A DNA stretch of 61,472 nt from Clostridia bacterium (lineage in GTDB: Bacteria; Bacillota; Clostridia; Oscillospirales; CAG-272). Shown piece after piece: positions 1-61,472 of this stretch (its first letter is position 1; each line of letters begins with the position of its first letter). The notes under the pieces were generated by a model that was not told the origin of the DNA, made no database searches, and saw nothing but the letters and a program-made list of their open reading frames with translations. A program made the position numbers and the translations under genes. The DNA lies in contig JAFOEU010000015.1 in the NCBI GenBank assembly GCA_017387685.1, forward strand, positions 1 to 61,472, read 5' to 3'.

Positions 1-240
1 CGGCGCGTGATATGCTTGCTTCGCAAGCGCGATATATCCTTCGGATACGATATACCTGCGGCACGATATATTCCGCTTTGCGGAATGTTAAGGAAAATTT
101 TCGCCGACGGCGAAAATTCACCTATCAAATCACGTTTCGCGAAGCGAAACATATCGTATTTATATATCGTATCCGCAGGATATATCGCATCGGCGAAGCC
201 GATATATCGTGCGCCGCGCACGGCGCATCTATTATAACGA
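1..240. repeat. Head-to-head pair of hairpin arrays with GATATA-type spacers
   Basis: Two arrays of short hairpins face each other. The left one (about 12-95) reads rightward and the right one (about 130-232) reads leftward. They share a central A/T-flanked hairpin at about 105-122 (AATTTTCGCC / GGCGAAAATT). Units are small stems with TTC, TTT or TGC loops, for example TTTCGC-ttc-GCGAAA and ATCC-tgc-GGAT, separated by CGATATA-like spacers. The left array ends with GTTAAGG before the central hairpin, the same order as in the copies near 3.8 kb. Short open frames here are by-products of the repeats. Function unknown; the left edge may lie outside the window. Confidence 0.75.
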
Positions 241-369
241 AATTGAGAAATCTGAATAGCGCGCCCTATTACTCCCCTCCCGCTTGCGGGAGGGGTTGGG
301 GTGGGCAGTCAGCGCCTTTGCGAAGGAATTTGCACCCAAACAATATCAAGGGCGAAATTCAATAAAAAC
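241..369. other. Intergenic stretch with a GC-rich hairpin
   Basis: There is no credible gene. A perfect palindrome at 274-295 (CCCCTCCCGC / GCGGGAGGGG) is followed by a G-rich stretch (GGTTGGGGTGGG). I see no promoter or RNA gene. Confidence 0.5.
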
Positions 370-450
370 GTGAAAATCCGCAAGGCGGATTTTTTCCTTA
401 ACGTTCCGCGAAGCGGAACACATCACTCGCGCAAAGCGCGAACATCACTT
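370..450 (-). repeat. Hairpin array with AGTGATGT spacers at a gene 3' end
   Basis: Read on the minus strand, the array begins AAGTGATGTT, whose TGA is the stop codon of the lipoprotein gene upstream (stop at 445-447). It continues CGCGC-ttt-GCGCG, GAGTGATGTG, TTCCGC-ttc-GCGGAA, CGTTAAGG, and ends in AAAATCCGC / GCGGATTTT followed by CACGTTTTTATT. The last hairpin with its T-run could act as the terminator. The plan is the same as in the arrays at 24.35 and 25.3 kb. Confidence 0.75.
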
Positions 451-1524
451 CTCATACTCATCCACCGTTATGATCTCAATCCTCGCGAGGTCTTTTTTGC
501 TGTCCGAGAAGGAGAGGGTAACGGTACGCGTGAAGGTGTCGGTCTTATCGGTATAGATCAGCTCGATATCGTAAACATAATCGACAGGCGCATCGGTCAG
601 GAATTTGTTGACGAGGGTGAGCGAAGTCGTGCCGTCGTTGTATAGCTCAAGCTTGGTGCCCTCGAACGCGGCGGTGTTTTTGTAAATGTCACGGTCAATT
701 GCGAGCTTTTCAAGCACGTCACCAATGACGTCGCCGTACTTGATGCCGTAGGGCAGAACGAGGGATTCGATCTCGACGGCGGCGTAGAAGGAATTGGAGT
801 AGCGCACCTTGCCGTCCTTCGCGTAATAATCGTTTTCATAGCCGAAAAGCTCTCCGTTTGCCATACACCCGCCGCCGAATTCGCCGTCATAGTGACAAAA
901 CACGGGAACAATAGAGGGATCAAGCCCCTCGGAGTACTTTTGTGCAAGGTCAAGAAGCTGACCCTGACTCATTCCCTTGACAAATCCCTCGCGGTCGAGG
1001 AATTTTGCAAATTCCGAGAGATCGGAATCGGGAATGCGGTTGACCTGCTCGGCAATCTCCATGGTAACGGAAAATTCGACCCAGGTGCTGTACTTTTCGC
1101 CGTCGACGTAGAATTCCGAGCGCAGACGGTAATTGCCGACCCTCGAAAGATCGAACGGTGATAATGAATATCCCTTATCAAGTTTGCCGTTCGATGGCAG
1201 GACCAAGGCGATCGCATCGAAGGCTATCTCGCCTTTGAGGGTGGACACCCACTCGCCATTTGATGAAAGCATCTCGACGGAATATCCCTCTCCGAAAAGA
1301 ATTTCTTTGTCGGTCTCATTCTGCCAGGTCACGCTGACCGCGGAAGTGCTTACGTTATTGAGAGTCATATAAACGCCCTCAAGATCGGTGTGTATAGCCA
1401 CGTTGCCGTTCAAATACAGCTCGTCGGTTATCACGCCGCCGCAGGGGTGATTGTTATCGAAGCAGGAAACCAACGTAACAAGCAACAGCATAAGCGTAAG
1501 TATACCAAAAACTTTCTTTTTCAT
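445..1524 (-). CDS. Lipoprotein with a bacterial Ig-like domain
   Basis: 359 residues. The start has a good ribosome binding site (AAAGGAG, 7 bases upstream). A lipoprotein signal peptide with lipobox LVSC puts the mature N-terminal cysteine near residue 21, so the protein is probably anchored on the outer face of the membrane. Residues about 50-155 look like a bacterial Ig-like domain: a WQN core, an 'LDKGYSLSPFDL' stretch and a closing 'WVEFSV' strand. A related domain occurs in the M56 sensor at 46-48.6 kb. The C-terminal half is unrecognised. The gene lies 16 bases downstream of the 550-residue lipoprotein gene and is probably cotranscribed with it. Its stop codon lies inside a hairpin array. 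Specific function unknown. Confidence 0.85.
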   Translation of the reverse strand: MKKKVFGILTLMLLLVTLVSCFDNNHPCGGVITDELYLNGNVAIHTDLEGVYMTLNNVSTSAVSVTWQNETDKEILFGEGYSVEMLSSNGEWVSTLKGEIAFDAIALVLPSNGKLDKGYSLSPFDLSRVGNYRLRSEFYVDGEKYSTWVEFSVTMEIAEQVNRIPDSDLSEFAKFLDREGFVKGMSQGQLLDLAQKYSEGLDPSIVPVFCHYDGEFGGGCMANGELFGYENDYYAKDGKVRYSNSFYAAVEIESLVLPYGIKYGDVIGDVLEKLAIDRDIYKNTAAFEGTKLELYNDGTTSLTLVNKFLTDAPVDYVYDIELIYTDKTDTFTRTVTLSFSDSKKDLARIEIITVDEYEK

Positions 1525-1540
1525 CGCCTATCTCCTTTCA

Positions 1541-3193
1541 TCATTCCCCATAAACTATCAAGCGCGTGATTCCTTTGCTGTCAAGATAAACGGTCTGACA
1601 TCCGCCGAGAGTACCGCGGGTGTAGAAGGTGACAGACCACATATTGTCCCAACCGTCATAAAGGACGGTTACGGCGTCGTATCCGATGGTGCATTCGTTT
1701 TTTGCACGCTCTGCGGCTTCGGTGCTGTTTCGTACGGGGCTTTCGGACGTGTTTTTGAAGCCTTGGGATATCACACCCGGCTCGCCCGCCTTGTAGGTTT
1801 TGCTGTCATTCTCAAACGAAAATCTTTTTATCGAGTTTTCGGGAACTATGAATTTGAAAATACACTCGTAGCAGCTAATTGTATACTCGGTAATATCGGG
1901 ATCACATCCCCGTCCGTCGACGACCTCGCGGAAGACGATGAGGTATTCGCCGGGAAGCAGATAGCGGATATCCTCGATCTTCTCAAAGGAATATTTAAGC
2001 TCGTTATAATCGGTATCGTAGACCTTCACCTTCGCGGTGTAGAGATTCACGTTCACGGGCGGGTAGACCTGCAGATTTACATTATAGAAAAGTGTCGGGA
2101 AATTATAGTGATCTTCCTTATCTTTAATGATCTGCGAAACGCCGACGCCGTCTGCCGACAGAGCTCCGTCCTTGGTATGCGACTCAGACCAGAGCAGACA
2201 TTTAATCGGGCTTATCTCGAACCCGCCCGAGCTGATCGTCGTGCTGCTGTAATCATACTTCCGCGCCGCCGCACCCTTTGAGGGAATGGAAAGGCGGAAG
2301 AAATCGTCATAATAGGAAATTTCGTACTCGGTCTGAGAGAACGCACTTGTGTCGTAAACTGCTTTAATCACGACCACGTACTCTCCTGCGGGGAAAGTAG
2401 CTAAATGCCCGAGCGATGAATAATACCCGCCGATCTCCTCGGCGTTCAGGTCATAAACGCGGATACCCTCAAGCCGGGTGTTTTCGGGGAGCGTGAGCTG
2501 CGGCTCATCTTCGAGAATGAGCAGAGGAAACGTCGAGAGATCGGTATCCCTTTCGCCCAAATATCTCCACACGCCCAAACCGTCGCAGCCGAGAGCAAAG
2601 GTACCGTCGGCGTACTGAATTTGACAGCTCGTGCCAACCCTTATCGGATTGACCGACGCGCCGCCCGAGCTGACCGTAACGGGGCTGTATTGGTACTTTT
2701 CGTTTTCGTTTTGTGATGAAATATCGGTAATGCGGAGAACGTCCTCAAACACGCGGCTGTCCTCTCCTCGCGAAAGCTTGAGGGAATACGCGCCGCAGAC
2801 CGCGTCATCGGGGATCACAAAAACGTAAGTCTGACATCCGATCGCGTTCCTTTTTATCTTCTTTTCTTTAACGTCGCAAGGAAACACGAGCGGCTCGTAA
2901 ATAAGCTCTCCTCCGACCTCGCCGTCATCGGTAAGCCAATAAAGCTCGGGCACGGGGATATAATCGTTTCCGGAGCAGCCCGTATATTTCTGAGTTCTGC
3001 CCGAAATATTCTTAACGTAAGCGTTGATACGGATCTCCTCGCCGCGCAGATATTCGGTATTCTCGATCTCGTATGAGAACTCAAATATCTTATTTTTCTC
3101 CTTGCCTTCAAGAGAAGAGTCACCTATCCCCTCGCAAGAGGCAAACAGACCGACGAGCATTATTATTACGAGAATAATTGATAATTTTTTCAT
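1541..3193 (-). CDS. Multidomain lipoprotein, paralogue of the next two
   Basis: 550 residues from the ATG at 3193, chosen because AAAGGAG lies just upstream and the product then begins with a lipoprotein signal (MKKLSIILV, lipobox FASC). After an N-terminal Ig-like domain (about 33-155) there are two copies of a module that starts 'SSGG...PI' and ends 'LPGEYLIVF' or 'FPAGEYVVVI' (about 165-290 and 300-440). The C-terminal segment, with 'MWSVTFYTRGTLGGCQTVYL', resembles a PepSY-like fold. The two shorter neighbours carry the Ig-like domain and only one module, so this gene probably grew by internal duplication. Probably a surface-exposed sensor or binding protein; substrate unknown. Confidence 0.85.
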   Translation of the reverse strand: MKKLSIILVIIMLVGLFASCEGIGDSSLEGKEKNKIFEFSYEIENTEYLRGEEIRINAYVKNISGRTQKYTGCSGNDYIPVPELYWLTDDGEVGGELIYEPLVFPCDVKEKKIKRNAIGCQTYVFVIPDDAVCGAYSLKLSRGEDSRVFEDVLRITDISSQNENEKYQYSPVTVSSGGASVNPIRVGTSCQIQYADGTFALGCDGLGVWRYLGERDTDLSTFPLLILEDEPQLTLPENTRLEGIRVYDLNAEEIGGYYSSLGHLATFPAGEYVVVIKAVYDTSAFSQTEYEISYYDDFFRLSIPSKGAAARKYDYSSTTISSGGFEISPIKCLLWSESHTKDGALSADGVGVSQIIKDKEDHYNFPTLFYNVNLQVYPPVNVNLYTAKVKVYDTDYNELKYSFEKIEDIRYLLPGEYLIVFREVVDGRGCDPDITEYTISCYECIFKFIVPENSIKRFSFENDSKTYKAGEPGVISQGFKNTSESPVRNSTEAAERAKNECTIGYDAVTVLYDGWDNMWSVTFYTRGTLGGCQTVYLDSKGITRLIVYGE

Positions 3194-3269
3194 TTCATCA
3201 ACTCCTTTCACCCTTATAGACGGAAAAACGAGCAAAAAGTTCCACGTTTTTTGGAATTTTTTCAATTTT

Positions 3270-3298
3270 ATTTTACTATATTTTCGGTTTGGTGTCAA
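3270..3298 (-). promoter_or_regulatory. Promoter of the 550-residue lipoprotein gene
   Basis: On the minus strand, TTGACA (3298-3293), 17 bases, then TAAAAT (3275-3270). The promoter lies about 80 bases before the ATG. The whole upstream block is nearly identical to the one before the 291-residue lipoprotein (5651-5818). Confidence 0.7.
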
Positions 3299-3339
3299 TA
3301 GATAGGATTATATCTCTATAATTTTAATTAAATCATCAG

Positions 3340-3653
3340 CCGTAGGGGACGGCGCCCTCGACGTCCCGGGCTGCACAAAAGTTGATATGTGATTAAGTAT
3401 AGAAGCAATAATTATATTAAAAACTGTAGGGGAGGGCGTCCTCGACCTCCCGAGCAGCACTGAATTATTTACGTGCTTAAAATCAAGAATATATAATACT
3501 ATTTTCTTGATTAAGTACAAAGCAATAGTTTCATTGGGCTCGGGAGGTCGAGGACGCCCTCCCCTACAGGTATTGTTTTATAATTACGATTGAATATTAT
3601 TGATTATATAATTCTGTGCTGTCGAGGGACGTCGAGGGCGCCGTCCCCTACGG
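3340..3653. repeat. Nested inverted repeats (GTAGGGGA...CCTCGAC type)
   Basis: Four related roughly 35-bp elements lie in two nested pairs. The outer pair is 3340-3376 and 3616-3653 (CCGTAGGGGACGGCGCCCTC and its complement). The inner pair is 3424-3460 and 3536-3569 (CTGTAGGGGAGGGCGTCCTC and its complement). The DNA between them is A/T-rich and carries no gene. Each element has an internal palindromic core around GAGGGCG / CCTCGAC. The set could fold into a large cruciform or act as a mobile repeat, but no transposase or clear target duplication was seen. Confidence 0.8.
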
Positions 3654-3727
3654 TTGATAATTTCAATTAATCATATAGGTAAAATTTGCGGTTTAATACA
3701 GGCAGAATTGCGCCGTCTGCGGACGGC

Positions 3728-3838
3728 GCGCGATATGCCTTCGGCGCGATATATCCTGCGGATACGATATACCTTCGGCACGATATATTTCGCTTCGCGA
3801 AATGTTAAGGTAGAAATTTGCCGCGGCAAATTTCAATT
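3728..3838 (+). repeat. Hairpin array with GATATA-type spacers
   Basis: Reading rightward there are hairpins GCC-ttc-GGC, ATCC-tgc-GGAT and TTTCGC-ttc-GCGAAA, separated by (A)CGATATA, then GTTAAGG, then a terminal AAATTTGCC / GGCAAATTT hairpin. The array closely matches the copies at 12-120 and 5811-5891. It fills the gap between the 3' end of the 299-residue lipoprotein gene and the nested inverted repeats. Confidence 0.75.
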
Positions 3839-3872
3839 TTAAAAGAAATGTTCGAGATACCTTTTAATTTCG

Positions 3873-4772
3873 TCACCTCACGATAAGCTTGAAAACCAAA
3901 GCAGATTTTGTCAGCTTATAATCGTATTCGCCGACTACCGAATGCGGCGCAGATGCGGGAGTTTTTACGTTTTCAATAACGACTATAACGTATTCTCCGG
4001 GCGGGAGCAGATTCATATCTCCGAGTTTCTCGACGCTGTTAAAATCGGTGTCATATATCTTAATCGAGGAGTGGCTCACATTCTCGGGCTTTTCAAAGGT
4101 CAGCCCGTCTTCAAGCACAAGTGCGGGGAATTCATTGGGATCATAGTTGCTGTCGCTCATAATATACTCCCAACCGGCGATTTCCTCCATAAATACCGGT
4201 TCTTCATTTTTATAGTAAGTATAACCGATAATCACCGAGAGCGGTTTTATCACGGAATTACCCGACGCTACAGTATAATCGCAGTAAATGTGAGGAAGCT
4301 TGTCAAGGATCACTATCGCATCCCTGTAGGTGCATACGTTTCCGCGGTAATTCAAAGTGATCGAATAGACTCCCGCCGCGGCATCCTCGGGAATGATGAA
4401 GGTGAAGTTCTTCCGTCCCACCTGTCCCGCTTTTGCGGTAAATTCTTCGGAGCCGCTGACGGTATCAATCGGGAAAGGCTTGATTATTGCGCTCAACTCA
4501 CCGTCTTCCGACTGGCAGTGAAGCTCTACCGTGGGATAGTAGCTGTTGATTACGGCACTGTAAGTGAGGTCTTTTCCCGAAATATTCGTCACGCAAGCTG
4601 TGAGGGTAAAGAATTCTCCGCGTCTGTATTCGCGCTTGGGAAGCGGCTCGTACGACACCTCAAATTCGGGCGCGTAACTGTCGACCGCAAGACCGCCGTC
4701 GCCTATTCCCTCACAGGAGGAAAATAAACCGACGAGCATTATTATTGTGAGAATAATTGATATTTTTTTCAT
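3873..4772 (-). CDS. Lipoprotein, Ig-like domain plus one module
   Basis: 299 residues from the ATG at 4772, supported by AAGGAG upstream and a start MKKISIILTIIMLVG with lipobox FSSC. The mature part has an Ig-like domain with 'YRRGEFFTLTACVTNISG' and then a single copy of the module ending 'LPPGEYVIVV'. It is a paralogue of the 550- and 291-residue lipoproteins. It starts 5 bases after the stop of the 291-residue gene, so the two are surely cotranscribed. Exact role unknown; probably anchored to the outside of the cytoplasmic membrane. Confidence 0.85.
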   Translation of the reverse strand: MKKISIILTIIMLVGLFSSCEGIGDGGLAVDSYAPEFEVSYEPLPKREYRRGEFFTLTACVTNISGKDLTYSAVINSYYPTVELHCQSEDGELSAIIKPFPIDTVSGSEEFTAKAGQVGRKNFTFIIPEDAAAGVYSITLNYRGNVCTYRDAIVILDKLPHIYCDYTVASGNSVIKPLSVIIGYTYYKNEEPVFMEEIAGWEYIMSDSNYDPNEFPALVLEDGLTFEKPENVSHSSIKIYDTDFNSVEKLGDMNLLPPGEYVIVVIENVKTPASAPHSVVGEYDYKLTKSALVFKLIVR

Positions 4773-4777
4773 CACGT

Positions 4778-5653
4778 TCAACTCCTTACTATAAGTTTGA
4801 AAACGTTTTCCCAATGCGATTTCCAATAATCCTGCGGATTCCAGACCTCACCGCTTTCGTACTCGGAAAAGACTACCAAATATTCGCCCGCGGGGAGCTC
4901 GGAAAGTCCCGCAATATCTCCGCTGTATTCTATCATTTCGTAATCCATACCGTAAAGCGTCAGCCGCTCATTATACATTGTGTGCGTTGGCACGTATAGC
5001 TCGACCTTTCCGTTCAGTACAAGGGTGGGATAATCCTTCGGGTCGGTTCCGGGATTGTTGAAAAGATACCAGACACCGTCCGAGCATCCCGTTTCCCGCG
5101 CCTCGCCGTTTACGTAATGCGTGGCGCTGAGCGCACACTTTATCGGATGAATACCCACTTCGCCTATTGCTACGGTTATCGGGCTGTATCTGTACTTTTC
5201 ATTTTCGTTCTGCTCTGCGGGACGGATCACCTTTATCGCGTCAGCAAATACCTTTTCATATCCGTCGAAGGAAAGCACTACCGTGTATTTGCCGATAGGA
5301 GCATCCTCGGGGATCGGGAAAGAAACCGTCTTCTCGCCGCTCTCGCCGTTCTTCGCCTTATGATTCTCGGGCGCGTACTCGATTGCCAGGTACGGGAACT
5401 GTTCAATTGGATCGCCAAGCGTACCGTCATCAAGCTGAGGATAGAGGCGAGCATATGGAACAAAAGGTCCATATTTCCATCTGTAGGTTCTGCCCGAAAC
5501 ATTCGTCACCTTCGCCGTGATCTTCACGGTTTCGCCAACGAGATAAACGCTTCTGTCGCTCTCGTAAGAAAACTCAAATTCATAATCGTCCGAACAGGCG
5601 GGAAAAAGCGCGATTATCACCGTTAATACAAGCAAAATTGATAACTTTTTCAT
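4778..5653 (-). CDS. Lipoprotein, Ig-like domain plus one module
   Basis: 291 residues from the ATG at 5653, with AAAGGAG in a leader nearly identical to that of the 550-residue paralogue. Signal peptide MKKLSILLVLTVI with lipobox FPAC. The Ig-like part contains 'GETVKITAKVTNVSG' and 'IPEDAPIGKYTVVLSF'. The C-terminal module ends 'LPAGEYLVVFSEY'. First gene of a two-gene unit with the 299-residue paralogue. Function unknown. Confidence 0.85.
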   Translation of the reverse strand: MKKLSILLVLTVIIALFPACSDDYEFEFSYESDRSVYLVGETVKITAKVTNVSGRTYRWKYGPFVPYARLYPQLDDGTLGDPIEQFPYLAIEYAPENHKAKNGESGEKTVSFPIPEDAPIGKYTVVLSFDGYEKVFADAIKVIRPAEQNENEKYRYSPITVAIGEVGIHPIKCALSATHYVNGEARETGCSDGVWYLFNNPGTDPKDYPTLVLNGKVELYVPTHTMYNERLTLYGMDYEMIEYSGDIAGLSELPAGEYLVVFSEYESGEVWNPQDYWKSHWENVFKLIVRS

Positions 5654-5728
5654 TTCATCAACTCCTTTCACCTTTAAAGACGGAAAAACGGGGAAAAAGT
5701 TCCACGTTTTTTGGATTTTTTCAATTTT

Positions 5729-5757
5729 ATTTTACTATATTTTCGGTTTGGTGTCAA
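5729..5757 (-). promoter_or_regulatory. Promoter of the 291/299-residue lipoprotein unit
   Basis: TTGACA (5757-5752), a 17-base spacer and TAAAAT (5734-5729) on the minus strand. It is identical to the promoter at 3270-3298 and lies in a duplicated block of about 160 bp. Confidence 0.7.
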
Positions 5758-5810
5758 TAGTTATAATTATATCTATATAATTTTAATTAAATTTTCAGCC
5801 GTAGGGGACG

Positions 5811-5935
5811 GCGCGCGATATGCCTTCGGCACGATATATCCTGCGGATACGATATACCTTCGGCACGATATATTTCGCTTCGCGAAATGTGAACGAAAAA
5901 ACGTGTAACGCAAATATCACTTGCAAAGTGAAATT
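5811..5935 (+). repeat. Hairpin array with GATATA-type spacers, degenerate end
   Basis: This array has the same unit order as 3728-3810 (GCC-ttc-GGC, ATCC-tgc-GGAT, ACC-ttc-GGC, TTTCGC-ttc-GCGAAA). After the last hairpin it reads GTGAACG instead of GTTAAGG and ends in a different small palindrome, CACTTGCAAAGTG. It lies between the divergent lipoprotein and rhamnosidase promoters. Its left edge joins directly to a GTAGGGGACGGCG half-element. Confidence 0.75.
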
Positions 5936-5949
5936 ACCTCCATTTCCTA

Positions 5950-5978
5950 TTGCAATTTTCCAAAAATTATAGTATAAT
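5950..5978 (+). promoter_or_regulatory. Promoter of the rhamnosidase gene
   Basis: TTGCAA (5950-5955), 17 bases, TATAAT (5973-5978). The start codon follows about 30 bases later, with AAGGAG before it. Confidence 0.7.
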
Positions 5979-6010
5979 AATTATATCTATAAATCCGCAA
6001 GGAGAACATT

Positions 6011-8503
6011 ATGAAAAAGGCAAGATTTATAACCCATCCTTCGCTCGTGGGCAAGCCCGTCGAGCATCCTTGGAAAAATATGAAATTCAACAGCTACGAG
6101 CGTGATCTTGAGCCCGGGCAGGGCCTTCTCAACCTGCTTTGCGAGTTTGCGCCCGAGCCCGGACGTGCCGTTGAAAAGATCACCCTCCGCGCCACTGCGC
6201 TCGGTATCTTCGATCTTTTCCTCAACGGTCAGCGCGTAGGTCTTGAGGTCGACGGCATTCCCACCGCCGATGAATACAAGCCCGGCTGGACCGACTACCG
6301 CAAGCGCGTATTTGAATATGAATACGACATCACCGAGCTCTGCAAGGAAAACAACCGCATCGTAGCCGAGGTCTCCCCCGGTTGGTGGACGGGCAGAATC
6401 TCCTTCGGTTTCTACGGCTTCAAGCCGATGGCGTTCGCGGGCGAAATTGAGATCGAATACGCCGACGGCGAAAACGATATCATCGCTACGGGCGAGGATT
6501 GGAAGGCATCCATCTGCGGTCCCGTTATGTTTGCCGACATCTGGGACGGCGAATACTACGACGCAACCGTTCCCGAGCCCTCTATCTGCCCCGAGGCGCA
6601 CGAATGGGTAGATGCCGCTCTCTTCACCGATACTACCTGCGAGATCGTTCCCCTCGTAGGTCCTACCATCAGACCGCGCCACGAGCTTCTTCTCCGCCCC
6701 ATTTCCGCAGTCTGCCACAACGGCACCATTCACGACGGCTCGGAATACGGCGAGATCAACGTCCTCTCGAAGTCCGTCGGCGATTGGTGCGAGCAGACCC
6801 GTCTCGAATACGGCGAGTCGCTGATCCTCGATATGGGTCAGAATATGGTCGGCAGACCGATCCTTATGTTCAAGGCACCCCGCGGCACCAAGATCACCGT
6901 TTACTTCGCCGAAATGCTCAACGACAGCGGCGATCCCGCGCGCGGAAACGACGGTCCCAAGGGCAGTATGTATATCAAGAACTACCGCTCCGCAACCGCC
7001 CGCCTCGTTTACGTCGCTTCGGGCAACGGCATCGAGACCTATTTCCCCACTCACTCCTTCTTCGGCTTCCGATACCTTGAGATCCGCGCCGACAACGATA
7101 TCGACGTCCTCTCGGTTGCGGGTGAGGTCATCTGCTCTGATTTCACCGAAACCGCTGAATTCTCCTGCGACAATCCCGAGGTCAACCGCCTCTATTCCAA
7201 TATCGTTTGGGGTATGAGAGGAAATTACTTCTCCGTCCCCACCGACTGTCCTCAGCGTGACGAGCGTCTCGGCTGGACGGGCGATACACAGATCTTTGCG
7301 GGCGCGGCTTCCTATCTCGCCGATATCCGCAGCTTTATGCACAAATGGCTCGGCGACGCACGCGACTCACAGCAGGGCTTTGACGGCGCATACTGCGACG
7401 TTATCCCGAGAGTATTCCCCTCGCACAGCGGAAACGCCGCTTGGGGCGACGCGGGACTTATCGTTCCTAATAAGCTTTATGAAATGTATAACGATACCGC
7501 AATCCTCGAGGAGCATTTCGACTCGATGGAGTACTATATGAAGTATCTCGAGCAGTACGGTCTTGAGGGTCCCAACACCGCTTACGGCGACTGGCTCAAC
7601 TACGACGTGACCGACAAGCGTTACATCGCTGTCGCTTACTACGCTTACGACGCATCTCTTATGAAGAAATTCTGCGACATCCTCGGCAAGCCCGAGCGCG
7701 CAGAGTATTACGCAGAGCTCCGCGAGCGCATAGTTTCCCATTTCCGTTGCAGATATATCGAAAACGGTGATCTTACCATCAAGACTCAGACCGCATATCT
7801 GCTTGCGCTTGCCTTCGACCTCGTTCCCGCTGAGGACCGTCAGGCATATATCGACAGACTTGAGAAGAAGATCATCGACAACGATTACACCCTCTCGACC
7901 GGCTTCGTCGGCACGGGTATCCTCAATCAGACCCTTGAAAAGCTCGGTCTGCATTCGCTCTGCTATTCGCTCCTGCTCCAGACCCGCGACCCCAGCTGGC
8001 TCTACTCCGTCCGTCAGGGCGCGACCACCGTTTGGGAGAGATGGAATTCCTACACTCTCGAGCGCGGCTTCGGCGACGTCGGTATGAACTCCTTCAACCA
8101 CTACGCTTACGGCGCAGTTGCCGAATGGCTCTATTCGGGCATGTGCGGCATCAAGCCCGACACCGAAATGCCCGGTTGGGAGCACTTCTTCCTCGCGCCC
8201 ACCCCCGATATGAGAAGCGACAGCGAAATGCCCGAGGGTCAGAAGCGCATCAATATGGCGCGCGCGGCTTACGAATCGGTCATGGGACGCATTGAAAGCT
8301 CTTGGGTAAACGTTGACGGCAGATTCGAATACAGCTTCCTCATCCCCGAGGAGAGCGCGGCTACCGTTTCTCTCGTATCCGAAAAGGACACCTTCAAGAT
8401 CAACGGAATCGAATTCAAGCTCGAGGAAATGAACGGCAGACGTCAGGGCGACCGCATCCTCTTCCCGCTTTCCGAGGGTGCTTATACCGTCGTTATCGGA
8501 TAA
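6011..8503 (+). CDS. Alpha-L-rhamnosidase, GH78 family
   Basis: 830 residues. It should hydrolyse terminal alpha-L-rhamnose from plant glycosides or polysaccharides. The layout fits GH78: N-terminal beta-sandwich domains, an (alpha/alpha)6 barrel and a C-terminal beta domain. The family signature 'DCPQRDERLGWTGD' at about residues 412-425 carries acidic residues used in catalysis, and 'GDWLNYDVTDKRYI' and 'WERWNSY' are typical barrel motifs. There is no signal peptide, so it is probably cytoplasmic and acts on imported rhamnosides. It appears to be monocistronic, with its own promoter. No rhamnose transporter or catabolic genes are adjacent. Confidence 0.93.
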   Translation: MKKARFITHPSLVGKPVEHPWKNMKFNSYERDLEPGQGLLNLLCEFAPEPGRAVEKITLRATALGIFDLFLNGQRVGLEVDGIPTADEYKPGWTDYRKRVFEYEYDITELCKENNRIVAEVSPGWWTGRISFGFYGFKPMAFAGEIEIEYADGENDIIATGEDWKASICGPVMFADIWDGEYYDATVPEPSICPEAHEWVDAALFTDTTCEIVPLVGPTIRPRHELLLRPISAVCHNGTIHDGSEYGEINVLSKSVGDWCEQTRLEYGESLILDMGQNMVGRPILMFKAPRGTKITVYFAEMLNDSGDPARGNDGPKGSMYIKNYRSATARLVYVASGNGIETYFPTHSFFGFRYLEIRADNDIDVLSVAGEVICSDFTETAEFSCDNPEVNRLYSNIVWGMRGNYFSVPTDCPQRDERLGWTGDTQIFAGAASYLADIRSFMHKWLGDARDSQQGFDGAYCDVIPRVFPSHSGNAAWGDAGLIVPNKLYEMYNDTAILEEHFDSMEYYMKYLEQYGLEGPNTAYGDWLNYDVTDKRYIAVAYYAYDASLMKKFCDILGKPERAEYYAELRERIVSHFRCRYIENGDLTIKTQTAYLLALAFDLVPAEDRQAYIDRLEKKIIDNDYTLSTGFVGTGILNQTLEKLGLHSLCYSLLLQTRDPSWLYSVRQGATTVWERWNSYTLERGFGDVGMNSFNHYAYGAVAEWLYSGMCGIKPDTEMPGWEHFFLAPTPDMRSDSEMPEGQKRINMARAAYESVMGRIESSWVNVDGRFEYSFLIPEESAATVSLVSEKDTFKINGIEFKLEEMNGRRQGDRILFPLSEGAYTVVIG

Positions 8504-8559
8504 AATCCGAGAAAACTCTTTAAAATTTACAAATTTCACGAGAAATTCATAATTTTATC

Positions 8560-8588
8560 TTGACAACTTACGATTTCCGTATTATAAT
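8560..8588 (+). promoter_or_regulatory. Promoter of yceD-rpmF
   Basis: TTGACA (8560-8565), 17 bases, TATAAT (8583-8588). This is a consensus sigma-A promoter, as expected for a ribosomal protein operon. Confidence 0.8.
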
Positions 8589-8632
8589 ATGTATTGTCGC
8601 TTTTTATGCCGTTTTATGGGAGGATTTGAAGA

Positions 8633-9151
8633 ATGCTTATTGATCTGTCTGCAATACTGCGCGGTGAGATTCGCGAGCTCCCGATAGACGGCGAGGTCTT
8701 CCCCGATGCCGCACCCGACGGGATCGAATATCTCCCCGGCGCCCGTATCTCGGGCGTGGTCAGCGGAAGCGCAGGTTTGGTAACCCTTACCTCGCGCGTG
8801 ACCGTTCCCTATCGCGGAGAATGTGCGCGCTGTCTTGACCCTGTCGAGACCGTGCTCGAATTTGATTTCGACCGAACCATCGTAACAGAAGGAACAGTAT
8901 CGGACGACGTGCTTGAAGAAAAGGCTGACGAATATCTCGTTGTAAAGCGCGGTATTCTCGAGCCCGACGAGGCTATCATTGAGTCGATTTACCTTGAGCT
9001 ACCGTCAAGGCTTCTCTGCTCTCCCGATTGCCGCGGACTTTGCCCCAAGTGCGGAAAGAAAATGATCGGCGACGAATGCGGATGCGCACCGCGTGAGATC
9101 GACCCACGCTGGAGCAAGCTCAAAGCTTTGCTCGACGAGGACGACGAATAA
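8633..9151 (+). CDS. yceD: YceD family (DUF177) protein
   Basis: 172 residues. YceD proteins are linked to 23S rRNA accumulation and are almost always encoded just upstream of rpmF, as here. The central 'YRGECARCLDPVE' is the family signature. A C-terminal cysteine cluster (C-x3-C-x3-C-x2-C ... C-x-C, from about residue 129) looks like a zinc site. It starts with GGGAGG upstream and is followed by rpmF after 51 bases. Confidence 0.9.
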   Translation: MLIDLSAILRGEIRELPIDGEVFPDAAPDGIEYLPGARISGVVSGSAGLVTLTSRVTVPYRGECARCLDPVETVLEFDFDRTIVTEGTVSDDVLEEKADEYLVVKRGILEPDEAIIESIYLELPSRLLCSPDCRGLCPKCGKKMIGDECGCAPREIDPRWSKLKALLDEDDE

Positions 9152-9202
9152 AGCGCAAAAATTACGTAAATCTTTTTTGTAGAAATATAGGAGGTGTAGG
9201 TT

Positions 9203-9385
9203 ATGGCAGTACCGAAGAGAAAAACATCCAAAGCTCGCAGAGACAAGAGACGCGCTAACTGGAAGCTCGTAACTCCCGGTCTTGTAAAGTGCCCCAACTG
9301 TGAGGCTCTTATCAAGCCCCATCACGTTTGCCCCGAGTGTGGCATGTATGACGGCAAGGAAGTTATCGCTAAGAAGGAAGCATAA
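9203..9385 (+). CDS. rpmF: 50S ribosomal protein L32
   Basis: 60 residues, a full-length bacterial L32. It begins MAVPKRKTSKARRDKRRANW and carries a zinc ribbon (C-x2-C ... C-x2-C: 'CPNCEAL' and 'CPECGMY'). A strong AGGAGG precedes the start. It is a component of the large ribosomal subunit, cotranscribed with yceD and followed by a strong terminator. Confidence 0.98.
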   Translation: MAVPKRKTSKARRDKRRANWKLVTPGLVKCPNCEALIKPHHVCPECGMYDGKEVIAKKEA

Positions 9386-9397
9386 GGCTTACCCGAG

Positions 9398-9445
9398 AAA
9401 ATACCGCATCTTCGGCAAGTCCGAGGATGCGGTATTTTCATTTAA
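9398..9445 (+). terminator. Terminator after rpmF
   Basis: Stem AAAATACCGCATC (9398-9410) pairs with GATGCGGTATTTT (9426-9438), followed by CATTT. The loop itself holds a small TTCGG palindrome. Confidence 0.8.
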
Positions 9446-9450
9446 GCACT

Positions 9451-9469
9451 TGTAAAACTGCGTTTTACA
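9451..9469. repeat. Palindrome TGTAAAACTGCGTTTTACA
   Basis: A 19-bp palindrome (TGTAAAAC-tgc-GTTTTACA). An identical core occurs at 41399-41417, upstream of the ABC exporter operon. It sits between the rpmF terminator and the next gene, where it could be an operator or just a dispersed repeat. Confidence 0.6.
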
Positions 9470-9498
9470 TTTGTAAGTTCATAAAAATGGAGAAAAGA

Positions 9499-10713
9499 AT
9501 GAAAAAGAAACTCATCTGCCTTACGGCTTTACTTATTTTATCCTGCATGATGCTTTCGTCCTGCATCACGCAGATGTTCGGTGATATGGGCATCACACAG
9601 CCGCCCGAGACAACCCACCGTCCCGGTATCGGTGCGGACAGCACCACCCCCGAAACCGACTCCGCAAGCAACACCCCCGCTTACGGCTCGAAGCCGAGCT
9701 ATGCGGGCATTAAGCTTTCCGATCACATCAAGGTCGATTATAAGAATATCAAGGTCGAGGTCGACGCACTTCCTCCCGAGGTCACCGATCAGGTCATGAA
9801 CGGTGAGCTCACTGCTCTGATCGACTATTACGTAACGAACTACGGCTTCAAATGCGACTCAGAGACCGTTAAAGAGGGTACAGTTGCGGAATGGGATCTC
9901 GTTGAGATCTCCTTCGTCGGCAAGATCGACGGCGTTGCATTTGAGGGCGGAACCTCAAATACCAACGCGTGGATGATCGTCAACGACAACGCGAGCGGCT
10001 ACATCCCCGGCTTTGCATCCGGCGTCATCGGCGCAAAGGTCGGCGAAATGGTTGAAGTCCCCGTTACCTTCCCCACCAACTACAACGAGACGCTCGCAGG
10101 AAAGGACGCGATCTTTGAGATCACCGTTTACAGCAAGAAGACCTACACCGTCACCGATGCGGTCGTCAGCGAGCTCACGGGCGGTGATTACAAGACCGTT
10201 GCCGACTTTATGGCGTACTACAAGGATTACCTCACCGATCTTTACGAATCCAACCTCCTCGATCAGGTAAGCGATGCGCTTGTAGCGGCTCTCAGCGAGA
10301 AATCGACCGTATACTCCTATCCGAACGAGCAGTTCCTTTACTATTACAATTCCAACGTCGCTTATATGACCTCTCAGGCGGAAAAGCTCGGAATGTCCTA
10401 TGAGGACTATATGACCTCCGTCGGCGAGAGTGACGAGATCCTTCGCGAGAAGGCGCAGAATGCAGTTCGCGACGATATGGCGATCTACTACGTTCTCGAG
10501 GCAGAGGGCAAGACCTACACCGACGAGGATTATCAGAAGGCACTTGAATATTACGTAAATTACTACAATTCGCAGGGTTATAATTACGATAAGGCTTCGA
10601 TCGAGCAGCTCTTTGAGTATTACTACTACCCCGGCTACCTCCGCTATCAGCTCAACCTTGAAAAGGCGATCCAGATCCTTTTTGAGAACGCTGAAATAGT
10701 TGAGAAGAAATAA
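9499..10713 (+). CDS. Lipoprotein prolyl isomerase, trigger-factor-like
   Basis: 404 residues from the ATG at 9499, chosen because GGAG lies 6 bases upstream and the product then opens with a lipoprotein signal (MKKKLICLTALLIL, lipobox LSSC). After a Thr/Pro/Ser-rich linker there is an FKBP-type domain ('EGTVAEWDLVEISFVGKIDG', then 'FASGVIGAKVGEMVEVPVTF' and 'GKDAIFEITVYS'), about residues 125-225. A helical C-terminal part resembles the trigger factor substrate-binding arm. It probably helps exported proteins fold at the cell surface. The C-terminal region is rich in Tyr. Confidence 0.85.
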   Translation: MKKKLICLTALLILSCMMLSSCITQMFGDMGITQPPETTHRPGIGADSTTPETDSASNTPAYGSKPSYAGIKLSDHIKVDYKNIKVEVDALPPEVTDQVMNGELTALIDYYVTNYGFKCDSETVKEGTVAEWDLVEISFVGKIDGVAFEGGTSNTNAWMIVNDNASGYIPGFASGVIGAKVGEMVEVPVTFPTNYNETLAGKDAIFEITVYSKKTYTVTDAVVSELTGGDYKTVADFMAYYKDYLTDLYESNLLDQVSDALVAALSEKSTVYSYPNEQFLYYYNSNVAYMTSQAEKLGMSYEDYMTSVGESDEILREKAQNAVRDDMAIYYVLEAEGKTYTDEDYQKALEYYVNYYNSQGYNYDKASIEQLFEYYYYPGYLRYQLNLEKAIQILFENAEIVEKK

Positions 10714-10718
10714 AATAA

Positions 10719-10755
10719 AACCGCCGTCGCATAACGCGACGGCGGTTCTTTTTAC
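10719..10755. terminator. Bidirectional terminator between the isomerase gene and dinB
   Basis: Stem AACCGCCGTCGC (10719-10730) pairs with GCGACGGCGGTT (10736-10747). It is followed by CTTTTT on the plus strand and by TTATTTTATTT on the minus strand, so it can serve both convergent genes. It overlaps the dinB stop codon. Confidence 0.85.
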
Positions 10756-11993
10756 GTTCTCAGCGCGATCGGATGCACCGTATGCTCGTCGTAGGGGCAG
10801 AAACCCGAAAGAGTTTTATCCTCAAGCATGAGCCCGCGGCGGATGGCGTATTTTCCGAAGCGGCTGCGGATGGTGTCGGCGGTCCGCTCAAGCACCTCAA
10901 GCCGCGCCCTGCCGACGGTCTCGCCCTCGAAGATAGATATCTGCTCATCGCGCTCGGGGCAAAGGTCAGCGCCGCAAACGCCGAGAGAGCGCACCGCACC
11001 ACCCTTGAAGCTCTCGCGGTAAAGTCCGACCGCCGCTCGGTATATCTCACGCTCGGAAAATGTCGCCTCAACGCGACATTGCTTTGAGAACCAAGAAAGG
11101 TCGCTCGAGCGCACCGAGATGCGCACCGTCGTGCACTTTTTCCCCTCAGCGCGAAGCCTCACGGCAACGCTCTCGCAAAGCACCGCGAATACGATCTCCG
11201 CCTCGCGCTCGGTTTTGATGTCGCGCGGCGCGGTGGTGCTGTTTCCCACACTTTTCACGGGATATGCCGCCTCATTCCTTAAAACGGGCGCGTTATCCCT
11301 GCCAAGGGCGAAATTTTGGAGCATTATCCCATTCTTTCCCATAAAGCGCAAAAGTAGCTCCGAGTCCGCCGTTGCAAGATCTCCGATGGTGTAAATTCCA
11401 AGCGTATTGATCCGTCTTTTGGTTGCCCGACCGACGAAAAGAAGATCCTCTGCGGGGAGCACCCAAACCGTATTTTTAAAATTTTCGCGCGATATCACGG
11501 TTGTGGCATCGGGCTTTTTCATATCGCTTCCGAGCTTGGCGAACACCTTATTGAAGGAAACGCCCACCGATACCGTCACCCCGAGCTCACGCTTTATACG
11601 CCCGCGTATCTCGTCGGCTATCCGCTCTCCTCCGCCAAAAAGATACTCACTGTCGGTGACGTCGATCCAACATTCGTCGATACCGAAGGACTCGATGAGG
11701 TTTGTATAATCCGAATATATCTTCCGTGCGGCGCGCGAGACCTTGATATATTCATCGTAATGAGCGGGTAAAATAACGAGCTTCGGGCATTTTTTCTTTG
11801 CCTCGAGGATACTCTCGCCCGTCCTTATACCGTAGGATTTTGCCTCATAATTCTTCGCAAGAATTATACCGTGCCGCGCCTCGGCATCACCTCCGACAGC
11901 AACGGGCTTACCGACGAGATCATCACGCCCGCGACACTCCACCGTCGCGAAGAAATTGTTCATATCAATATGAAGTATGCACCTGTCTTTCAT
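10752..11993 (-). CDS. dinB: DNA polymerase IV (Y family)
   Basis: 413 residues. An error-prone translesion polymerase. 'ILHIDMNNFFATVE' at the start holds the first catalytic acidic residue, and 'SFGIDECWIDVTDSE' (about 100-114) carries the other catalytic acids. The palm, helix-hairpin ('RINTLGIYTIGDLA') and little-finger regions are present. 'QISIF' near the C-terminus fits a beta-clamp binding motif. The upstream region holds a consensus promoter overlapped by two LexA boxes, so it is a classical SOS gene. Monocistronic and divergent from murD. Confidence 0.95.
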   Translation of the reverse strand: MKDRCILHIDMNNFFATVECRGRDDLVGKPVAVGGDAEARHGIILAKNYEAKSYGIRTGESILEAKKKCPKLVILPAHYDEYIKVSRAARKIYSDYTNLIESFGIDECWIDVTDSEYLFGGGERIADEIRGRIKRELGVTVSVGVSFNKVFAKLGSDMKKPDATTVISRENFKNTVWVLPAEDLLFVGRATKRRINTLGIYTIGDLATADSELLLRFMGKNGIMLQNFALGRDNAPVLRNEAAYPVKSVGNSTTAPRDIKTEREAEIVFAVLCESVAVRLRAEGKKCTTVRISVRSSDLSWFSKQCRVEATFSEREIYRAAVGLYRESFKGGAVRSLGVCGADLCPERDEQISIFEGETVGRARLEVLERTADTIRSRFGKYAIRRGLMLEDKTLSGFCPYDEHTVHPIALRT

Positions 11994-12018
11994 ACCGTTA
12001 CCTCTTTTACCATCGTTA

Positions 12019-12065
12019 GAACATATGTTCTTTTATATTATATCAGAACATTTGTTCCTTGTCAA
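12019..12065 (-). promoter_or_regulatory. dinB promoter with two LexA (SOS) boxes
   Basis: Minus-strand promoter: TTGACA (12065-12060), 17 bases, TATAAT (12042-12037). One GAAC-N4-GTTC box, GAACATTTGTTC on the plus strand (12046-12057), fills the spacer between -35 and -10. The second, the perfect palindrome GAACATATGTTC (12019-12030), covers the start point. This is the Firmicutes-type LexA/DinR site, and the placement predicts tight repression. Confidence 0.9.
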
Positions 12066-12126
12066 GAGGAAAGTAATGTAAGCTGTTATTTATTTGTTAA
12101 ATTTTCATCTTTTTTGCCCAAAAGTG

Positions 12127-12155
12127 TTGCACATTTCCCAATTATATTATATAAT
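12127..12155 (+). promoter_or_regulatory. Promoter of the murD operon
   Basis: TTGCAC (12127-12132), 17 bases, TATAAT (12150-12155), about 35 bases before the murD ATG. It probably drives the whole eleven-gene run to 24347. Confidence 0.65.
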
Positions 12156-12190
12156 ATATTCTGTATGATTTTAATTATAAGGAGGGACTA

Positions 12191-13618
12191 ATGTTACACG
12201 GTCTTCTTCGGGAAAAATTCAGCGACAAAAATATAATCCTCCTCGGCTTCGGCGTGTCGAATATACCCGTAGCGCGGGAATTTATCAAAGCGGGAATGGG
12301 TGAGTCCGTCACCGTCCGCGATATGAAAGCATTCGACGAGCTCGGAGATGCGGCACGCGAATTCGCAGCCGCCGGGGTTAAATTCGAATGCGGCATTGAG
12401 CCGACTAAAGGTTTCACCTGCGACACAAGCCGCGCGGTAATATTCCGCTCCCCCGGTATCCGTCCCGATGCGGGCGATCTGACCGCCGCTGTCGAGTCGG
12501 GTGCAATACTCACCTCGGAGGTCGAATTCTTCTGCGAGCACACGTCCGCGAGAATATTTGCCATCACGGGAAGTGACGGTAAAACGACCACCTCAACGCT
12601 CACAAGCCTTCTTCTCAAGGAAGGCTACAAGGACGGCAAGATCTATCTCGGCGGCAACATCGGTACGCCCCTCTTCCCCCTCCTTGACGAGATTGGGGAG
12701 AACGACATCTGCGTGCTTGAGCTTTCAAGCTTCCAGCTTATGACGATGGATTCGAGAGCCCGCCACGCCGCGATCACAAATATAACCCCCAACCACCTCA
12801 ATTGGCATATTGATATGAACGAGTATGCCGAAGCGAAATACAACGTCTGCGGCAAGTCCACCGCGCGCCTCGTCCTCAACGCAACCGACTCCTACTGCCG
12901 TGCGCTTGCGAGCAAAACCGATACCGATAAGATCCTCTTCTCGGCATACAAGGACAACTACACCGATCTTTGCGACGGCATCACGGCAAAGGGTATCTTC
13001 CTGCGTGACGGTAAGATCATCCTCTCGGACGGCGAGACCGAAGAAGTGCTTTTGGTCACCTCCGATATCAAGCTCCCCGGAGTTCACAATATCGAAAACT
13101 ATATGACCGCTATTGCGCTGACCTATGGATTGGTCGAGGATGGCGCGGCCCAAAAGGTAGCAAAGACCTTCGGCGGCGTTGAGCACCGTCTTGAGTTTGT
13201 TCGCGAAAAGAACGGCGTTAAATACTATAACAGCTCAATCGACTCGAGCCCAACGCGAACTATCGCGGCGCTCTCAACCTTCAAGAACAAGCCGACGCTC
13301 ATCATCGGCGGGCGCGGCAAGAAAACTCCTTACGAAGGACTTGCGCGTGAGCTTTTCCTCCGCGCAGGCGCTGTCATTCTGACAGGTGAAACACTCGATG
13401 AAGTCAGCGAAGCGCTTGCGTCTGTTGCATCCGAATATCCCGATTCCGAGCTTAAAATCTTCAAGGAAGAGGATTTTGCCGCTTGCGTGAAGCTTGCAGA
13501 GTCGGTAACCCCCTCGGGCAGTGCGGTCCTTCTCTCCCCCGCCGCAACCTCATTTGACAAATTCAAGAACTTTGCCGAGCGCGGCAAGGTTTTCAAAGAA
13601 CTCGTTAAGAATTTATAA
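12191..13618 (+). CDS. murD: UDP-N-acetylmuramoyl-L-alanine:D-glutamate ligase
   Basis: 475 residues. It adds D-glutamate to UDP-MurNAc-L-Ala in the cytoplasmic stage of peptidoglycan synthesis, using ATP. The Mur ligase P-loop 'GSDGKTTTS' is at about residue 127, 'NITPNHLNWH' in the central domain, and 'GVEHRLEFV' and 'IIGGRGKKTPYEGLA' in the C-terminal domain. AAGGAGG precedes the ATG. First gene of the long run; murI, which makes its D-glutamate substrate, lies four genes downstream. Confidence 0.94.
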   Translation: MLHGLLREKFSDKNIILLGFGVSNIPVAREFIKAGMGESVTVRDMKAFDELGDAAREFAAAGVKFECGIEPTKGFTCDTSRAVIFRSPGIRPDAGDLTAAVESGAILTSEVEFFCEHTSARIFAITGSDGKTTTSTLTSLLLKEGYKDGKIYLGGNIGTPLFPLLDEIGENDICVLELSSFQLMTMDSRARHAAITNITPNHLNWHIDMNEYAEAKYNVCGKSTARLVLNATDSYCRALASKTDTDKILFSAYKDNYTDLCDGITAKGIFLRDGKIILSDGETEEVLLVTSDIKLPGVHNIENYMTAIALTYGLVEDGAAQKVAKTFGGVEHRLEFVREKNGVKYYNSSIDSSPTRTIAALSTFKNKPTLIIGGRGKKTPYEGLARELFLRAGAVILTGETLDEVSEALASVASEYPDSELKIFKEEDFAACVKLAESVTPSGSAVLLSPAATSFDKFKNFAERGKVFKELVKNL

Positions 13619-13638
13619 ATCCGAAAGGAAGAAAAAAT

Positions 13639-14709
13639 ATGGAACACAAGATCGACCTGACAGAGCTTACTCTGTCGCTGGCATCGCTGATGTCGGTCAC
13701 GGGACATACGAGATATTCGAAGGATAAGCTCCTCGAGCTCGTCGCTCCCTATTTTGACGAGGTACGCGAAACGCGCCTCGGCTGTTATCACCTCATCCGC
13801 CGTTGCGGAAAGGCAAATGCACAGAAAATTCTCGTTGACGCTCACTTCGACGAGATCGGTATGATCGTTACCGAGATCAAGGAGGGCGGTTTCCTCACCG
13901 TTACCTCGATCGGCGGTCTCGACACCCGAATCCTTCAGGCAAGTGAGGTCATCATATACGGCGAGGGACGCGAGATCTACGGCGTTGTAGGCTCAACTCC
14001 TCCCCATCTCCAGAAGCCGGGTGAATCGGGCAAGCTCCGCGATATCACCGAGCTTCTCATCGACACGGGTTACTCCAAGGAAGAGCTCGAAAAGTACGTT
14101 TCTATCGGCACTCCCGTAGGCTTCCGTCCCGTATATACCAAGCTCCGCAACAACAAGATAGCGGGCAAGGGATTTGACGACAAGGCTTGCGCCGCTTGCG
14201 CTATCGCAGCTCTCGCCGAGATTCCCGCGGAGGAGCTTTGGGGCGACGTTTACGTTCAGCTTTCCAATTTTGAGGAATCGGGCGCACATATGGCGGGCGC
14301 ACAGACAGGTGCATACGAGATCAATCCCGTCTGCGCGATCGTTGCCGACGTTGACCTCGGCGCAACTCCCGACACCAAAAAGAGCGAGACCGTCCCGCTC
14401 GACGGCGGTCCCTCCCTCTCCACGGGTCCCATCACCGACAAGCGTCTGACCACGCTTCTCCGCAAGCTTGCCGACGAAAAGGAGATCAAGCACCAGATGA
14501 CGATCACCTCGGGCGGCACGGGAACGAACACTATGGTAGTCAACCTCGTCCGCAACGGCATTCCCACCGTTGATATGGGTCTTCCCCTTCGCAGTATGCA
14601 CACCTCGAACGAGGTCATTTCGATGAACGATGCGGCGGCAATGCGCGACCTTATCGCCCTCTTCGTCACAAGCCCCGAGATCGCAAAGGAGGTATGTCCC
14701 AATGAGTGA
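13639..14709 (+). CDS. M42 family metallo-aminopeptidase (copy 1)
   Basis: 356 residues. M42 enzymes are cytoplasmic two-metal aminopeptidases that form large tetrahedral shells and degrade peptides. The metal-site motifs are present: 'DAHFDEIG' (His about 69), 'GKGFDDKACA', 'NFEESGAHMAG' (catalytic Glu pair about 211-212), 'ADVDLG', and the C-terminal 'MHTSNEVI'. This is the most divergent of the three tandem copies: it has 'FEESGAH' where the others have 'REEIGI' or 'QEEVGC'. The last 8 bases overlap copy 2. Confidence 0.88.
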   Translation: MEHKIDLTELTLSLASLMSVTGHTRYSKDKLLELVAPYFDEVRETRLGCYHLIRRCGKANAQKILVDAHFDEIGMIVTEIKEGGFLTVTSIGGLDTRILQASEVIIYGEGREIYGVVGSTPPHLQKPGESGKLRDITELLIDTGYSKEELEKYVSIGTPVGFRPVYTKLRNNKIAGKGFDDKACAACAIAALAEIPAEELWGDVYVQLSNFEESGAHMAGAQTGAYEINPVCAIVADVDLGATPDTKKSETVPLDGGPSLSTGPITDKRLTTLLRKLADEKEIKHQMTITSGGTGTNTMVVNLVRNGIPTVDMGLPLRSMHTSNEVISMNDAAAMRDLIALFVTSPEIAKEVCPNE

Positions 14710-15778
14710 AAATAAGATCCTTGAAGGACTTGAATTATTAAAGCATCTTTCCCTCACCTTCGGTCCTACGGGCTCGGAGGAATACGTTGCCGACGAGATC
14801 GTCCGTCAGCTTGAGGGCACCGACGTTGAGATCATCCGCGACAGAATGAGCAACGTATTCGCCATCAAACGTGCTAACGCACATCCCGTTCAGACCGTTA
14901 TGCTCTCCGCTCACATGGATGAGGTCGGATTTATCATTAAGGATATCGACGGCGAAGGCTACATCCGTTTCTCCTGCCTCGGCGGTATCGACTCCCGCGT
15001 TCTTTGCGGCAGAAAGGTTACCTTCCGCGGCAAGGACGGCGACGTAAGCGGCGTTATCGCATCGAAGGCTATCCACCATCAGTCCGCCGAGGAGCGCAAG
15101 AATGCGACCAAGGCAAACGATATGTACGTTGATATCGGCGCGACCTCGAGAGAGGATGCCGAAAGCGTTCTTTCCAAGGGCGACAGCGGTACGTTTGACA
15201 GCGAGTTCGTCATCTTCGGTGAAAATGACGGCTACGCAAAGTGCAAGGCTCTCGACGACCGCCTCGGATGCGTCGTTATGATCGAGATCCTCCGCAGACT
15301 CAAGGCAGAGAATATCGAGCTTCCCTTCGACCTCGTTTGCGCGTTCACCGTTCGCGAGGAGATCGGAATCTCGGGCGCGACCGCGGCGGCTCACCGCTTC
15401 CGCCCCGATTACGCCATCATCCTCGAGACCACTGCGATCGCAGACCTTCCCGACGTTCCCAAGAACTCGAGAGTCGCAGAGGTCGGCTCGGGCGGAGTTG
15501 TTTCCCTTATGGACCGCTCCACCATCTACAACCGCGATTTCGTTGACGCGGCTATGAAGATCGCCGAGGAAAACGGCATCCCCGCGCAGATCAAGCGCTA
15601 CGTTTCGGGCGGAAACGATGCAGGTCATATCCATAAGACCGCCGACGGTACACGTTGCCTTGCGATCTCCGCACCCACACGCTATCTCCACTCTGCATCC
15701 TGCGTAATATCCATCAAGGACTTCGAATCCATCAAGTCCCACGTTTACGCAATTCTCACATCATATAATTTTAGTTGA
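14702..15778 (+). CDS. M42 family metallo-aminopeptidase (copy 2)
   Basis: 358 residues from the ATG at 14702, which overlaps the end of copy 1 by 8 bases and has AAGGAGG in the copy 1 coding sequence. Motifs: 'SAHMDEVGF' (His about 71), 'ALDDRLGC', 'VREEIGISGA', 'YAIILETTAIADLP' and 'YLHSASCVI'. The third metal-ligand segment has Glu (ETT) where copies 1 and 3 have Asp, a variant also known in this family. Likely translationally coupled to copy 1. Confidence 0.9.
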   Translation: MSENKILEGLELLKHLSLTFGPTGSEEYVADEIVRQLEGTDVEIIRDRMSNVFAIKRANAHPVQTVMLSAHMDEVGFIIKDIDGEGYIRFSCLGGIDSRVLCGRKVTFRGKDGDVSGVIASKAIHHQSAEERKNATKANDMYVDIGATSREDAESVLSKGDSGTFDSEFVIFGENDGYAKCKALDDRLGCVVMIEILRRLKAENIELPFDLVCAFTVREEIGISGATAAAHRFRPDYAIILETTAIADLPDVPKNSRVAEVGSGGVVSLMDRSTIYNRDFVDAAMKIAEENGIPAQIKRYVSGGNDAGHIHKTADGTRCLAISAPTRYLHSASCVISIKDFESIKSHVYAILTSYNFS

Positions 15779-15796
15779 TCTCGGAGGAAAATATAA

Positions 15797-16804
15797 ATGT
15801 ATTCGCTTATTAAGAAAGTTGTATGCTGCCCCGGTGTTTCGGGCAATGAAAAGCAGATCGCGGCTCTCCTTGAAAAGGAAGTTGCACCCTTTGTCGATGA
15901 AACCTACACCGACGCCCTCGGCAACCTCATCGCTATCAAGTACGGCAATCTCCCCGACGGTGAGCGCAAGAAGCTCCTTTACTGCGGTCATATGGACGAG
16001 ATCGGCTTTATCGTAACCTATATTGAGGATAACGGCTTCATCCGCTTTGCTCCCATCGGAGGCATCAATTTCGTTGCCGCCGCATTCAGCCACGTTGTTT
16101 TCGCAAACGGCGAAAAGGGTATCCTCGTTCCCGAGGCGGGCACTCAGGCATCCGCTCTCGCCGCTGACAAGTGCGTTGTTGACATCGGTGCATCCTCCGC
16201 AAAGGAAGCATCCCGCAAGGTCAAGATCGGCGATTGCTTCTCCCTTGCTCACAATCTCTCGAAGCTCGGCTCTAACCGCGCAGTAGGACGTCCCATCGAC
16301 GACCGCATCGGTTGCGCTATTATGATCGAGACCGCAAAGCGACTTGCCGAGAACTGCCCTCACGATATGTACTACGTCTTCTCGGTTCAGGAAGAGGTCG
16401 GATGCCGCGGCGCACGCCCCGCAGGCTTTGCGATCGCACCCGACGTTGCAATTGCCTTTGACGTCACCGGCACCGGCGACGCTCAGGGCTCGAAGCCTAT
16501 GGCTGTCAAGCTCGGCGGCGGCGCGGCTATCAAGATCAAGGACGGCTCCGTAATCTGCTCGGGCGAGGTAGTTGCAAAGCTTCAGAAGCTCGCAAAGGAG
16601 CAGAAGATCACCTCGCAGAACGAGATCCTTCTCTACGGCGGCACCGACACAAGCGTCCTTCAGGCGGCGGGCATCGGCGCATACGCGGGCTGTATCTCCA
16701 TTCCCAGCCGTTATATCCACTCGGGCGTTGAAATGATCGACCTTCGCGACGTGGACGCTTGCACCGATCTCGCGACCGCATTCGCGCTCGATCCCACTCT
16801 TTAA
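15797..16804 (+). CDS. M42 family metallo-aminopeptidase (copy 3)
   Basis: 335 residues with GGAGG upstream. Motifs: 'CGHMDEIGF' (His about 65), 'RPIDDRIGCA', 'VQEEVGCRGA', 'AIAFDVTGTGD' and 'YIHSGVEMIDL'. This is the most canonical of the three. Its stop codon overlaps the murI start (TAATG). The three copies may have different substrate preferences or assemble together. Confidence 0.92.
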   Translation: MYSLIKKVVCCPGVSGNEKQIAALLEKEVAPFVDETYTDALGNLIAIKYGNLPDGERKKLLYCGHMDEIGFIVTYIEDNGFIRFAPIGGINFVAAAFSHVVFANGEKGILVPEAGTQASALAADKCVVDIGASSAKEASRKVKIGDCFSLAHNLSKLGSNRAVGRPIDDRIGCAIMIETAKRLAENCPHDMYYVFSVQEEVGCRGARPAGFAIAPDVAIAFDVTGTGDAQGSKPMAVKLGGGAAIKIKDGSVICSGEVVAKLQKLAKEQKITSQNEILLYGGTDTSVLQAAGIGAYAGCISIPSRYIHSGVEMIDLRDVDACTDLATAFALDPTL

Positions 16805-17568
16805 TGAACGCATCTCCCATCGGAGTTTTTGATTCGGGAGTCGGCGGACTTTCACTCCTTTTTGAGCTTCGCCGCCTCCTCCCGAACGAGGACTTTATAT
16901 ATTACGGTGACCGTGCCAATGCCCCATACGGTGCAAAAACGCACGAGGAAATACTTGATATTTCAAAGGGAATATTCGACGAACTTATCTCGCGTGGGTG
17001 CAAGGCGATAGTAGTAGCCTGCAACACAGCAACGGCTGTTGCCATCGAACCGCTCCGCGCCGCGTATCCCGACCTGCCGATCATCGGCATCGAGCCCGCG
17101 GTAAAGCCCGCGCGTGTTGCGGGATGCAGACGCGTTCTCGTCCTCGCAACGCCCGTCACGGTCAGCGAGAGCCGTTTTTCAGCGCTTCTCCGGGCAAATT
17201 CGGGCGAGGGCTGTGAATTTATTGGCGTTCCTTGCCATTCTCTCGCTTATATGATCGAAAACGATGCGCCGTCCGATGAGATCGAAGAATATATGTCATC
17301 CGTCTTTGCGCCCTACCGCGAGGAAGGTTTTGACGGTATCGTTCTCGGCTGTACGCATTATCCCCTTGCCAAGCGTGAAATCTCTCGCGCGGCGGGTGAG
17401 TCGGTCAAGGTATTCGACGGCTCGGTCGGTACTGCAACGCATACGAAAAACACTCTTGAGCGGCTTTCGCTCAATTCTCTCGCAAGAAAGATCGGCACCG
17501 TCGAGTTCATCTCAAGTGACGGCGGCGATCACCTCGAGCAATTTTATAAAAAAATAGCAAAAATATAA
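16804..17568 (+). CDS. murI: Glutamate racemase
   Basis: 254 residues from the ATG at 16804, which shares one base with the previous stop. It interconverts L- and D-glutamate for peptidoglycan. 'IGVFDSGVGGLS' opens the protein, and the two catalytic cysteines lie in 'VACNTATAV' (Cys about 73) and 'LGCTHYPL' (Cys about 183). Its product is the substrate of MurD, the first gene of the run. Confidence 0.95.
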   Translation: MNASPIGVFDSGVGGLSLLFELRRLLPNEDFIYYGDRANAPYGAKTHEEILDISKGIFDELISRGCKAIVVACNTATAVAIEPLRAAYPDLPIIGIEPAVKPARVAGCRRVLVLATPVTVSESRFSALLRANSGEGCEFIGVPCHSLAYMIENDAPSDEIEEYMSSVFAPYREEGFDGIVLGCTHYPLAKREISRAAGESVKVFDGSVGTATHTKNTLERLSLNSLARKIGTVEFISSDGGDHLEQFYKKIAKI

Positions 17569-17577
17569 AGGTACAAA

Positions 17578-18828
17578 ATGACTTTTTCGGATAAAACACT
17601 TGCCCTTGCCCGTGAGGCGGAGGCGGCGCTGTCGGAGATATTTGCCGAGATCGACCGCGTTTCTTATATCGGCACCTGCCGCGTGCTTGACGCCTTCCGC
17701 GAGGAGCGCGTCAGCGATGCTTGCTTTGGCTCGACCACGGGCTACGGCTACGATGACCGCGGCCGCGAGGTTCTCGACCGCGTATGGAGCCGTGTTTTCG
17801 GCACAGAGGCGGCACTCGTTCGCCATAATTTCGTAAACGGCACTCACGCACTCTCCACCGCCCTTTTCGGACTTCTCCGTCCGAACGATACCCTTCTTTC
17901 GGTTGCGGGAAAGCCCTACGATACCCTTGACGGCGTTATCGGCATCTCGGGCAAGACGGGCGACGGCTCGCTTGCTGACTTCGGCGTAAACTACGCGCAG
18001 ATCGAAATGACCGCCGAGGGCGGACTTGACGTTGATGCGATCGTCAATAAGGTCCGCGAAGACGAAAGCGTTAAGGTCGTCTTCATTCAGCGTTCCAAGG
18101 GTTATCTCAACCGCCGCACTCTCTCGCCTGATGAGATCAGCGCCGTTACCGATGCCGTTCACGCGGCGCGCGGGGGCGTTTACGTCGTCGTTGACAACTG
18201 CTACGGCGAGTTCACCGACGAATACGAGCCCCGCGCAGATATGCTCGTCGGCTCGCTCATCAAGAATCCCGGCGGCGGAATGGCTGTCACGGGAGGTTAC
18301 ATTGCGGGCAGTGAGCGCGCAGTCGAGCTTGCATCCTACCGTCTTACAACCGTCGGCACGGGCGGCGAGGTCGGCGCAACGCTCGGACAGAACAGAACGA
18401 TGTTCCAAGGCCTTTTCTACGCTCCCCATACCACAGCTGCCGCGCTTAAGACCGCACACCTCGCGGCTTACATCTTCGAGCGAATGGGCTACGATACCTA
18501 CCCCTCGTGGAGCGAGAAGCGTTACGATATAATTCAGACCGTCATCACGCACGATCCCGATATTCTTTGCGCTTTCTGCCGAGGAATTCAGGCGGGCTCG
18601 CCCGTTGACTCCTTCGTTACCCCCGAGCCCTGGGATATGCCCGGATATTCCGATCCCGTAATTATGGCGGCGGGCGCATTCATTCAAGGCTCGTCAGTTG
18701 AGCTTTCGGCAGACGGTCCTCTCCGTCCCCCCTACACCGTCTACTTCCAGGGCGGACTTACATACGAAAGCGGTAAGATCGGCATCCTCACCGCCGCAGA
18801 TACCGTCGCAAACTTCAAAAAGGAATGA
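17578..18828 (+). CDS. PLP enzyme, methionine gamma-lyase/aluminium-resistance family
   Basis: 416 residues. It belongs to the YnbB-like branch of Cys/Met-metabolism PLP enzymes, often called aluminium resistance protein or methionine gamma-lyase family protein. The PLP lysine is in 'GSLIKNPGGGMAVTGGYIAG' (Lys about 229). 'GSTTGYGYDDRGRE' and 'VRHNFVNGTHA' are typical of the family. Its true substrate is uncertain. It lies 9 bases after murI and 5 bases before a lipoprotein gene. Confidence 0.88.
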   Translation: MTFSDKTLALAREAEAALSEIFAEIDRVSYIGTCRVLDAFREERVSDACFGSTTGYGYDDRGREVLDRVWSRVFGTEAALVRHNFVNGTHALSTALFGLLRPNDTLLSVAGKPYDTLDGVIGISGKTGDGSLADFGVNYAQIEMTAEGGLDVDAIVNKVREDESVKVVFIQRSKGYLNRRTLSPDEISAVTDAVHAARGGVYVVVDNCYGEFTDEYEPRADMLVGSLIKNPGGGMAVTGGYIAGSERAVELASYRLTTVGTGGEVGATLGQNRTMFQGLFYAPHTTAAALKTAHLAAYIFERMGYDTYPSWSEKRYDIIQTVITHDPDILCAFCRGIQAGSPVDSFVTPEPWDMPGYSDPVIMAAGAFIQGSSVELSADGPLRPPYTVYFQGGLTYESGKIGILTAADTVANFKKE

Positions 18829-18833
18829 TTAAA

Positions 18834-19397
18834 ATGAAAAGATCCCTCTGTTTCCTTATCGCTACCCTCACCCTGCTCACTCTCGTCCTCACGGGTTGCT
18901 CTGATAAAACCGCGCCCGACGGCTATCAGAATGCCGCAGGCGAGAGCGAAGCATTCTACCTCTACGTTCCCACCACTTGGGTCCTCAATAACTCGGGCGG
19001 TACCGCATCGGCTTACTATTCTTCGGACGATTACTCAAACGTTTCCATGACCTGTATGGTCATTGATCCGGGCGAGATGGACGAGCTTGAGGAGTATAAG
19101 ACCATAACCCTCGCCGAGCTTGAGTCGGTTCTTCCCGACTTCAAGGTGGTCGAAACTCCCGTTGATTCTGATATTCCCGAGGAGGACAGAGTTCCCCTCA
19201 CCCTCGGCGGCAGAGATGCCATCAGCTTTGAGTATGAATGCACCCTCGGCGGCGAGACCTACCGCTACAAGCAGGTCGTCACCCTCAAGGACGATTTCTT
19301 CTATCTTCTCACCTACACCTCACTTTCCGAGAATTACGACAAGCACCTCGAGGAAGTGGACGGCATCGTCGAGAACGTGACCTTCAAGAAATACTGA
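18834..19397 (+). CDS. Lipoprotein with a PsbP/DcrB-like domain
   Basis: 187 residues from the ATG at 18834; the ATG at 18825 is too close to the AAAGGA site. Signal peptide MKRSLCFLIATLTLLTLVL with lipobox LTGC. The mature part ('FYLYVPTTWVLNN', 'ISFEYECTLGG', 'YRYKQVVTLKDDFFYLLTYT') fits the small alpha/beta PsbP/DcrB-like fold. It sits inside a run of cytoplasmic enzyme genes. Function unknown. The stop overlaps the next start by one base. Confidence 0.8.
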   Translation: MKRSLCFLIATLTLLTLVLTGCSDKTAPDGYQNAAGESEAFYLYVPTTWVLNNSGGTASAYYSSDDYSNVSMTCMVIDPGEMDELEEYKTITLAELESVLPDFKVVETPVDSDIPEEDRVPLTLGGRDAISFEYECTLGGETYRYKQVVTLKDDFFYLLTYTSLSENYDKHLEEVDGIVENVTFKKY

Positions 19398-20554
19398 TGA
19401 TATACCTTGATAACAGCGCGACCACCGCGCTCGCGCCCGAGGTACGCGCGGCAATGCTCGAGGTCTGGGATAACGTCGGAAACCCCTCATCGCTCCACGC
19501 GGCGGGACTTGCGGCTAAAAAACGCCTCGAGGGCGCACATGCTTCCCTTCTCTCGTCCGCAGGACTTAAATCGACCGAATGGCAAACCGTCTTCTGCGGC
19601 TCGGGAAGCGAGGCGAACAATCTCGCCATCCTCGGCTCGGCGCACACGGGCAGACACCTCGATTCGCGCCGCATCCTCATCACCGATTCGGAGCACGCCT
19701 CGGTAGAAAACACCGCACAGGTGCTTACATCACGCGGATTTGAGATCGTCCGTATCACCACAAAGGGCGGCGCGCTCGACCTTGAAGCTATCGAAAGAGA
19801 AGCGAAAAAGGGCGTTTGCCTTGCCTCCTTTATGCTCGTAAACAACGAAACGGGCGCGATATACGATCTTGAACGCGCGTCAGAGATAATCAAAAAATCC
19901 TGTCCCTCGGCACTCATCCATTGTGATGCCGTTCAGGGATTTATGCGCATTCCGCTTCCGAAAGCCGTAAACATCGACTTTTTCAGCGTAAGTGCACACA
20001 AGATCCACGGTCCTGCAGGCGTCGGCGCACTGCTTTTGCGCCGCGAGCTGATAAAAAAGCGTTACCTCTGCCCCGTCATCATCGGCGGCGGTCAGGAGGA
20101 GGGACTTCGCTCGGGCACCGAAAATCTCGCGGGCGCGGTCGGATTTGCCAAAGCGGCTGAAATTATGAAGCCGCAAATGGATACAAATTACGCTCATCTG
20201 CTCGACCTCTCATCCTACGCCATCGAAAAAGTGACCGCGGCGGGCGCAAAGGTTAACCTTCCCGAAAAACGTGCCCCGCATATTTTAAGCATCACCCTTC
20301 CCCGAATCAAGAGCCAGACTATGCTAAATCTTCTCTCTGCGGGCGGTGTTTGCGTTTCAAGCGGCTCGGCTTGCTCGTCGAACGCCAAAAACCGCCACGT
20401 CAGTTCCGCACTCGTTGCCTTCGGTCTCTCCGAGTCGGATGCCGATTGCACCGTACGAATGAGCCTTTGCAAGGACAACACCCGCAAGGATATCGACGAC
20501 TTTGCCAAGCTTCTTGAGTCCGGTATAAACAGATTAGTCAAAATCAAAAAATAA
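19397..20554 (+). CDS. Cysteine desulfurase, NifS/IscS type
   Basis: 385 residues from the ATG at 19397, in TGATG overlap with the lipoprotein gene. It is a PLP enzyme taking sulfur from cysteine for Fe-S clusters or thio-cofactors. It begins 'MIYLDNSATT'. The PLP lysine is in 'SAHKIHGPAGVGAL' (Lys about 202) and the persulfide cysteine in 'SSGSACSS' (Cys about 326). No iscU or thiI lies beside it, so its acceptor is unknown. Confidence 0.93.
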   Translation: MIYLDNSATTALAPEVRAAMLEVWDNVGNPSSLHAAGLAAKKRLEGAHASLLSSAGLKSTEWQTVFCGSGSEANNLAILGSAHTGRHLDSRRILITDSEHASVENTAQVLTSRGFEIVRITTKGGALDLEAIEREAKKGVCLASFMLVNNETGAIYDLERASEIIKKSCPSALIHCDAVQGFMRIPLPKAVNIDFFSVSAHKIHGPAGVGALLLRRELIKKRYLCPVIIGGGQEEGLRSGTENLAGAVGFAKAAEIMKPQMDTNYAHLLDLSSYAIEKVTAAGAKVNLPEKRAPHILSITLPRIKSQTMLNLLSAGGVCVSSGSACSSNAKNRHVSSALVAFGLSESDADCTVRMSLCKDNTRKDIDDFAKLLESGINRLVKIKK

Positions 20555-20566
20555 AGAGGTACAAAA

Positions 20567-21430
20567 ATGTCCTACGTCACCACAAAACAGATGCTTCTCG
20601 ATGCGCAGCAGGGCGGCTACGCCGTCGGTGCGTTCAATTTCGAGAACATGGAGATGGCTCTCGCCATCATCGCGGCGGCAGAAGAGCTCCGCGCCCCCGT
20701 AATCCTTCAGACAACTCCTTCGACAGTAAAATATGCATCCCCTGAGGTTTTCGCCTCCATCGCAAAGGCACTCGCCGATAAGGCTACCGTTCCCGTTGCC
20801 GTTCACCTTGACCACGGCTCATCCCTCGAGCTCTGCGAGGCATCCGCCAAGGCGGGCTACACCTCGGTAATGTTCGACGGCTCGGGCGAGGACTTTGAAA
20901 AGAACGTCGAGCTCACGGCAAAGGCAGTCGAGATCGCAAATAAATTCGACATTCCCACCGAGGCTGAGCTTGGCAAGGTCGGCGGTAAGGAGGACGATCA
21001 CGAGGCTGATGCCGACAACGGCACCGATCCCGAAAAGGCGGCTGAATTCGTAAAGCGTACCGGCATTTCCTCGCTCGCAGTAGCCATCGGAACAGCGCAC
21101 GGCTTCTACGTCGGCACTCCCGTCCTCGACGTCCCCCGCCTCATCGCTATCCGCAAGAAGCTTGAGGAGAACGGATGCTCGATTCCCCTCGTTCTTCACG
21201 GCGCATCGGGTCTTTCTCCCGAGGCAGTAAAGAGCTGTATCGCAGAGGGCATCTGCAAGGTCAACTTCGCAACCGAACTCCGCGTAGCTTACACCGCCGC
21301 AGTTCGCGAGAACCTTGCATCCGACGAAAAGATCTACGATCCCAAGAAATACGGCACCGCGGCACGCGCGGCAGTAGTTGAAGCCGTAAAACAGCGCATT
21401 CTCGTTTGCGGCTGTAATAATAAAGCATAA
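20567..21430 (+). CDS. Class II ketose-bisphosphate aldolase, GatY/KbaY-like
   Basis: 287 residues. A zinc aldolase that splits a ketohexose 1,6-bisphosphate into DHAP and glyceraldehyde 3-phosphate. Zinc-site histidines are in 'HLDHGSS', 'GTAHGFY' and 'VLHGASGLS'. It resembles the tagatose-bisphosphate aldolase GatY more than FbaA, in 'STKQML'-like 'TTKQMLLDAQ', 'SLAVAIGTAHG' and a C-terminal CGC. The neighbouring GatD-like dehydrogenase supports this. It could also be the general glycolytic aldolase. Confidence 0.85.
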   Translation: MSYVTTKQMLLDAQQGGYAVGAFNFENMEMALAIIAAAEELRAPVILQTTPSTVKYASPEVFASIAKALADKATVPVAVHLDHGSSLELCEASAKAGYTSVMFDGSGEDFEKNVELTAKAVEIANKFDIPTEAELGKVGGKEDDHEADADNGTDPEKAAEFVKRTGISSLAVAIGTAHGFYVGTPVLDVPRLIAIRKKLEENGCSIPLVLHGASGLSPEAVKSCIAEGICKVNFATELRVAYTAAVRENLASDEKIYDPKKYGTAARAAVVEAVKQRILVCGCNNKA

Positions 21431-21450
21431 TTACATAAGGAGATATTGAT

Positions 21451-22458
21451 ATGAGTGAAACTATGAAAGCCTGCGTGCTTCACGCTGTGGGCGACCTCCG
21501 CTACGAAGACGTTCCTATGGCAAAGCGCGGCGAGGGCGAGGTGCTTCTCAAGATCCGTGCGGCAGGCGTTTGCGGCTCGGACATTCCCCGCGTTTTTGAA
21601 AAGGGTACATACCACTTTCCCACCATCCCCGGACACGAGTTTGCTGGCGAGATCGTTGATGCCGACGATAAGGCTCTGATCGGCCGCCGCGCCGCTGTCT
21701 TCCCCCTTCTCCCCTGCCGCAAGTGCGCTCCCTGTCAGGTAGGCGAGTTCGCTAACTGCGAGAATTACGATTACTACGGCTCGCGCCGCGACGGCGCTTT
21801 TGCCGAATATCTTGCGGTCGATATCCGCAATCTCATTCTTCTTCCCGATGATCTTTCCTACGCTTGCGCTTCTCTCGTTGAGCCGGGTGCGGTCGCTCGC
21901 GCGGCTGTCCGCCGTCTTGAAGTGAAGCTCGGCGACACCGTTGTCATCTGGGGCGCGGGACCGATCGGTCTTATCGCCGCCGCTTGGGCAAAGAAGGCGG
22001 GCGCGGGCATCGTTCGCGTTGTTGACATCAGCGAGGAAAAGCTTGCTTTCGCGAAGAAGTTCGGCTTTGAGGCTTACGACGAAGCTCGCGACGGTCTTTG
22101 CGACTGCGCGATCGAAGGCACGGGCGCTCCCCAGGCACTCTGCAACCTCATCAAGTCGATGAAGCCCCACGGCAGAGTCATCCTTATGGGTAATCCCGCG
22201 CGTGATATGACCATCACGCAGAGCGTTTATTCCCAGATCCTCCGCCGCGAGATCACTCTGCGCGGAACCTGGAACTCCTCCTACAACGATCAGATCAATG
22301 ACTGGGAGGCTACCGCAAAGGCTATGGCGGACGGCGATCTTATCGACTACGAGGCTCTTATCACTCACCGCTATCCCCTCGACCGTTGCCTTGAAGCACT
22401 CGAGATGATGCGCGACAGAAAAGAATTCTACACCAAAGTAACCATTGTAATGGACTAA
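21451..22458 (+). CDS. Zinc alcohol dehydrogenase, galactitol-1-phosphate dehydrogenase-like
   Basis: 335 residues, MDR superfamily. GatD oxidises galactitol 1-phosphate to tagatose 6-phosphate. GatD-like stretches are 'CGSDIPR', 'GHEFAGEI', a four-cysteine structural zinc site ('PLLPCRKCAPC' and 'NCENYDYYGSRRDGAFAEYL') and 'QILRREITLRGTWNSS'. The NAD-binding loop is 'WGAGPIGLIAA'. AAGGAG precedes the start. No galactitol PTS genes are in the window, so the sugar may be another polyol phosphate. Confidence 0.85.
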   Translation: MSETMKACVLHAVGDLRYEDVPMAKRGEGEVLLKIRAAGVCGSDIPRVFEKGTYHFPTIPGHEFAGEIVDADDKALIGRRAAVFPLLPCRKCAPCQVGEFANCENYDYYGSRRDGAFAEYLAVDIRNLILLPDDLSYACASLVEPGAVARAAVRRLEVKLGDTVVIWGAGPIGLIAAAWAKKAGAGIVRVVDISEEKLAFAKKFGFEAYDEARDGLCDCAIEGTGAPQALCNLIKSMKPHGRVILMGNPARDMTITQSVYSQILRREITLRGTWNSSYNDQINDWEATAKAMADGDLIDYEALITHRYPLDRCLEALEMMRDRKEFYTKVTIVMD

Positions 22459-22469
22459 AGGAGTCGAAA

Positions 22470-24347
22470 ATGAGCGAACTTACTGTAAAAACCAATGGCA
22501 TGCGCCATATCGAACATAACACCGACCTCTGCATCATCGGCGGCGGTCTTACGGGTCTTTGCGCCGCCATCGCCGCGGCTCGCGAGGGAACGAAGGTAGT
22601 CCTCATTCAGGACAGACCCGTGCTTGGCGGTAACGCATCGAGCGAGATCAGAATGTGGGTGCGCGGTGCGCACGGTCTTGAAAACCGCGAGACCGGTATC
22701 ATTTCCGAGATCGAGGAAGAAAACATCTACCTCAACCCCACCCTCATCCCCTCCACTTTCGACAACGTACTTTGGTCGAAGGTAAAGGCAGAAAAGAATA
22801 TCACTCTCCTGCTCAACACCACCTGCTGTGACGCGGACAAGACCGAAGCGGACGGCGTTTCGCATCTCACCTCGGTCACCGCTTGGCAGATGACCACCTA
22901 CACCTGGCACACCGTCCGTGCAAAGTATTTCGCGGACTGCTCGGGCGACTCGATCCTTGCTCCTATTTCGGGTGCAAAGTGGCGTGTCGGCCGCGAGGCG
23001 GCTTCCGAATACGGCGAGGCAATGGGCAAGGAGGTTGCGGACAAGAAGACGATGGGTATGTCCTGCCTCATTCAGGCACGCGAGACCGACGCTCCCGTTC
23101 CCTTCACCGCTCCCGATTGGGCATATAAGTTTGAGACCGACAACGACTTCAACCTCATCAAGGATGACAACGGCGCGATCATTGATGCAAGCACCGGCGT
23201 TTCGGGCGTAAAGGTTCAGGAGGTCAAGTACCTCGCGCGTCCCCACAAGCTCGGAACAAACGAGACCAACTTCTGGTGGCTCGAGCTCGGCGGCGAATAC
23301 GACAGCATCCACGATGCCGAGGAAATGCGCGACGAGCTTCTCAAGATCGCATACGGCATCTGGGACCACGTTAAGAACTACGGCGACCACAACGCGGAAA
23401 ACTGGACTCTCGAGTGGGTCGGATGCATCCCCGGCAAGAGAGAGAGCCGCCGCTACATCGGCGCACACGTTCTCACCGAGGGTGACGTTGAGGCGGGCGG
23501 ACATTTCGAGGATACCGTCGCATTCGGCGGATGGCCGATGGACGACCACAACCCCGCGGGCTTCCGTTCTTATCTCTCGGGCGCACCCGCATCCAAGCTC
23601 TATCCCGCTCCCTCGCCCTACGGCATTCCCTACCGCTGCTTCTACGGTCACGATGTCGATAACCTCTTCTTCGCGGGCAGAAACCTCTCTGCAACCCACG
23701 CGGCAATGTCCTCGACGAGAGTTATGGCGACCTGCGCCCTCATCGGTCAAGCTATGGGTACTGCCGCTTCGATCTGCGTAAACGAGAACGTCACTCCCCA
23801 CGGCGTATACGAAACCAAGATCAAGACCCTTCAGAACAAGCTCCGCGACGCGGGATGCTACATCCCCGGCACAGTCCGTGAGATTCCCGAGCTCACCAAG
23901 AGCGCGAAGATCAATCTCCCCGAATCAGAGCTTGCACTCCTCCAAAATGGTATCGAGCGTCCCGACGAGAATATGACCGTCAACTACGCTACCCTCAATA
24001 TTGGCGACTCTCTTGAATTCGACTTCGGCGAAGAAAAGGAACTGAGCGAGCTCCGTCTCGTCTTCGACCCCGACTTCTCCCGTCAGTCGATCACGCCCAA
24101 CAAGAAAATGCGCGTATTCGCGCAGAAGCTTATGACGGGCAAGGACTTTGTTCCCGTAAAGGTAGCAAACACCCTCGTCAAGTCCTTCCGCGTTCTTGCC
24201 GACGGCAAGGAGATCTTCGCCGACACCAACAACCGCAATTCGCTCCGCAAGATCGCACTCGGCATCAAGGCACAGAAGCTTACCGTTGTCTTTGACGAAA
24301 CAAGAGGAATCGATAAGGTTCATCTCTTCTCGGCGGACGTGAGATAA
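22470..24347 (+). CDS. FAD-dependent oxidoreductase (PF12831-like) with a sugar-binding-like C-terminus
   Basis: 625 residues. The N-terminal Rossmann fold 'DLCIIGGGLTGLCAAIAAA' binds FAD. 'RPVLGGNASSEIRMWVRGAH' and 'FFAGRNLSATHAAMSSTRVM' are typical of the FAD_oxidored family found in carbohydrate-utilisation loci of gut bacteria. The last 130 residues look like a beta-sandwich (discoidin/galactose-binding type). No signal peptide. Last gene of the long run. Its stop TAA lies in the first unit of a hairpin array. Substrate unknown, perhaps a sugar or polyol derivative. Confidence 0.85.
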   Translation: MSELTVKTNGMRHIEHNTDLCIIGGGLTGLCAAIAAAREGTKVVLIQDRPVLGGNASSEIRMWVRGAHGLENRETGIISEIEEENIYLNPTLIPSTFDNVLWSKVKAEKNITLLLNTTCCDADKTEADGVSHLTSVTAWQMTTYTWHTVRAKYFADCSGDSILAPISGAKWRVGREAASEYGEAMGKEVADKKTMGMSCLIQARETDAPVPFTAPDWAYKFETDNDFNLIKDDNGAIIDASTGVSGVKVQEVKYLARPHKLGTNETNFWWLELGGEYDSIHDAEEMRDELLKIAYGIWDHVKNYGDHNAENWTLEWVGCIPGKRESRRYIGAHVLTEGDVEAGGHFEDTVAFGGWPMDDHNPAGFRSYLSGAPASKLYPAPSPYGIPYRCFYGHDVDNLFFAGRNLSATHAAMSSTRVMATCALIGQAMGTAASICVNENVTPHGVYETKIKTLQNKLRDAGCYIPGTVREIPELTKSAKINLPESELALLQNGIERPDENMTVNYATLNIGDSLEFDFGEEKELSELRLVFDPDFSRQSITPNKKMRVFAQKLMTGKDFVPVKVANTLVKSFRVLADGKEIFADTNNRNSLRKIALGIKAQKLTVVFDETRGIDKVHLFSADVR

Positions 24348-24558
24348 TCGGCTTCGCCGAGTGATAATCACGCTTCGCGTGAGTGATAATCTGCCTTCGG
24401 CAGAGTGATAATGTATTTGCCTTTGGCAAATGTCGACTCTGACTTCTCGGCTTACGCCTCCATTTTCCTTCGGAAAACCGTCAGAGCCGCGTGCCTTTGG
24501 CGGAGTGATAATTTGCCTTCGGCAAAATGAAGGTAGATTTTCGCTGAAGCGAAAATCT
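24339..24558 (+). repeat. Hairpin array with AGTGATAAT spacers at a gene 3' end (array A)
   Basis: The array starts at GTGAGATAAT, whose TAA is the stop codon of the FAD oxidoreductase gene. Hairpins CGGC-ttc-GCCG (24349-24359), CACGC-ttc-GCGTG (24369-24381) and CTGCC-ttc-GGCAG (24391-24403) are separated by exact AGTGATAAT (24360-24368, 24382-24390, 24404-24412). Then come ATTTGCC-ttt-GGCAAAT, a longer CTCTGAC/GTCAGAG stem enclosing TTTTCC-ttc-GGAAAA, another AGTGATAAT (24504-24512), TTTGCC-ttc-GGCAAA, and TGAAGG. It closes with AGATTTTCGC / GCGAAAATCT (24535-24558). Stems differ; loops and spacers do not. Confidence 0.85.
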
Positions 24559-24572
24559 TAATTATAGCAAAA

Positions 24573-24608
24573 AAACGCCTCGTCCTGTCGGACGAGGCGT
24601 TTCAATTT
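24573..24608 (+). terminator. Terminator of the murD-to-FAD-oxidoreductase run
   Basis: Stem AAACGCCTCGTCC (24573-24585) pairs with GGACGAGGCGTTT (24590-24602), followed by CAATTTT. It lies between two convergent genes and reaches the stop codon of the minus-strand membrane protein gene, so it may serve both. Confidence 0.85.
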
Positions 24609-25138
24609 TACAGTTTTCCTTTTGCTTTAAGTACGTGTACGCGGTGGTGGCTATAGAGGATGGTTATAACTGAGCCTACAGTGAGGATCGTCCATCCGAC
24701 AAGCGCGATCAGCACGGGGAAATCCGATATCGAAAAGATCGGAAACAGAGATACAAAAACGACTGAAAGAGATCTTAAGGCTTTGATACGTGCGATCAGT
24801 TCCATCATAACGGCAAGAACGGCGTAAATTATCGCAAGTCTCTTTCCGTCGCCCGTGACGATCTCCTTGAAATCTTCCTTGAGGTCATATTTTCTGTCAC
24901 CCATATTAAGCGAATAATCATCCATACTCCTCCTTGCGTGCATTATATAAAACGAGACAAAATAGAAGAAGTAGACAGTGATGACCAGCGCCAGTGTAAT
25001 AATCCTCCTATCCTGCTCATTCTCAAATATCGCGCGGATAAGATTATTCGAGAGAAGAAAGAACACAAAAGTGGCAATCGCGGTCTTTAACAGGTCGATA
25101 ATCAATTTAAGATATGGGCTTTTTCCTTGTTTACTCAT
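24608..25138 (-). CDS. Small integral membrane protein, unknown
   Basis: 176 residues. About four hydrophobic segments are visible, two near the N-terminus (around residues 15-30 and 45-65) and two near the C-terminus (around 105-165). Between them is a charged stretch ('RRSMDDYSLNMGDRKYDLKEDF'). It does not match a family I recognise. It has its own consensus promoter and stands alone between two hairpin arrays of opposite orientation. Confidence 0.75.
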   Translation of the reverse strand: MSKQGKSPYLKLIIDLLKTAIATFVFFLLSNNLIRAIFENEQDRRIITLALVITVYFFYFVSFYIMHARRSMDDYSLNMGDRKYDLKEDFKEIVTGDGKRLAIIYAVLAVMMELIARIKALRSLSVVFVSLFPIFSISDFPVLIALVGWTILTVGSVITILYSHHRVHVLKAKGKL

Positions 25139-25171
25139 AACAGTATTCCTTTCTTGCGTTCGTGTGATTGT

Positions 25172-25200
25172 ATTATATCATATCATCCCCGCTTTGTCAA
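25172..25200 (-). promoter_or_regulatory. Promoter of the 176-residue membrane protein gene
   Basis: TTGACA (25200-25195), 17 bases, TATAAT (25177-25172) on the minus strand. A perfect sigma-A consensus. Confidence 0.8.
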
Positions 25201-25263
25201 TAGTTCTGAACACAATTCAGCGAAATATACAAAACAATATACCCGGTTTTGGTAATAATAACT

Positions 25264-25297
25264 ATAAAAAGCCTCATCTGTTCAGACGAGGCTTTTC
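25264..25297 (-). terminator. Terminator of the glycogen operon
   Basis: On the minus strand, AAAAGCCTCGTCTG pairs with CAGATGAGGCTTTT (one mismatch), then TATAG. It resembles the terminator at 24573-24608 in its GCCTCGTC core, in opposite orientation. Confidence 0.75.
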
Positions 25298-25307
25298 TAT
25301 ATAATTT

Positions 25308-25428
25308 AGATTTTCGCCAAGGCGAAAATCTTCCTTCATTTTGCCGAAGGCAAATTATCACTCCGCCAAAGGCGGATTATCACTCTGCCGAAGGCAGATT
25401 ATCACTCGGCGCAGCCGACGAATCACTT
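25308..25428 (-). repeat. Hairpin array with AGTGATAAT spacers at a gene 3' end (array B)
   Basis: On the minus strand it begins GAAGTGATTCG, whose TGA (25425-25423) ends the 115-residue gene. Hairpins CGGC-tgc-GCCG, CTGCC-ttc-GGCAG, CCGCC-ttt-GGCGG and TTTGCC-ttc-GGCAAA are separated by exact AGTGATAAT copies (25406-25398, 25384-25376, 25362-25354). TGAAGG follows, and AGATTTTCGCC / GGCGAAAATCT (25308-25331) closes the array. Order and sequence match array A, with some units missing. Confidence 0.85.
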
Positions 25429-25770
25429 CCTATAATATACGTAATACGCAATTATCGTTCTCTCTTCCCCTCCGTGTTCAAGATCAGGACCAATTAAAAC
25501 TACGCCGTCCTTCGACAACAGCTCGCTTGCGCGGAGTTCGTCGATCTTGCAGCGGAAAAGGATGTCGGCGGAGGCGAAAACGAGAAATTCGTCCCCGCGG
25601 ATGGCAAGGCTGCCCTTTCGTCCGATGACCTCGTCGACGTTGTTGATTCGTTCGGTGACGTATTTGATATACTGACCCGCAATGCGCTCTGCCATCTCGC
25701 GGCGAAAACGCACGCTGTCGGGGTTCTTCGGCTTTGTCCAATGTCCTACGACCTTACTCCAAAATCCCAT
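25423..25770 (-). CDS. Small unknown protein at the end of the glycogen operon
   Basis: 115 residues from the ATG at 25770, with AAAGGAG 9 bases upstream; a TTG two codons earlier is too close to that site. It starts inside the end of the GH13 gene (17-base overlap), so translation is probably coupled. It is soluble, with a basic N-terminal half ('WTKPKNPDSVRFRREMAERIAG') and a beta-rich C-terminal half ('DEFLVFASADILFRCKIDEL', 'RTIIAYYVYYRK'). I do not recognise the family. Position suggests a link to glycogen metabolism, but that is inference. Confidence 0.7.
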   Translation of the reverse strand: MGFWSKVVGHWTKPKNPDSVRFRREMAERIAGQYIKYVTERINNVDEVIGRKGSLAIRGDEFLVFASADILFRCKIDELRASELLSKDGVVLIGPDLEHGGEERTIIAYYVYYRK

Positions 25771-27730
25771 TTTCAACTTCTCCTTTCATCTTTACGATGA
25801 TAAACTCGCCCTTACGGATCGTGGGATGACCGACCACTCGCTTGCCCGTATAGAGGTTCACTCCGCCCGCGGCGTGGACTTTTATGGGCTCGTCCGCCAT
25901 ATTGACGGCAACGATGACGTATCCCTTTTCTTCTTTTTTGTATCTTATAAACTCAAAATATCCGCCCGTCGAGCGTGTGATCTTAAACTCACCGCCCGAG
26001 AATACGGATTCCGCTCGGCGCAATGCTCCGAGCTTTTTATAATGCTCGTTTATTTCCGCGTCAATATTGTGCCACGGGAAAGGATAACGGCAGAAGGGAT
26101 CGCTCATGCCCTCCATACCCGCCTCGTCGCCGTAATAAACGCACGGGAATCCGAAGAGGGTGAACTGAAGCGCGGATATCATCTTTAAGAGCTTCACGCC
26201 CCTCGCGCGTTCCTCGTCGGTCAGGCGAAGCTTCTCCTGAACGGCATTGTATGCAAAAGCATTCTCGCGAACCTTCTGCGGATTTCCGAGGATGGTCAAA
26301 ACGCGCTCGGTATCGTGCGTGCCGATAAGGTTCATAAGGCTATCCGAAACGCATCGCGGATAGGACGAATAAAGATCTGTCAGCGCGGATGCAAGTGCAT
26401 TCGCTTCACCGTTTTCGGCAAAATCAAGAAGTGCCTTACGCGTGGGATAATTCATAACGCTGTCAAGCTGTGCTCCGCGGAAATAGGAGCGGCGCTTACC
26501 GTAAGCGATCTTGTCAGCCGCATTCTCCCAGACCTCGCCGATCAGTACGACCTCGCGATTGACCGAATGAATGCGCCGGCGGAGCTCTTCAAGAAATCTG
26601 TCGGGGAGCTCGTCGGCAACGTCGAGGCGCAAGCCGTCGATGCCCTCGCGCATATAATGCTCGGCAACGCCGCCCTCGCCCGTGAAGAACTCGCGGCATT
26701 CGTCCTTGTGGGTGTTAAGTCTCGGCAGGATTCTGATGCCCCACCAAGCCGTATAATCGGGCGCGCCCTCCTTTTCGGGGGCGTGGAAATCGTACCACGA
26801 ATGATAGGGGGATGCGGGATCTCTCGCGGGCAGACCGTATCTGCCGTATTCGTCAAAATATCTCGAGTCGCTTCCCGTGTGGTTGAAAACGCCGTCGAGA
26901 ATGATCTTCATTCCCCTCGCGTGCGCGGCTTCGATAAGAGCCTTGAAAGCCGCCTCACCGCCAAACTCATCCGCTATCTTCATATAATCCGAGGTATCGT
27001 ATTTATGGTTGCTGACGGCATCGAAAATCGGCGATAGATAGAGGATGCTCACACCGAGGGATTCAAGATAATCGAGCTTTTCGATGATTCCCCAAAGATT
27101 TCCGCCGAAGAAATGGTTGTTTTTAACCTCCGCGCCGCGATATTCGGCATACTGCGGCACTCCGTTTTCCCAATCGGGGTCGAGGATCGAATCGGCGCGG
27201 TAGCCGGTCTTTCCCTCTCCTCTCGCAAATCTATCGAGGAAAATGTGGTACATTATCCCCCCGCCGAGCCATTCGGGCACGCAGTATTCGGGGCGGTAAA
27301 CGGTAAGGCGGAATTCGTTCCAGTTCTCTTTAACAAGAGAGAAATTGACGTTATCCGACGCGCTTGCGGCAAGCTCTTCACCCCCGCGTCGAAAAATATA
27401 TGTATAGTAAAAAAGCCCCGACTCCGACTCACCGCAAAGCGCGGCTGTGTCGAGGCTCAGCTTATATTCATCGTTAATGTAATCGGTCGAGATAAACTCA
27501 AACCCGAATCTTTGCACCGAGGAGTCTTTTCCTTCGTCGCAGGGTGCAAGAGTATCTCTGCGAATGCAGATCTCGGCAGAGGTAACACCGAGCCTTCTCG
27601 GAATTCTTGCCGTAATTTCAATAACGCTTCCCCACTCGAACGCGCCGAGCGCGGAAACATCCTCGCCCCCGCATCTTTTTTCGATGCGGGGTGCGGGGAT
27701 GTATTCGGTTTGCATAAATCTTGCAAGCAT
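25754..27730 (-). CDS. GH13 alpha-glucan hydrolase, neopullulanase/cyclomaltodextrinase-like
   Basis: 658 residues. An N-terminal beta domain precedes the catalytic barrel. GH13 conserved regions are visible: 'DGVFNH' (about residue 279), 'GLRLDVADELP' (nucleophile Asp, about 370), 'LIGEVWE' (acid/base Glu, about 397) and 'IGTHDTERVL'. 'MYHIFLDRFARG' is typical of the neopullulanase/cyclomaltodextrinase group. No signal peptide, so it acts on intracellular glycogen-derived oligosaccharides or imported maltodextrins. It starts right after glgP. Confidence 0.9.
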   Translation of the reverse strand: MLARFMQTEYIPAPRIEKRCGGEDVSALGAFEWGSVIEITARIPRRLGVTSAEICIRRDTLAPCDEGKDSSVQRFGFEFISTDYINDEYKLSLDTAALCGESESGLFYYTYIFRRGGEELAASASDNVNFSLVKENWNEFRLTVYRPEYCVPEWLGGGIMYHIFLDRFARGEGKTGYRADSILDPDWENGVPQYAEYRGAEVKNNHFFGGNLWGIIEKLDYLESLGVSILYLSPIFDAVSNHKYDTSDYMKIADEFGGEAAFKALIEAAHARGMKIILDGVFNHTGSDSRYFDEYGRYGLPARDPASPYHSWYDFHAPEKEGAPDYTAWWGIRILPRLNTHKDECREFFTGEGGVAEHYMREGIDGLRLDVADELPDRFLEELRRRIHSVNREVVLIGEVWENAADKIAYGKRRSYFRGAQLDSVMNYPTRKALLDFAENGEANALASALTDLYSSYPRCVSDSLMNLIGTHDTERVLTILGNPQKVRENAFAYNAVQEKLRLTDEERARGVKLLKMISALQFTLFGFPCVYYGDEAGMEGMSDPFCRYPFPWHNIDAEINEHYKKLGALRRAESVFSGGEFKITRSTGGYFEFIRYKKEEKGYVIVAVNMADEPIKVHAAGGVNLYTGKRVVGHPTIRKGEFIIVKMKGEVENGILE

Positions 27731-27733
27731 ATT

Positions 27734-30160
27734 TTACTTCTTGACCGGGGTGATCTTCCAGATATTATCTGCGTAATCTCTTACCGCGCGGTCTGCGGCG
27801 AAGAAGCCGCCCTTTGCTATATTGATGAGCGAACGGCGAGTCCAATCCTCGCGGTTTAGGTAGTCCTCGTACATCTTTTCGTGTGTCAGACGGTAGGAAT
27901 CGAAATCTGCAAGGCACATATAGGGGTCTGCAATTCCGTGACCCGCAAGCAGATAGGATGCGATATCCGAGAAGGATTCGCCCGCAAAGCCTGCGTTAAG
28001 GCGGTCAACGATGCGGCGGAGCTTATCGTTTCTTGCGTAGAAGAGAGCCGAATTGTAGCCCGCGAGCCAGAGGTCATCGACCTCGCTCGCTGTAAGGCCG
28101 AAGATATAGATATTCTCGTTTCCGACAGCGGCAGCCATTTCGACATTCGCGCCGTCGAGAGTACCGATGGTGAGTGCGCCGTTGAGCATAAGCTTCATAC
28201 AGCCCGTACCGCTCGCCTCTTTACCTGCGAGCGAGATCTGCTGGCTGATCTCTGCGGCAGGAATAAGGCATTCAGCCGCGCTTACGTTGTAGTCCTCAAG
28301 GAAGAGCACACGAAGCTTTTCGTTAACTCTGGGATCCTTTTCGATCTCCTCGCCGAGCTTACAGATGAGCTGAATAATTCTCTTTGCCATCTGATATCCG
28401 GGAGCCGCCTTTGCGCCGAAGATATAAGTTCTCGGATAGAACTCACCGCTTGGGTTGTCGCAGATATCGAGATAGTTGCCGATGATGTTGAGCACGTTGA
28501 GAAGCTGACGCTTATACTCGTGCAAACGCTTGATCTGAACGTCAAATACGGAGTGGGTGTCAAGTCCCTTTCCGGTGCGGCTCTCAACCATCTTCGAGAA
28601 CGCGATCTTATTTTCGTGCTTGATAGCGCGGAGGCGGTCAAGAACTGCGGCATCGTTCTCGTATTTCATAAGCTCTGTAAGCTCCACGGGGTTCTTGCGG
28701 TAGCCGGTGCCGATGGTCTCGTCGAGGAGGGATGCAAGTCCCGGGGAGGAATAGCACATCCAGCGGCGGTGCGCAATACCGTTGGTTACGTTGGTAAAGC
28801 GCTCGGGGTACATCTGATAGAAATCCTTGAAGACGGTGTCAACGAGGATCTGCGAATGGAGCTTCGATACGCCGTTGATATGGTGCGATCCGACAACGGC
28901 GAGGTTTGCCATGCGGACAGCACCGTTGCAGAGGATGCTCATATTGGTGATCTTCTGCCAGTTGCCGGGGAATCTGTTCCAAGCCTCGCGGCAGAAGCGC
29001 TCGTTGATTTCCTTGATTATCGAGTGGATACGGGGCAGACGGAAGGAGAAAAGGCTCTCGTTCCAGGTCTCAAGCGCCTCGGGCATTACCGTGTGGTTGG
29101 TGTAGGACATCGTGCGTGTTGTGATATCCCAAGCCTGATCCCAGGAGAAGCAATAATCGTCGATAAGAATTCGCATCAGCTCGGGTACGCAGAGCGCGGG
29201 GTGGGTATCGTTGATGTGGATGGCAACCTTATCGGCGAGATTGTCAAGTCTGCCGTAGACCGCCATGTGATCGCGGATGATGCTCTGAATCGACGCCGAG
29301 CAGAGGAAATACTGCTGAGTCAGACGGAGGAGCTTGCCCTCGGTGTGGTTATCCGAAGGATAGAGAACCTTCGAGATGATCTCCGCAGAGTTCGACTCCT
29401 CTACCGCACGAGTGTACTGACCCTGAGTAAAGAGTCCCATATTAAAGGTGCGGACGTCACGCGCCTTCCAAAGGCGCAGACGGTTGACGGCTTCGCTGTC
29501 GCCGCCCGAGATCATCATATCGTAGGGAACGGCTTCAACATCCTCGGTATCCTCGTAAAGGATCTCAAGCTTGCCGTCCTTCCATTCCTCGCGGATTCTG
29601 CCGCCGAGACGGACGGTGAATACGCGGTCGGTTCTCGGAACGAGCCATACCTCGCCGCCGGGGAGCCAGTTGTCGGGGAGCTCGATCTGAAGACCATCCA
29701 CGATCTTCTGCTTGAAAAGACCGTATTCGTAGCAGATGGAAAATCCGTTTGCGGGATAATCGAGCGAGGTCAGCGAGTCCATAAAGCACGCCGCAAGACG
29801 GCCGAGGCCGCCGTTACCGAGACCGGCATCAGGCTCGCACTCGTAAAGATCGTCAAGGCCGAAGCCCATTTCCTTGAGTGCGCTCTTATACTCGTCCGAA
29901 AGTCCGAGGTTGCAGAGATTGGTCTTGAGCGATCTGCCGAGCAGAAACTCCATGCACATATAATATACGCGCTTACCGCCTTCCTTGTTAGTTCTTGCCT
30001 TGAATTCTGAACGCTTCTCGGCAAGGATGTCCTTGACCGTCTGTGCGACAGCCTTATACATCTGTTCTCTCGACGCATCGGCGGCGGTTGTGCCGAAGAG
30101 TCGTGATAATTTTTGTTCGATATTTGCTTTGACTTCCTGTGTGTTAGGGGTGAAATTCAC
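27734..30160 (-). CDS. glgP: Glycogen/starch phosphorylase
   Basis: 808 residues. It releases glucose 1-phosphate from glycogen with phosphate. The PLP-binding lysine is in 'GTGCMKLMLNGALTIGTLDG' (about 655). 'FLLGRSLKTNLCNLG', 'DAGLGNGGLGRLAACFMDS' and 'INDTHPALCVPELMRILID' are family signatures. The start is taken as GTG at 30160 because GGAGG lies 9 bases upstream; an earlier GTG at 30196 has no such site. It lies 32 bases after glgA. Confidence 0.95.
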   Translation of the reverse strand: MNFTPNTQEVKANIEQKLSRLFGTTAADASREQMYKAVAQTVKDILAEKRSEFKARTNKEGGKRVYYMCMEFLLGRSLKTNLCNLGLSDEYKSALKEMGFGLDDLYECEPDAGLGNGGLGRLAACFMDSLTSLDYPANGFSICYEYGLFKQKIVDGLQIELPDNWLPGGEVWLVPRTDRVFTVRLGGRIREEWKDGKLEILYEDTEDVEAVPYDMMISGGDSEAVNRLRLWKARDVRTFNMGLFTQGQYTRAVEESNSAEIISKVLYPSDNHTEGKLLRLTQQYFLCSASIQSIIRDHMAVYGRLDNLADKVAIHINDTHPALCVPELMRILIDDYCFSWDQAWDITTRTMSYTNHTVMPEALETWNESLFSFRLPRIHSIIKEINERFCREAWNRFPGNWQKITNMSILCNGAVRMANLAVVGSHHINGVSKLHSQILVDTVFKDFYQMYPERFTNVTNGIAHRRWMCYSSPGLASLLDETIGTGYRKNPVELTELMKYENDAAVLDRLRAIKHENKIAFSKMVESRTGKGLDTHSVFDVQIKRLHEYKRQLLNVLNIIGNYLDICDNPSGEFYPRTYIFGAKAAPGYQMAKRIIQLICKLGEEIEKDPRVNEKLRVLFLEDYNVSAAECLIPAAEISQQISLAGKEASGTGCMKLMLNGALTIGTLDGANVEMAAAVGNENIYIFGLTASEVDDLWLAGYNSALFYARNDKLRRIVDRLNAGFAGESFSDIASYLLAGHGIADPYMCLADFDSYRLTHEKMYEDYLNREDWTRRSLINIAKGGFFAADRAVRDYADNIWKITPVKK

Positions 30161-30192
30161 TTTTACTTCCTCCGGTAATGCTCTCCTATATA

Positions 30193-31632
30193 TCACAGCA
30201 GATCTGTATAAAGTGCGATGTATTTATCTGCGGATGCCGCCCAGGAGAAATCGACTGTCATTATCTTTTCGACAAAAGCCTTGCGTTTTTCGCCATTCTT
30301 CCAAAGCGCAACGGCGGCAAGTGTGCGCTCGTAAAGCTCACCTGCGGTGTAGCCCGCAAAGGTAAAGCCGTTTCCGTGCATTTCGCCGTTTTCATCCTCC
30401 CAATAGGGCAGAATGGAATCGGCAAGTCCTCCCGTTTCACGGACAACGGGAATTGCGCCGTAGCGCGATGCGATCATCTGCGAAAGTCCGCAAGGCTCGC
30501 TCTTCGAGGGCATCATAAAGATATCCGCGGCGGCGTAGATCTTCTTGGAAAGATCGCGGTCATAGGTGATGAGCGCGCGTACCTTATCGGGATACTCCGC
30601 CTCAAGAGTCTTGAAGAATTCCTCGTATCTCGCCTCACCCTTTCCGAGAACGACAAGCTGCGCTCCGCTCTCGTCAAGGATACCGCGCATAGCCTCGGCA
30701 ACGATGTCAAGTCCCTTATGCGCTGCAAGTCGGGTGATGAGCGCAATGACGGGCGTGCCCTTATCATCCGCGAGATTGAGGTCTGCACGGAGTGCACTTC
30801 GGCAAGCATCCTTGCCCCCGCGTCGCTTTGCGCTGTAACGCTTAACGAGCACGGGATCGGTCCAGGGGTTATAGTACGAGTAGTCAATACCGTTGAGGAT
30901 ACCCGAAACCTTGCCCGCGTTCGCGCGGAGGATGTGGTAGAGTCCGTGCGAATACTCGGGGGACATGATCTCATCGGCATATCTCGGGCTGACGGTGGTG
31001 ACAGCCTCGGCGCACTCAATCGCACCCTTCATCAGGTTGATGCAGCCGTCATATTCCACAACGGCACGATCCTCATCCGCAAGCGCGAAAACGTCGCCGA
31101 GAATATAGAAATCGTATTTGCCCTGATACTCGATATTGTGGATGGTAAATACGCGGCGGATGCCTGCGTATCTTTCATCATTTGCATATTTCTGACGGAG
31201 ATAGATGACCGAGAGAGCCGCCTGCCAATCGTGCGCATGCAGGATATCGGGGAAAAATCCGATCTCGGGGAGCATCTCGAGCACTGCTGTGCAGAAATAT
31301 GCATATCTTTCGCCATCGTCGAACTGACCGTAAAGCGCTTCGCGGGCGAAATAATATTCGTTGTCGATAAAGTAATACGTTACCTTATCCTTTATAAGGC
31401 TGTAAACGCCGCAATACTGCTTTCTCCAAGCGAGGTACACGTCAAATTTAGCCTCTTTTTTCATTTCGGCGCGGTATTTCTCGCCGACGGCGGAATAAAG
31501 CGGCATAACGACTCTGACGTCAACTCCCTTTGCGGCAAGAGCCTTGGGGAGCGAGCCGAGAACGTCACCGAGTCCGCCCGTAGCCGCAAAAGGCATAACC
31601 TCCGCGCCTACGAAAAGAATACTTTTTTTCAT
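30193..31632 (-). CDS. glgA: Glycogen synthase (ADP-glucose)
   Basis: 479 residues, GT5 family, GT-B fold. It extends glycogen using ADP-glucose. The N-terminal 'FVGAEVMPFAATGGLGDVLG' carries the substrate loop, and 'ALITRLAAHKGLDIV' and 'MPSKSEPCGLSQMIASRYG' are the C-terminal nucleotide-binding motifs. The usual KTGGL is ATGGL here, a change seen in this family. Fourth gene of the operon. Confidence 0.95.
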   Translation of the reverse strand: MKKSILFVGAEVMPFAATGGLGDVLGSLPKALAAKGVDVRVVMPLYSAVGEKYRAEMKKEAKFDVYLAWRKQYCGVYSLIKDKVTYYFIDNEYYFAREALYGQFDDGERYAYFCTAVLEMLPEIGFFPDILHAHDWQAALSVIYLRQKYANDERYAGIRRVFTIHNIEYQGKYDFYILGDVFALADEDRAVVEYDGCINLMKGAIECAEAVTTVSPRYADEIMSPEYSHGLYHILRANAGKVSGILNGIDYSYYNPWTDPVLVKRYSAKRRGGKDACRSALRADLNLADDKGTPVIALITRLAAHKGLDIVAEAMRGILDESGAQLVVLGKGEARYEEFFKTLEAEYPDKVRALITYDRDLSKKIYAAADIFMMPSKSEPCGLSQMIASRYGAIPVVRETGGLADSILPYWEDENGEMHGNGFTFAGYTAGELYERTLAAVALWKNGEKRKAFVEKIMTVDFSWAASADKYIALYTDLL

Positions 31633-31655
31633 ATTTTTAAATCCTTACTTTGCAA

Positions 31656-32789
31656 TTATACCATTACGCCCTTACCGATATAGAAGGGCATCGACTCGTG
31701 ACCCGAAAGATTTCTGCCGTCGCGGATGACGGTGTTCTTATCGGTGATAACACAGTTGAGGTTGACGTTCTGACCGACGTAGGTATCCTGAAGGAGGATA
31801 GAATTGCGGACTACGGTGCCCTTTCCGATCTTTACTCCTCTGAAGATCACGCAGTTTTCAACCTCGCCCTCGATAACGCATCCGTCGGCGATGATGGAGC
31901 CTGATACCTTTGCGCTCGCGCTGTAGGAGGTAGGCGCGGAATTGCGTACCTTGGTGAATACGGGTCTGTCCGCGGTTTCAAAGAGCTCTTCTCTTACCTC
32001 GGAATCAAGAAGCTTCATAGAAGTCTCAAAGTATCCGGGCAGATTGTTGATGAGCGAATAGTAGCCGTCGAAGCGGTACGCGCGGAAATCAGCCTTGCCA
32101 ACGTTCTTCGCTATGATATCGCGGAAGAAGGAGGTATAGCCGTGAGCCGCCGCGTCGTTGAGGACGGTGATGAGGTAACGGCGGGTGATTACCATAATAT
32201 TGGTACTTACGTTGAACGCGCCCTTGATATCCGAGCTGTATTCTGCCGCGTCGATGATCTTATCGTTTTCATCAAGCATGAGAACCGAATGGCGCTCCGC
32301 GTTATAGTTTCCTCCCGAAACGCGCTTTGTTACTACTGTGATATCAGCACCGGTCTCCTCGTGGCGATCAAGCACCTTCGTGAGATCGATATTGCAGATA
32401 GTATCGCAGTCGGAGAGCACGATAACGTCCTCGGTGCATCTTGAGATGAAGTTGGTTACGCCGAGAAGAGCCTCAAGACGGGTGGTGTAAAGCGAATTTG
32501 TAGCCTTCGCATCATATGCGGTGATGAAGGGGGGAAGAATCTTGATACCGCCCGAACGGCGCGCAAGATCCCAGTCCTTACCCGTTCCGATATGGTCGAG
32601 AAGCGACTGATAGTTATAGTGAGTAATGATACCGACCTTTGAGATTCCCGAATTTACCATATTGGAAAGGGGAAAGTCGATCAGTCTGTATCTGCCGCCG
32701 AAGGGCACGCTTGCCATTGTGCGCAGACGGGTAAGCTCGGGCAAGCATTCATCGTGTATGTTCGAAAAAATAAGTCCTGCTGCTGTCAT
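31656..32789 (-). CDS. glgD: GlgD, non-catalytic ADP-glucose pyrophosphorylase subunit
   Basis: 377 residues. It is homologous to GlgC, but the nucleotide-binding GGxGxRL loop is replaced by 'GLIFSNIHDECL', so it is probably inactive. It is expected to form a hetero-oligomer with GlgC and tune its activity, as known in Bacillota. 'GGRYRLIDFPLSNMVNSGI' is conserved. The C-terminal left-handed beta-helix repeats are visible ('SGSIIADGCVIEGEVENCV'). AGGAGG precedes the start. Confidence 0.94.
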   Translation of the reverse strand: MTAAGLIFSNIHDECLPELTRLRTMASVPFGGRYRLIDFPLSNMVNSGISKVGIITHYNYQSLLDHIGTGKDWDLARRSGGIKILPPFITAYDAKATNSLYTTRLEALLGVTNFISRCTEDVIVLSDCDTICNIDLTKVLDRHEETGADITVVTKRVSGGNYNAERHSVLMLDENDKIIDAAEYSSDIKGAFNVSTNIMVITRRYLITVLNDAAAHGYTSFFRDIIAKNVGKADFRAYRFDGYYSLINNLPGYFETSMKLLDSEVREELFETADRPVFTKVRNSAPTSYSASAKVSGSIIADGCVIEGEVENCVIFRGVKIGKGTVVRNSILLQDTYVGQNVNLNCVITDKNTVIRDGRNLSGHESMPFYIGKGVMV

Positions 32790-32810
32790 AATAATTTCCT
32801 CCTACTTCAA

Positions 32811-33989
32811 TTATTCGGGATTGACCATAGCGCCGGGCTCGATCACCGCGCCGTCTTCAACCTTGATATCAGCGCCGATAACTGCGATCTCGCCGCCCTT
32901 CGGGCCGCCGACCTTGGCATCCTTGCCGATCTGAACGCGCGCATCGATGATGGAATACTCAACGCTTGCGCCCTCGCCAATGGTTACGTCTTCCATAATT
33001 ACCGAGTCGATAACCGATGCGCCCGCCGAAACGGTTACGCCGGGACCGAGCACAGAGCCGCGGACGGTTCCGTAGATCTTGCATCCCTCGGTAATCGAAG
33101 AATTATCAACAACGCCGCCCACTCCAACGTACTGAGGCGCACGGGCAAAGTGACGGGCGTAGATGCGCCACTTTTCATCGTTGAGATTGAGAACGGGATT
33201 TTCGCCGATCATATCCATATTCGCCTCCCAAAGAGAGGAAATGGTTCCGACGTCCTTCCAATAGCCCTGGAAGGAATAAGCGTAAAGCTTTTCGCCTGCG
33301 GCAAGCATTGCGGGAATGATATTCTTACCGAAGTCGTTGCTCGAATTCTCGTCAGCCTCGTCCGCGATCAGGTACTCGGCGAGCTTCTTCTTGTTGAAGA
33401 TATAGATACCCATAGAAGCGCGGGTGGAATCGGGATTCTTCGGCTTCTCGGAGAACTTCCAGATCTTTCCGTCCTCGTATGCACTCATAATGCCGAAGCG
33501 GCTTGCCTCCTCGAGGGGAACGTCGATGCAGGCGATGGTGCAGTCCGCACCGCGGCGCTTATGGAAGGCGAGCATTGCGGCGTAGTCCATCTTGTAGATA
33601 TGGTCACCCGAGAGGATGAGAACGTAATCGGGATCGTACTGATCGATGAACTGAAGATTCTGATAGATAGCATTCGCGGTGCCCTTATACCAGTCAGCCT
33701 TTTCCTTGCCCTGATAGGGAGGCAGGATCTTTACGCCGCCGTAGGTGCGGTCGAGGTCCCAGGGGAGGCCGTTGCCGATGTAATCGTTGAGAAGAAGGGG
33801 CTGATACTGCGTAAGCACACCAACGGTATCAATGCCGGAGTTAACGCAGTTTGAAAGAGTAAAATCGATGATGCGGTATTTTCCGCCGAAGGATACCGCA
33901 GGCTTTGCAAGACGGGTTGTCAGCGCGTAAAGACGGCTGCCCTGTCCGCCCGCAAGGAGCATGGCTACACATTCTTTTTTCTTGAACAT
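32811..33989 (-). CDS. glgC: Glucose-1-phosphate adenylyltransferase, catalytic subunit
   Basis: 392 residues. It makes ADP-glucose from ATP and glucose 1-phosphate, the committed step of glycogen synthesis. The catalytic loop '[20 protein letters not shown]' is intact, with '[20 protein letters not shown]' and the beta-helix C-terminus. It starts 25 bases inside the end of glgB, suggesting translational coupling. Confidence 0.96.
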
Positions 33990-35905
33990 TGCTTTTTGTT
34001 CCTCTCTTTATGATTTATTTTAGATTTAGGTACTGCGCGTTTGATTTCCTTTTCGAGTCTGAAAATATGAGCCGCGTGGGGCGCAACTCTGATCGAGAGT
34101 GACTCATCTCTCTTATGCATCGGAATATCCTCGCTTCGAAGAATTCCTTCGTGCACAACGCCTCCTCCGCCGTATTCGAGGCGGTCGGATGAAAATACTT
34201 CTCGCCATTCTCCCGCGATAGGAACACCGAAGCGGTACTCGGGATAGTAGACGGGACTGAAATTGATCACCGCAACAAGTCTGCCCTCACCGTCCGAGCG
34301 TGAGAAGACGATGACACCGCCCTCCGCATTGTCGGCATCGATCCACTCGCATCCGTCCCAGCCGAGATCGCGTTTCCAAAGCTCGGGGGAGGAAAGATAA
34401 AGATGATTGAGATCTGCGGTGAAATGCTGAAACTTCGCGTGCATCTCGTAATCGAGCATAAACCATTCAAGGCTCTCCTCGTATGCCCACTCGCGGTAGG
34501 GTGCATATTCGGTGCCCATAAAGAGCAGCTTTTTGCCGGGATGCATCATCATCCAGCAAAGTCCTCCGCGTGCGCCCGCGAACTTGTTCCAATAGTCGCC
34601 GGGATGGCGGTCGAGATAGGACTTTTTGCCGTGAACGACCTCGTCGTGCGAGATCGGGAGCATATATTTTTCGCCGAATGAGTAAAGAAGCGAAAAAGTC
34701 AGCTTGTCGTGGTGGTATTTGCGGAAGATGGGATCGGTCTCGGCGTAGGAGAGGTTATCGTTCATCCAACCCATATTCCACTTGTAGGTGAACCCGAGTG
34801 CATCCTCACCCTCGCCCGTGATATCTATCTGCGCCGCGGATTCCTCGGCGATCATCATAAGCGCGGGATACGCGCCCGCAAGATGCGCGTTGAGCTTTTT
34901 GAAGAATGCGATCGCCTCAAGACAACGGTTGTCACCATAGACGTTCGGCACCCACTCGTCGGGGCGTCTGTCATAGTCAAGATAGAGCATTGATGCTACC
35001 GCGTCAACGCGAAGACCGTCGACGTGGAAGACCTCCGCCCAATAGGTCGCGTTTGAAATAAGGAAGGACTGCACCTCGGGACGTCCGACGTCAAATCGGC
35101 GTGTTCCCCATCCCGCGTGCTCGATGCGGTCGATGCCCTGATATTCGTAGAGGGGCTGTCCGTCGAATTCGTAAAGACCGTGCGCATCCTTCGGGAAATG
35201 CGCAGGCACCCAGTCGAGGATGATTCCGATTCCCGCCCCGTGTGCGGCATCGACAAAGGCACAGAAATCCTCGGGCGTGCCAAAGCGCGATGTAGGAGCG
35301 TAATAACCCGTGACCTGATATCCCCAAGAGCCGTCAAACGGGTGCTCCGCGACGGGCATCAGCTCAATGTGGGTATATCCCATCTGCTTTGCATAGGGTA
35401 TCAGCTCGTCCGCAAGCTCGCGGTAGGAATAATAGGACTCGTCCTCGTGACGCTTCCACGAGCCGAGATGGACCTCGTAGACGTTGATCGGGCGGTCATA
35501 CTTTCTCGCGTTCGGTCGGAACGCCATCCATCCGCCGTCATTCCATTCATAGGAAAGCGCGCCCGTATCTATGACGGATGCGGTCGCGGGCGGTTTTTCG
35601 GCATAGAGCGCGTAAGGATCGGCTTTCATCACTTCTCTGCCGTCCGCCGTGCGGATCCGGTATTTGTAGCAAGTGCCTTGGGGCAAGATATCGGTGAAAA
35701 TCTCCCATATACCGCCATCGGTAATGCGCGTCAAGGGAAGTCCCGCGCCCCACAAGTCAAAATCTCCGCAAAGAGAAACTGCTTGCGCGTTCGGCGCCCA
35801 CACGCGGAAGGACATCCGCCCGTCCTCAATATGCATGCCGAGATATTCGTATGCTTTATAATTCGTTCCCTGATGAAAATAATAAGCCGCAAGATTTTCA
35901 GCCAT
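33965..35905 (-). CDS. glgB: 1,4-alpha-glucan branching enzyme
   Basis: 646 residues, GH13 with an N-terminal CBM48-like domain ('[18 protein letters not shown]'). It makes alpha-1,6 branches in glycogen. Conserved regions: '[10 protein letters not shown]', '[11 protein letters not shown]' (nucleophile Asp), 'MIAEESAA' (Glu) and '[14 protein letters not shown]'. GGGAGG precedes the ATG. The C-terminal tail overlaps glgC and is very basic. First gene of the seven-gene glycogen operon. Confidence 0.96.
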
Positions 35906-35963
35906 CCGAACATCCCTCCCTTTTATAATTCATTACCAAAGAATGTAATTAAATTATATATAT

Positions 35964-35993
35964 ATTATACTACACTTCCCCCTCCGAAGTCAA
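35964..35993 (-). promoter_or_regulatory. Promoter of the glycogen operon
   Basis: TTGACT (35993-35988), 18 bases, TATAAT (35969-35964) on the minus strand, about 58 bases before the glgB ATG. The 36-95 bases further upstream hold only the terminator of the neighbouring operon. Confidence 0.7.
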
Positions 35994-36054
35994 GCCTCTT
36001 GGATTTATTATATTAAAAAATTGATTGCTTTATTCCGATTTTAAATCAAAAATG

Positions 36055-36097
36055 CGAGGCTGAGTACACTAAAATAAGCGACTCAGCCTCGAAAAAG
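36055..36097 (-). terminator. Terminator of the ABC exporter/CBS operon
   Basis: CGAGGCTGAGT (36055-36065) pairs with ACTCAGCCTCG (36081-36091), an 11-bp stem. On the minus strand an A/T-rich tract (ATTTTTGATTT) follows. It lies just after the CBS gene stop. Confidence 0.75.
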
Positions 36098-36505
36098 TTA
36101 TTTTTTCTGTTTTATGTTTTTATAATACTCAAGCATCCTGTGCCTTGTGACGATGCCGATAAATGCACCCTCGTCATCGGTCACGGGGAGAAAATTATGC
36201 GTCATGAGCTGCTCGAGAAGCTCCTCCGCCTTCGCCGTGATCTTGACGGGCGGGTTGCGGTCGGGCCTCAGGATATCCGCGATGTGCAGATCCTCGCATT
36301 CCTCAAGGCTTGCGCCGCCGATGTCAACAAGATTCCAGAGCAGATCGCCCTCGCTGAGCGTGCCGACGTATTTTCCCTGCTTGGTAAGCACGGGGATGGC
36401 GGTATAACCGTGATACCGCATCTTTTCGAGTCCCTGACGGAAGGTATCATCATCCTCAAGTGTGGCTACCTGACTTTTAGGTATAAGGAAAAATGCTGCG
36501 TTCAT
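36098..36505 (-). CDS. Two-CBS-domain protein
   Basis: 135 residues holding a CBS pair: 'AIPVLTKQGKYVGTLSEGDLL' and 'FLPVTDDEGAFIGIVTRHRML'. CBS pairs bind adenine nucleotides and usually regulate a partner. It starts 1 base after the DUF4340-like gene and is the last gene of the ABC exporter operon, so it may sense cell energy state for that system (inference). Confidence 0.87.
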   Translation of the reverse strand: MNAAFFLIPKSQVATLEDDDTFRQGLEKMRYHGYTAIPVLTKQGKYVGTLSEGDLLWNLVDIGGASLEECEDLHIADILRPDRNPPVKITAKAEELLEQLMTHNFLPVTDDEGAFIGIVTRHRMLEYYKNIKQKK

Positions 36506-36506
36506 G

Positions 36507-37946
36507 TCAAGCCGCCTTTTGGGTGAGTGCGAAGATCATATCAATAAATGCATCTGCATCTTCATATTTGATGAGTCTTCCGTCCATAAAATCAAAGGTC
36601 ACAACGCAATATTCATCAGTATACCTTCTCACAACGACAGAAATCTCGGAGCCGGAGTTAAGTTCAACGTATACGGCTAACAGCTCTCCCATTCCCTCTG
36701 CCCCGGCGGATGAATCAAGATAAGCGGCATTTGACACCGTCTTCATATCTTCAAAAGCCTTAACGAGCGCACCGATCGCATCAGCATCGTTCGTTGTATC
36801 AGAGGAATATGCTATCTTACCGTCCGTGCTTGCCACGTTTACTTTAACCGTCTCTCCGCCCGCGGTGAAGGTCATAGATTTGATAAGCTCATAGTTCGGG
36901 AGCCAGAGCTCGTCGGGATAGAGCTTCGTTTCCTCGGCTGCGATAAGTTCAAGCCATTCGTCGGAGGAGGAGAGGGTATAAACGAGCTTCGAGGTATCGG
37001 TATGAGCGTAAATACTGCCGTCCTCTCTCTGCGAGCCGAGGTAGATGACGTACTCCTTCTTCTGAAGCACGCCGGTTTCACCCTCTTCGGCATTATAGGA
37101 GATCACGATCTTTTTGCTCTCCGAGAAGCCGAAATCACCTGCGGTGTAATCAAGTGCCACACATTCGTCAAAGGCAAGGCCCGTGATGAGCGCGGAAAGA
37201 CTGTCACCGAGATCGGTGCGGAGAGGGGTTTCGGGAGGGAGCGAGGACATCCCGACGAGTCCGCTTCTGAAATACCACTCGTATCTGTCGGTATAATCCG
37301 AGGAATTGCCCGAGGGATAATAGATGAAATCATAGTAATTGCCCGCATTATTATACTCCACACCGAGTATCTTCGCCTCGGTGATCGCGGGGGGCGTTTC
37401 CTCAAGCACGAAATCGTGGATATCAAGCTCAAGCGAGGTCTTCACCGCCGCTTCGATCATATAGACGGTATTCGGTGCGCCCGCCTCGGAGAGGTAGTAG
37501 CTTGAATTGAAGGAGTTGAGATTTCCGATGAAAAACTGCTTTGCGGTGCCGTCCGAAAAGCTGAACTTGACCGTCATCGAGGGCGCGTCAAGGCCGTATT
37601 CGGCAAGCTGCTCGGAGCTGACACCCTCAAGCTTATACTTGGATTTTGCGTTATTGAGCGCGGTGACGATATTGGCAAACGCCATATTGTCAAGCGGTAC
37701 TTCGCCGTCCTCACTCCAATTCCACTCGGTAGCCTTATCGTTGAGCGCAAAGGAGAGATTCTCTTCCCCGTGCTTCAGCTCAAGCCCGACGAGCAGAGTG
37801 TGATCGATCGCGGCGATCTGATGGGACTGCTCCGCGGTCGTATCCGCCGCCTCGTCCTCGCGCCACATTGGACTTGCAAAGAAGTACACGGCGAGAAGGA
37901 CGAGCAAAACGGCGAGTAAAATAATGATTGATTTAAACTTTTTCAT
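36507..37946 (-). CDS. DUF4340-like membrane-anchored protein
   Basis: 479 residues. One N-terminal transmembrane segment ('IIILLAVLLVLLAVYFF') is followed by a long extracytoplasmic part with repeated beta/alpha units ('WNWSEDGEVPLDNMAFANIV', 'VKFSFSDGTAKQFFIGN'). DUF4340 proteins are commonly encoded with GldA/GldF/GldG-like ABC transporters, as here. The role is probably as an accessory of the exporter. Confidence 0.82.
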   Translation of the reverse strand: MKKFKSIIILLAVLLVLLAVYFFASPMWREDEAADTTAEQSHQIAAIDHTLLVGLELKHGEENLSFALNDKATEWNWSEDGEVPLDNMAFANIVTALNNAKSKYKLEGVSSEQLAEYGLDAPSMTVKFSFSDGTAKQFFIGNLNSFNSSYYLSEAGAPNTVYMIEAAVKTSLELDIHDFVLEETPPAITEAKILGVEYNNAGNYYDFIYYPSGNSSDYTDRYEWYFRSGLVGMSSLPPETPLRTDLGDSLSALITGLAFDECVALDYTAGDFGFSESKKIVISYNAEEGETGVLQKKEYVIYLGSQREDGSIYAHTDTSKLVYTLSSSDEWLELIAAEETKLYPDELWLPNYELIKSMTFTAGGETVKVNVASTDGKIAYSSDTTNDADAIGALVKAFEDMKTVSNAAYLDSSAGAEGMGELLAVYVELNSGSEISVVVRRYTDEYCVVTFDFMDGRLIKYEDADAFIDMIFALTQKAA

Positions 37947-37958
37947 ATTTTCGGTATT

Positions 37959-39416
37959 TTATCTGCGACGGCGGCGTACCCAGTAAAGAATTCCGCCTCC
38001 GAGAACCGCGCCGGGGATGATGAAGATGAGGATGGTTCCCCAGATATTCGCATCAATCGCGGTAGTGGTGATAAGAGTTTCGGAAAGCTCAACACCGGGG
38101 ATCTCGGGCAGCGACGAGGTGAAGTTACCCGTGAGGTAGTTCATCGTACTGTAGAAGGCGTAGAAGTTGCCGCCGTTGGTGTAGGTGATAAGGCTGTCGG
38201 AGAGGAATCCGCCCGATGCAACCCAGCAAAGAGTCGCGCCGTTTTCTTTTTCCGCAACAACGCCGAGGTTCTTCACGCCCGCCTCGCCGTTCTGACCGCC
38301 GATGACGGAATACGCCTTATCGGTGGTAGTAAATACGGGAGTTGCGGTCACACCCGAGGTCTCAGCAACACGGATGGCGTGCGAATTTGAAAGGAGAACG
38401 GGAATGTCGTTCTGTGCAATATACGCAACCGAGTTATGAGATTCGCTCACGGTAGGATAGATGACCGCAGGCGACTGAATATACGCGCCCGACGAGCCCT
38501 CATAAACGGTTCCCGCTTCGGCAGAAAGACCGAACTCTGCAACAACGGATGCAAGATTCTTGAACTGATCGGCGCCGTTTGCGGTGATCAGAAGGATATT
38601 GCCGCCGCTTGCAAGGTAGTTTGAGAGCGTTGCAGCCTCAAGGGCGGTGATATCGGATGCGGGGGTGTTGATAACGACGCAGGTGCAATCCGAGGGAACG
38701 GGATCACCGAGGGCGAGGTTGATGCTGTCATATCTGAAGCCGAAGCTGTCAAGATTCTTGGTTACGACCTCGGGGAACTCCGCCTCACCGTGACCGCTGA
38801 GGAGATACATCGAGGGTACAGTCTCGGCGCAAACGTATTCGATGCCGAGGGTGAGTACGCTGTCAAAATACTGAACGGGCGTGAACTTGTAGCCGTAATA
38901 GGACTCGTACATCGAGCCGTAGCTTGCGTACTCGTCGTAGCTCATCGAGTAATTGATATCTGCGTTGTAGAAAAGGAAGAAATCGTAATAATCGATGACC
39001 TTTACGCGCTTCTCCGTTTCGATAATAACGCTGTTTTCGTTGAGTCCCTCGGTCTGATACTTTTCAAGGAAGGAGGGATCGCGTGTGGGATCGACTCTCT
39101 TGAGAGTGATCTTGGAATTGAGGGATGCGTATCTGTCAAGGAAGGTCTTGAAATCCGAGTCCTCGTAGCCGTCGGTGCAGACGTAGTAGATAGTGATCTT
39201 ATCCTTGACGCCCGCCACGAAGCTCTGGCTCGTGCCCGAGATATCGAATTTGCCCGTTCCGCTTGTGTCGATCATCGTAAGCTTTGTCGGAAGCGAGCCG
39301 ACGAGCATATTGACGACAATGAGAACGGCAAGAAGGATCAGCGAAATGACGACCGCGTAGGTGCCGCTTTTTCCTCTTCTGTCAAAGAGGGGCTTTTTAT
39401 TCATATTGTTATTCAT
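37959..39416 (-). CDS. GldG-like ABC transporter accessory protein
   Basis: 485 residues. An N-terminal membrane anchor ('YAVVISLILLAVLIVVNMLV'), a large extracytoplasmic domain of the ABC_transp_aux/GldG type ('YYVCTDGYEDSDFKTFLDRY' and 'RVDPTRDPSFLEKY'), and a C-terminal transmembrane helix followed by RRRRR. GGAGG lies 6 bases before the start at 39416. Cotranscribed with the ATPase and permease. Confidence 0.85.
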   Translation of the reverse strand: MNNNMNKKPLFDRRGKSGTYAVVISLILLAVLIVVNMLVGSLPTKLTMIDTSGTGKFDISGTSQSFVAGVKDKITIYYVCTDGYEDSDFKTFLDRYASLNSKITLKRVDPTRDPSFLEKYQTEGLNENSVIIETEKRVKVIDYYDFFLFYNADINYSMSYDEYASYGSMYESYYGYKFTPVQYFDSVLTLGIEYVCAETVPSMYLLSGHGEAEFPEVVTKNLDSFGFRYDSINLALGDPVPSDCTCVVINTPASDITALEAATLSNYLASGGNILLITANGADQFKNLASVVAEFGLSAEAGTVYEGSSGAYIQSPAVIYPTVSESHNSVAYIAQNDIPVLLSNSHAIRVAETSGVTATPVFTTTDKAYSVIGGQNGEAGVKNLGVVAEKENGATLCWVASGGFLSDSLITYTNGGNFYAFYSTMNYLTGNFTSSLPEIPGVELSETLITTTAIDANIWGTILIFIIPGAVLGGGILYWVRRRRR

Positions 39417-39428
39417 ATCGCACCTCCA

Positions 39429-40292
39429 TCAGCTCCAGCGGCGCTTGTCAAAGGACTGCACCGTAAGGAAGATAAAGAACACAGCAAAGGAAATATAGTA
39501 TACCACCGCTCCAACGTCGAAAATACCGCCGAGGAAGGTGTAGTATCTGTCAAAGAGAGCAAGATATTCAAGCATCTTCGGGAACGCGGATGCGTAAAGC
39601 TCGGAATTGATAAAATAGATCGCCACAGTAGGAACGAGCGTCACTACCGCCACGATAGCCGCGATAACGTAGCTTTTGGTAAGGAAATAAACGATAACCG
39701 CAAGCGCGATCGCAAGGACTGCAAAGCAAGCGAAGGATGCAAGTGCCGATGCGGGGATAAGTCCGACAAGCGAACCGAGCAGATAGAGCGCAAGCGAGGT
39801 AACGATACCGCCGATAGCTGCGATAAGCTGATTCTCGGTCAGCGAGGAAACAAATGTGCAAACCGCGATAAGTGCCGCGCCGAGGAGGAAGAATCCGAGC
39901 AGCGCGCTGTAAGCCGACGCAAAATTGACCGCGCCGTACATACCGATGATTATGGGAGTAACGCCCATACCGAGGCAGGCAACCGCCCATACCGCGAGCA
40001 TAGCGAAATACTTACCGATCACGACCTGCGCCGAGCTTACGGGAAGCGAATAAAGGAGCATATCCGTCTTGTTTCGTCTGTCCTCCGACATCGAACGCAT
40101 AGTAAGTATCGGAATGATGAGTAGAAGCACGATCATAAGGTTGCTGAGTGCATACTCATAGGACGCGTACCGACCGATAAAGTTGAGCGCAGTCGCGAAG
40201 ATTCCCGAAAAGAGCCAGATAGCGGCGAGGAATACGTATCCCGACACGTTGATAAAATATGACTTGAATTCACGTTTAAAAATAGCGATCAT
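39429..40292 (-). CDS. ABC-2 family permease, GldF-like
   Basis: 287 residues with about six transmembrane helices. The start 'MIAIFKREFKSYFINVSGYV' is typical of GldF/NosY-like ABC-2 permeases, and 'TMRSMSEDRRNKTDMLLYSLPVS' is the usual cytoplasmic coupling region. The ATG overlaps the ATPase stop (TAATG). It forms the membrane part of the exporter. Confidence 0.88.
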   Translation of the reverse strand: MIAIFKREFKSYFINVSGYVFLAAIWLFSGIFATALNFIGRYASYEYALSNLMIVLLLIIPILTMRSMSEDRRNKTDMLLYSLPVSSAQVVIGKYFAMLAVWAVACLGMGVTPIIIGMYGAVNFASAYSALLGFFLLGAALIAVCTFVSSLTENQLIAAIGGIVTSLALYLLGSLVGLIPASALASFACFAVLAIALAVIVYFLTKSYVIAAIVAVVTLVPTVAIYFINSELYASAFPKMLEYLALFDRYYTFLGGIFDVGAVVYYISFAVFFIFLTVQSFDKRRWS

Positions 40293-41359
40293 TATTCATC
40301 GTCCTCCTCGTCATCCGAAGAACCGAAGAGGGGCTTGTAATCGTCCTCTTCCTTCTCCTTCTTTTTAGCGGGCTTCTTTTCCTCGGGGTAATCGTCCTCT
40401 TCCTCGGTGACCTCGGCGATCAGACTTGCGTCCCTCTCGTCGGTGCCGTAGGCGAGCTGGAGGAAGATATCCTCGAGCGTGCTCTCATCGGTGTGCATTT
40501 CGAGTATCGGCATTTTCGCATCGGCAAAGGCATTGAAGAGAGCCTCGCGGACGTCTGCCGAGTATGTGATCGAAGCGTTTACGATGCCGTCGTTTTCGGA
40601 ATATTCGGCACTCTCAACGCCCGAAACTGCAGAAATAAGCTTTTCCGCACGTTTTTTGTCGCCCTTGATCTTGAGAGTCAGACCGTTTCCGCCCGCGCGT
40701 GCCTCAAGGTTTTCGAGAGTTTCGTTGGCAACGATATTGCCCTTTGAGATAATGATAACGTGGTCGCAGACCGCGCTGATCTCGGCGAGAATGTGGCTCG
40801 AGATGATAACGGTCTTGATTCGTCCGAGCTTGCGGATAAGGTTTCTGATCTCAATGATCTGCGCGGGGTCAAGACCTACCGTCGGCTCGTCGAGGATAAT
40901 AACGTCGGGCTCACCGATCATCGCCTGCGCAATACCGACACGCTGACGGTAGCCCTTCGAAAGATTGCGGATGAGGCGGTCGCGGACGTCGTAGATCTGC
41001 GTCAGCTGCATGACCTCCTTGACGTGGCGCAGACTCTTCTCAAAGGGCACGCCCTTCGCCTCTGCAACGAACATCAGATACTCGCGGGGAGTCATTTCGC
41101 CGTAGACGGGCGGCTGCTCGGGGAGATAGCCGATATGTCGCTTTGCCTCGAGGGGTTCCTCAAAGATATCGTGACCGTCAACCGTGACCTCTCCCGAGGT
41201 AGCGGCAAGACAGCCTGTGAGTATGTTCATAGTAGTCGATTTGCCCGCACCGTTGGGACCGAGCAGACCGTATATCTTTCCCGGCTTGATGTCGAAAGAT
41301 ATACCCTTAACGGCAAGATGACCGCCGTAATTCTTAGTTAGATTTCTGACCTTGATCAA
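40292..41359 (-). CDS. ABC transporter ATPase, GldA-like, with a charged tail
   Basis: 355 residues. Walker A 'GPNGAGKST' (about 34-42), signature 'LSKGYRQRVGIAQAM', Walker B 'VIILDEPTVGLDP'. The start is TTG at 41359 with AAGGAGG about 9 bases upstream; no ATG fits. The last 45 residues are a low-complexity acidic/lysine tail with EEDDY twice and ending in DDEEDDE, unusual for this family. First gene of the five-gene operon. Confidence 0.9.
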   Translation of the reverse strand: MIKVRNLTKNYGGHLAVKGISFDIKPGKIYGLLGPNGAGKSTTMNILTGCLAATSGEVTVDGHDIFEEPLEAKRHIGYLPEQPPVYGEMTPREYLMFVAEAKGVPFEKSLRHVKEVMQLTQIYDVRDRLIRNLSKGYRQRVGIAQAMIGEPDVIILDEPTVGLDPAQIIEIRNLIRKLGRIKTVIISSHILAEISAVCDHVIIISKGNIVANETLENLEARAGGNGLTLKIKGDKKRAEKLISAVSGVESAEYSENDGIVNASITYSADVREALFNAFADAKMPILEMHTDESTLEDIFLQLAYGTDERDASLIAEVTEEEDDYPEEKKPAKKKEKEEDDYKPLFGSSDDEEDDE

Positions 41360-41377
41360 AATTCGTAACCTCCTTGT

Positions 41378-41589
41378 AAATTATACCAATCAGCCAATTG
41401 TAAAACTGCGTTTTACAATTGAAAATCGCGCGCTTATCGCCGCTTGCCAAAATCTGTGATTTTGGCAGCTCCCCTCGGCGCGCGGGCTCGCCTTGCTCGC
41501 CGGGGAGGTGTTTTTTCGGTCGGCAAAGCCGCCGAAAAAACGATTTTTATTGTATTAACGGAAATTACAATCAGCTAAATTATACCAAT
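41378..41589. repeat. Hairpin mosaic flanked by 13-bp direct repeats
   Basis: AAATTATACCAAT occurs at 41378-41390 and 41577-41589. Between them are TTGTAAAAC-tgc-GTTTTACAA (41398-41418), GCCAAAATC-tgt-GATTTTGGC (about 41447-41467), a CTCCCC/GGGGAG stem with a GC-rich loop, and TTTTTTCGG/CCGAAAAAA (about 41512-41539). No gene fits. The direct repeats may be a target duplication, or remnants of a duplicated leader, since one copy contains the likely -10 (TATAAT on the minus strand, 41385-41380) of the ABC operon. Confidence 0.7.
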
Positions 41590-41640
41590 ATATAGAATAC
41601 CATTAAACTGTGTCGTGAGGATGATGTATTTTTGAAAATA

Positions 41641-43002
41641 TTATGATTCATCATCCAAAATTTTTTCAGGTAAGAATTCTTTGACAAACCGTTTCAGCAA
41701 AAAAGTGCAGAAATACGGGAATGTAAATATCCTTTCACCATAACCGATATTATTTCCCGACATCTTGAATCCGAAATGAACGTCAGAGTATTTTTCGGAA
41801 TCTATAAGCGTACGCAGAGATTTAGTCCTGCCGTTTTTCGCTTTCACCTCAATGGGTATCAAAGAATCCGCGTTCCTTATAAAGAAATCCTCTTCGAGCG
41901 TCGAATCCTCGCGTTTGTAATAATACAACCGATATCCCTGCTTTGTCAAGGCTTCGCCGACGATATTTTCGTAAAGAGCACCTTTATATACGCCGAGGTT
42001 TCTGTTTGCACGAAGATCTTCTCCCGCTTCTTCGTCAAGCAAAGAAACGAGCAGACCTGTATCGGCAAAATAAAGCTTGAATTTATCGGTATCACAGTTG
42101 CCGTTGAGCGGCAATTCGGGGAAGTCAAGGCAATAGCATTCATTAACTATACCCGCATCCGAGAGCCATTCGGCGCATCCTCTGTAATCACGGAAACGCG
42201 CCCCCGAAGCCACACGCGAAAGCTGAAATTTTTTGTTTTCTTTAGCAAGCTGCGGGGCAATGCTGTTAAAAACATTCATAATACGCGCCTGGTCAAGTCC
42301 CTCGGCATATTTACGTATATCTTCTTTGTAATCAGCGATCAACTGCCTTTGGGTATCAAGAGATCCCTCAAAGGTTCCCTTTGCTATATAGTCCTTCACA
42401 ACGGCGGGCATACCGCCGAGGATAGAATAGTCGAGCATCAGGGAATGATAAATATCCATCTCCAGCTCATTGAAAGGACGCATCTCGACCATATGCGCAA
42501 GCATATCGAGAACCGTATCCTCACCGTATCCCTTTGCCCACAAAAATTCCTCAAAATCCATAGAGTACATTGTGTAATCGGTTTTATAACCGATGCTGTT
42601 GCTCTCGATCTTTCTGTAATTGACACCAAGCATCGATCCCGAACAGATCACATCAAAACGGCCGTCTATCTTGAAAAACTTCAACGCCGTCGCTATCTCG
42701 GGAAATTCGGTTATTTCATCAAAAAAAATAAGCGTTTTTCCCGAAATAAATCTTTTTGAGGGATCTATTCTTGAAATATTTTTAACGATGCTGTCAACGT
42801 CGTAGCCGTCAACTATTATCTTTTTATATTTTTCGTCTCTGACAAAATTAATTTCAACGACACTCTCGTAATTCCGCTCGGCAAAATACAAAACAGACTC
42901 AGTCTTTCCGATCTGACGGCATCCCCTTACGATCAGCGGTTTTCTGTCAGGATCAGCTTTCCAGGCTGTCAGATAATCGTCAATCTTACGCCTTAAATAC
43001 AT
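41641..43002 (-). CDS. AAA ATPase with a C-terminal DUF4143 domain
   Basis: 453 residues from the ATG at 43002, with GGAGG 5 bases upstream. An AAA_14-type ATPase: Walker A 'GCRQIGKT' (27-34) and Walker B 'LIFFDE' (about 88-93). The C-terminal DUF4143 region has 'EEDFFIRN' and 'PIEVKAKN', a PD-(D/E)xK-like nuclease core. These proteins are common in Bacillota and their biological role is poorly known. It is monocistronic, with its own consensus promoter and three phased repeats upstream. Confidence 0.9.
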   Translation of the reverse strand: MYLRRKIDDYLTAWKADPDRKPLIVRGCRQIGKTESVLYFAERNYESVVEINFVRDEKYKKIIVDGYDVDSIVKNISRIDPSKRFISGKTLIFFDEITEFPEIATALKFFKIDGRFDVICSGSMLGVNYRKIESNSIGYKTDYTMYSMDFEEFLWAKGYGEDTVLDMLAHMVEMRPFNELEMDIYHSLMLDYSILGGMPAVVKDYIAKGTFEGSLDTQRQLIADYKEDIRKYAEGLDQARIMNVFNSIAPQLAKENKKFQLSRVASGARFRDYRGCAEWLSDAGIVNECYCLDFPELPLNGNCDTDKFKLYFADTGLLVSLLDEEAGEDLRANRNLGVYKGALYENIVGEALTKQGYRLYYYKREDSTLEEDFFIRNADSLIPIEVKAKNGRTKSLRTLIDSEKYSDVHFGFKMSGNNIGYGERIFTFPYFCTFLLKRFVKEFLPEKILDDES

Positions 43003-43036
43003 CTCTACCTCCGTTATCAATCATTATTATGTTTTA

Positions 43037-43065
43037 ATTATACCTCTTTTCAAATCGATTGTCAA
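43037..43065 (-). promoter_or_regulatory. Promoter of the AAA/DUF4143 gene
   Basis: TTGACA (43065-43060), 17 bases, TATAAT (43042-43037) on the minus strand: a perfect consensus. The three direct repeats begin 7 bases upstream of the -35 box. Confidence 0.85.
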
Positions 43066-43071
43066 CGCCTA

Positions 43072-43153
43072 TGCACATTTTTTGAGCGATTTTTTCAACT
43101 TTTTGCACATTTTTTGAGCGAATTATCGCGCTTTGTGCACATTTTTTGAGCGA
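43072..43153. repeat. Three 18-bp direct repeats at exact 32-bp spacing
   Basis: TGCACATTTTTTGAGCGA occurs without mismatch at 43072-43089, 43104-43121 and 43136-43153. The period is 32 bp, close to three helical turns, so all copies face the same side of the helix. They lie just upstream of the promoter of the AAA/DUF4143 gene and read TCGCTCAAAAAATGTGCA on its coding strand. The three copies and their placement fit binding sites for a regulator. The unit is not palindromic. Confidence 0.85.
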
Positions 43154-43168
43154 ATCTACATTTTAACA

Positions 43169-43194
43169 CAAAAAAGGACGGCAAAAAGCCGCCC
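43169..43194 (-). terminator. Terminator of the XRE-GIN gene
   Basis: On the minus strand, GGGCGGC-ttttt-GCCGTCC (one mismatch) is followed by TTTTTTTG. It lies 12 bases after the stop codon. Confidence 0.75.
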
Positions 43195-43205
43195 TCTTGA
43201 ATTAT

Positions 43206-44429
43206 TTACTCCCCTCTCGCAAGGACTTTGAGTGTCGTGTTTTTTCCAAGCGTTTCATACGATGCGCGCTTGATTCTGCCAATGACTATATCTCCGTTGC
43301 CCGAGACCGAGATATGAGCCTCGCCGACGGTGAGTTCGGGCGCATCGAATTCACCCGAGCCGTGAACGGTCAGCTTCAGAGTATCTACCTCGCCGCCGCA
43401 CTCGATATCACCCGAGCCCGCGATGCTGACGTTCATCTCGTCACCGACAACCTCCCCTACCTTGACGCTTCCGCTTCCCGCTATGGTAATGAAGGGAGCA
43501 CAGAGCGACTCAGCTTCAACGTCGCCCGATCCGCTGACGGAAATATTCGTTCCGAACGCTACACAGCCGACCTTGACGTCGCCGCTGCCCGCAATACTGC
43601 AATGCATTCTGTTGCAATCGGCGGCGGTCACGTCACCGCTGCCCGCTACGGATATTTCAAGAATGCCGCAGGAGGGCTCTATATTGCAATCCGAAGAGCC
43701 GCAGACCGAAATTTTGAACACACCGCCACGTTCACAGGGGAGATAAACAGTCAAGGCGTTCCGAGTACGGCTCGGGAAATCCATGATCGACTTTTTGAAA
43801 GAAATTTCAAGAGTATCTCCGTTCGCCTCGGTGATCAGGTGGGATAAAAATTTCGAATTACCGCTTGCAACCACGCGTCCCTTCCCTTCAGCCGTGCTCT
43901 TTATATAAAAATCACAAGGCATAGTCAGCTTGGCTGTAACGGATGAAAATTCGGAAAAATCGCGGCAAAGATCTCCCTTGATGCCGTCGGAGCATTCTTC
44001 GTGATCTTCAGCCTCAACAAATCTTATCTCCCCGTCGCCGACGTTCACGGCATTACACCGCTTGAGATCTGCACGGCTTCCGTCGGTAAAATATGCGATG
44101 TGATTTTCCGCGTCTATTCTCTCGACCGTCTTGGAGGAATAGCAAGCACGGTTCTCGTGTGAAAATACGTAATTCAGTCCGTCTCTTTTCTGCGGAAAAG
44201 GCACGGTCTTGCCCTGATCGCTATCAACTCCGAAAAGACTCTCGATCGGTATGTTCAATATCTCCGCGATCTCGGGAAAGAGTGTGACGTCGGGGTAGCC
44301 GAGTCCGTTTTCCCACTTTGAGATCGCCTGCGGAGTAATGCCGAGCTTGTTCGCAAAAGCTTCCTGAGTCATTCCCGCCTTGCGTCTTGCTTCAAGAACG
44401 ATATTACCGAAATTCTCTATTCCTGCCAT
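43206..44429 (-). CDS. XRE-family regulator fused to a GIN/DUF2807-like beta-repeat domain
   Basis: 407 residues. The N-terminus is an XRE helix-turn-helix ('GMTQEAFANKLGITPQAISK', residues about 19-38, then 'LFPEIAEILNIPIESLFG'). The C-terminal 210 residues repeat 'SVAGSGDV', 'SIAGSGDVKV', 'TIAGSGSVKV' and 'SVSGNGDIVI' about every 20-22 residues, the pattern of the GIN (DUF2807) beta-solenoid usually found on secreted proteins. No signal peptide or membrane segment is visible, so the whole protein should be cytoplasmic. GGAGG precedes the ATG. Confidence 0.88.
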   Translation of the reverse strand: MAGIENFGNIVLEARRKAGMTQEAFANKLGITPQAISKWENGLGYPDVTLFPEIAEILNIPIESLFGVDSDQGKTVPFPQKRDGLNYVFSHENRACYSSKTVERIDAENHIAYFTDGSRADLKRCNAVNVGDGEIRFVEAEDHEECSDGIKGDLCRDFSEFSSVTAKLTMPCDFYIKSTAEGKGRVVASGNSKFLSHLITEANGDTLEISFKKSIMDFPSRTRNALTVYLPCERGGVFKISVCGSSDCNIEPSCGILEISVAGSGDVTAADCNRMHCSIAGSGDVKVGCVAFGTNISVSGSGDVEAESLCAPFITIAGSGSVKVGEVVGDEMNVSIAGSGDIECGGEVDTLKLTVHGSGEFDAPELTVGEAHISVSGNGDIVIGRIKRASYETLGKNTTLKVLARGE

Positions 44430-44460
44430 TTTTGACCTCCGTCGATTTTATATTAGCATA

Positions 44461-44489
44461 ATTATACAACATAATTATATAAAAGTCAA
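44461..44489 (-). promoter_or_regulatory. Promoter of the XRE-GIN gene
   Basis: TTGACT (44489-44484), 17 bases, TATAAT (44466-44461) on the minus strand. ATAATTAT occurs twice across the spacer and -10, separated by ACAAC, and could be an autoregulatory site (weak). Confidence 0.65.
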
Positions 44490-44592
44490 TCATCGGGAAG
44501 TTTATAAATCGGTACATTTGCATTATTTATCATAAATAGAATATCAAAAACACAACCGTCGGTTAAGTATTTGCATCTTAACAAAAACCGTG

Positions 44593-44621
44593 TTGATTTT
44601 TCCCATATTTTGTGATATAAT
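44593..44621 (+). promoter_or_regulatory. Promoter of deoC-mscL
   Basis: TTGATT (44593-44598), 17 bases, TATAAT (44616-44621), about 35 bases before the deoC ATG. Confidence 0.65.
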
Positions 44622-44655
44622 ATATTTATCGAATAAAAATCCGGAGGTCATAAAA

Positions 44656-45321
44656 ATGACGAAACAGGAACTTCTTAAATACGCCGACCACACTCTCCTC
44701 GCTCCCACCGCGACCGAGGCAGATATCAAGGTCATCTGCGACGATGCGATCAAGTACGAGACCGCATCCGTCTGCATTCCCGCGACATACATCGCTTTCG
44801 CCCGCGACTACACCGAGGGCAAGCTCAACCTTTGCACCGTTATCGGCTTCCCTCTCGGCTACACCACCACGGTGGGCAAGTGCGCCGAGGCACGCGACGC
44901 GATCGCAAACGGTGCCTCCGAGATCGATATGGTTGCCAACATCTGCAACATCAAGAACGGACGCTTCGACCTTGTCGAGGAGGACATTCGCGAGGTCAAA
45001 AAGGCTTGCGGCGACAAGATACTCAAGGTCATCATCGAGACCTGCCTTCTGACCGATGAGGAAAAGATCAAGATGTGCAAGATCGTCGGCGCGGCGGGCG
45101 CGGACTACATCAAGACCTCCACGGGCTTCTCGACCGGCGGTGCAACTCGCGAGGATATCGCCCTCTTTGCCGCAAACGTACCCGAGGGAGTCAAGATCAA
45201 GGCAGCGGGCGGAATCCGTTCCTTTGAGGATGCCGAGGACTTCGTAAAGCTCGGCGCGACCCGTCTCGGCACAAGCGCACTCGTCAAGCTGATGAAGGCT
45301 GAAGAGGTCAAGGGATACTGA
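44656..45321 (+). CDS. deoC: Deoxyribose-phosphate aldolase
   Basis: 221 residues from the ATG at 44656 (GGAGG 9 bases upstream). It cleaves 2-deoxyribose 5-phosphate to acetaldehyde and glyceraldehyde 3-phosphate in deoxynucleoside catabolism. The Schiff-base lysine is in '[16 protein letters not shown]', and a second active-site lysine in '[11 protein letters not shown]'. 'EIDMVANI' is also conserved. Overlaps mscL by one base. Confidence 0.95.
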
Positions 45322-45947
45322 TGCAAAATTACGTCAGCGAATTCAAAAAATTCATCAACCGCGGCAACGTGGTCGATATGTCGGTCGGTGTCATCGTCGG
45401 TAGCGCCTTCACCGCGATCGTCACCGCGATGAGCAATAATATTCTCAAACCTATCGTAAACTACATTCTCGCCACTCTCTTTGATGCCGATTCGCTCAGC
45501 GAGATCTACACCTATCTCAAGGTTGCCTACACCGACACCCTTGACGAAGAGGGCAACGTCATCGGGCAGGAGATAGACCTTGCCAACTCGATCTACATCG
45601 ACTGGGGCGCGTTCATCAACGCGGTCATCAACTTTTTCCTCGTCGCTCTCGTTCTCTTCACCATCCTCAAGGTGGTCAACAAGGTTCGCGAGGACCGCAA
45701 GGAGCTCAGCGAAAAGATCGCGGAGAAAACTCTCGACCGCAAGGAGCGGGGGGAGCTCCGCGCGCACGGAGTCAATATCCGCGATAAGGAAGCCGTCGCC
45801 GCTTACTTTGCCGAAAAGAAGCGTCTCGCCGAAGAAGTCGCCGCCAAAGCAAAGGCAGAAGCCGACGAAAAGGCACGCATCGAGCGCGAGCAGAACCCCA
45901 CGACGGAGGATCTGCTCAAGAAAATACTCGCGGTTATCAGCAAGTAA
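45321..45947 (+). CDS. mscL: Large-conductance mechanosensitive channel, long C-terminus
   Basis: 208 residues, compared with about 136 in E. coli. The start '[20 protein letters not shown]' and first helix 'SVGVIVGSAFTAIVTAM' are typical, and the second helix is 'AVINFFLVALVLFTILKVVN'. The periplasmic-side loop is long, and a C-terminal charged helix of about 80 residues (E/K/A-rich, probably coiled coil) follows. It opens on hypo-osmotic shock. TGATG overlap with deoC. Confidence 0.93.
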   Translation: MQNYVSEFKKFINRGNVVDMSVGVIVGSAFTAIVTAMSNNILKPIVNYILATLFDADSLSEIYTYLKVAYTDTLDEEGNVIGQEIDLANSIYIDWGAFINAVINFFLVALVLFTILKVVNKVREDRKELSEKIAEKTLDRKERGELRAHGVNIRDKEAVAAYFAEKKRLAEEVAAKAKAEADEKARIEREQNPTTEDLLKKILAVISK

Positions 45948-46018
45948 TTTCCCATTCGGGAGCAAATATTCCCGATCTTCGGACGGATTTTCCGAATTGA
46001 TAAAAACCAAATAAACAA

Positions 46019-46060
46019 GTGCGAGCACAGCATTCAAAACGCTGTGCTCGCACCTTTTTT
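46019..46060 (+). terminator. Terminator of deoC-mscL
   Basis: A 13-bp stem GTGCGAGCACAGC (46019-46031) / GCTGTGCTCGCAC (46041-46053) followed by CTTTTTT. The opposite gene ends 8 bases later and may share it. Confidence 0.9.
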
Positions 46061-46067
46061 GCGTAAT

Positions 46068-48605
46068 TCACGGATTCATACTGTAAATGAACCTTATCAG
46101 CTCCTCTTTCCTTCCGTTTTCGTAATGACCGTAAACTATCAGGCGTTCTCCGCTTTTTTGCTCCATAACGTAGTAAAGTCCAATGCCGTTTGCGGAATCC
46201 GGCGTAACCTCATAGGTGACTTCATTATTCTCTCTCAGCAGAGCGGGTGGCCCGAATCGCTCGAATACCTTGGTATACGAATCGAAATTCTCGTAGGTCA
46301 ATTCAACAGTCTTCACCGTGCCGTAGCGTTCCTTGTTGCCGTTCGATGCCGTGTAAATAATACCGTTTTCGATCGTTATTTCCGGTACCGCTTCGGGTGG
46401 CATAACGTAGGAAAATACCAAGTCGTCATAGATCAATGATACTTTTCCGATCTCCTCTATGGGCGTTCCTTTTTCGGTGAGTCGAATCTCTCCGTCGACG
46501 ATAGTGATCTCAAACCAATGCTCCGTCGGGTAGGCGTCGGGTGTTCTTCCCTTAACCTGCATCGTGTTGTCCACCCATCTTGCGAATGAGAGGTCTTGTA
46601 TACGGGAGTAAATAACGCTCTCGCATTCGATTTCACCGGTTTTCGTATCTTGAACTATGAAGATAAAGCTTTGATAATTACCCCGGTATCCGGGATGCAT
46701 GCTGCATTGCTCGGACTCCCCGTCGCCGTCAACGTCAAAGATTGCCATATCATATTCGGGGACGATCTTTCTGTAATCATCAATGATCTGAAAATCCACC
46801 CACGCCCCATGAGCTTCAAAGCGGTATCTGCCGGGAGAGAAAATATCGTAATGCGCGGATAGAATATAATCTGTTGATATCTTGTTTTCGATCGTAAGAT
46901 CGACGTAATCACCCGAAACACTGTAACCCTTGCCGGGCAGCACTTGGCTGTAATAAAGCCAGATGCTTTTATGATCGAGCTTTTCAAGTGAGGTCCCGTT
47001 ATATCTGTATATTTCAAAATCGGGTCCGATGTCAATGATCTCGGTGCCGTCGTTCTGCCAGAAGATATCGAATATGATCTCTCCGTCCTCAAAACGCACT
47101 TTTTCGAAGCTTATGCTTGCGTTCTCCACGTCACATCCGAAATCCTCGATATAAATGTAATGCGTCTTGCCTGAGATGCTGCCCAGAGGAACGAAGCTGT
47201 ATATCGGACTGTGTTCGCTTTGAATGCCTGTTATGGAATCTAAACCGAAAAAAGCACGGGCTTGCTGAAGGCATCTTTCCGTTTGTTCTTTTGAATATAG
47301 CTGCGAATTAAACGCGGATTTATATAGCTTTCGCGGAAATTTGTTTTTGATACTGGGAGCGTACTTTCCGCCGTTGTCGGCTTCCCAGTACTCAATAAGA
47401 GTATATGCGCCGTTTTCTTCCTTAACAGTAATTGCCGTGGGAACGTGCGAGCCCCTTTGACCTTGCAGTTCGGTGCCGATATAGCTGTATTCGCGATACA
47501 TCACCCACATATAGACCGTTATCTCGTCACCGCTCTGTGTTGTGCCGAGAGGCTTCCAATCAAAGCAGCAAGCACGTCCCTCGGATCCATCGTTGCGGAA
47601 ATGCTCGGGGATGCGAGCGTCGATGAAGGCTTTAAGATCATCGTCGATAGCGGTACCGATATCGACCGGATCGGTAAGAAAGCAAACCGCAACGGCGGCG
47701 CAAGCGGCTATGCCGATGATTATGATCCAGAAAGCAGGCTTCTTATAGTTCAATACCGACTTCACGCGGTCCTTTACGCCGACCTCGCCGAATGCGATGG
47801 GACAAGCAGCGATCATCCGTCTGCTTACACTGCAAGAGAGAAGCGCCTCGGAATAATCGGCTCTTGCATCGTGACCGAGCGTCTTTATTACTTTTTCATC
47901 GCAAGCAAGCTCAATATCACGGCAGATAAGGATGTAGCCGAGCCACATCAAGGGGTTAAACCAATGGACCGTCAGCAAAAGAAATCCGATCGGCTTCCAG
48001 ATGTGATCCTTGCGGCGTATGTGCGCTGTTTCGTGCGCTACAACGTGTCCGACGTTCTTTTCGTTCATATTGAACGGAAGATATATTTTCGGATTTATAA
48101 TGCCGAGAACGAACGGCGACACAACGCTTTCGCTTTGAAAAATATTGTCGCGGAGTTTGACGGCTTCTCTGATGCGCTCTTTCAGTCTGCAATAGCTGAC
48201 GGCAGTATAGAGAAGCATTGCCGCTATGCCCGAGAGCCATATCAACGATAAAAGTGACGGTATGCCGATGCCCTTTGTCACGGTGATATCGGGCTCGGTC
48301 GTTGGATATTCCACGTCAATGCTCTCGCCCGTCACGGCTTCAAAAACGATCTCGTCGGGAGCGGTGGGATTATCGAGTTGAACGTTTTGCGGTTCTACCC
48401 ATTCGGTTTCGGGAAGCAAGCTGAGCTCACTCTCTATAAATATGGGGCAAATGAGTCTTACTGCAACGATACCCCAAAGCATCACCGTAATCCATTTGGG
48501 TGCTTTTTTCAGGATAAGGCGCAAAAGCAATACTGCAATAAGGATAAAGCTTGCAGATATGCTCATATTAACAATGCTTAAAAAAGCTTGAATTATCTGC
48601 GACAT
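46068..48605 (-). CDS. BlaR1/M56-family transmembrane metalloprotease sensor
   Basis: 845 residues. The N-terminal 300 residues form the M56 protease: transmembrane helices and the zinc motif HETAH at 191-195 followed by 'IRRKDH'. After another helix ('FWIIIIGIAACAAVAVCFL') about 530 extracytoplasmic residues follow. This part is not a penicillin-binding domain. It includes an Ig-like segment (about 505-610: 'FDIFWQNDGTEI', 'VLPGKGYSVSGDYVDL', 'GRYRFEAHGAWVDFQI') similar to the lipoprotein at 445-1524, then an FG-GAP-like 'IFDVDGDGESEQ'. Paired with the BlaI-type repressor. Confidence 0.88.
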   Translation of the reverse strand: MSQIIQAFLSIVNMSISASFILIAVLLLRLILKKAPKWITVMLWGIVAVRLICPIFIESELSLLPETEWVEPQNVQLDNPTAPDEIVFEAVTGESIDVEYPTTEPDITVTKGIGIPSLLSLIWLSGIAAMLLYTAVSYCRLKERIREAVKLRDNIFQSESVVSPFVLGIINPKIYLPFNMNEKNVGHVVAHETAHIRRKDHIWKPIGFLLLTVHWFNPLMWLGYILICRDIELACDEKVIKTLGHDARADYSEALLSCSVSRRMIAACPIAFGEVGVKDRVKSVLNYKKPAFWIIIIGIAACAAVAVCFLTDPVDIGTAIDDDLKAFIDARIPEHFRNDGSEGRACCFDWKPLGTTQSGDEITVYMWVMYREYSYIGTELQGQRGSHVPTAITVKEENGAYTLIEYWEADNGGKYAPSIKNKFPRKLYKSAFNSQLYSKEQTERCLQQARAFFGLDSITGIQSEHSPIYSFVPLGSISGKTHYIYIEDFGCDVENASISFEKVRFEDGEIIFDIFWQNDGTEIIDIGPDFEIYRYNGTSLEKLDHKSIWLYYSQVLPGKGYSVSGDYVDLTIENKISTDYILSAHYDIFSPGRYRFEAHGAWVDFQIIDDYRKIVPEYDMAIFDVDGDGESEQCSMHPGYRGNYQSFIFIVQDTKTGEIECESVIYSRIQDLSFARWVDNTMQVKGRTPDAYPTEHWFEITIVDGEIRLTEKGTPIEEIGKVSLIYDDLVFSYVMPPEAVPEITIENGIIYTASNGNKERYGTVKTVELTYENFDSYTKVFERFGPPALLRENNEVTYEVTPDSANGIGLYYVMEQKSGERLIVYGHYENGRKEELIRFIYSMNP

Positions 48606-48973
48606 CAGTCTTCTCCTTTCCGATAGCGGTCTATCATTTGCTGAAGCGCATCGATTTCCTCCTCGGATATCTTCTGATGCTTGGTAAAGGCGGCGACGAA
48701 GGCGGGAAGCGAGCCCTCAAAGGTCTTCTCGACCATTTCGTCAATCTCAGCAGCCTGGACTTCATCCTTGCTCACAAGCGAGGACACAACGGTATTCTCG
48801 TTTTTGAGCACGCCGCGCTCCGAAAGCCTTTTGATGACGGTATAGGTCGTTGTCGGCTTCCAACCGAGCTGTTCGCGGCAAAGAGCGACAAGCTCGCTGC
48901 TTTTTACGGGCTCGTGATCCCACAAAATAAGGCAGAAGCGGTATTCGCTTTCAAATACTTTCGGTGTTTCCAT
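48605..48973 (-). CDS. BlaI/MecI/CopY-family repressor
   Basis: 122 residues. A winged-helix repressor whose cleavage or inactivation is triggered by the M56 partner. 'YRFCLILWDHEPVKSSELV' and 'GWKPTTTYTVIKRLSERGVL' are the DNA-binding signature. Its stop overlaps the sensor start (TGATG). Two palindromic operators lie in its promoter, so it should repress its own operon. Confidence 0.93.
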   Translation of the reverse strand: METPKVFESEYRFCLILWDHEPVKSSELVALCREQLGWKPTTTYTVIKRLSERGVLKNENTVVSSLVSKDEVQAAEIDEMVEKTFEGSLPAFVAAFTKHQKISEEEIDALQQMIDRYRKGED

Positions 48974-48988
48974 TTTGAGTTTTCCTTT

Positions 48989-49042
48989 CTCTAATGCATT
49001 AGAGTGTATATATAGTCTAACACATTAGAGCGGATTTGTCAA
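48989..49042 (-). promoter_or_regulatory. Autoregulated promoter with two BlaI-type operators
   Basis: Minus-strand promoter TTGACA (49042-49037), 17 bases, TAGACT. Palindromes CTCTAATGCATTAGAG (48989-49004) and GTCTAACACATTAGAG (49015-49030) are centred 26 bp apart. One sits between -35 and -10, the other at the start point. They are the likely binding sites of the repressor encoded just downstream. Confidence 0.85.
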
Positions 49043-49112
49043 TAGGTTTAGAAAATATTCAAAAATTATTATTGTAATCGTCAAAGCGGAAATTAACTTT
49101 ATTCCCAAACCC

Positions 49113-49141
49113 TTGACAAATCAAGATAAAAATATTATAAT
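49113..49141 (+). promoter_or_regulatory. Promoter of the ACT-PFL operon
   Basis: TTGACA (49113-49118), 17 bases, TATAAT (49136-49141). Consensus sigma-A promoter. Confidence 0.8.
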
Positions 49142-49174
49142 ATATACGATTATACTTTTTTCGGAGGTACGGTA

Positions 49175-49444
49175 ATGAAAGCAGTAATTACAGTTACGGG
49201 TAAAGACAACGTAGGAATCGTTGCAAAGGTTGCAACCGAGTGCTCGGATATGGGCGCGAACATCATTGATATTTCGCAGAGCGTTCTGCGCGAGTATTTC
49301 GCGATGATCGTTCTCGTTGATATCGACGGGCTCTCCTGCGCTTTCGGCGATTTCGTTGATAAGATGAGTGCGCTCGGCGACCAAAACGGTCTTCGCATCG
49401 CAACGATGCACGAGGATATTTTCAATTCGATGCACCGCATCTGA
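49175..49444 (+). CDS. ACT domain protein (UPF0237 type)
   Basis: 89 residues, a single ACT domain: 'MKAVITVTGKDNVGIVAKVA' and 'EDIFNSMHRI'. ACT domains bind amino acids or other small ligands. This type is nearly always encoded beside the PFL-family (DUF711) gene, as here (12-base gap). Its ligand is unknown. GGAGG precedes the start. Confidence 0.92.
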   Translation: MKAVITVTGKDNVGIVAKVATECSDMGANIIDISQSVLREYFAMIVLVDIDGLSCAFGDFVDKMSALGDQNGLRIATMHEDIFNSMHRI

Positions 49445-49456
49445 TCGGAGTAGATT

Positions 49457-50815
49457 ATGCTGAATATTCACGATATACTTGAAACCATAAATATGATACG
49501 CGAGGAAAATCTCGATATTCGAACCATCACCATGGGAATATCGCTGATCGACTGCGCGGGCGACGATATAAATGCCGTCTGCGACCGCGTATACGATAAG
49601 ATCACAAAGAAGGCTGAGCGACTTGTTTCGGTCGGCGACGATATTGAGAAGCAGTACGGCATTCCGATCGTCAACCGCCGAGTTGCGGTCACTCCCATCT
49701 CCATTCTCGGCGGAAGATTCTCCTCCGAGGACTATATAAAGCTCGCTAAAACTCTCGACCGCGCCGCTGATACCCTCGGCATCAACTTCATCGGCGGCTA
49801 CGGCGCACTCGTTCAGAAGGGCTGCACCGTCGGCGAGGAACAGCTCATCGAATCAATCCCCTACGCCCTTGCCGAGACCGAGCGCGTTTGCTCGTCGGTC
49901 AACGTTGCGTCTACCAAGGCGGGCATCAATATGGATGCCATTCAGAAGATGGGCGACATCATCGTCAAGACCGCCGCTCTGACCGCAGACCGCGATTCCA
50001 TCGGTTGTGCAAAGTTCGTAGTGTTCGCTAACGTCCCCGAGGACAACCCTTTTATGGCGGGCGCATTCCACGGCGTTACCGAACCCGAGTGCGTTGTAAG
50101 CGTCGGCGTTTCGGGTCCCGGCGCGGTTGCATCGGCAATCAAGCGTGTCGGCGACTGCGACCTCACCGCTATCGCGGAGACCGTCAAGAAGACGGCGTTC
50201 AAGATCACGCGCGTAGGTCAGCTCGTTGCATTTGAGGCGTCCAAGCGTCTCGGCGTTCCCTTCGGAATCGTTGACCTCTCCCTTGCTCCCACTCCCGCGA
50301 TCGGTGACTCGGTTGCTCATATCCTTGAAAATATGGGTCTTGAGACCTGCGGATGCCCCGGTACCACCGCGGCTCTCGCGCTCCTCAATGACGCCGTCAA
50401 GAAGGGCGGAGTTATGGCATCCTCGCACGTCGGCGGACTTTCGGGTGCTTTCATCCCCGTTTCCGAGGACGCGGGTATGATCCACGCCGCACGTATCGGC
50501 GCGCTCACTCTCGAAAAGCTCGAGGCTATGACCGCCGTTTGCTCGGTTGGACTTGATATGATTGCAATCCCAGGTGACACCCCCGCATCGACCATCTGCG
50601 GCATCATCGCGGACGAGATCTCGATCGGTGTGGCTAACACCAAGACCACGGCTGTCAGAGTCATCCCCGCCGTCGGCAAAAAGGTCGGCGACGAGGTCGT
50701 ATTCGGCGGACTTCTCGGAAGCGCGCCCATTATGCCCGTCAACACCTATTCCCCCGCTAAATTTATCGCGCGCGGCGGACGTATCCCCGCGCCCATCCAC
50801 AGCCTTAAGAACTGA
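49457..50815 (+). CDS. PFL family protein (DUF711/UPF0210)
   Basis: 452 residues. This widely conserved family has a fold related to pyruvate formate-lyase, but the glycyl-radical motif is absent, and the reaction is not established. '[12 protein letters not shown]' and '[15 protein letters not shown]' open the protein, and '[17 protein letters not shown]' and '[13 protein letters not shown]' are family landmarks. Its stop overlaps the amidohydrolase start. Confidence 0.92.
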
Positions 50816-51627
50816 TGATGATCGACTTCCACGCGCACGCGTTTCCCGAAAGGATCGCGGCGCGTACGATAGAGACCCTGATCGCAAATTCCGCGCGCAT
50901 CACCGACTATCCGATGAAAAACTGCACCGACGGTACGGCGCGAGGGCTTATCGAGGTCGAAAGCTCTGCGGGAGTTGATCTTGCGGTGGTCCTTCCCATC
51001 GTGACCAATCCAAAGCAGACAGAAACCATAAATCGCGTGGCAAAGGAAACGAACGAGGCAAATTGCGGTCTTTATTCATTTGGTTCACTCCATCCCGCAG
51101 GCCCCGATGCGGTCGCGTGGGTTGACAGACTCGCCGAGGAAGGCTTTAAGGGCATCAAGCTCCACCCCGAGTTTCAAACATTCTTTACCGATTCGGACGA
51201 GGCTATTGCCATCTACCGCCGCGTGGCGCATCACGGAATGACCGTCATTCTCCACGCAGGGCGCGATATCGGCTATCCCCCGCCCGTCCACGCAGAGCCC
51301 GATATGCTCCTTCGTGCCGTTGATAAAGTTCCCGATTTGAGGCTCGTTGCCGCGCATCTCGGCGGCTGGATGCTGTGGGATGAAGTTGCCGAAAAGCTTG
51401 TCAGCACACCGATCTATTTCGATACCGCGTTTATCGCGGATTTCATCGAGCCCGCGCTCGCCCGCGATATTATCAACGCCCACGGTGCGGAAAAAATCCT
51501 TTTCGGAAGCGACGCTCCTTGGGAAGACCCCGCAAAAACACTGGAATTTTTGAGATCTTTGGATATTGACACCGAGGATTTTAAAAAAATATGCGGCACA
51601 AATGCCGCAGGTTTGCTTGGTATTTAA
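50815..51627 (+). CDS. Metal-dependent amidohydrolase (amidohydrolase-2 type)
   Basis: 270 residues, TIM-barrel. Metal ligands are in 'DFHAHAF', 'ILHAGRD' and 'AAHLGGW', with the catalytic Asp in 'LFGSDAPWEDP'. 'GIKLHPEFQ' is typical of the uronate isomerase/ACMSD-like branch. The start overlaps the PFL stop; ATG codons at 50815 and 50818 are both possible. Substrate unknown. Confidence 0.85.
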   Translation: MMIDFHAHAFPERIAARTIETLIANSARITDYPMKNCTDGTARGLIEVESSAGVDLAVVLPIVTNPKQTETINRVAKETNEANCGLYSFGSLHPAGPDAVAWVDRLAEEGFKGIKLHPEFQTFFTDSDEAIAIYRRVAHHGMTVILHAGRDIGYPPPVHAEPDMLLRAVDKVPDLRLVAAHLGGWMLWDEVAEKLVSTPIYFDTAFIADFIEPALARDIINAHGAEKILFGSDAPWEDPAKTLEFLRSLDIDTEDFKKICGTNAAGLLGI

Positions 51628-51629
51628 GG

Positions 51630-52484
51630 ATGACTGAAAGAAAGATTTACGAAAACATAACCACGGGCGAGGAGCGCGCGCTTTACGGTCTGCGAAACGC
51701 CGACGTTATCGCCTGCAACTTTGAAGGTGCTGAGGACGGCGAGTCCGCGCTTAAAGAGTGCATCGGCATCAACGTCCGAAACTGCAATTTCTCGCTCCGC
51801 TATCCGCTTTGGCATTGCACGGACTTCGCCCTCCGCGAGTGCAAGCTCGGCGCGGGTGTCCGCGCGCCGATATGGTACTCGAAAAACGGTTCGTTCACCG
51901 ATTGCGAGATACTTGACGTCAAGGCTCTGCGCGAGTGCGAAAACATCAGCCTCGAGCGTTGCACCGCCACCTCCACCGAGTTCGGCTGGAGATGCCGCGG
52001 AATTGATATCAAGGAATCCGAGATCACAAGCGAATATTTTCTTTTTGAGAGCCGCGATATAAAGCTCGACCACTTCACTCTGAACGGCAAATATTCCTTC
52101 CAATACACCGAAAACGTCGGGATATCGAACTCCACGCTCAACACCAAGGACGCCTTCTGGCACGCCAAGAACGTCACCGTCCGCGACAGCGTTGTAAGGG
52201 GTGAATATCTTGCGTGGTATTCGGAAAACGTGACCTTCATCAATTGCCACATCGTCGGCACACAGCCCCTTTGCTATTGCAAGGGACTCAAGCTCATAAA
52301 CTGCACCACCGAGGGCTGCGACCTCTCATTTGAATATTCTGAGGTTGACGCCACTATCAAGGGCAATATCGTATCCGTCAAGAATCCGCTTTCGGGCAGG
52401 ATCGTTGCAGATTCGATAGGTGAGATCGTCCGCGAGGGCAGCGTTAAGGAATGCAGTTGCGAGATTATAGTTGCTGATCGTTAA
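51630..52484 (+). CDS. DUF3737-like beta-helix protein
   Basis: 284 residues from the ATG at 51630. It begins 'MTERKIYENITTGEERALYG', as in DUF3737 proteins, and continues in repeated short units ('CNFEGAED', 'CKLGAGVRA', 'CEILDV', 'CTATSTEF', 'SEITSEYF', 'STLNTKDAF', 'CHIVGTQPL'), giving a right-handed beta-helix rich in Cys, Trp and Tyr. Cytoplasmic by its lack of a signal. Biochemical role unknown. Last gene of the four-gene unit. Confidence 0.85.
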   Translation: MTERKIYENITTGEERALYGLRNADVIACNFEGAEDGESALKECIGINVRNCNFSLRYPLWHCTDFALRECKLGAGVRAPIWYSKNGSFTDCEILDVKALRECENISLERCTATSTEFGWRCRGIDIKESEITSEYFLFESRDIKLDHFTLNGKYSFQYTENVGISNSTLNTKDAFWHAKNVTVRDSVVRGEYLAWYSENVTFINCHIVGTQPLCYCKGLKLINCTTEGCDLSFEYSEVDATIKGNIVSVKNPLSGRIVADSIGEIVREGSVKECSCEIIVADR

Positions 52485-52486
52485 TA

Positions 52487-52540
52487 AAAAACTCGGATAT
52501 CGAGAAGCTTCAAGCTTCTGAATATCCGAGTTTTTCTATT
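52487..52540. terminator. Bidirectional terminator between DUF3737-like and MBL genes
   Basis: AAAAACTCGGATAT (52487-52500) pairs with ATATCCGAGTTTTT (52522-52535), extended by an inner GAAGCTT/AAGCTTC stem. T-runs on both strands fit the convergent genes. Confidence 0.88.
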
Positions 52541-52543
52541 TAA

Positions 52544-54100
52544 TCAGTTCAGATCCTTCGCCACGTAAACCGCGCTGTGGTCGGGATGCGATATGATTAT
52601 CGGCACGTCGCTGATGAATCTCACCGCGAAGAGCGCATTTTCGGGTACTCCGCGCTTTTTCAGCGAGAGCCAATCGAAGTATTCGTAGTCTCCGTCAACC
52701 TCGTCACCGACGATGTTGAGCCGCTTGACAACGAGCGGTGCGGCACTCGCCTTGATCGAGCGCACCATCTGCGAGCTGTGCTCAAAGAAAAGCTCGATAG
52801 TCACATCTGCGGCTTGGTGAGTCATATTCACAAGGGTGAAAACAAAGTCGCTCTCGCGGGCGGTGTCAAGCTCGGTGAACACCCACGTGTTCGCGCCCGA
52901 GCGATCCTGACCTCTTTTATAAAGTCTATCGTGCTCCGCGCGCGCGTTCTTCTTCGCAGTGTAGGGGATCGTGATCGTTCTCTGCGGCGTGCCGACGATA
53001 ATTTCCTCGACCGAGTCGACCTTGGTCATCAGATATTTCGTGCTTTCCTTATGCGCAGAAAAGGCGGTGTATGCGTTATATTCCGAAATCGGGAGCAAGC
53101 AGACACTCGGGCGGATGAGATCATATCCGCGCATCGCCGCCTCGGCGGTTCCGCACTGTATACCGTGGTGGGGGATCTGCAGAATATCCGCCTTCAGATA
53201 ATCGCCGAATTTATCGGGCAGACGAGCGTCGCTGAAGGATGCATCGGTCGCCCAAAGTATGACCTGTCCCGCAAGCTCCATACGGATAACGAGCGAGGAC
53301 GCGTTTATGTTCGAAGAGCGGTGAATGGTATCATCCATCGAGGCAAGAATTTCGAGATTTGCACCGCCTATGTTGAAGCGCAGACCCGTGTGCGCGGTAT
53401 ACGCGATGCCGCCGGACTTTTCTATCTGCGCCCACATTTTCGGAATATTTGTTTTGCCGGAGGCATCCTCGAATCTCCTATCCTTTTTCTCAAGCTTGGG
53501 ATAATGAAGGATATCGTCGCCCTCGGGGAAATTGAGTATGTATCGTTCCACCTCAACGCGATCGCCGTACTGCTCCATAAATCCGATGAAGCAGAGGTAG
53601 TGGTCGCTGTGAGGATGCGTAAGTATCCACGCCGCGATAACGGGCTTTTCGTCGGGAGAGCCCTCTGAAAGACACTTAAAAAGTCTTTCGCGGTCGGGCT
53701 CGAAATCTCTGCCGCCGTCGATGACGATGAAACGTCCGTCGGTCAGGCGGATAACGTATGACATACCGAAATCCTCAAGCTCGATCTGCGTGATCTCTGC
53801 GGGAACGGAATGTGCGCGCGGCTTATCCGCAAAATCAAAATATTCACACCCCTCCTCAACAGCAACAGTCAATTCGCCGAGGGGTTCAAAATAATTCAGA
53901 AAAATGCCTATATCTCCGTTCGAATACGCTGCAAAACGGTAACAACTGTTTACGCGAGATTCTTTTTTTATATATCCGTGCGCCTCAAGCGACTTGCAAT
54001 ATTCCTCAAAATCGCGCTCGCAGATATTCTGCATCATAAAAACACGGTTTGATGAGTTCGTGCGGTTTTCAATACAACCGGGTAAATTAAAAAGTTCCAT
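52544..54100 (-). CDS. MBL-fold metallohydrolase, ComEC/Rec2-like
   Basis: 518 residues. The zinc motif HPHSDH is at about 161-166, preceded by 'FIVIDGGRDFEPD', as in ComEC-like MBL domains. Later 'IQIPHHG'-type 'LQIPHHGIQCG' and 'VILWATDASF' complete the site. N- and C-terminal regions outside the MBL core are unrecognised. No signal peptide. The start overlaps the upstream lipoprotein gene by 14 bases, with GGAG before the ATG. Substrate unknown. Confidence 0.85.
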   Translation of the reverse strand: MELFNLPGCIENRTNSSNRVFMMQNICERDFEEYCKSLEAHGYIKKESRVNSCYRFAAYSNGDIGIFLNYFEPLGELTVAVEEGCEYFDFADKPRAHSVPAEITQIELEDFGMSYVIRLTDGRFIVIDGGRDFEPDRERLFKCLSEGSPDEKPVIAAWILTHPHSDHYLCFIGFMEQYGDRVEVERYILNFPEGDDILHYPKLEKKDRRFEDASGKTNIPKMWAQIEKSGGIAYTAHTGLRFNIGGANLEILASMDDTIHRSSNINASSLVIRMELAGQVILWATDASFSDARLPDKFGDYLKADILQIPHHGIQCGTAEAAMRGYDLIRPSVCLLPISEYNAYTAFSAHKESTKYLMTKVDSVEEIIVGTPQRTITIPYTAKKNARAEHDRLYKRGQDRSGANTWVFTELDTARESDFVFTLVNMTHQAADVTIELFFEHSSQMVRSIKASAAPLVVKRLNIVGDEVDGDYEYFDWLSLKKRGVPENALFAVRFISDVPIIISHPDHSAVYVAKDLN

Positions 54101-56903
54101 TTTGTTCTCCTGAAATGTATTCGTAAATCACGCTCACACCCTCGCTCTCGCCGTTCACCTTAAAGGCGGGATCGGAGATATAAAGCGTCTTCTGTTCATC
54201 ATCATAACGACAGCCGGGGTATTCATCGCCAATCAGATCATAATAGGGAACGTGATATCCATCTTCGACCTCAACCGTAAGACAATCCTCCCATACTATT
54301 CCGAATATAACGTTACTGTCGGGCATAACGTATTCTTCGCCCTCGGCAATCGCATTACCCTCAAGGAGGATCCACCCCTCGCTGACCTTTCCCGCCATAC
54401 AGAAAATACTGTCACCGAGCGAGAATCGGGATTTATAATCGAGATGACTCATACTGATAATCGCCTCGGTCGCAATATCGATAAAAATAATGTCGTGCGC
54501 ATTCGGAATAAAGCTTCCGCGAAGAACGATATCTCCCTCCGGCATCACGAAAATACCGCTCTCGACATCCACCTCGTCACAGCTCCATCCCGAGAAAAGA
54601 TATCCCTGCTTTGTTGGTGTATAGCCGAGATCGACACGTTCGCCCGCGTTAACGCGGATCGAGCCGTAATTGACGCCGTCGATGGTAAAATGTATGTAAT
54701 TATCACCGGAGGAGAAGATTCCGTAAACGTCCACGTTTCCCGCAGGCATCTCAAAGACTCCGAGAGAAAGATCCGCGCCCGCACTATGCCAAGCAAAGAC
54801 ACAGCCCTGCTGCTCCTCGCCCGAACGAAGCGCTACGACGTCACCGTATAAATATTCATCGGCGTAAACAAGCTCGCCGTCTATATAATAATTGACCGAG
54901 TATTTGCTCTTGGTGAAGCTTCCTATAAGCACTATATCGCTGTCGGGGATCGCAACAATGCCTCCCGGCTCACTCTGAATTGCCTCTGTGCAGCTCCATC
55001 CGGAAAAATCATATCCCAGCTTGACCTCGATACCGCGTACGGTGTATATCTCACCGTAGATCACGTTGTCGCAGTAGACCTCGACTCCGTCTATAACGTA
55101 TCTCACCGTGTGGTGGTTCGGCGCAGAAACCGCTTCGAAAAGCACGTCGTGCGCGGGCATCGTGAAGGAATTTCCGTCGAGTAGCGCAATATCTCCCGTA
55201 AACCAACCGCTTACGGTGTGACCGTATTTATGTGCGGGTTCAGCAAGCGTAACGAGAGTGCCGTACTTCGCGGAGAGACGCGAAACTGTCTCGCCATCGA
55301 GGGTATAAACGACCTCGGGATCGCGCATAGTCGCGTAAACGTCGAGATCCGCTTCGGGCATCAGCTCGGGCATATCAGCCCAACCTGAAAAGATCTTGCC
55401 GAGAGCCGCTTCAGGAGCATCGGGGGTGGTGAGAGCCGAGCCTGCGTAATGAGGCGCCGAGAAATAAAGCTCTCCGTCAACGTAGAAATTAAGATAGTAA
55501 ACCGGCTTTGGGGTCTTATAGACTGCAGTAAAGCTCATGTCCCCGCCAATCACAGCAGGAACCTCGCCGTCCCATCCCACAAATTCGTAAATGACCTCAC
55601 CGAAAGTCAGCTCGCTCGCCTCGGGGTGAGGGGGAGGAATAAGCACATCACCGTAATGTCCTTCCACTACGATAACGGGAGAGCCGTTTGCAAAGGTTCC
55701 GATCTCCGTGTCGAAAACTATCGAATAAACCTTCTTTGCTCCGTGAGCAAATTCGGACGTGAAGCTCATATTTTCGGTAACTAAAATCTCATAGCCGCCG
55801 TTGTAAAGATGTCCGCGCTCATCGCGCCAACCGACGAAGTCGTAATAACGCTCCACATCCTCGCGCCGCTCAAGCTCGGGCAGAACGATCTTATCATTTT
55901 CGGGTATCTCGGACATCACAGCCTGCTGACCGTCGCCGTAATCAAGAACGATAGTAAATCCTACCGAAATGCGCTCCCAATTAATATCAAGAGTCCAGAC
56001 CCTTCCGTTCTTTTTGAGCGTAGTTCCCGAATATTTGTAAAGCGATGCGCCTATCCGAACGTCTGAGTAAATGCCGTTTTCATACTGTAAAACAAAGCCT
56101 TCCGCATCTGCAAGATTGCCCTTGAACTCTGCGCTTTTGCCGCCGCCCGGCAATTTGCCGTATTCGGTGCGGACGATAACCTTGAATTCCGCATCCTTAG
56201 CAAGATATACCGCTGTATACGTCATCGGACGGTCAACGATGAACTCTGCTTCGGCAGTTATCTCACCGCCGTCGTAGGAAAAGCCCGCAAGCTCGTAGAT
56301 AACAGCCTCGGTCTCCGCCCTTACAGGCATCACGCCAAGCAGCTCGGATGCGCTGACGCTCTCACCCGACTTAACGAAGAATTCGGTATTGATCCCATCT
56401 GAGAATTTACCCTCGCCCGCGAGGAATCTCACCCGGTAGCTGTATTCAAGAATGGGATAGATATGCATTCCCTCGTAGGTAACGGCAGGCGGATCGCCCA
56501 TATCGTAGGGGCGCCTCTCGCCTTCCCCGGCTATCGAATATTCCCAACCGACAAGTTCAGCACGAACGTCCTCACCGACCGTCATATCAACCGCCTCAAG
56601 CGCGGCGGAGGGAAGGGTTGCCGAGGAAAGTATATGCTCGTGAGCCTTACCCAAAGCATCGTAAACGTAGACCTTAACCTCCAAAACAGACGGAGGCTCG
56701 GTCGTTTCGGGGGGCTGGGGTGCCGTTGTATCCTCTGTAGTAACCGCCTCGGTATCGGGGGCGGTCGTTTCGGGAGGCAGGGTGCTCGTTTCGGGGGCAT
56801 TGGTGGTGACCGCGTCGGTCGTAACCTCACCGCCCCCCGGTGTGCAGGCGCACAAAAGCACGGAAACGAATATTAAAATTATAAGCAAAACCGATCTTTT
56901 CAT
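54087..56903 (-). CDS. Large surface lipoprotein with about ten GW repeats
   Basis: 938 residues from the ATG at 56903 (AAAGGAG 8 bases upstream). Lipobox LCAC, then a Thr/Pro-rich linker (about 25-75) that should span the cell wall. About ten repeats follow, each near 65-80 residues with a hydrophobic 'FxGW' or 'FVGW' centre ('YDFVGWRDERG', 'YEFVGWDGEVP', 'YLFSGWSCDE'), resembling the Listeria-Bacteroides (Flg_new/InlB B) repeat. Probable adhesin or scaffold. The end overlaps the MBL gene. Confidence 0.87.
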   Translation of the reverse strand: MKRSVLLIILIFVSVLLCACTPGGGEVTTDAVTTNAPETSTLPPETTAPDTEAVTTEDTTAPQPPETTEPPSVLEVKVYVYDALGKAHEHILSSATLPSAALEAVDMTVGEDVRAELVGWEYSIAGEGERRPYDMGDPPAVTYEGMHIYPILEYSYRVRFLAGEGKFSDGINTEFFVKSGESVSASELLGVMPVRAETEAVIYELAGFSYDGGEITAEAEFIVDRPMTYTAVYLAKDAEFKVIVRTEYGKLPGGGKSAEFKGNLADAEGFVLQYENGIYSDVRIGASLYKYSGTTLKKNGRVWTLDINWERISVGFTIVLDYGDGQQAVMSEIPENDKIVLPELERREDVERYYDFVGWRDERGHLYNGGYEILVTENMSFTSEFAHGAKKVYSIVFDTEIGTFANGSPVIVVEGHYGDVLIPPPHPEASELTFGEVIYEFVGWDGEVPAVIGGDMSFTAVYKTPKPVYYLNFYVDGELYFSAPHYAGSALTTPDAPEAALGKIFSGWADMPELMPEADLDVYATMRDPEVVYTLDGETVSRLSAKYGTLVTLAEPAHKYGHTVSGWFTGDIALLDGNSFTMPAHDVLFEAVSAPNHHTVRYVIDGVEVYCDNVIYGEIYTVRGIEVKLGYDFSGWSCTEAIQSEPGGIVAIPDSDIVLIGSFTKSKYSVNYYIDGELVYADEYLYGDVVALRSGEEQQGCVFAWHSAGADLSLGVFEMPAGNVDVYGIFSSGDNYIHFTIDGVNYGSIRVNAGERVDLGYTPTKQGYLFSGWSCDEVDVESGIFVMPEGDIVLRGSFIPNAHDIIFIDIATEAIISMSHLDYKSRFSLGDSIFCMAGKVSEGWILLEGNAIAEGEEYVMPDSNVIFGIVWEDCLTVEVEDGYHVPYYDLIGDEYPGCRYDDEQKTLYISDPAFKVNGESEGVSVIYEYISGEQNGTF

Positions 56904-56937
56904 AAACCGTGCTCCTTTCAAAATTAGAGTTGCTAAC

Positions 56938-56960
56938 GCCGACGGCAGTAAGCCGTCGGC
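56938..56960. terminator. Hairpin between two envelope genes
   Basis: GCCGACGGC (56938-56946) pairs with GCCGTCGGC (56952-56960). There is no clear T-run, so termination may be partial and the lipoprotein gene may be read through from upstream. Confidence 0.5.
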
Positions 56961-56969
56961 ATTTATAGG

Positions 56970-58685
56970 TCACTCGGCTCTTGCGTCCGAGCCGAAATCT
57001 CGGAGAATATTCTCCGAAAATACGTAGATCTGAAAGCCTTCCGCGTCATTGGGTGATTCGTAATGGCGAAGATAGCATTCGTCCATCCACTGCTGCCAGC
57101 TCTTCGTGGTAAACACGCTTCTGTACTCGGTAGCGGAAAGAATAACGAAATATTCGTCAACGCCCGGCTGGTCATTATACCAGTTAAGGCTTGACTGATA
57201 ATGACGTCCGATAACGCCCTTGCGGTCGTCAATATCCATATTACGCACGCGCACCTCGGAATTGCTCAACAGGGTGATCGCCTGCGAGTACCAGAAGGTC
57301 GCGTAGCCGTATTCAAGTCCCTCCTCAACGAGGAATTCGGCAAGGCGGTGGTTGGTGTTATCTCGTCCGTATTCGGGATCGAGTGCCTTGACCTCGTCAG
57401 CAAAAACGAGAGAGGACAGAATCACAACCGCAAGCACGAGCGCGCCGATTCTTGAGAGCACCACAGCCGCTCCCCCGTTTTCCTTCACTTCAAAAAGACC
57501 GAGGTCGGAAACGAGATCGCGCAGAGCGCAAACGGTCAGCATCGCGGAACTGCCGATAATGGGCATCAGGCGCCAGTTTGCCGCGCTGAGCTCGCCGCAG
57601 ATATAACCGAAAATTACAACAGCAGTAAGCACGAAATGCGCCCACACCATAAGTCTTACGCCGCGCGACTTGATCTTGCCGTAAAGGCAAAGGATCACCA
57701 CGGGCATAACGAGAAGAATTATACCGACAGCGATGCGGAAGAAATACTGCATCGATTCGGCATCAAAAAGCGGAGCATTCTGCGTCATATTGACGCCAAG
57801 GAGAGTAAAATAGTGATTTACGAATTTCTGCGCGTTGGAAAGCCAGTTTGAAACAGCCGACCATCCCGAATAACCCGCAGCATAGCCCGCGCGGATCAGA
57901 CCGTCATAGGTGATGGCCTTGAGAAGCATAATACCGCCAAGCGTTCCCGCCGCGATGACAAGCGCGCTCGCAAGCGCAGGGATAGTTTTCTTTGTAACAA
58001 GCCCGTCCTTTGCCGAAAGCAGTCTTTCAGCCGCAAAAGCCGCGGCGACGGGCAGAACGGTCAGAACAACGATCTGCATTCCGTTAGTTGCGCTTCCGAC
58101 AGAAATAGCGAGAAGAAGCATGCCGTAAACGATCATACCTATCTTATCGCCATTCTCAATGGCATCGCAAAAACGCATACCGAGACCGAGAAGATAGAAC
58201 ATCAAAACGAGGCCGAGGCTATAATAAATGGTATGCCCCCACATCATCTCGCAAAGCTTGTCCGAGCAGGAAAGGATCATAAATACTGCAAAAACCGCAG
58301 TAGAGCTCCAAAGATGCGAGAATTTTGCGCTTCTTGCGCAGAAATAGATACCGCCCGCGAAAAGTACGGCAAAGATCGCCATACCGAGGTTATGCGCCGT
58401 CATACCGAAGCCGAAGAGCTTGATAAGCGGCTGCATTATCCACACGGTAGAAAAAGGCAGAAGCGCGGCATAATTATAATATAAGTCAAATATACCGTTG
58501 CCCTCAATCGCGGCGTTTGCCCAATACATGGTATCGGTGCAGTCGGAGTGGAAAAAACCCTCTCCGGGACCATATATATAATAGAAAGCAAGATACAATG
58601 CGGCAAACAGCGGCAGAGTCGCGATCAAAGCATACGCGACCTTGAACCACCGCTTAGAGCCGATTTTTCCCTTTAATTCGTTCAT
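56970..58685 (-). CDS. Polytopic membrane protein, possible GT-C glycosyltransferase
   Basis: 571 residues with about 11-12 hydrophobic helices. After the first helix, '[20 protein letters not shown]' forms an extracytoplasmic loop with acidic residues, as in GT-C transferases. A soluble C-terminal domain ('[20 protein letters not shown]') follows the last helix. Family assignment is uncertain. It overlaps the flavoprotein gene by 4 bases (ATGA), so both are probably in one pathway. Confidence 0.75.
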
Positions 58686-60244
58686 TTATTGTTTTCGCCT
58701 TCGGTCTTTTCCTCGTGATATTCCTTCTCGGTGTTTACCGCCCAGACGGTAGCCTTGTCGCGAGTGCCGTTTGCGATAGAACGGACAGCCTCAACTGCGG
58801 TGAGCATCGAATGGTCCATATTGTTATATCTGTGCTGACCGTTACGTCCGAGACACCAGAGATTGTCGATACCGGAGAGATAATCCTTAACGGTATCGAA
58901 CTCGGTATAGGTATCAAAATATGCGGGATAAGCCTTCTTGACCTTGATGCGGGTAGCATCCTTAACGTCCGCGGGATCGATAACGTCGATCTTCGCGAGC
59001 TCTGCGATTGCAAAGTCAATGAACTCCTTATCGCTCATCTCCCAAAGATCGTCGCCCTCGTTGCAGAAGTATTCAAGACCGATCCAAACGGTGTTTTCGG
59101 GATCGGCAACGAGATAGGGGGACCAGTTATTGAAGATCTGGAGACGGCCGAGCTTTACCTCGCGCTCCTGAACGTAGATCCAGCAGTCGGGCACGTTACC
59201 CGTGAGAGTCTTAACCTTGGTCTTGTTTTCAAGCAGGAGCTTGTCAACGAGAAGTCCGACGGTGATATAATCACGGTAAGGAAGTCCGTCAGCAACGCGC
59301 TTGACCTCGGCGGGAGCGGCATCGCCCATTCCGTTTACGAGATCGCGCACGGGCATCGTCGAGAAGAACTCGTCGCCCTTGAACTCGCGTCCGTCAGCGG
59401 AAATAACGCTCACGACCTTGCCGTCCTTGATATTGATGTCCTTAACGGAACAGTTCATCACGATCTCGCCGCCCATTTCCTTGATATCGGAAGCGAGAGT
59501 CTCCCAAAGCTGACCGGGGCCGAGCTTGGGGTAGTAATACTGCTCGATGAGCGAGGTCTCAACCTTGTCCTTCGGGCGGAAGGGCTTGGAAAGCACGTTC
59601 CAAACAGCCTTCATAAGCGAAAGTCCCTTGACTCTCTGCGCGCCCCAATCGGCGGAGATCTGCGAGGGATGGCGTCCCCAGAGGTTCTCGGTATAATCCT
59701 CAAAGAACATCTCGTAAAGAGGTCTGCCGAAGCGGTTGATATAGAAATTCTCGAGGGAATCCTCGGGCTTCTTTACGATACAGCTTCCAAGATAGCCGAA
59801 TCCCGACTTCATAGTGCGCACAAAGCCCATATTGATGAAGGTCTCAGGCTTGAGCGAGATCGGGTAGTCGAAGAATTTATGAAGGAAAAGGATGCGCGAA
59901 ATACGGTTACGAAGCAGGAATACTCTGTCCTCTTTTTCAGGATCGGGACCGCCCTCCGCGAGCTCCTTCTCCACTCCGAGCTTCTTGTCGTCATAGGCGG
60001 GCGCGCCCTGAAGGGGCATAAGCTCGCGCCAAAGCTCGTTGACTTCCTCGTTCTTCGAGAAGAAACGGTGACCGCCGAGGTCCATACGGTTGCCGTTGTA
60101 GCGTGCGGTACGCGAGATACCGCCGATATATTCGCTTTCCTCAAGAATGATCGGCTTGATGTCGGTTTCCTTTAAAAGCTTGTAAGCCGCGGTCAGACCC
60201 GCAGGTCCCGCGCCGATGATGATTGCTGTTTTCTGTTCGCTCAT
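58682..60244 (-). CDS. Flavoprotein of the UDP-galactopyranose mutase/amine oxidase-like group
   Basis: 520 residues. FAD-binding '[19 protein letters not shown]', then '[20 protein letters not shown]' and '[14 protein letters not shown]', which is the UGM-like signature region. The C-terminus has '[20 protein letters not shown]'. Such proteins are common in polysaccharide or lipid-linked sugar clusters. Substrate unknown. GGAG precedes the ATG. Coupled to the membrane protein gene. Confidence 0.85.
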
Positions 60245-60329
60245 TTTTTATCTCCTGTATTGTACTACAATATATATGACGGATTTTGCCGCAAAAAGTT
60301 TCACGGTTTCCGAAAAAATTTTTATTTTT

Positions 60330-61019
60330 TTATTCAAGCGGCTCAAAGCCGTATTTTTCGAGGTCCTTGGGGTAGATCCACTTGTCGCTGTCGGCGTAAA
60401 GCTCGCCCTCCTCGTCGGGCAGGTAGATCGAATATTTATAAATATCGGTCTCGGAAAAATAACTGAAGCGGTTGACCTGCTTGATTTCAAGCCTTCCGCG
60501 CTCGGTCCAGCCGTAAAATATCTCATCGCGGCGAAGCTCGTACATCGGCGGCTCGTTATTATAGGTAGGCTGGTCGATCCTCGATGCGGTGTGGACTATA
60601 ACGACACCGTCGCCGAACTCGGGTGCCACTGCGCCCGAAAGCTCCTTTTCAAGCTTGTACTCTCCGTCGCCCTTGTTCATATAGAAAAGATATCTTTCCT
60701 TCCCCTCGGTACGGACGGTCTGAACAATGAAATCCTCGTCGCCGTCGCCGTCGAGATCGAGAGGCTTGAAGCCGTAATTGTGATCCCCCTCGGCAAGCCA
60801 CGGCTCGTTGACGCGGTAAGAGAGATCGATCCTTGCAAGGACTTCTCCATCGGACGAAAGCACCTCAATGCGCGAGATCGCGTTCGGCGTTCCGCGGAGA
60901 ACGTAAGTATATTCAGCACCCGTGGCACGACAGAGCTCCTCCCCGCCAAGGCAGGAGGAGAAAATCATCGATAGAGAAAATAAAAATATCAGCAGTGAAA
61001 AAACCTTTTTTGCGTTCAT
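60330..61019 (-). CDS. Lipoprotein with an FG-GAP-like calcium motif
   Basis: 229 residues. Signal peptide with lipobox FSSC. 'FKPLDLDGDGDEDFIVQTVR' matches the DxDGDGxxD calcium loop of FG-GAP/VCBS repeats. Followed 85 bases later by the flavoprotein gene, possibly in one unit. Function unknown. Confidence 0.82.
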   Translation of the reverse strand: MNAKKVFSLLIFLFSLSMIFSSCLGGEELCRATGAEYTYVLRGTPNAISRIEVLSSDGEVLARIDLSYRVNEPWLAEGDHNYGFKPLDLDGDGDEDFIVQTVRTEGKERYLFYMNKGDGEYKLEKELSGAVAPEFGDGVVIVHTASRIDQPTYNNEPPMYELRRDEIFYGWTERGRLEIKQVNRFSYFSETDIYKYSIYLPDEEGELYADSDKWIYPKDLEKYGFEPLE

Positions 61020-61059
61020 AATTGTTCTTTCTTCAAAATAGCATAGTTATGTAATATAT

Positions 61060-61088
61060 ATTATACACCTAAAAAAGAGAAAAGTAAA
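61060..61088 (-). promoter_or_regulatory. Promoter of the 229-residue lipoprotein gene
   Basis: TTTACT (61088-61083), 17 bases, TATAAT (61065-61060) on the minus strand. Confidence 0.6.
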
Positions 61089-61200
61089 GGGGTTTTTGTC
61101 GTTTTTTACATACGCGACAATACTTTTCACATGCTTTTTTGGTTGAAACGGGAAAAACGAAAAAAACTTCAAAAAAACCAAAAAAACTTTCAAAAAGGTG

Positions 61201-61229
61201 TTGACAAACGGCTTGACTTGTGGTATAAT
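61201..61229 (+). promoter_or_regulatory. Promoter of the tRNA cluster
   Basis: TTGACA (61201-61206), 17 bases, TATAAT (61224-61229), 30 bases before tRNA-Val. Perfect consensus, as expected for a strongly expressed stable RNA. Confidence 0.88.
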
Positions 61230-61258
61230 AATACCCGTCGCAAGCGCGGCATCAAAAT

Positions 61259-61334
61259 GGGAGCATAGCTCAGCTGGGAGAGCATCTGCCTTACAAGCAG
61301 AGGGTCATAGGTTCGAGCCCTATTGTTCCCACCA
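61259..61334 (+). tRNA. tRNA-Val (anticodon TAC)
   Basis: Acceptor GGGAGCA pairs with TGTTCCC. The D-arm is AGCTC...GAGC. The anticodon loop CTTACAA gives TAC, and GGTTCGAGCCC is the T-arm. The 3' ACCA is encoded. Confidence 0.97.
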
Positions 61335-61339
61335 TTGAT

Positions 61340-61416
61340 GGCCCGGTAGCTCAGTTGGTTAGAGCGCCAGCCTGTCACGCTGGAGGTCGTGGGTTCGAGC
61401 CCCATCCGGGTCGCCA
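61340..61416 (+). tRNA. tRNA-Asp (anticodon GTC)
   Basis: Acceptor GGCCCGG pairs with CCGGGTC. The anticodon loop CTGTCAC gives GTC. The T-arm GGGTTCGAGCCCC and the 3' GCCA are encoded. It starts 5 bases after tRNA-Val. Confidence 0.97.
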
Positions 61417-61441
61417 TCAAATAATACAGCCCTTGCTGTAT

Positions 61442-61472
61442 GCCTCTGTAGCTCAGTTGGTAGAGCAGGGGA
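61442..61472 (+). tRNA. Partial tRNA cut by the window end
   Basis: GCCTCTG acceptor half, D-arm GCTCAGTTGGTAGAGC and the start of an anticodon stem AGGGGA. The anticodon is outside the window; the visible half is most like tRNA-Phe, but this cannot be settled here. Confidence 0.85.

Follow-up and report, generated by a model that had tools for sequence, protein, structure and literature searches.

Composite heptamer and hairpin repeats at gene borders in related uncultured gut bacteria

REP/BIME elements go with RAYT (Y1) transposases and have GTAG/GGAG as their foot tetranucleotide, and the cyanobacterial STRR comprise several tandem heptamer families within one genome. The closest known kind to the elements described here is the heptameric repeats of Xanthomonas and Nostoc, intergenic GGGAATC and GGGGAYT units (Rehm et al., 2015, PMC4692102) that, in the excerpts drawn on here, occur in tandem runs of about four, have the 5′ end near a sense stop or an antisense start, and carry quadruplex-capable G-tracts; the same excerpts mention three tandem heptanucleotides in Calothrix. 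TAACTGA direct repeats are described from marine Beggiatoaceae, cyanobacteria and Bacteroidetes in the part of MacGregor (2015, PMC4679880) used here, and the contact length of the polymerase has been proposed as a reason for the prevalence of heptanucleotides (excerpts of PMC4679880 and PMC4692102). For REP within 15 nt of a stop codon in E. coli, the portion of PMC12306157 used here gives a count of 446/4,072.

The window analysed here, a stretch of 61,472 nucleotides from a Clostridia bacterium, holds three arrays of short hairpins (A, B and C). The hosts are a group of uncultured gut bacteria, of which four related draft genomes (G000, G003, G004 and G007; completeness 72-86%) were parsed with gene calls from our own codon-usage script rather than a standard caller. 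Strict anchors parsed over the four genomes number 144; elements whose ends vary, arrays A and C among them, escape this criterion.

Anatomy of the composite element

Each element consists of a 5′ tract, a last heptamer RTDAAGG and an A/T-footed palindrome, and the tract is either an alternation of 15-nt hairpins and a heptamer (GTGATAA in these arrays) or a run of bare heptamers. The features in the window are as follows.

30-118, plus strand: related element with CGATATA spacers and palindrome, GTTAAGG at 87
373-448, minus strand: array A, whole; upstream gene 445-1524
445-447: stop TGA of gene 445-1524, within AAGTGATGTT, the first spacer-like unit of array A
403-419 and 427-441, minus strand: hairpins of array A
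396-402, minus strand: last heptamer of array A, GTTAAGG
373-393, minus strand: palindrome of array A
3731-3834, plus strand: related element with CGATATA spacers and palindrome, GTTAAGG at 3804
5816-5888, plus strand: hairpin array with CGATATA spacers, missed by a loose anchor-plus-palindrome test
24339-24558, plus strand: array B, whole; upstream gene 22470-24347
24339-24348, plus strand: degenerate first spacer of array B, GTGAGATAAT, containing the stop TAA (24345-24347) of gene 22470-24347
24348-24411, plus strand: 5′ part of array B, three triloop hairpins with GTGATAA after each, period 22
24412-24503 (ends approximate), plus strand: nested repeat of about 92 nt within array B, with similar sequence in L034 and L047
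24505-24558, plus strand: 3′ part of array B, comprising a spacer, the hairpin TTTGCCTTCGGCAAA, ATGAAGG (24527-24533) and the palindrome (24535-24558)
24572-24603, no strand assigned: terminator-like hairpin that follows array B as a separate feature
25266-25297: terminator-like hairpin separate from the arrays
25308-25425, minus strand: array C, whole; upstream gene 25423-25776
25423-25425: stop TGA of gene 25423-25776, within GAAGTGATTCG
First at 25406-25418, minus strand: four hairpins of array C, with GTGATAA spacers
25333-25339, minus strand: last heptamer of array C, ATGAAGG
25308-25331, minus strand: palindrome of array C

The sequence-only reading had all three arrays starting at the upstream gene's stop codon, with that stop (TGA, TAA and TGA) in the first spacer-like unit, and this is confirmed for A, B and C, where the stop lies inside a degenerate first spacer. 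Each array also keeps the sense of its own gene and closes with a palindrome with A/T feet, as had been claimed; array B, whose first hairpin is 2 nt shorter than the others, has to be corrected as interrupted by a nested repeat. The degenerate first spacer is general, because the 7-mer ahead of the first hairpin agrees with the spacer of its array at 4.04 of 7 positions, as against 1.71 for upstream control 7-mers (49 of the 50 arrays with at least three hairpins in the four genomes). The closing palindrome has its T's in the 5′ arm and its A's in the 3′ arm and is thus unlike an intrinsic terminator; it lacks the G+C stem followed by a T run in the gene sense, and a terminator scan of arrays B and C listed it only on the strand opposite the upstream gene. 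At the gathering score, Rfam matched no family on the elements of the window and found two tRNAs only. The GTGATAA spacer by itself accounts for the promoter-like matches (GTGATA, 18 nt, GATAAT) in arrays B and C.

In the genome there are 107 copies of the pattern AGTGATAAT versus 9 of its reversal, and the spacer-hairpin-spacer pattern with a 22-nt period is present 35 times versus 0 for the control. The anchor TDAAGGTNNATTTYC is found at 59, 26, 35 and 35 places in G000, G003, G004 and G007, respectively (reversed control 0, 2, 0 and 0). A generic two-hairpin pattern was discarded as unspecific, with 18 occurrences in G000 versus 7 for the reversed control and some other genomes at or below control. 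The spacers of hairpin arrays are mostly 7 nt long. A heptamer tract precedes 71 of the 144 anchors, with four or five units before the anchor heptamer in 55 of them, and the commonest heptamers listed (TTGCTAG, TTACTAG, GTGCAGA, ATGCAAA and GTGTAAA) contain no GGG. In viral contigs, one tract pattern was sought and found 0 times, and a lone viral match to an early array pattern proved to be an A/T-rich stretch without hairpins. For the array-rich contig C48, contamination was considered and set aside, as the G+C of its seven stretches (0.486-0.534) overlaps the range in seven others (0.489-0.518).

Although stems vary, their arms pair. Among units picked by their spacers alone, pairs are formed at 95.7% in G000 (39 units, 15 distinct 15-mers) versus 71.4% with arms shuffled, and at 96.0% in G003 (21 units) versus 76.1%. 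Of the triloops parsed, 168/170 are closed by C-G and 128/170 are TNC, with a parser that favours three-base loops (170/198); in units picked by spacers alone, TNC loops make up 35/39 in G000 and just 8/21 in G003. Both the parser bias and the G003 share weaken the idea of a GNA loop.

The elements resemble the Xanthomonas and Nostoc heptamers in having about four tandem 7-nt units, and differ in that G-tracts are absent from the commonest heptamers, hairpins can alternate with the spacer, RTDAAGG and a palindrome form the end, and the family changes between relatives; neither hairpin units nor a closing palindrome are described in the excerpts of PMC4692102. With the TAACTGA repeats they share intergenic heptamer runs, stops in all frames of forward repeats and some overlap with the upstream gene's stop, but that repeat is one fixed heptamer, and the part of PMC4679880 used here does not describe hairpin arrays. 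Like REP/BIME elements, as far as the portion of that literature used here goes, they are dispersed intergenic palindromes, some near a stop; unlike them, they combine many different stems with one spacer, exist in heptamer-only versions and occur without a Y1 match in G000 and G003. The GTAG/GGAG foot is absent from the consensus spacers GTGATAA, GTTAAGA and ATGGTTA. A descriptive likeness to the STRR is the presence of several heptamer families per genome.

Position at gene borders and supply of stop codons

The 5′ end of the element adjoins a stop codon or terminator, or else the start side of a gene running in the opposite orientation. It lies at most 49 nt from a gene edge in 103 of the 126 anchors that have a tract and a called gene on either side, compared with 7/126 for the 3′ end, in counts over four genomes that are not independent since orthologous elements enter once per genome. 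This is the position rule of Xanthomonas and Nostoc as given in the excerpts, although the gap is that short in only 13/28 elements whose neighbour is an opposite start. The sequence-only reading had proposed to tabulate the arrays against stop codons in related genomes, and they are indeed frequent there. A same-strand stop precedes 107/139 elements with two neighbours, whereas the TAACTGA repeats, in the account used here, lie mostly just upstream of start codons. Where heptamer elements follow a gene on the same strand (n = 60), the tract overlaps or contains the stop in 29 cases and leaves a gap of 0-7 in 16.

Among the 143 intergenic elements, 63 between co-directional genes have the same sense and 25 the opposite, 7 lie between divergent genes, and in G000 alone the bias is only 21 to 10. 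Many of the opposite-sense or divergent elements face the start side of a gene. The supposed fixed orientation therefore survives as a bias, which itself differs from Xanthomonas and Nostoc, where the excerpts give 30% versus 35% in one species and 35% each in the other. The related proposal of a 3′-UTR element or a mobile repeat that targets gene ends, rather than filler, holds in so far as elements are frequent at stops, biased in orientation and able to supply stops, and a mobile repeat is possible; a purely 3′-UTR role fits poorly because some tracts begin only beyond a hairpin resembling a terminator, and others lie upstream of starts in antisense orientation.

That an element can supply the stop of a gene is seen at one gene, which ends GAA AAT TGA in G000 with no element, and GAA AGT TGC TAG in G007 and GAA AGT GCA ... 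AGT TAA in G003, both with one. A safety device, in which tracts exist to place stops in several frames after a gene, is highly improbable, and as a general role it is contradicted. It would agree with the pairing of TGA and TAA in AGTGATAAT, from which a guard against readthrough had been suggested, and with the closure of all three frames by 28/34 tested G000 heptamer tracts, but stop-rich spacers are not conserved: AATGGTTAT contains no stop codon, nor does ATGGTTA, the spacer of a close relative; between one and three frames stay open in some tracts (among ten G007 hairpin tracts, three close no frame and three only one); and one GTGCAGA tract (L229) is read through as far as the TAA of its anchor.

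Turnover between genomes and its possible causes

The new point is turnover, as the repeat often differs between relatives at sites that are kept. The dominant spacer varies by genome, and spacers match the consensus of their own genome at a mean of 6.64, 6.17, 5.28 and 6.23 of 7 positions in the four genomes. Similarity between hairpin arrays is 0.79 within a genome (n = 316), above the 0.69 at orthologous loci of different genomes (n = 9) and the 0.72 at unrelated ones (n = 950), with a within-minus-between difference that 0/2000 label shuffles attained. Against a random background, the downstream flank is clearly orthologous in only 9/41 pairs, and in 7/9 pairs with such clean two-sided orthology the repeat family has changed with the flanks kept; a first pass without that background had labelled families as different in 34/44 pairs and the same in 10. 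Hairpin tracts and bare-heptamer tracts also substitute for one another at a given gene. Heptamer tracts behave otherwise: similarity is higher at the orthologous locus (0.78, n = 10) than across the remaining loci of a genome (0.72, n = 711), and their rewriting is accordingly slower or absent.

These elements may best be understood as dispersed non-coding composite repeats at gene borders whose tracts are rewritten by copying between copies, a reading to which we give roughly even confidence. Within a genome, tracts with or without 15-nt hairpins would be rewritten toward one or a few local families as other copies serve as templates for gene conversion or template switching, and the AAGGT-palindrome common to them, part of the fixed 3′ module (RTD)AAGG(T) plus palindrome, would act as the homology anchor. 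A tract reaching into a gene end would become its C-terminus and stop, and the supply of stops would be a by-product of tolerated encroachment, not a purpose, and the host probably gains little or nothing from the repeats. One-sided copying from the 3′ anchor predicts that the 5′-most hairpin is most conserved, which is not seen over 10 pairs (first 0.57, middle 0.73, last 0.76). Three single loci do look like conservation of the 5′-most hairpin. Rewriting by reverse transcriptase was rejected, since RVT_1 matches (none in G000, G003 and G007, two in G004) do not track the elements, and the distribution of classes did not support spread to nearby chromosomal sites (same-class neighbours in 14/29 pairs in G000, 15.4 expected, and in 11/19 in G003 and G004, 9.5 expected).

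A transposed REP- or MITE-like element, inserted whole at gene ends by a transposase acting in trans and hitting orthologous sites independently in each species, is unlikely but deserves consideration, given the dispersed copies, the palindromic end, the gene-end position, the stem vocabulary common to the arrays and the element-free sites of relatives. Several orthologous genes lack the element among the cases listed (read by eye); in these relatives the intergenic DNA past the stop could not be aligned by eye and offered no clean empty-site junction, and no target duplication was seen. Y1_Tnp has no match in G000 or G003 and exceeds the cut-off once each in G004 (23.2 bits, cut-off 23), G007 (27.6) and G001, which has only 2 anchors, so in these incomplete drafts the presence of a Y1 transposase does not seem to track the elements. 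Against independent hits, a tract is present at 17/33 incidental orthologous sites compared with 14/116 control gene ends, the latter from stretches chosen for holding an anchor and hence not a random sample; about half of the tested sites are thus common to species, and many sites appear to be inherited in place, as do the 9/41 pairs that keep the DNA just beyond the palindrome.

A functional gene-end element that protects mRNA 3′ ends, modulates translation termination or binds a genome-specific protein, with spacers changing together with that protein, is doubtful. The strong stem covariation, the C-G closure and spacers that are homogeneous per genome beside varied stems all point in its direction, as does the stalling of ribosomes reported for REP within 15 nt of a stop (portion of PMC12306157 used here), but the antisense tracts upstream of starts and those behind terminator-like hairpins, the interchange of tract types at a given gene and the absences listed above argue against it. 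Simple replication slippage, with the heptamer as a repeat length favoured by the polymerase and expansion tolerated beside genes, is very unlikely. Heptanucleotides are the commonest longer simple repeats in most bacterial genomes according to the excerpts of PMC4679880 and PMC4692102, and TAGTTRY-like tracts without RTDAAGG are present in a distant genus; however, slippage does not make tandem hairpins with different yet paired stems, a fixed 3′ module or the replacement of one family by another at a site, and the observed family switches speak against it as a whole account.

A bolder form of the copying explanation is that gene borders of the clade are write sites (AAGGT plus palindrome), where dedicated machinery writes a genome-specific repeat word, with or without hairpins, that is swapped as lineages diverge. 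The same principle might then lie behind the Xanthomonas, Nostoc and Beggiatoa heptamers, with the quadruplex not their cause, but this we regard as quite improbable. Quadruplexes cannot explain the position rule in general, since heptamers without G-tracts keep much the same rule and unit number.

Tandem heptamers are a common yet unexplained class of bacterial intergenic repeat, and orthologous sites whose flanks persist while the tract changes make their origin and spread answerable by strain comparisons. Where gene ends derive from repeats, close relatives have different C-termini and stop positions for causes that have nothing to do with the protein itself.

Anatomy of the composite element

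The three hairpin arrays of the window, A (373–448, minus strand), B (24339–24558, plus) and C (25308–25425, minus), lie where the sequence-only reading had placed them, and in all three the stop codon of the upstream gene falls inside a degenerate first spacer.

Stop codons at the three window arrays and the genes before them
445–447, minus strand: TGA at array A, inside the degenerate first spacer
445–1524: gene before array A, bacterial Ig-like domain protein
24345–24347, plus strand: TAA at array B, inside the degenerate first spacer
22470–24347: gene before array B, FAD-dependent oxidoreductase
25423–25425, minus strand: TGA at array C, inside the degenerate first spacer
25423–25776: gene before array C, small protein, no Pfam match at E 0.001

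An Rfam scan of the window returned two tRNAs only, and the closest named relatives by the FAD protein (91–92% identical) are goat and yak gut MAGs labelled Clostridia bacterium. At window 24412–24503, and in the fetched stretches L034 and L047, the hairpin arrays are interrupted by a nested repeat roughly 92 nt long (GTATTTGCC...GTCAGAGCCG...), a portion of which matches further places in related genomes. At 43072–43155 and 61153–61196 lie short tandem repeats (32 and 20 nt) that are unrelated to the arrays.

Reading of the arrays showed them to be part of a larger composite element. Its 5' tract consists either of hairpins of about 15 nt with a 7-nt spacer between them (period 22) or of bare heptamers (TTGCTAG and relatives, GTGCAGA, ATGCAAA, GTGTAAA and others), and its 3' end is constant, with a last heptamer RTDAAGG, usually a T, and then a palindrome, for example ATTTTCGCC..GGCGAAAAT. 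Strict matches to this 3' module (anchors) were parsed in fetched stretches of the window's own draft genome (G000, 59/59) and of three related draft genomes (G003, 26/26; G004, 33/35; G007, 26/35). The script assigned these 144 to 58 hairpin arrays, 71 heptamer tracts, 10 single hairpins and 5 neither, several of the last two classes being, as judged by eye, arrays that it had shortened. At L241 and L054, a GTGGACA or GCGGACA heptamer tract closes with AGAAAGTTGCG rather than AAGGT and the palindrome. A separate dispersed multi-hairpin repeat, found on both strands, has A/T-rich AACTTTTTxAAAAAGTT stems adjoining CTTAAGGC..CCTTAAG or TCGAGAC..GTCTCGA stems (L035, L036, L037, L041, L045, L046, L048, L049, L050, L054, L056, L062).

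The hairpins of the arrays are real. When 15-mers were chosen solely by flanking spacers at 22 nt and scored for six possible pairs, with shuffled arms as the control, 95.7% of pairs formed in G000 (39 units, 15 distinct) compared to 71.4% after shuffling, and 96.0% compared to 76.1% in G003 (21 units). G004 (9 units) and G007 (8 units) gave the same direction, with the shuffle maximum in G007 reaching the observed value. Most parsed triloops are TNC, or GNA on the opposite strand (128/170), and nearly all are closed by a C-G pair (168/170); TNC loops occur in 35/39 spacer-chosen units of G000 and just 8/21 of G003. GNA loops form unusually stable DNA minihairpins. Array B folds into identical hairpins as DNA and RNA, and the RNA minimum of array C differs.

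Abundance and distribution

The pattern AGTGATAAT occurs at 107 places in the 2.58-Mb draft genome G000, compared to 9 for the reversed pattern, and the spacer-hairpin-spacer pattern occurs 35 times there and 0 times in 12 other genomes of the genus. Contig C48 of G000 (159 kb, about 6% of the draft) carries 47 among the 100 listed AGTGATAAT places. The 3' module was searched alone (TDAAGGTNNATTTYC), so tracts were sampled irrespective of kind; it was found at 59, 26, 35 and 35 places in G000, G003, G004 and G007 (reversed control 0, 2, 0 and 0) and at 0–2 in four other genus genomes tested. Among 196 family genomes, a sample that did not include G003 and G007, more than 7 places were found only in G000, G004 and G198. 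In G198, from another genus, 14 of 15 anchor-pattern matches are one identical 15-mer, TGAAGGTGCATTTTC, and these are probably a different, unrelated repeat. Furthermore, TAGTTRYTAGTTRYTAGTTRYTAG (TAGTTRY heptamers) has 81 matches in G000 and 52 in G067, of another, distant genus, overlaps counted, with one match each in two further family genomes and none in the other 192. RTDAAGG is absent from all nine G067 heptamer runs in the eight stretches read (within L291–L298), so the heptamer part recurs by itself; a similar palindrome follows one run (L297), and one begins at a stop (L293).

Placement at gene borders and stop codons

With one intragenic anchor removed, 143 elements remain: 63 lie between co-directional genes in the same sense and 25 in the opposite sense, 44 between convergent and 7 between divergent genes, and 4 have one called neighbour, in stretches where intergenic gaps of at least 60 nt number 286 co-directional, 91 divergent and 72 convergent. 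Same sense exceeds opposite sense (binomial p = 6e-5, orthologues being counted more than once), by 21:10, 15:5, 16:4 and 11:6 in G000, G003, G004 and G007. In 103 of the 126 elements that have a parsed tract and a called gene on each side, the 5' end overlaps or lies within 49 nt of a gene edge; the 3' end does so in 7. Opposite-sense elements lie within 49 nt of a gene's start side in 13/28 and often spare the ribosome-binding region. These gap counts and the opposite-sense placement make the position rule polar: the 5' end sits at the gene border and the palindrome faces away. The enrichment at gene ends anticipated from sequence alone holds, and the fixed orientation relative to the upstream gene does not.

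Sixty heptamer elements follow a gene on the same strand; its stop is overlapped by or within the tract in 29 of them, and the gap is 0–7 nt in 16, 8–19 nt in 5, 20–60 nt in 9 and larger in 1; all nine with a 20–60 nt gap stand behind a terminator-like hairpin (by eye). Shortly downstream of elements at L050, L205, L231, L241 and L280, the same terminator-like hairpin, CTCGGATATT..AATATCCGAG, recurs.

Supply of the stop codon by the element is real but not universal, since some genes have element-borne stops and others an unchanged TAA. For example, one gene ends GAA AAT TGA in G000, where there is no element, as GAA AGT TGC TAG running into TTGCTAG heptamers in G007, and through GTGCAGA heptamers read up to the anchor's TAA in G003. 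A second ends within GTGCAGA-type heptamers in G000 and G004 and inside the first hairpin in G003 and G007, and for the array C gene the stop is TGA in G000, as in two relatives; G004 has AAGTAA and no array. Elsewhere, TAA keeps its place with and without an element, the tract coming just after (G000 L205 versus G007 L275; G000 L050 versus G003 L219). The suggestion that later units catch readthrough fails as a general role.

Turnover of tracts and relation to known repeats

Inherited sites bear different tracts, and tracts are homogenised within genomes. Spacers have the consensus GTGATAA in G000, GTTAAGA in G003 and G004 (which has a second family, ATGATRR) and ATGGTTA in G007. Identity among 51 hairpin arrays is 0.79 between loci of one genome (n = 316 pairs), 0.69 at orthologous loci of different genomes (n = 9) and 0.72 for other pairs (n = 950), and 0/2000 label shuffles attain the within-minus-between difference. 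The 65 heptamer tracts show a genome effect (0.72 versus 0.65, 0/2000 shuffles) and are most alike at orthologous loci (0.78, n = 10). The upstream gene is homologous in 41 pairs, in 9 of which the downstream flank also exceeds the 99th percentile of random pairs; the tract family has changed in 7 of these 9. One is the array B site, with GTGATAA hairpins in G000 and ATGCAAA heptamers in G003, a downstream flank identity of 0.95 and a palindrome-region identity of 0.83, which by itself is weak evidence because random pairs average 0.72 (95th percentile 0.83). A tract is present at 17/33 distinct orthologous sites, met incidentally, compared to 14/116 control gene ends, and thus sites are partly inherited.

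Dispersed copies would be copied from one another via the common 3' module. The footprint expected of one-sided copying was not found, neighbouring elements did not share tract class, and matches to Y1 transposase or reverse transcriptase did not track the elements.

A literature search on such repeats and on REP and hairpin elements, covering titles, abstract starts and few subscription papers, found no description of the composite element. The nearest published system is the G-rich heptamers of Xanthomonas and Nostoc, which share polarity, a four-unit preference, stop overlap and convergent pairs with the present element (Rehm et al., 2015; PMC4692102). Other reports describe TAACTGA repeats mainly upstream of starts (MacGregor, 2015; PMC4679880), REP elements near stops (PMC12306157) and a survey of stem-loop families (PMC2267715). 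To summarize, the stop-supplying arrays of the sequence-only reading were rightly observed and are real, and their interpretation was wrong in part. The element belongs with heptameric gene-border repeats, among which its new points are the hairpins, a 3' module that stays constant and the replacement of tracts in a genome-specific manner.
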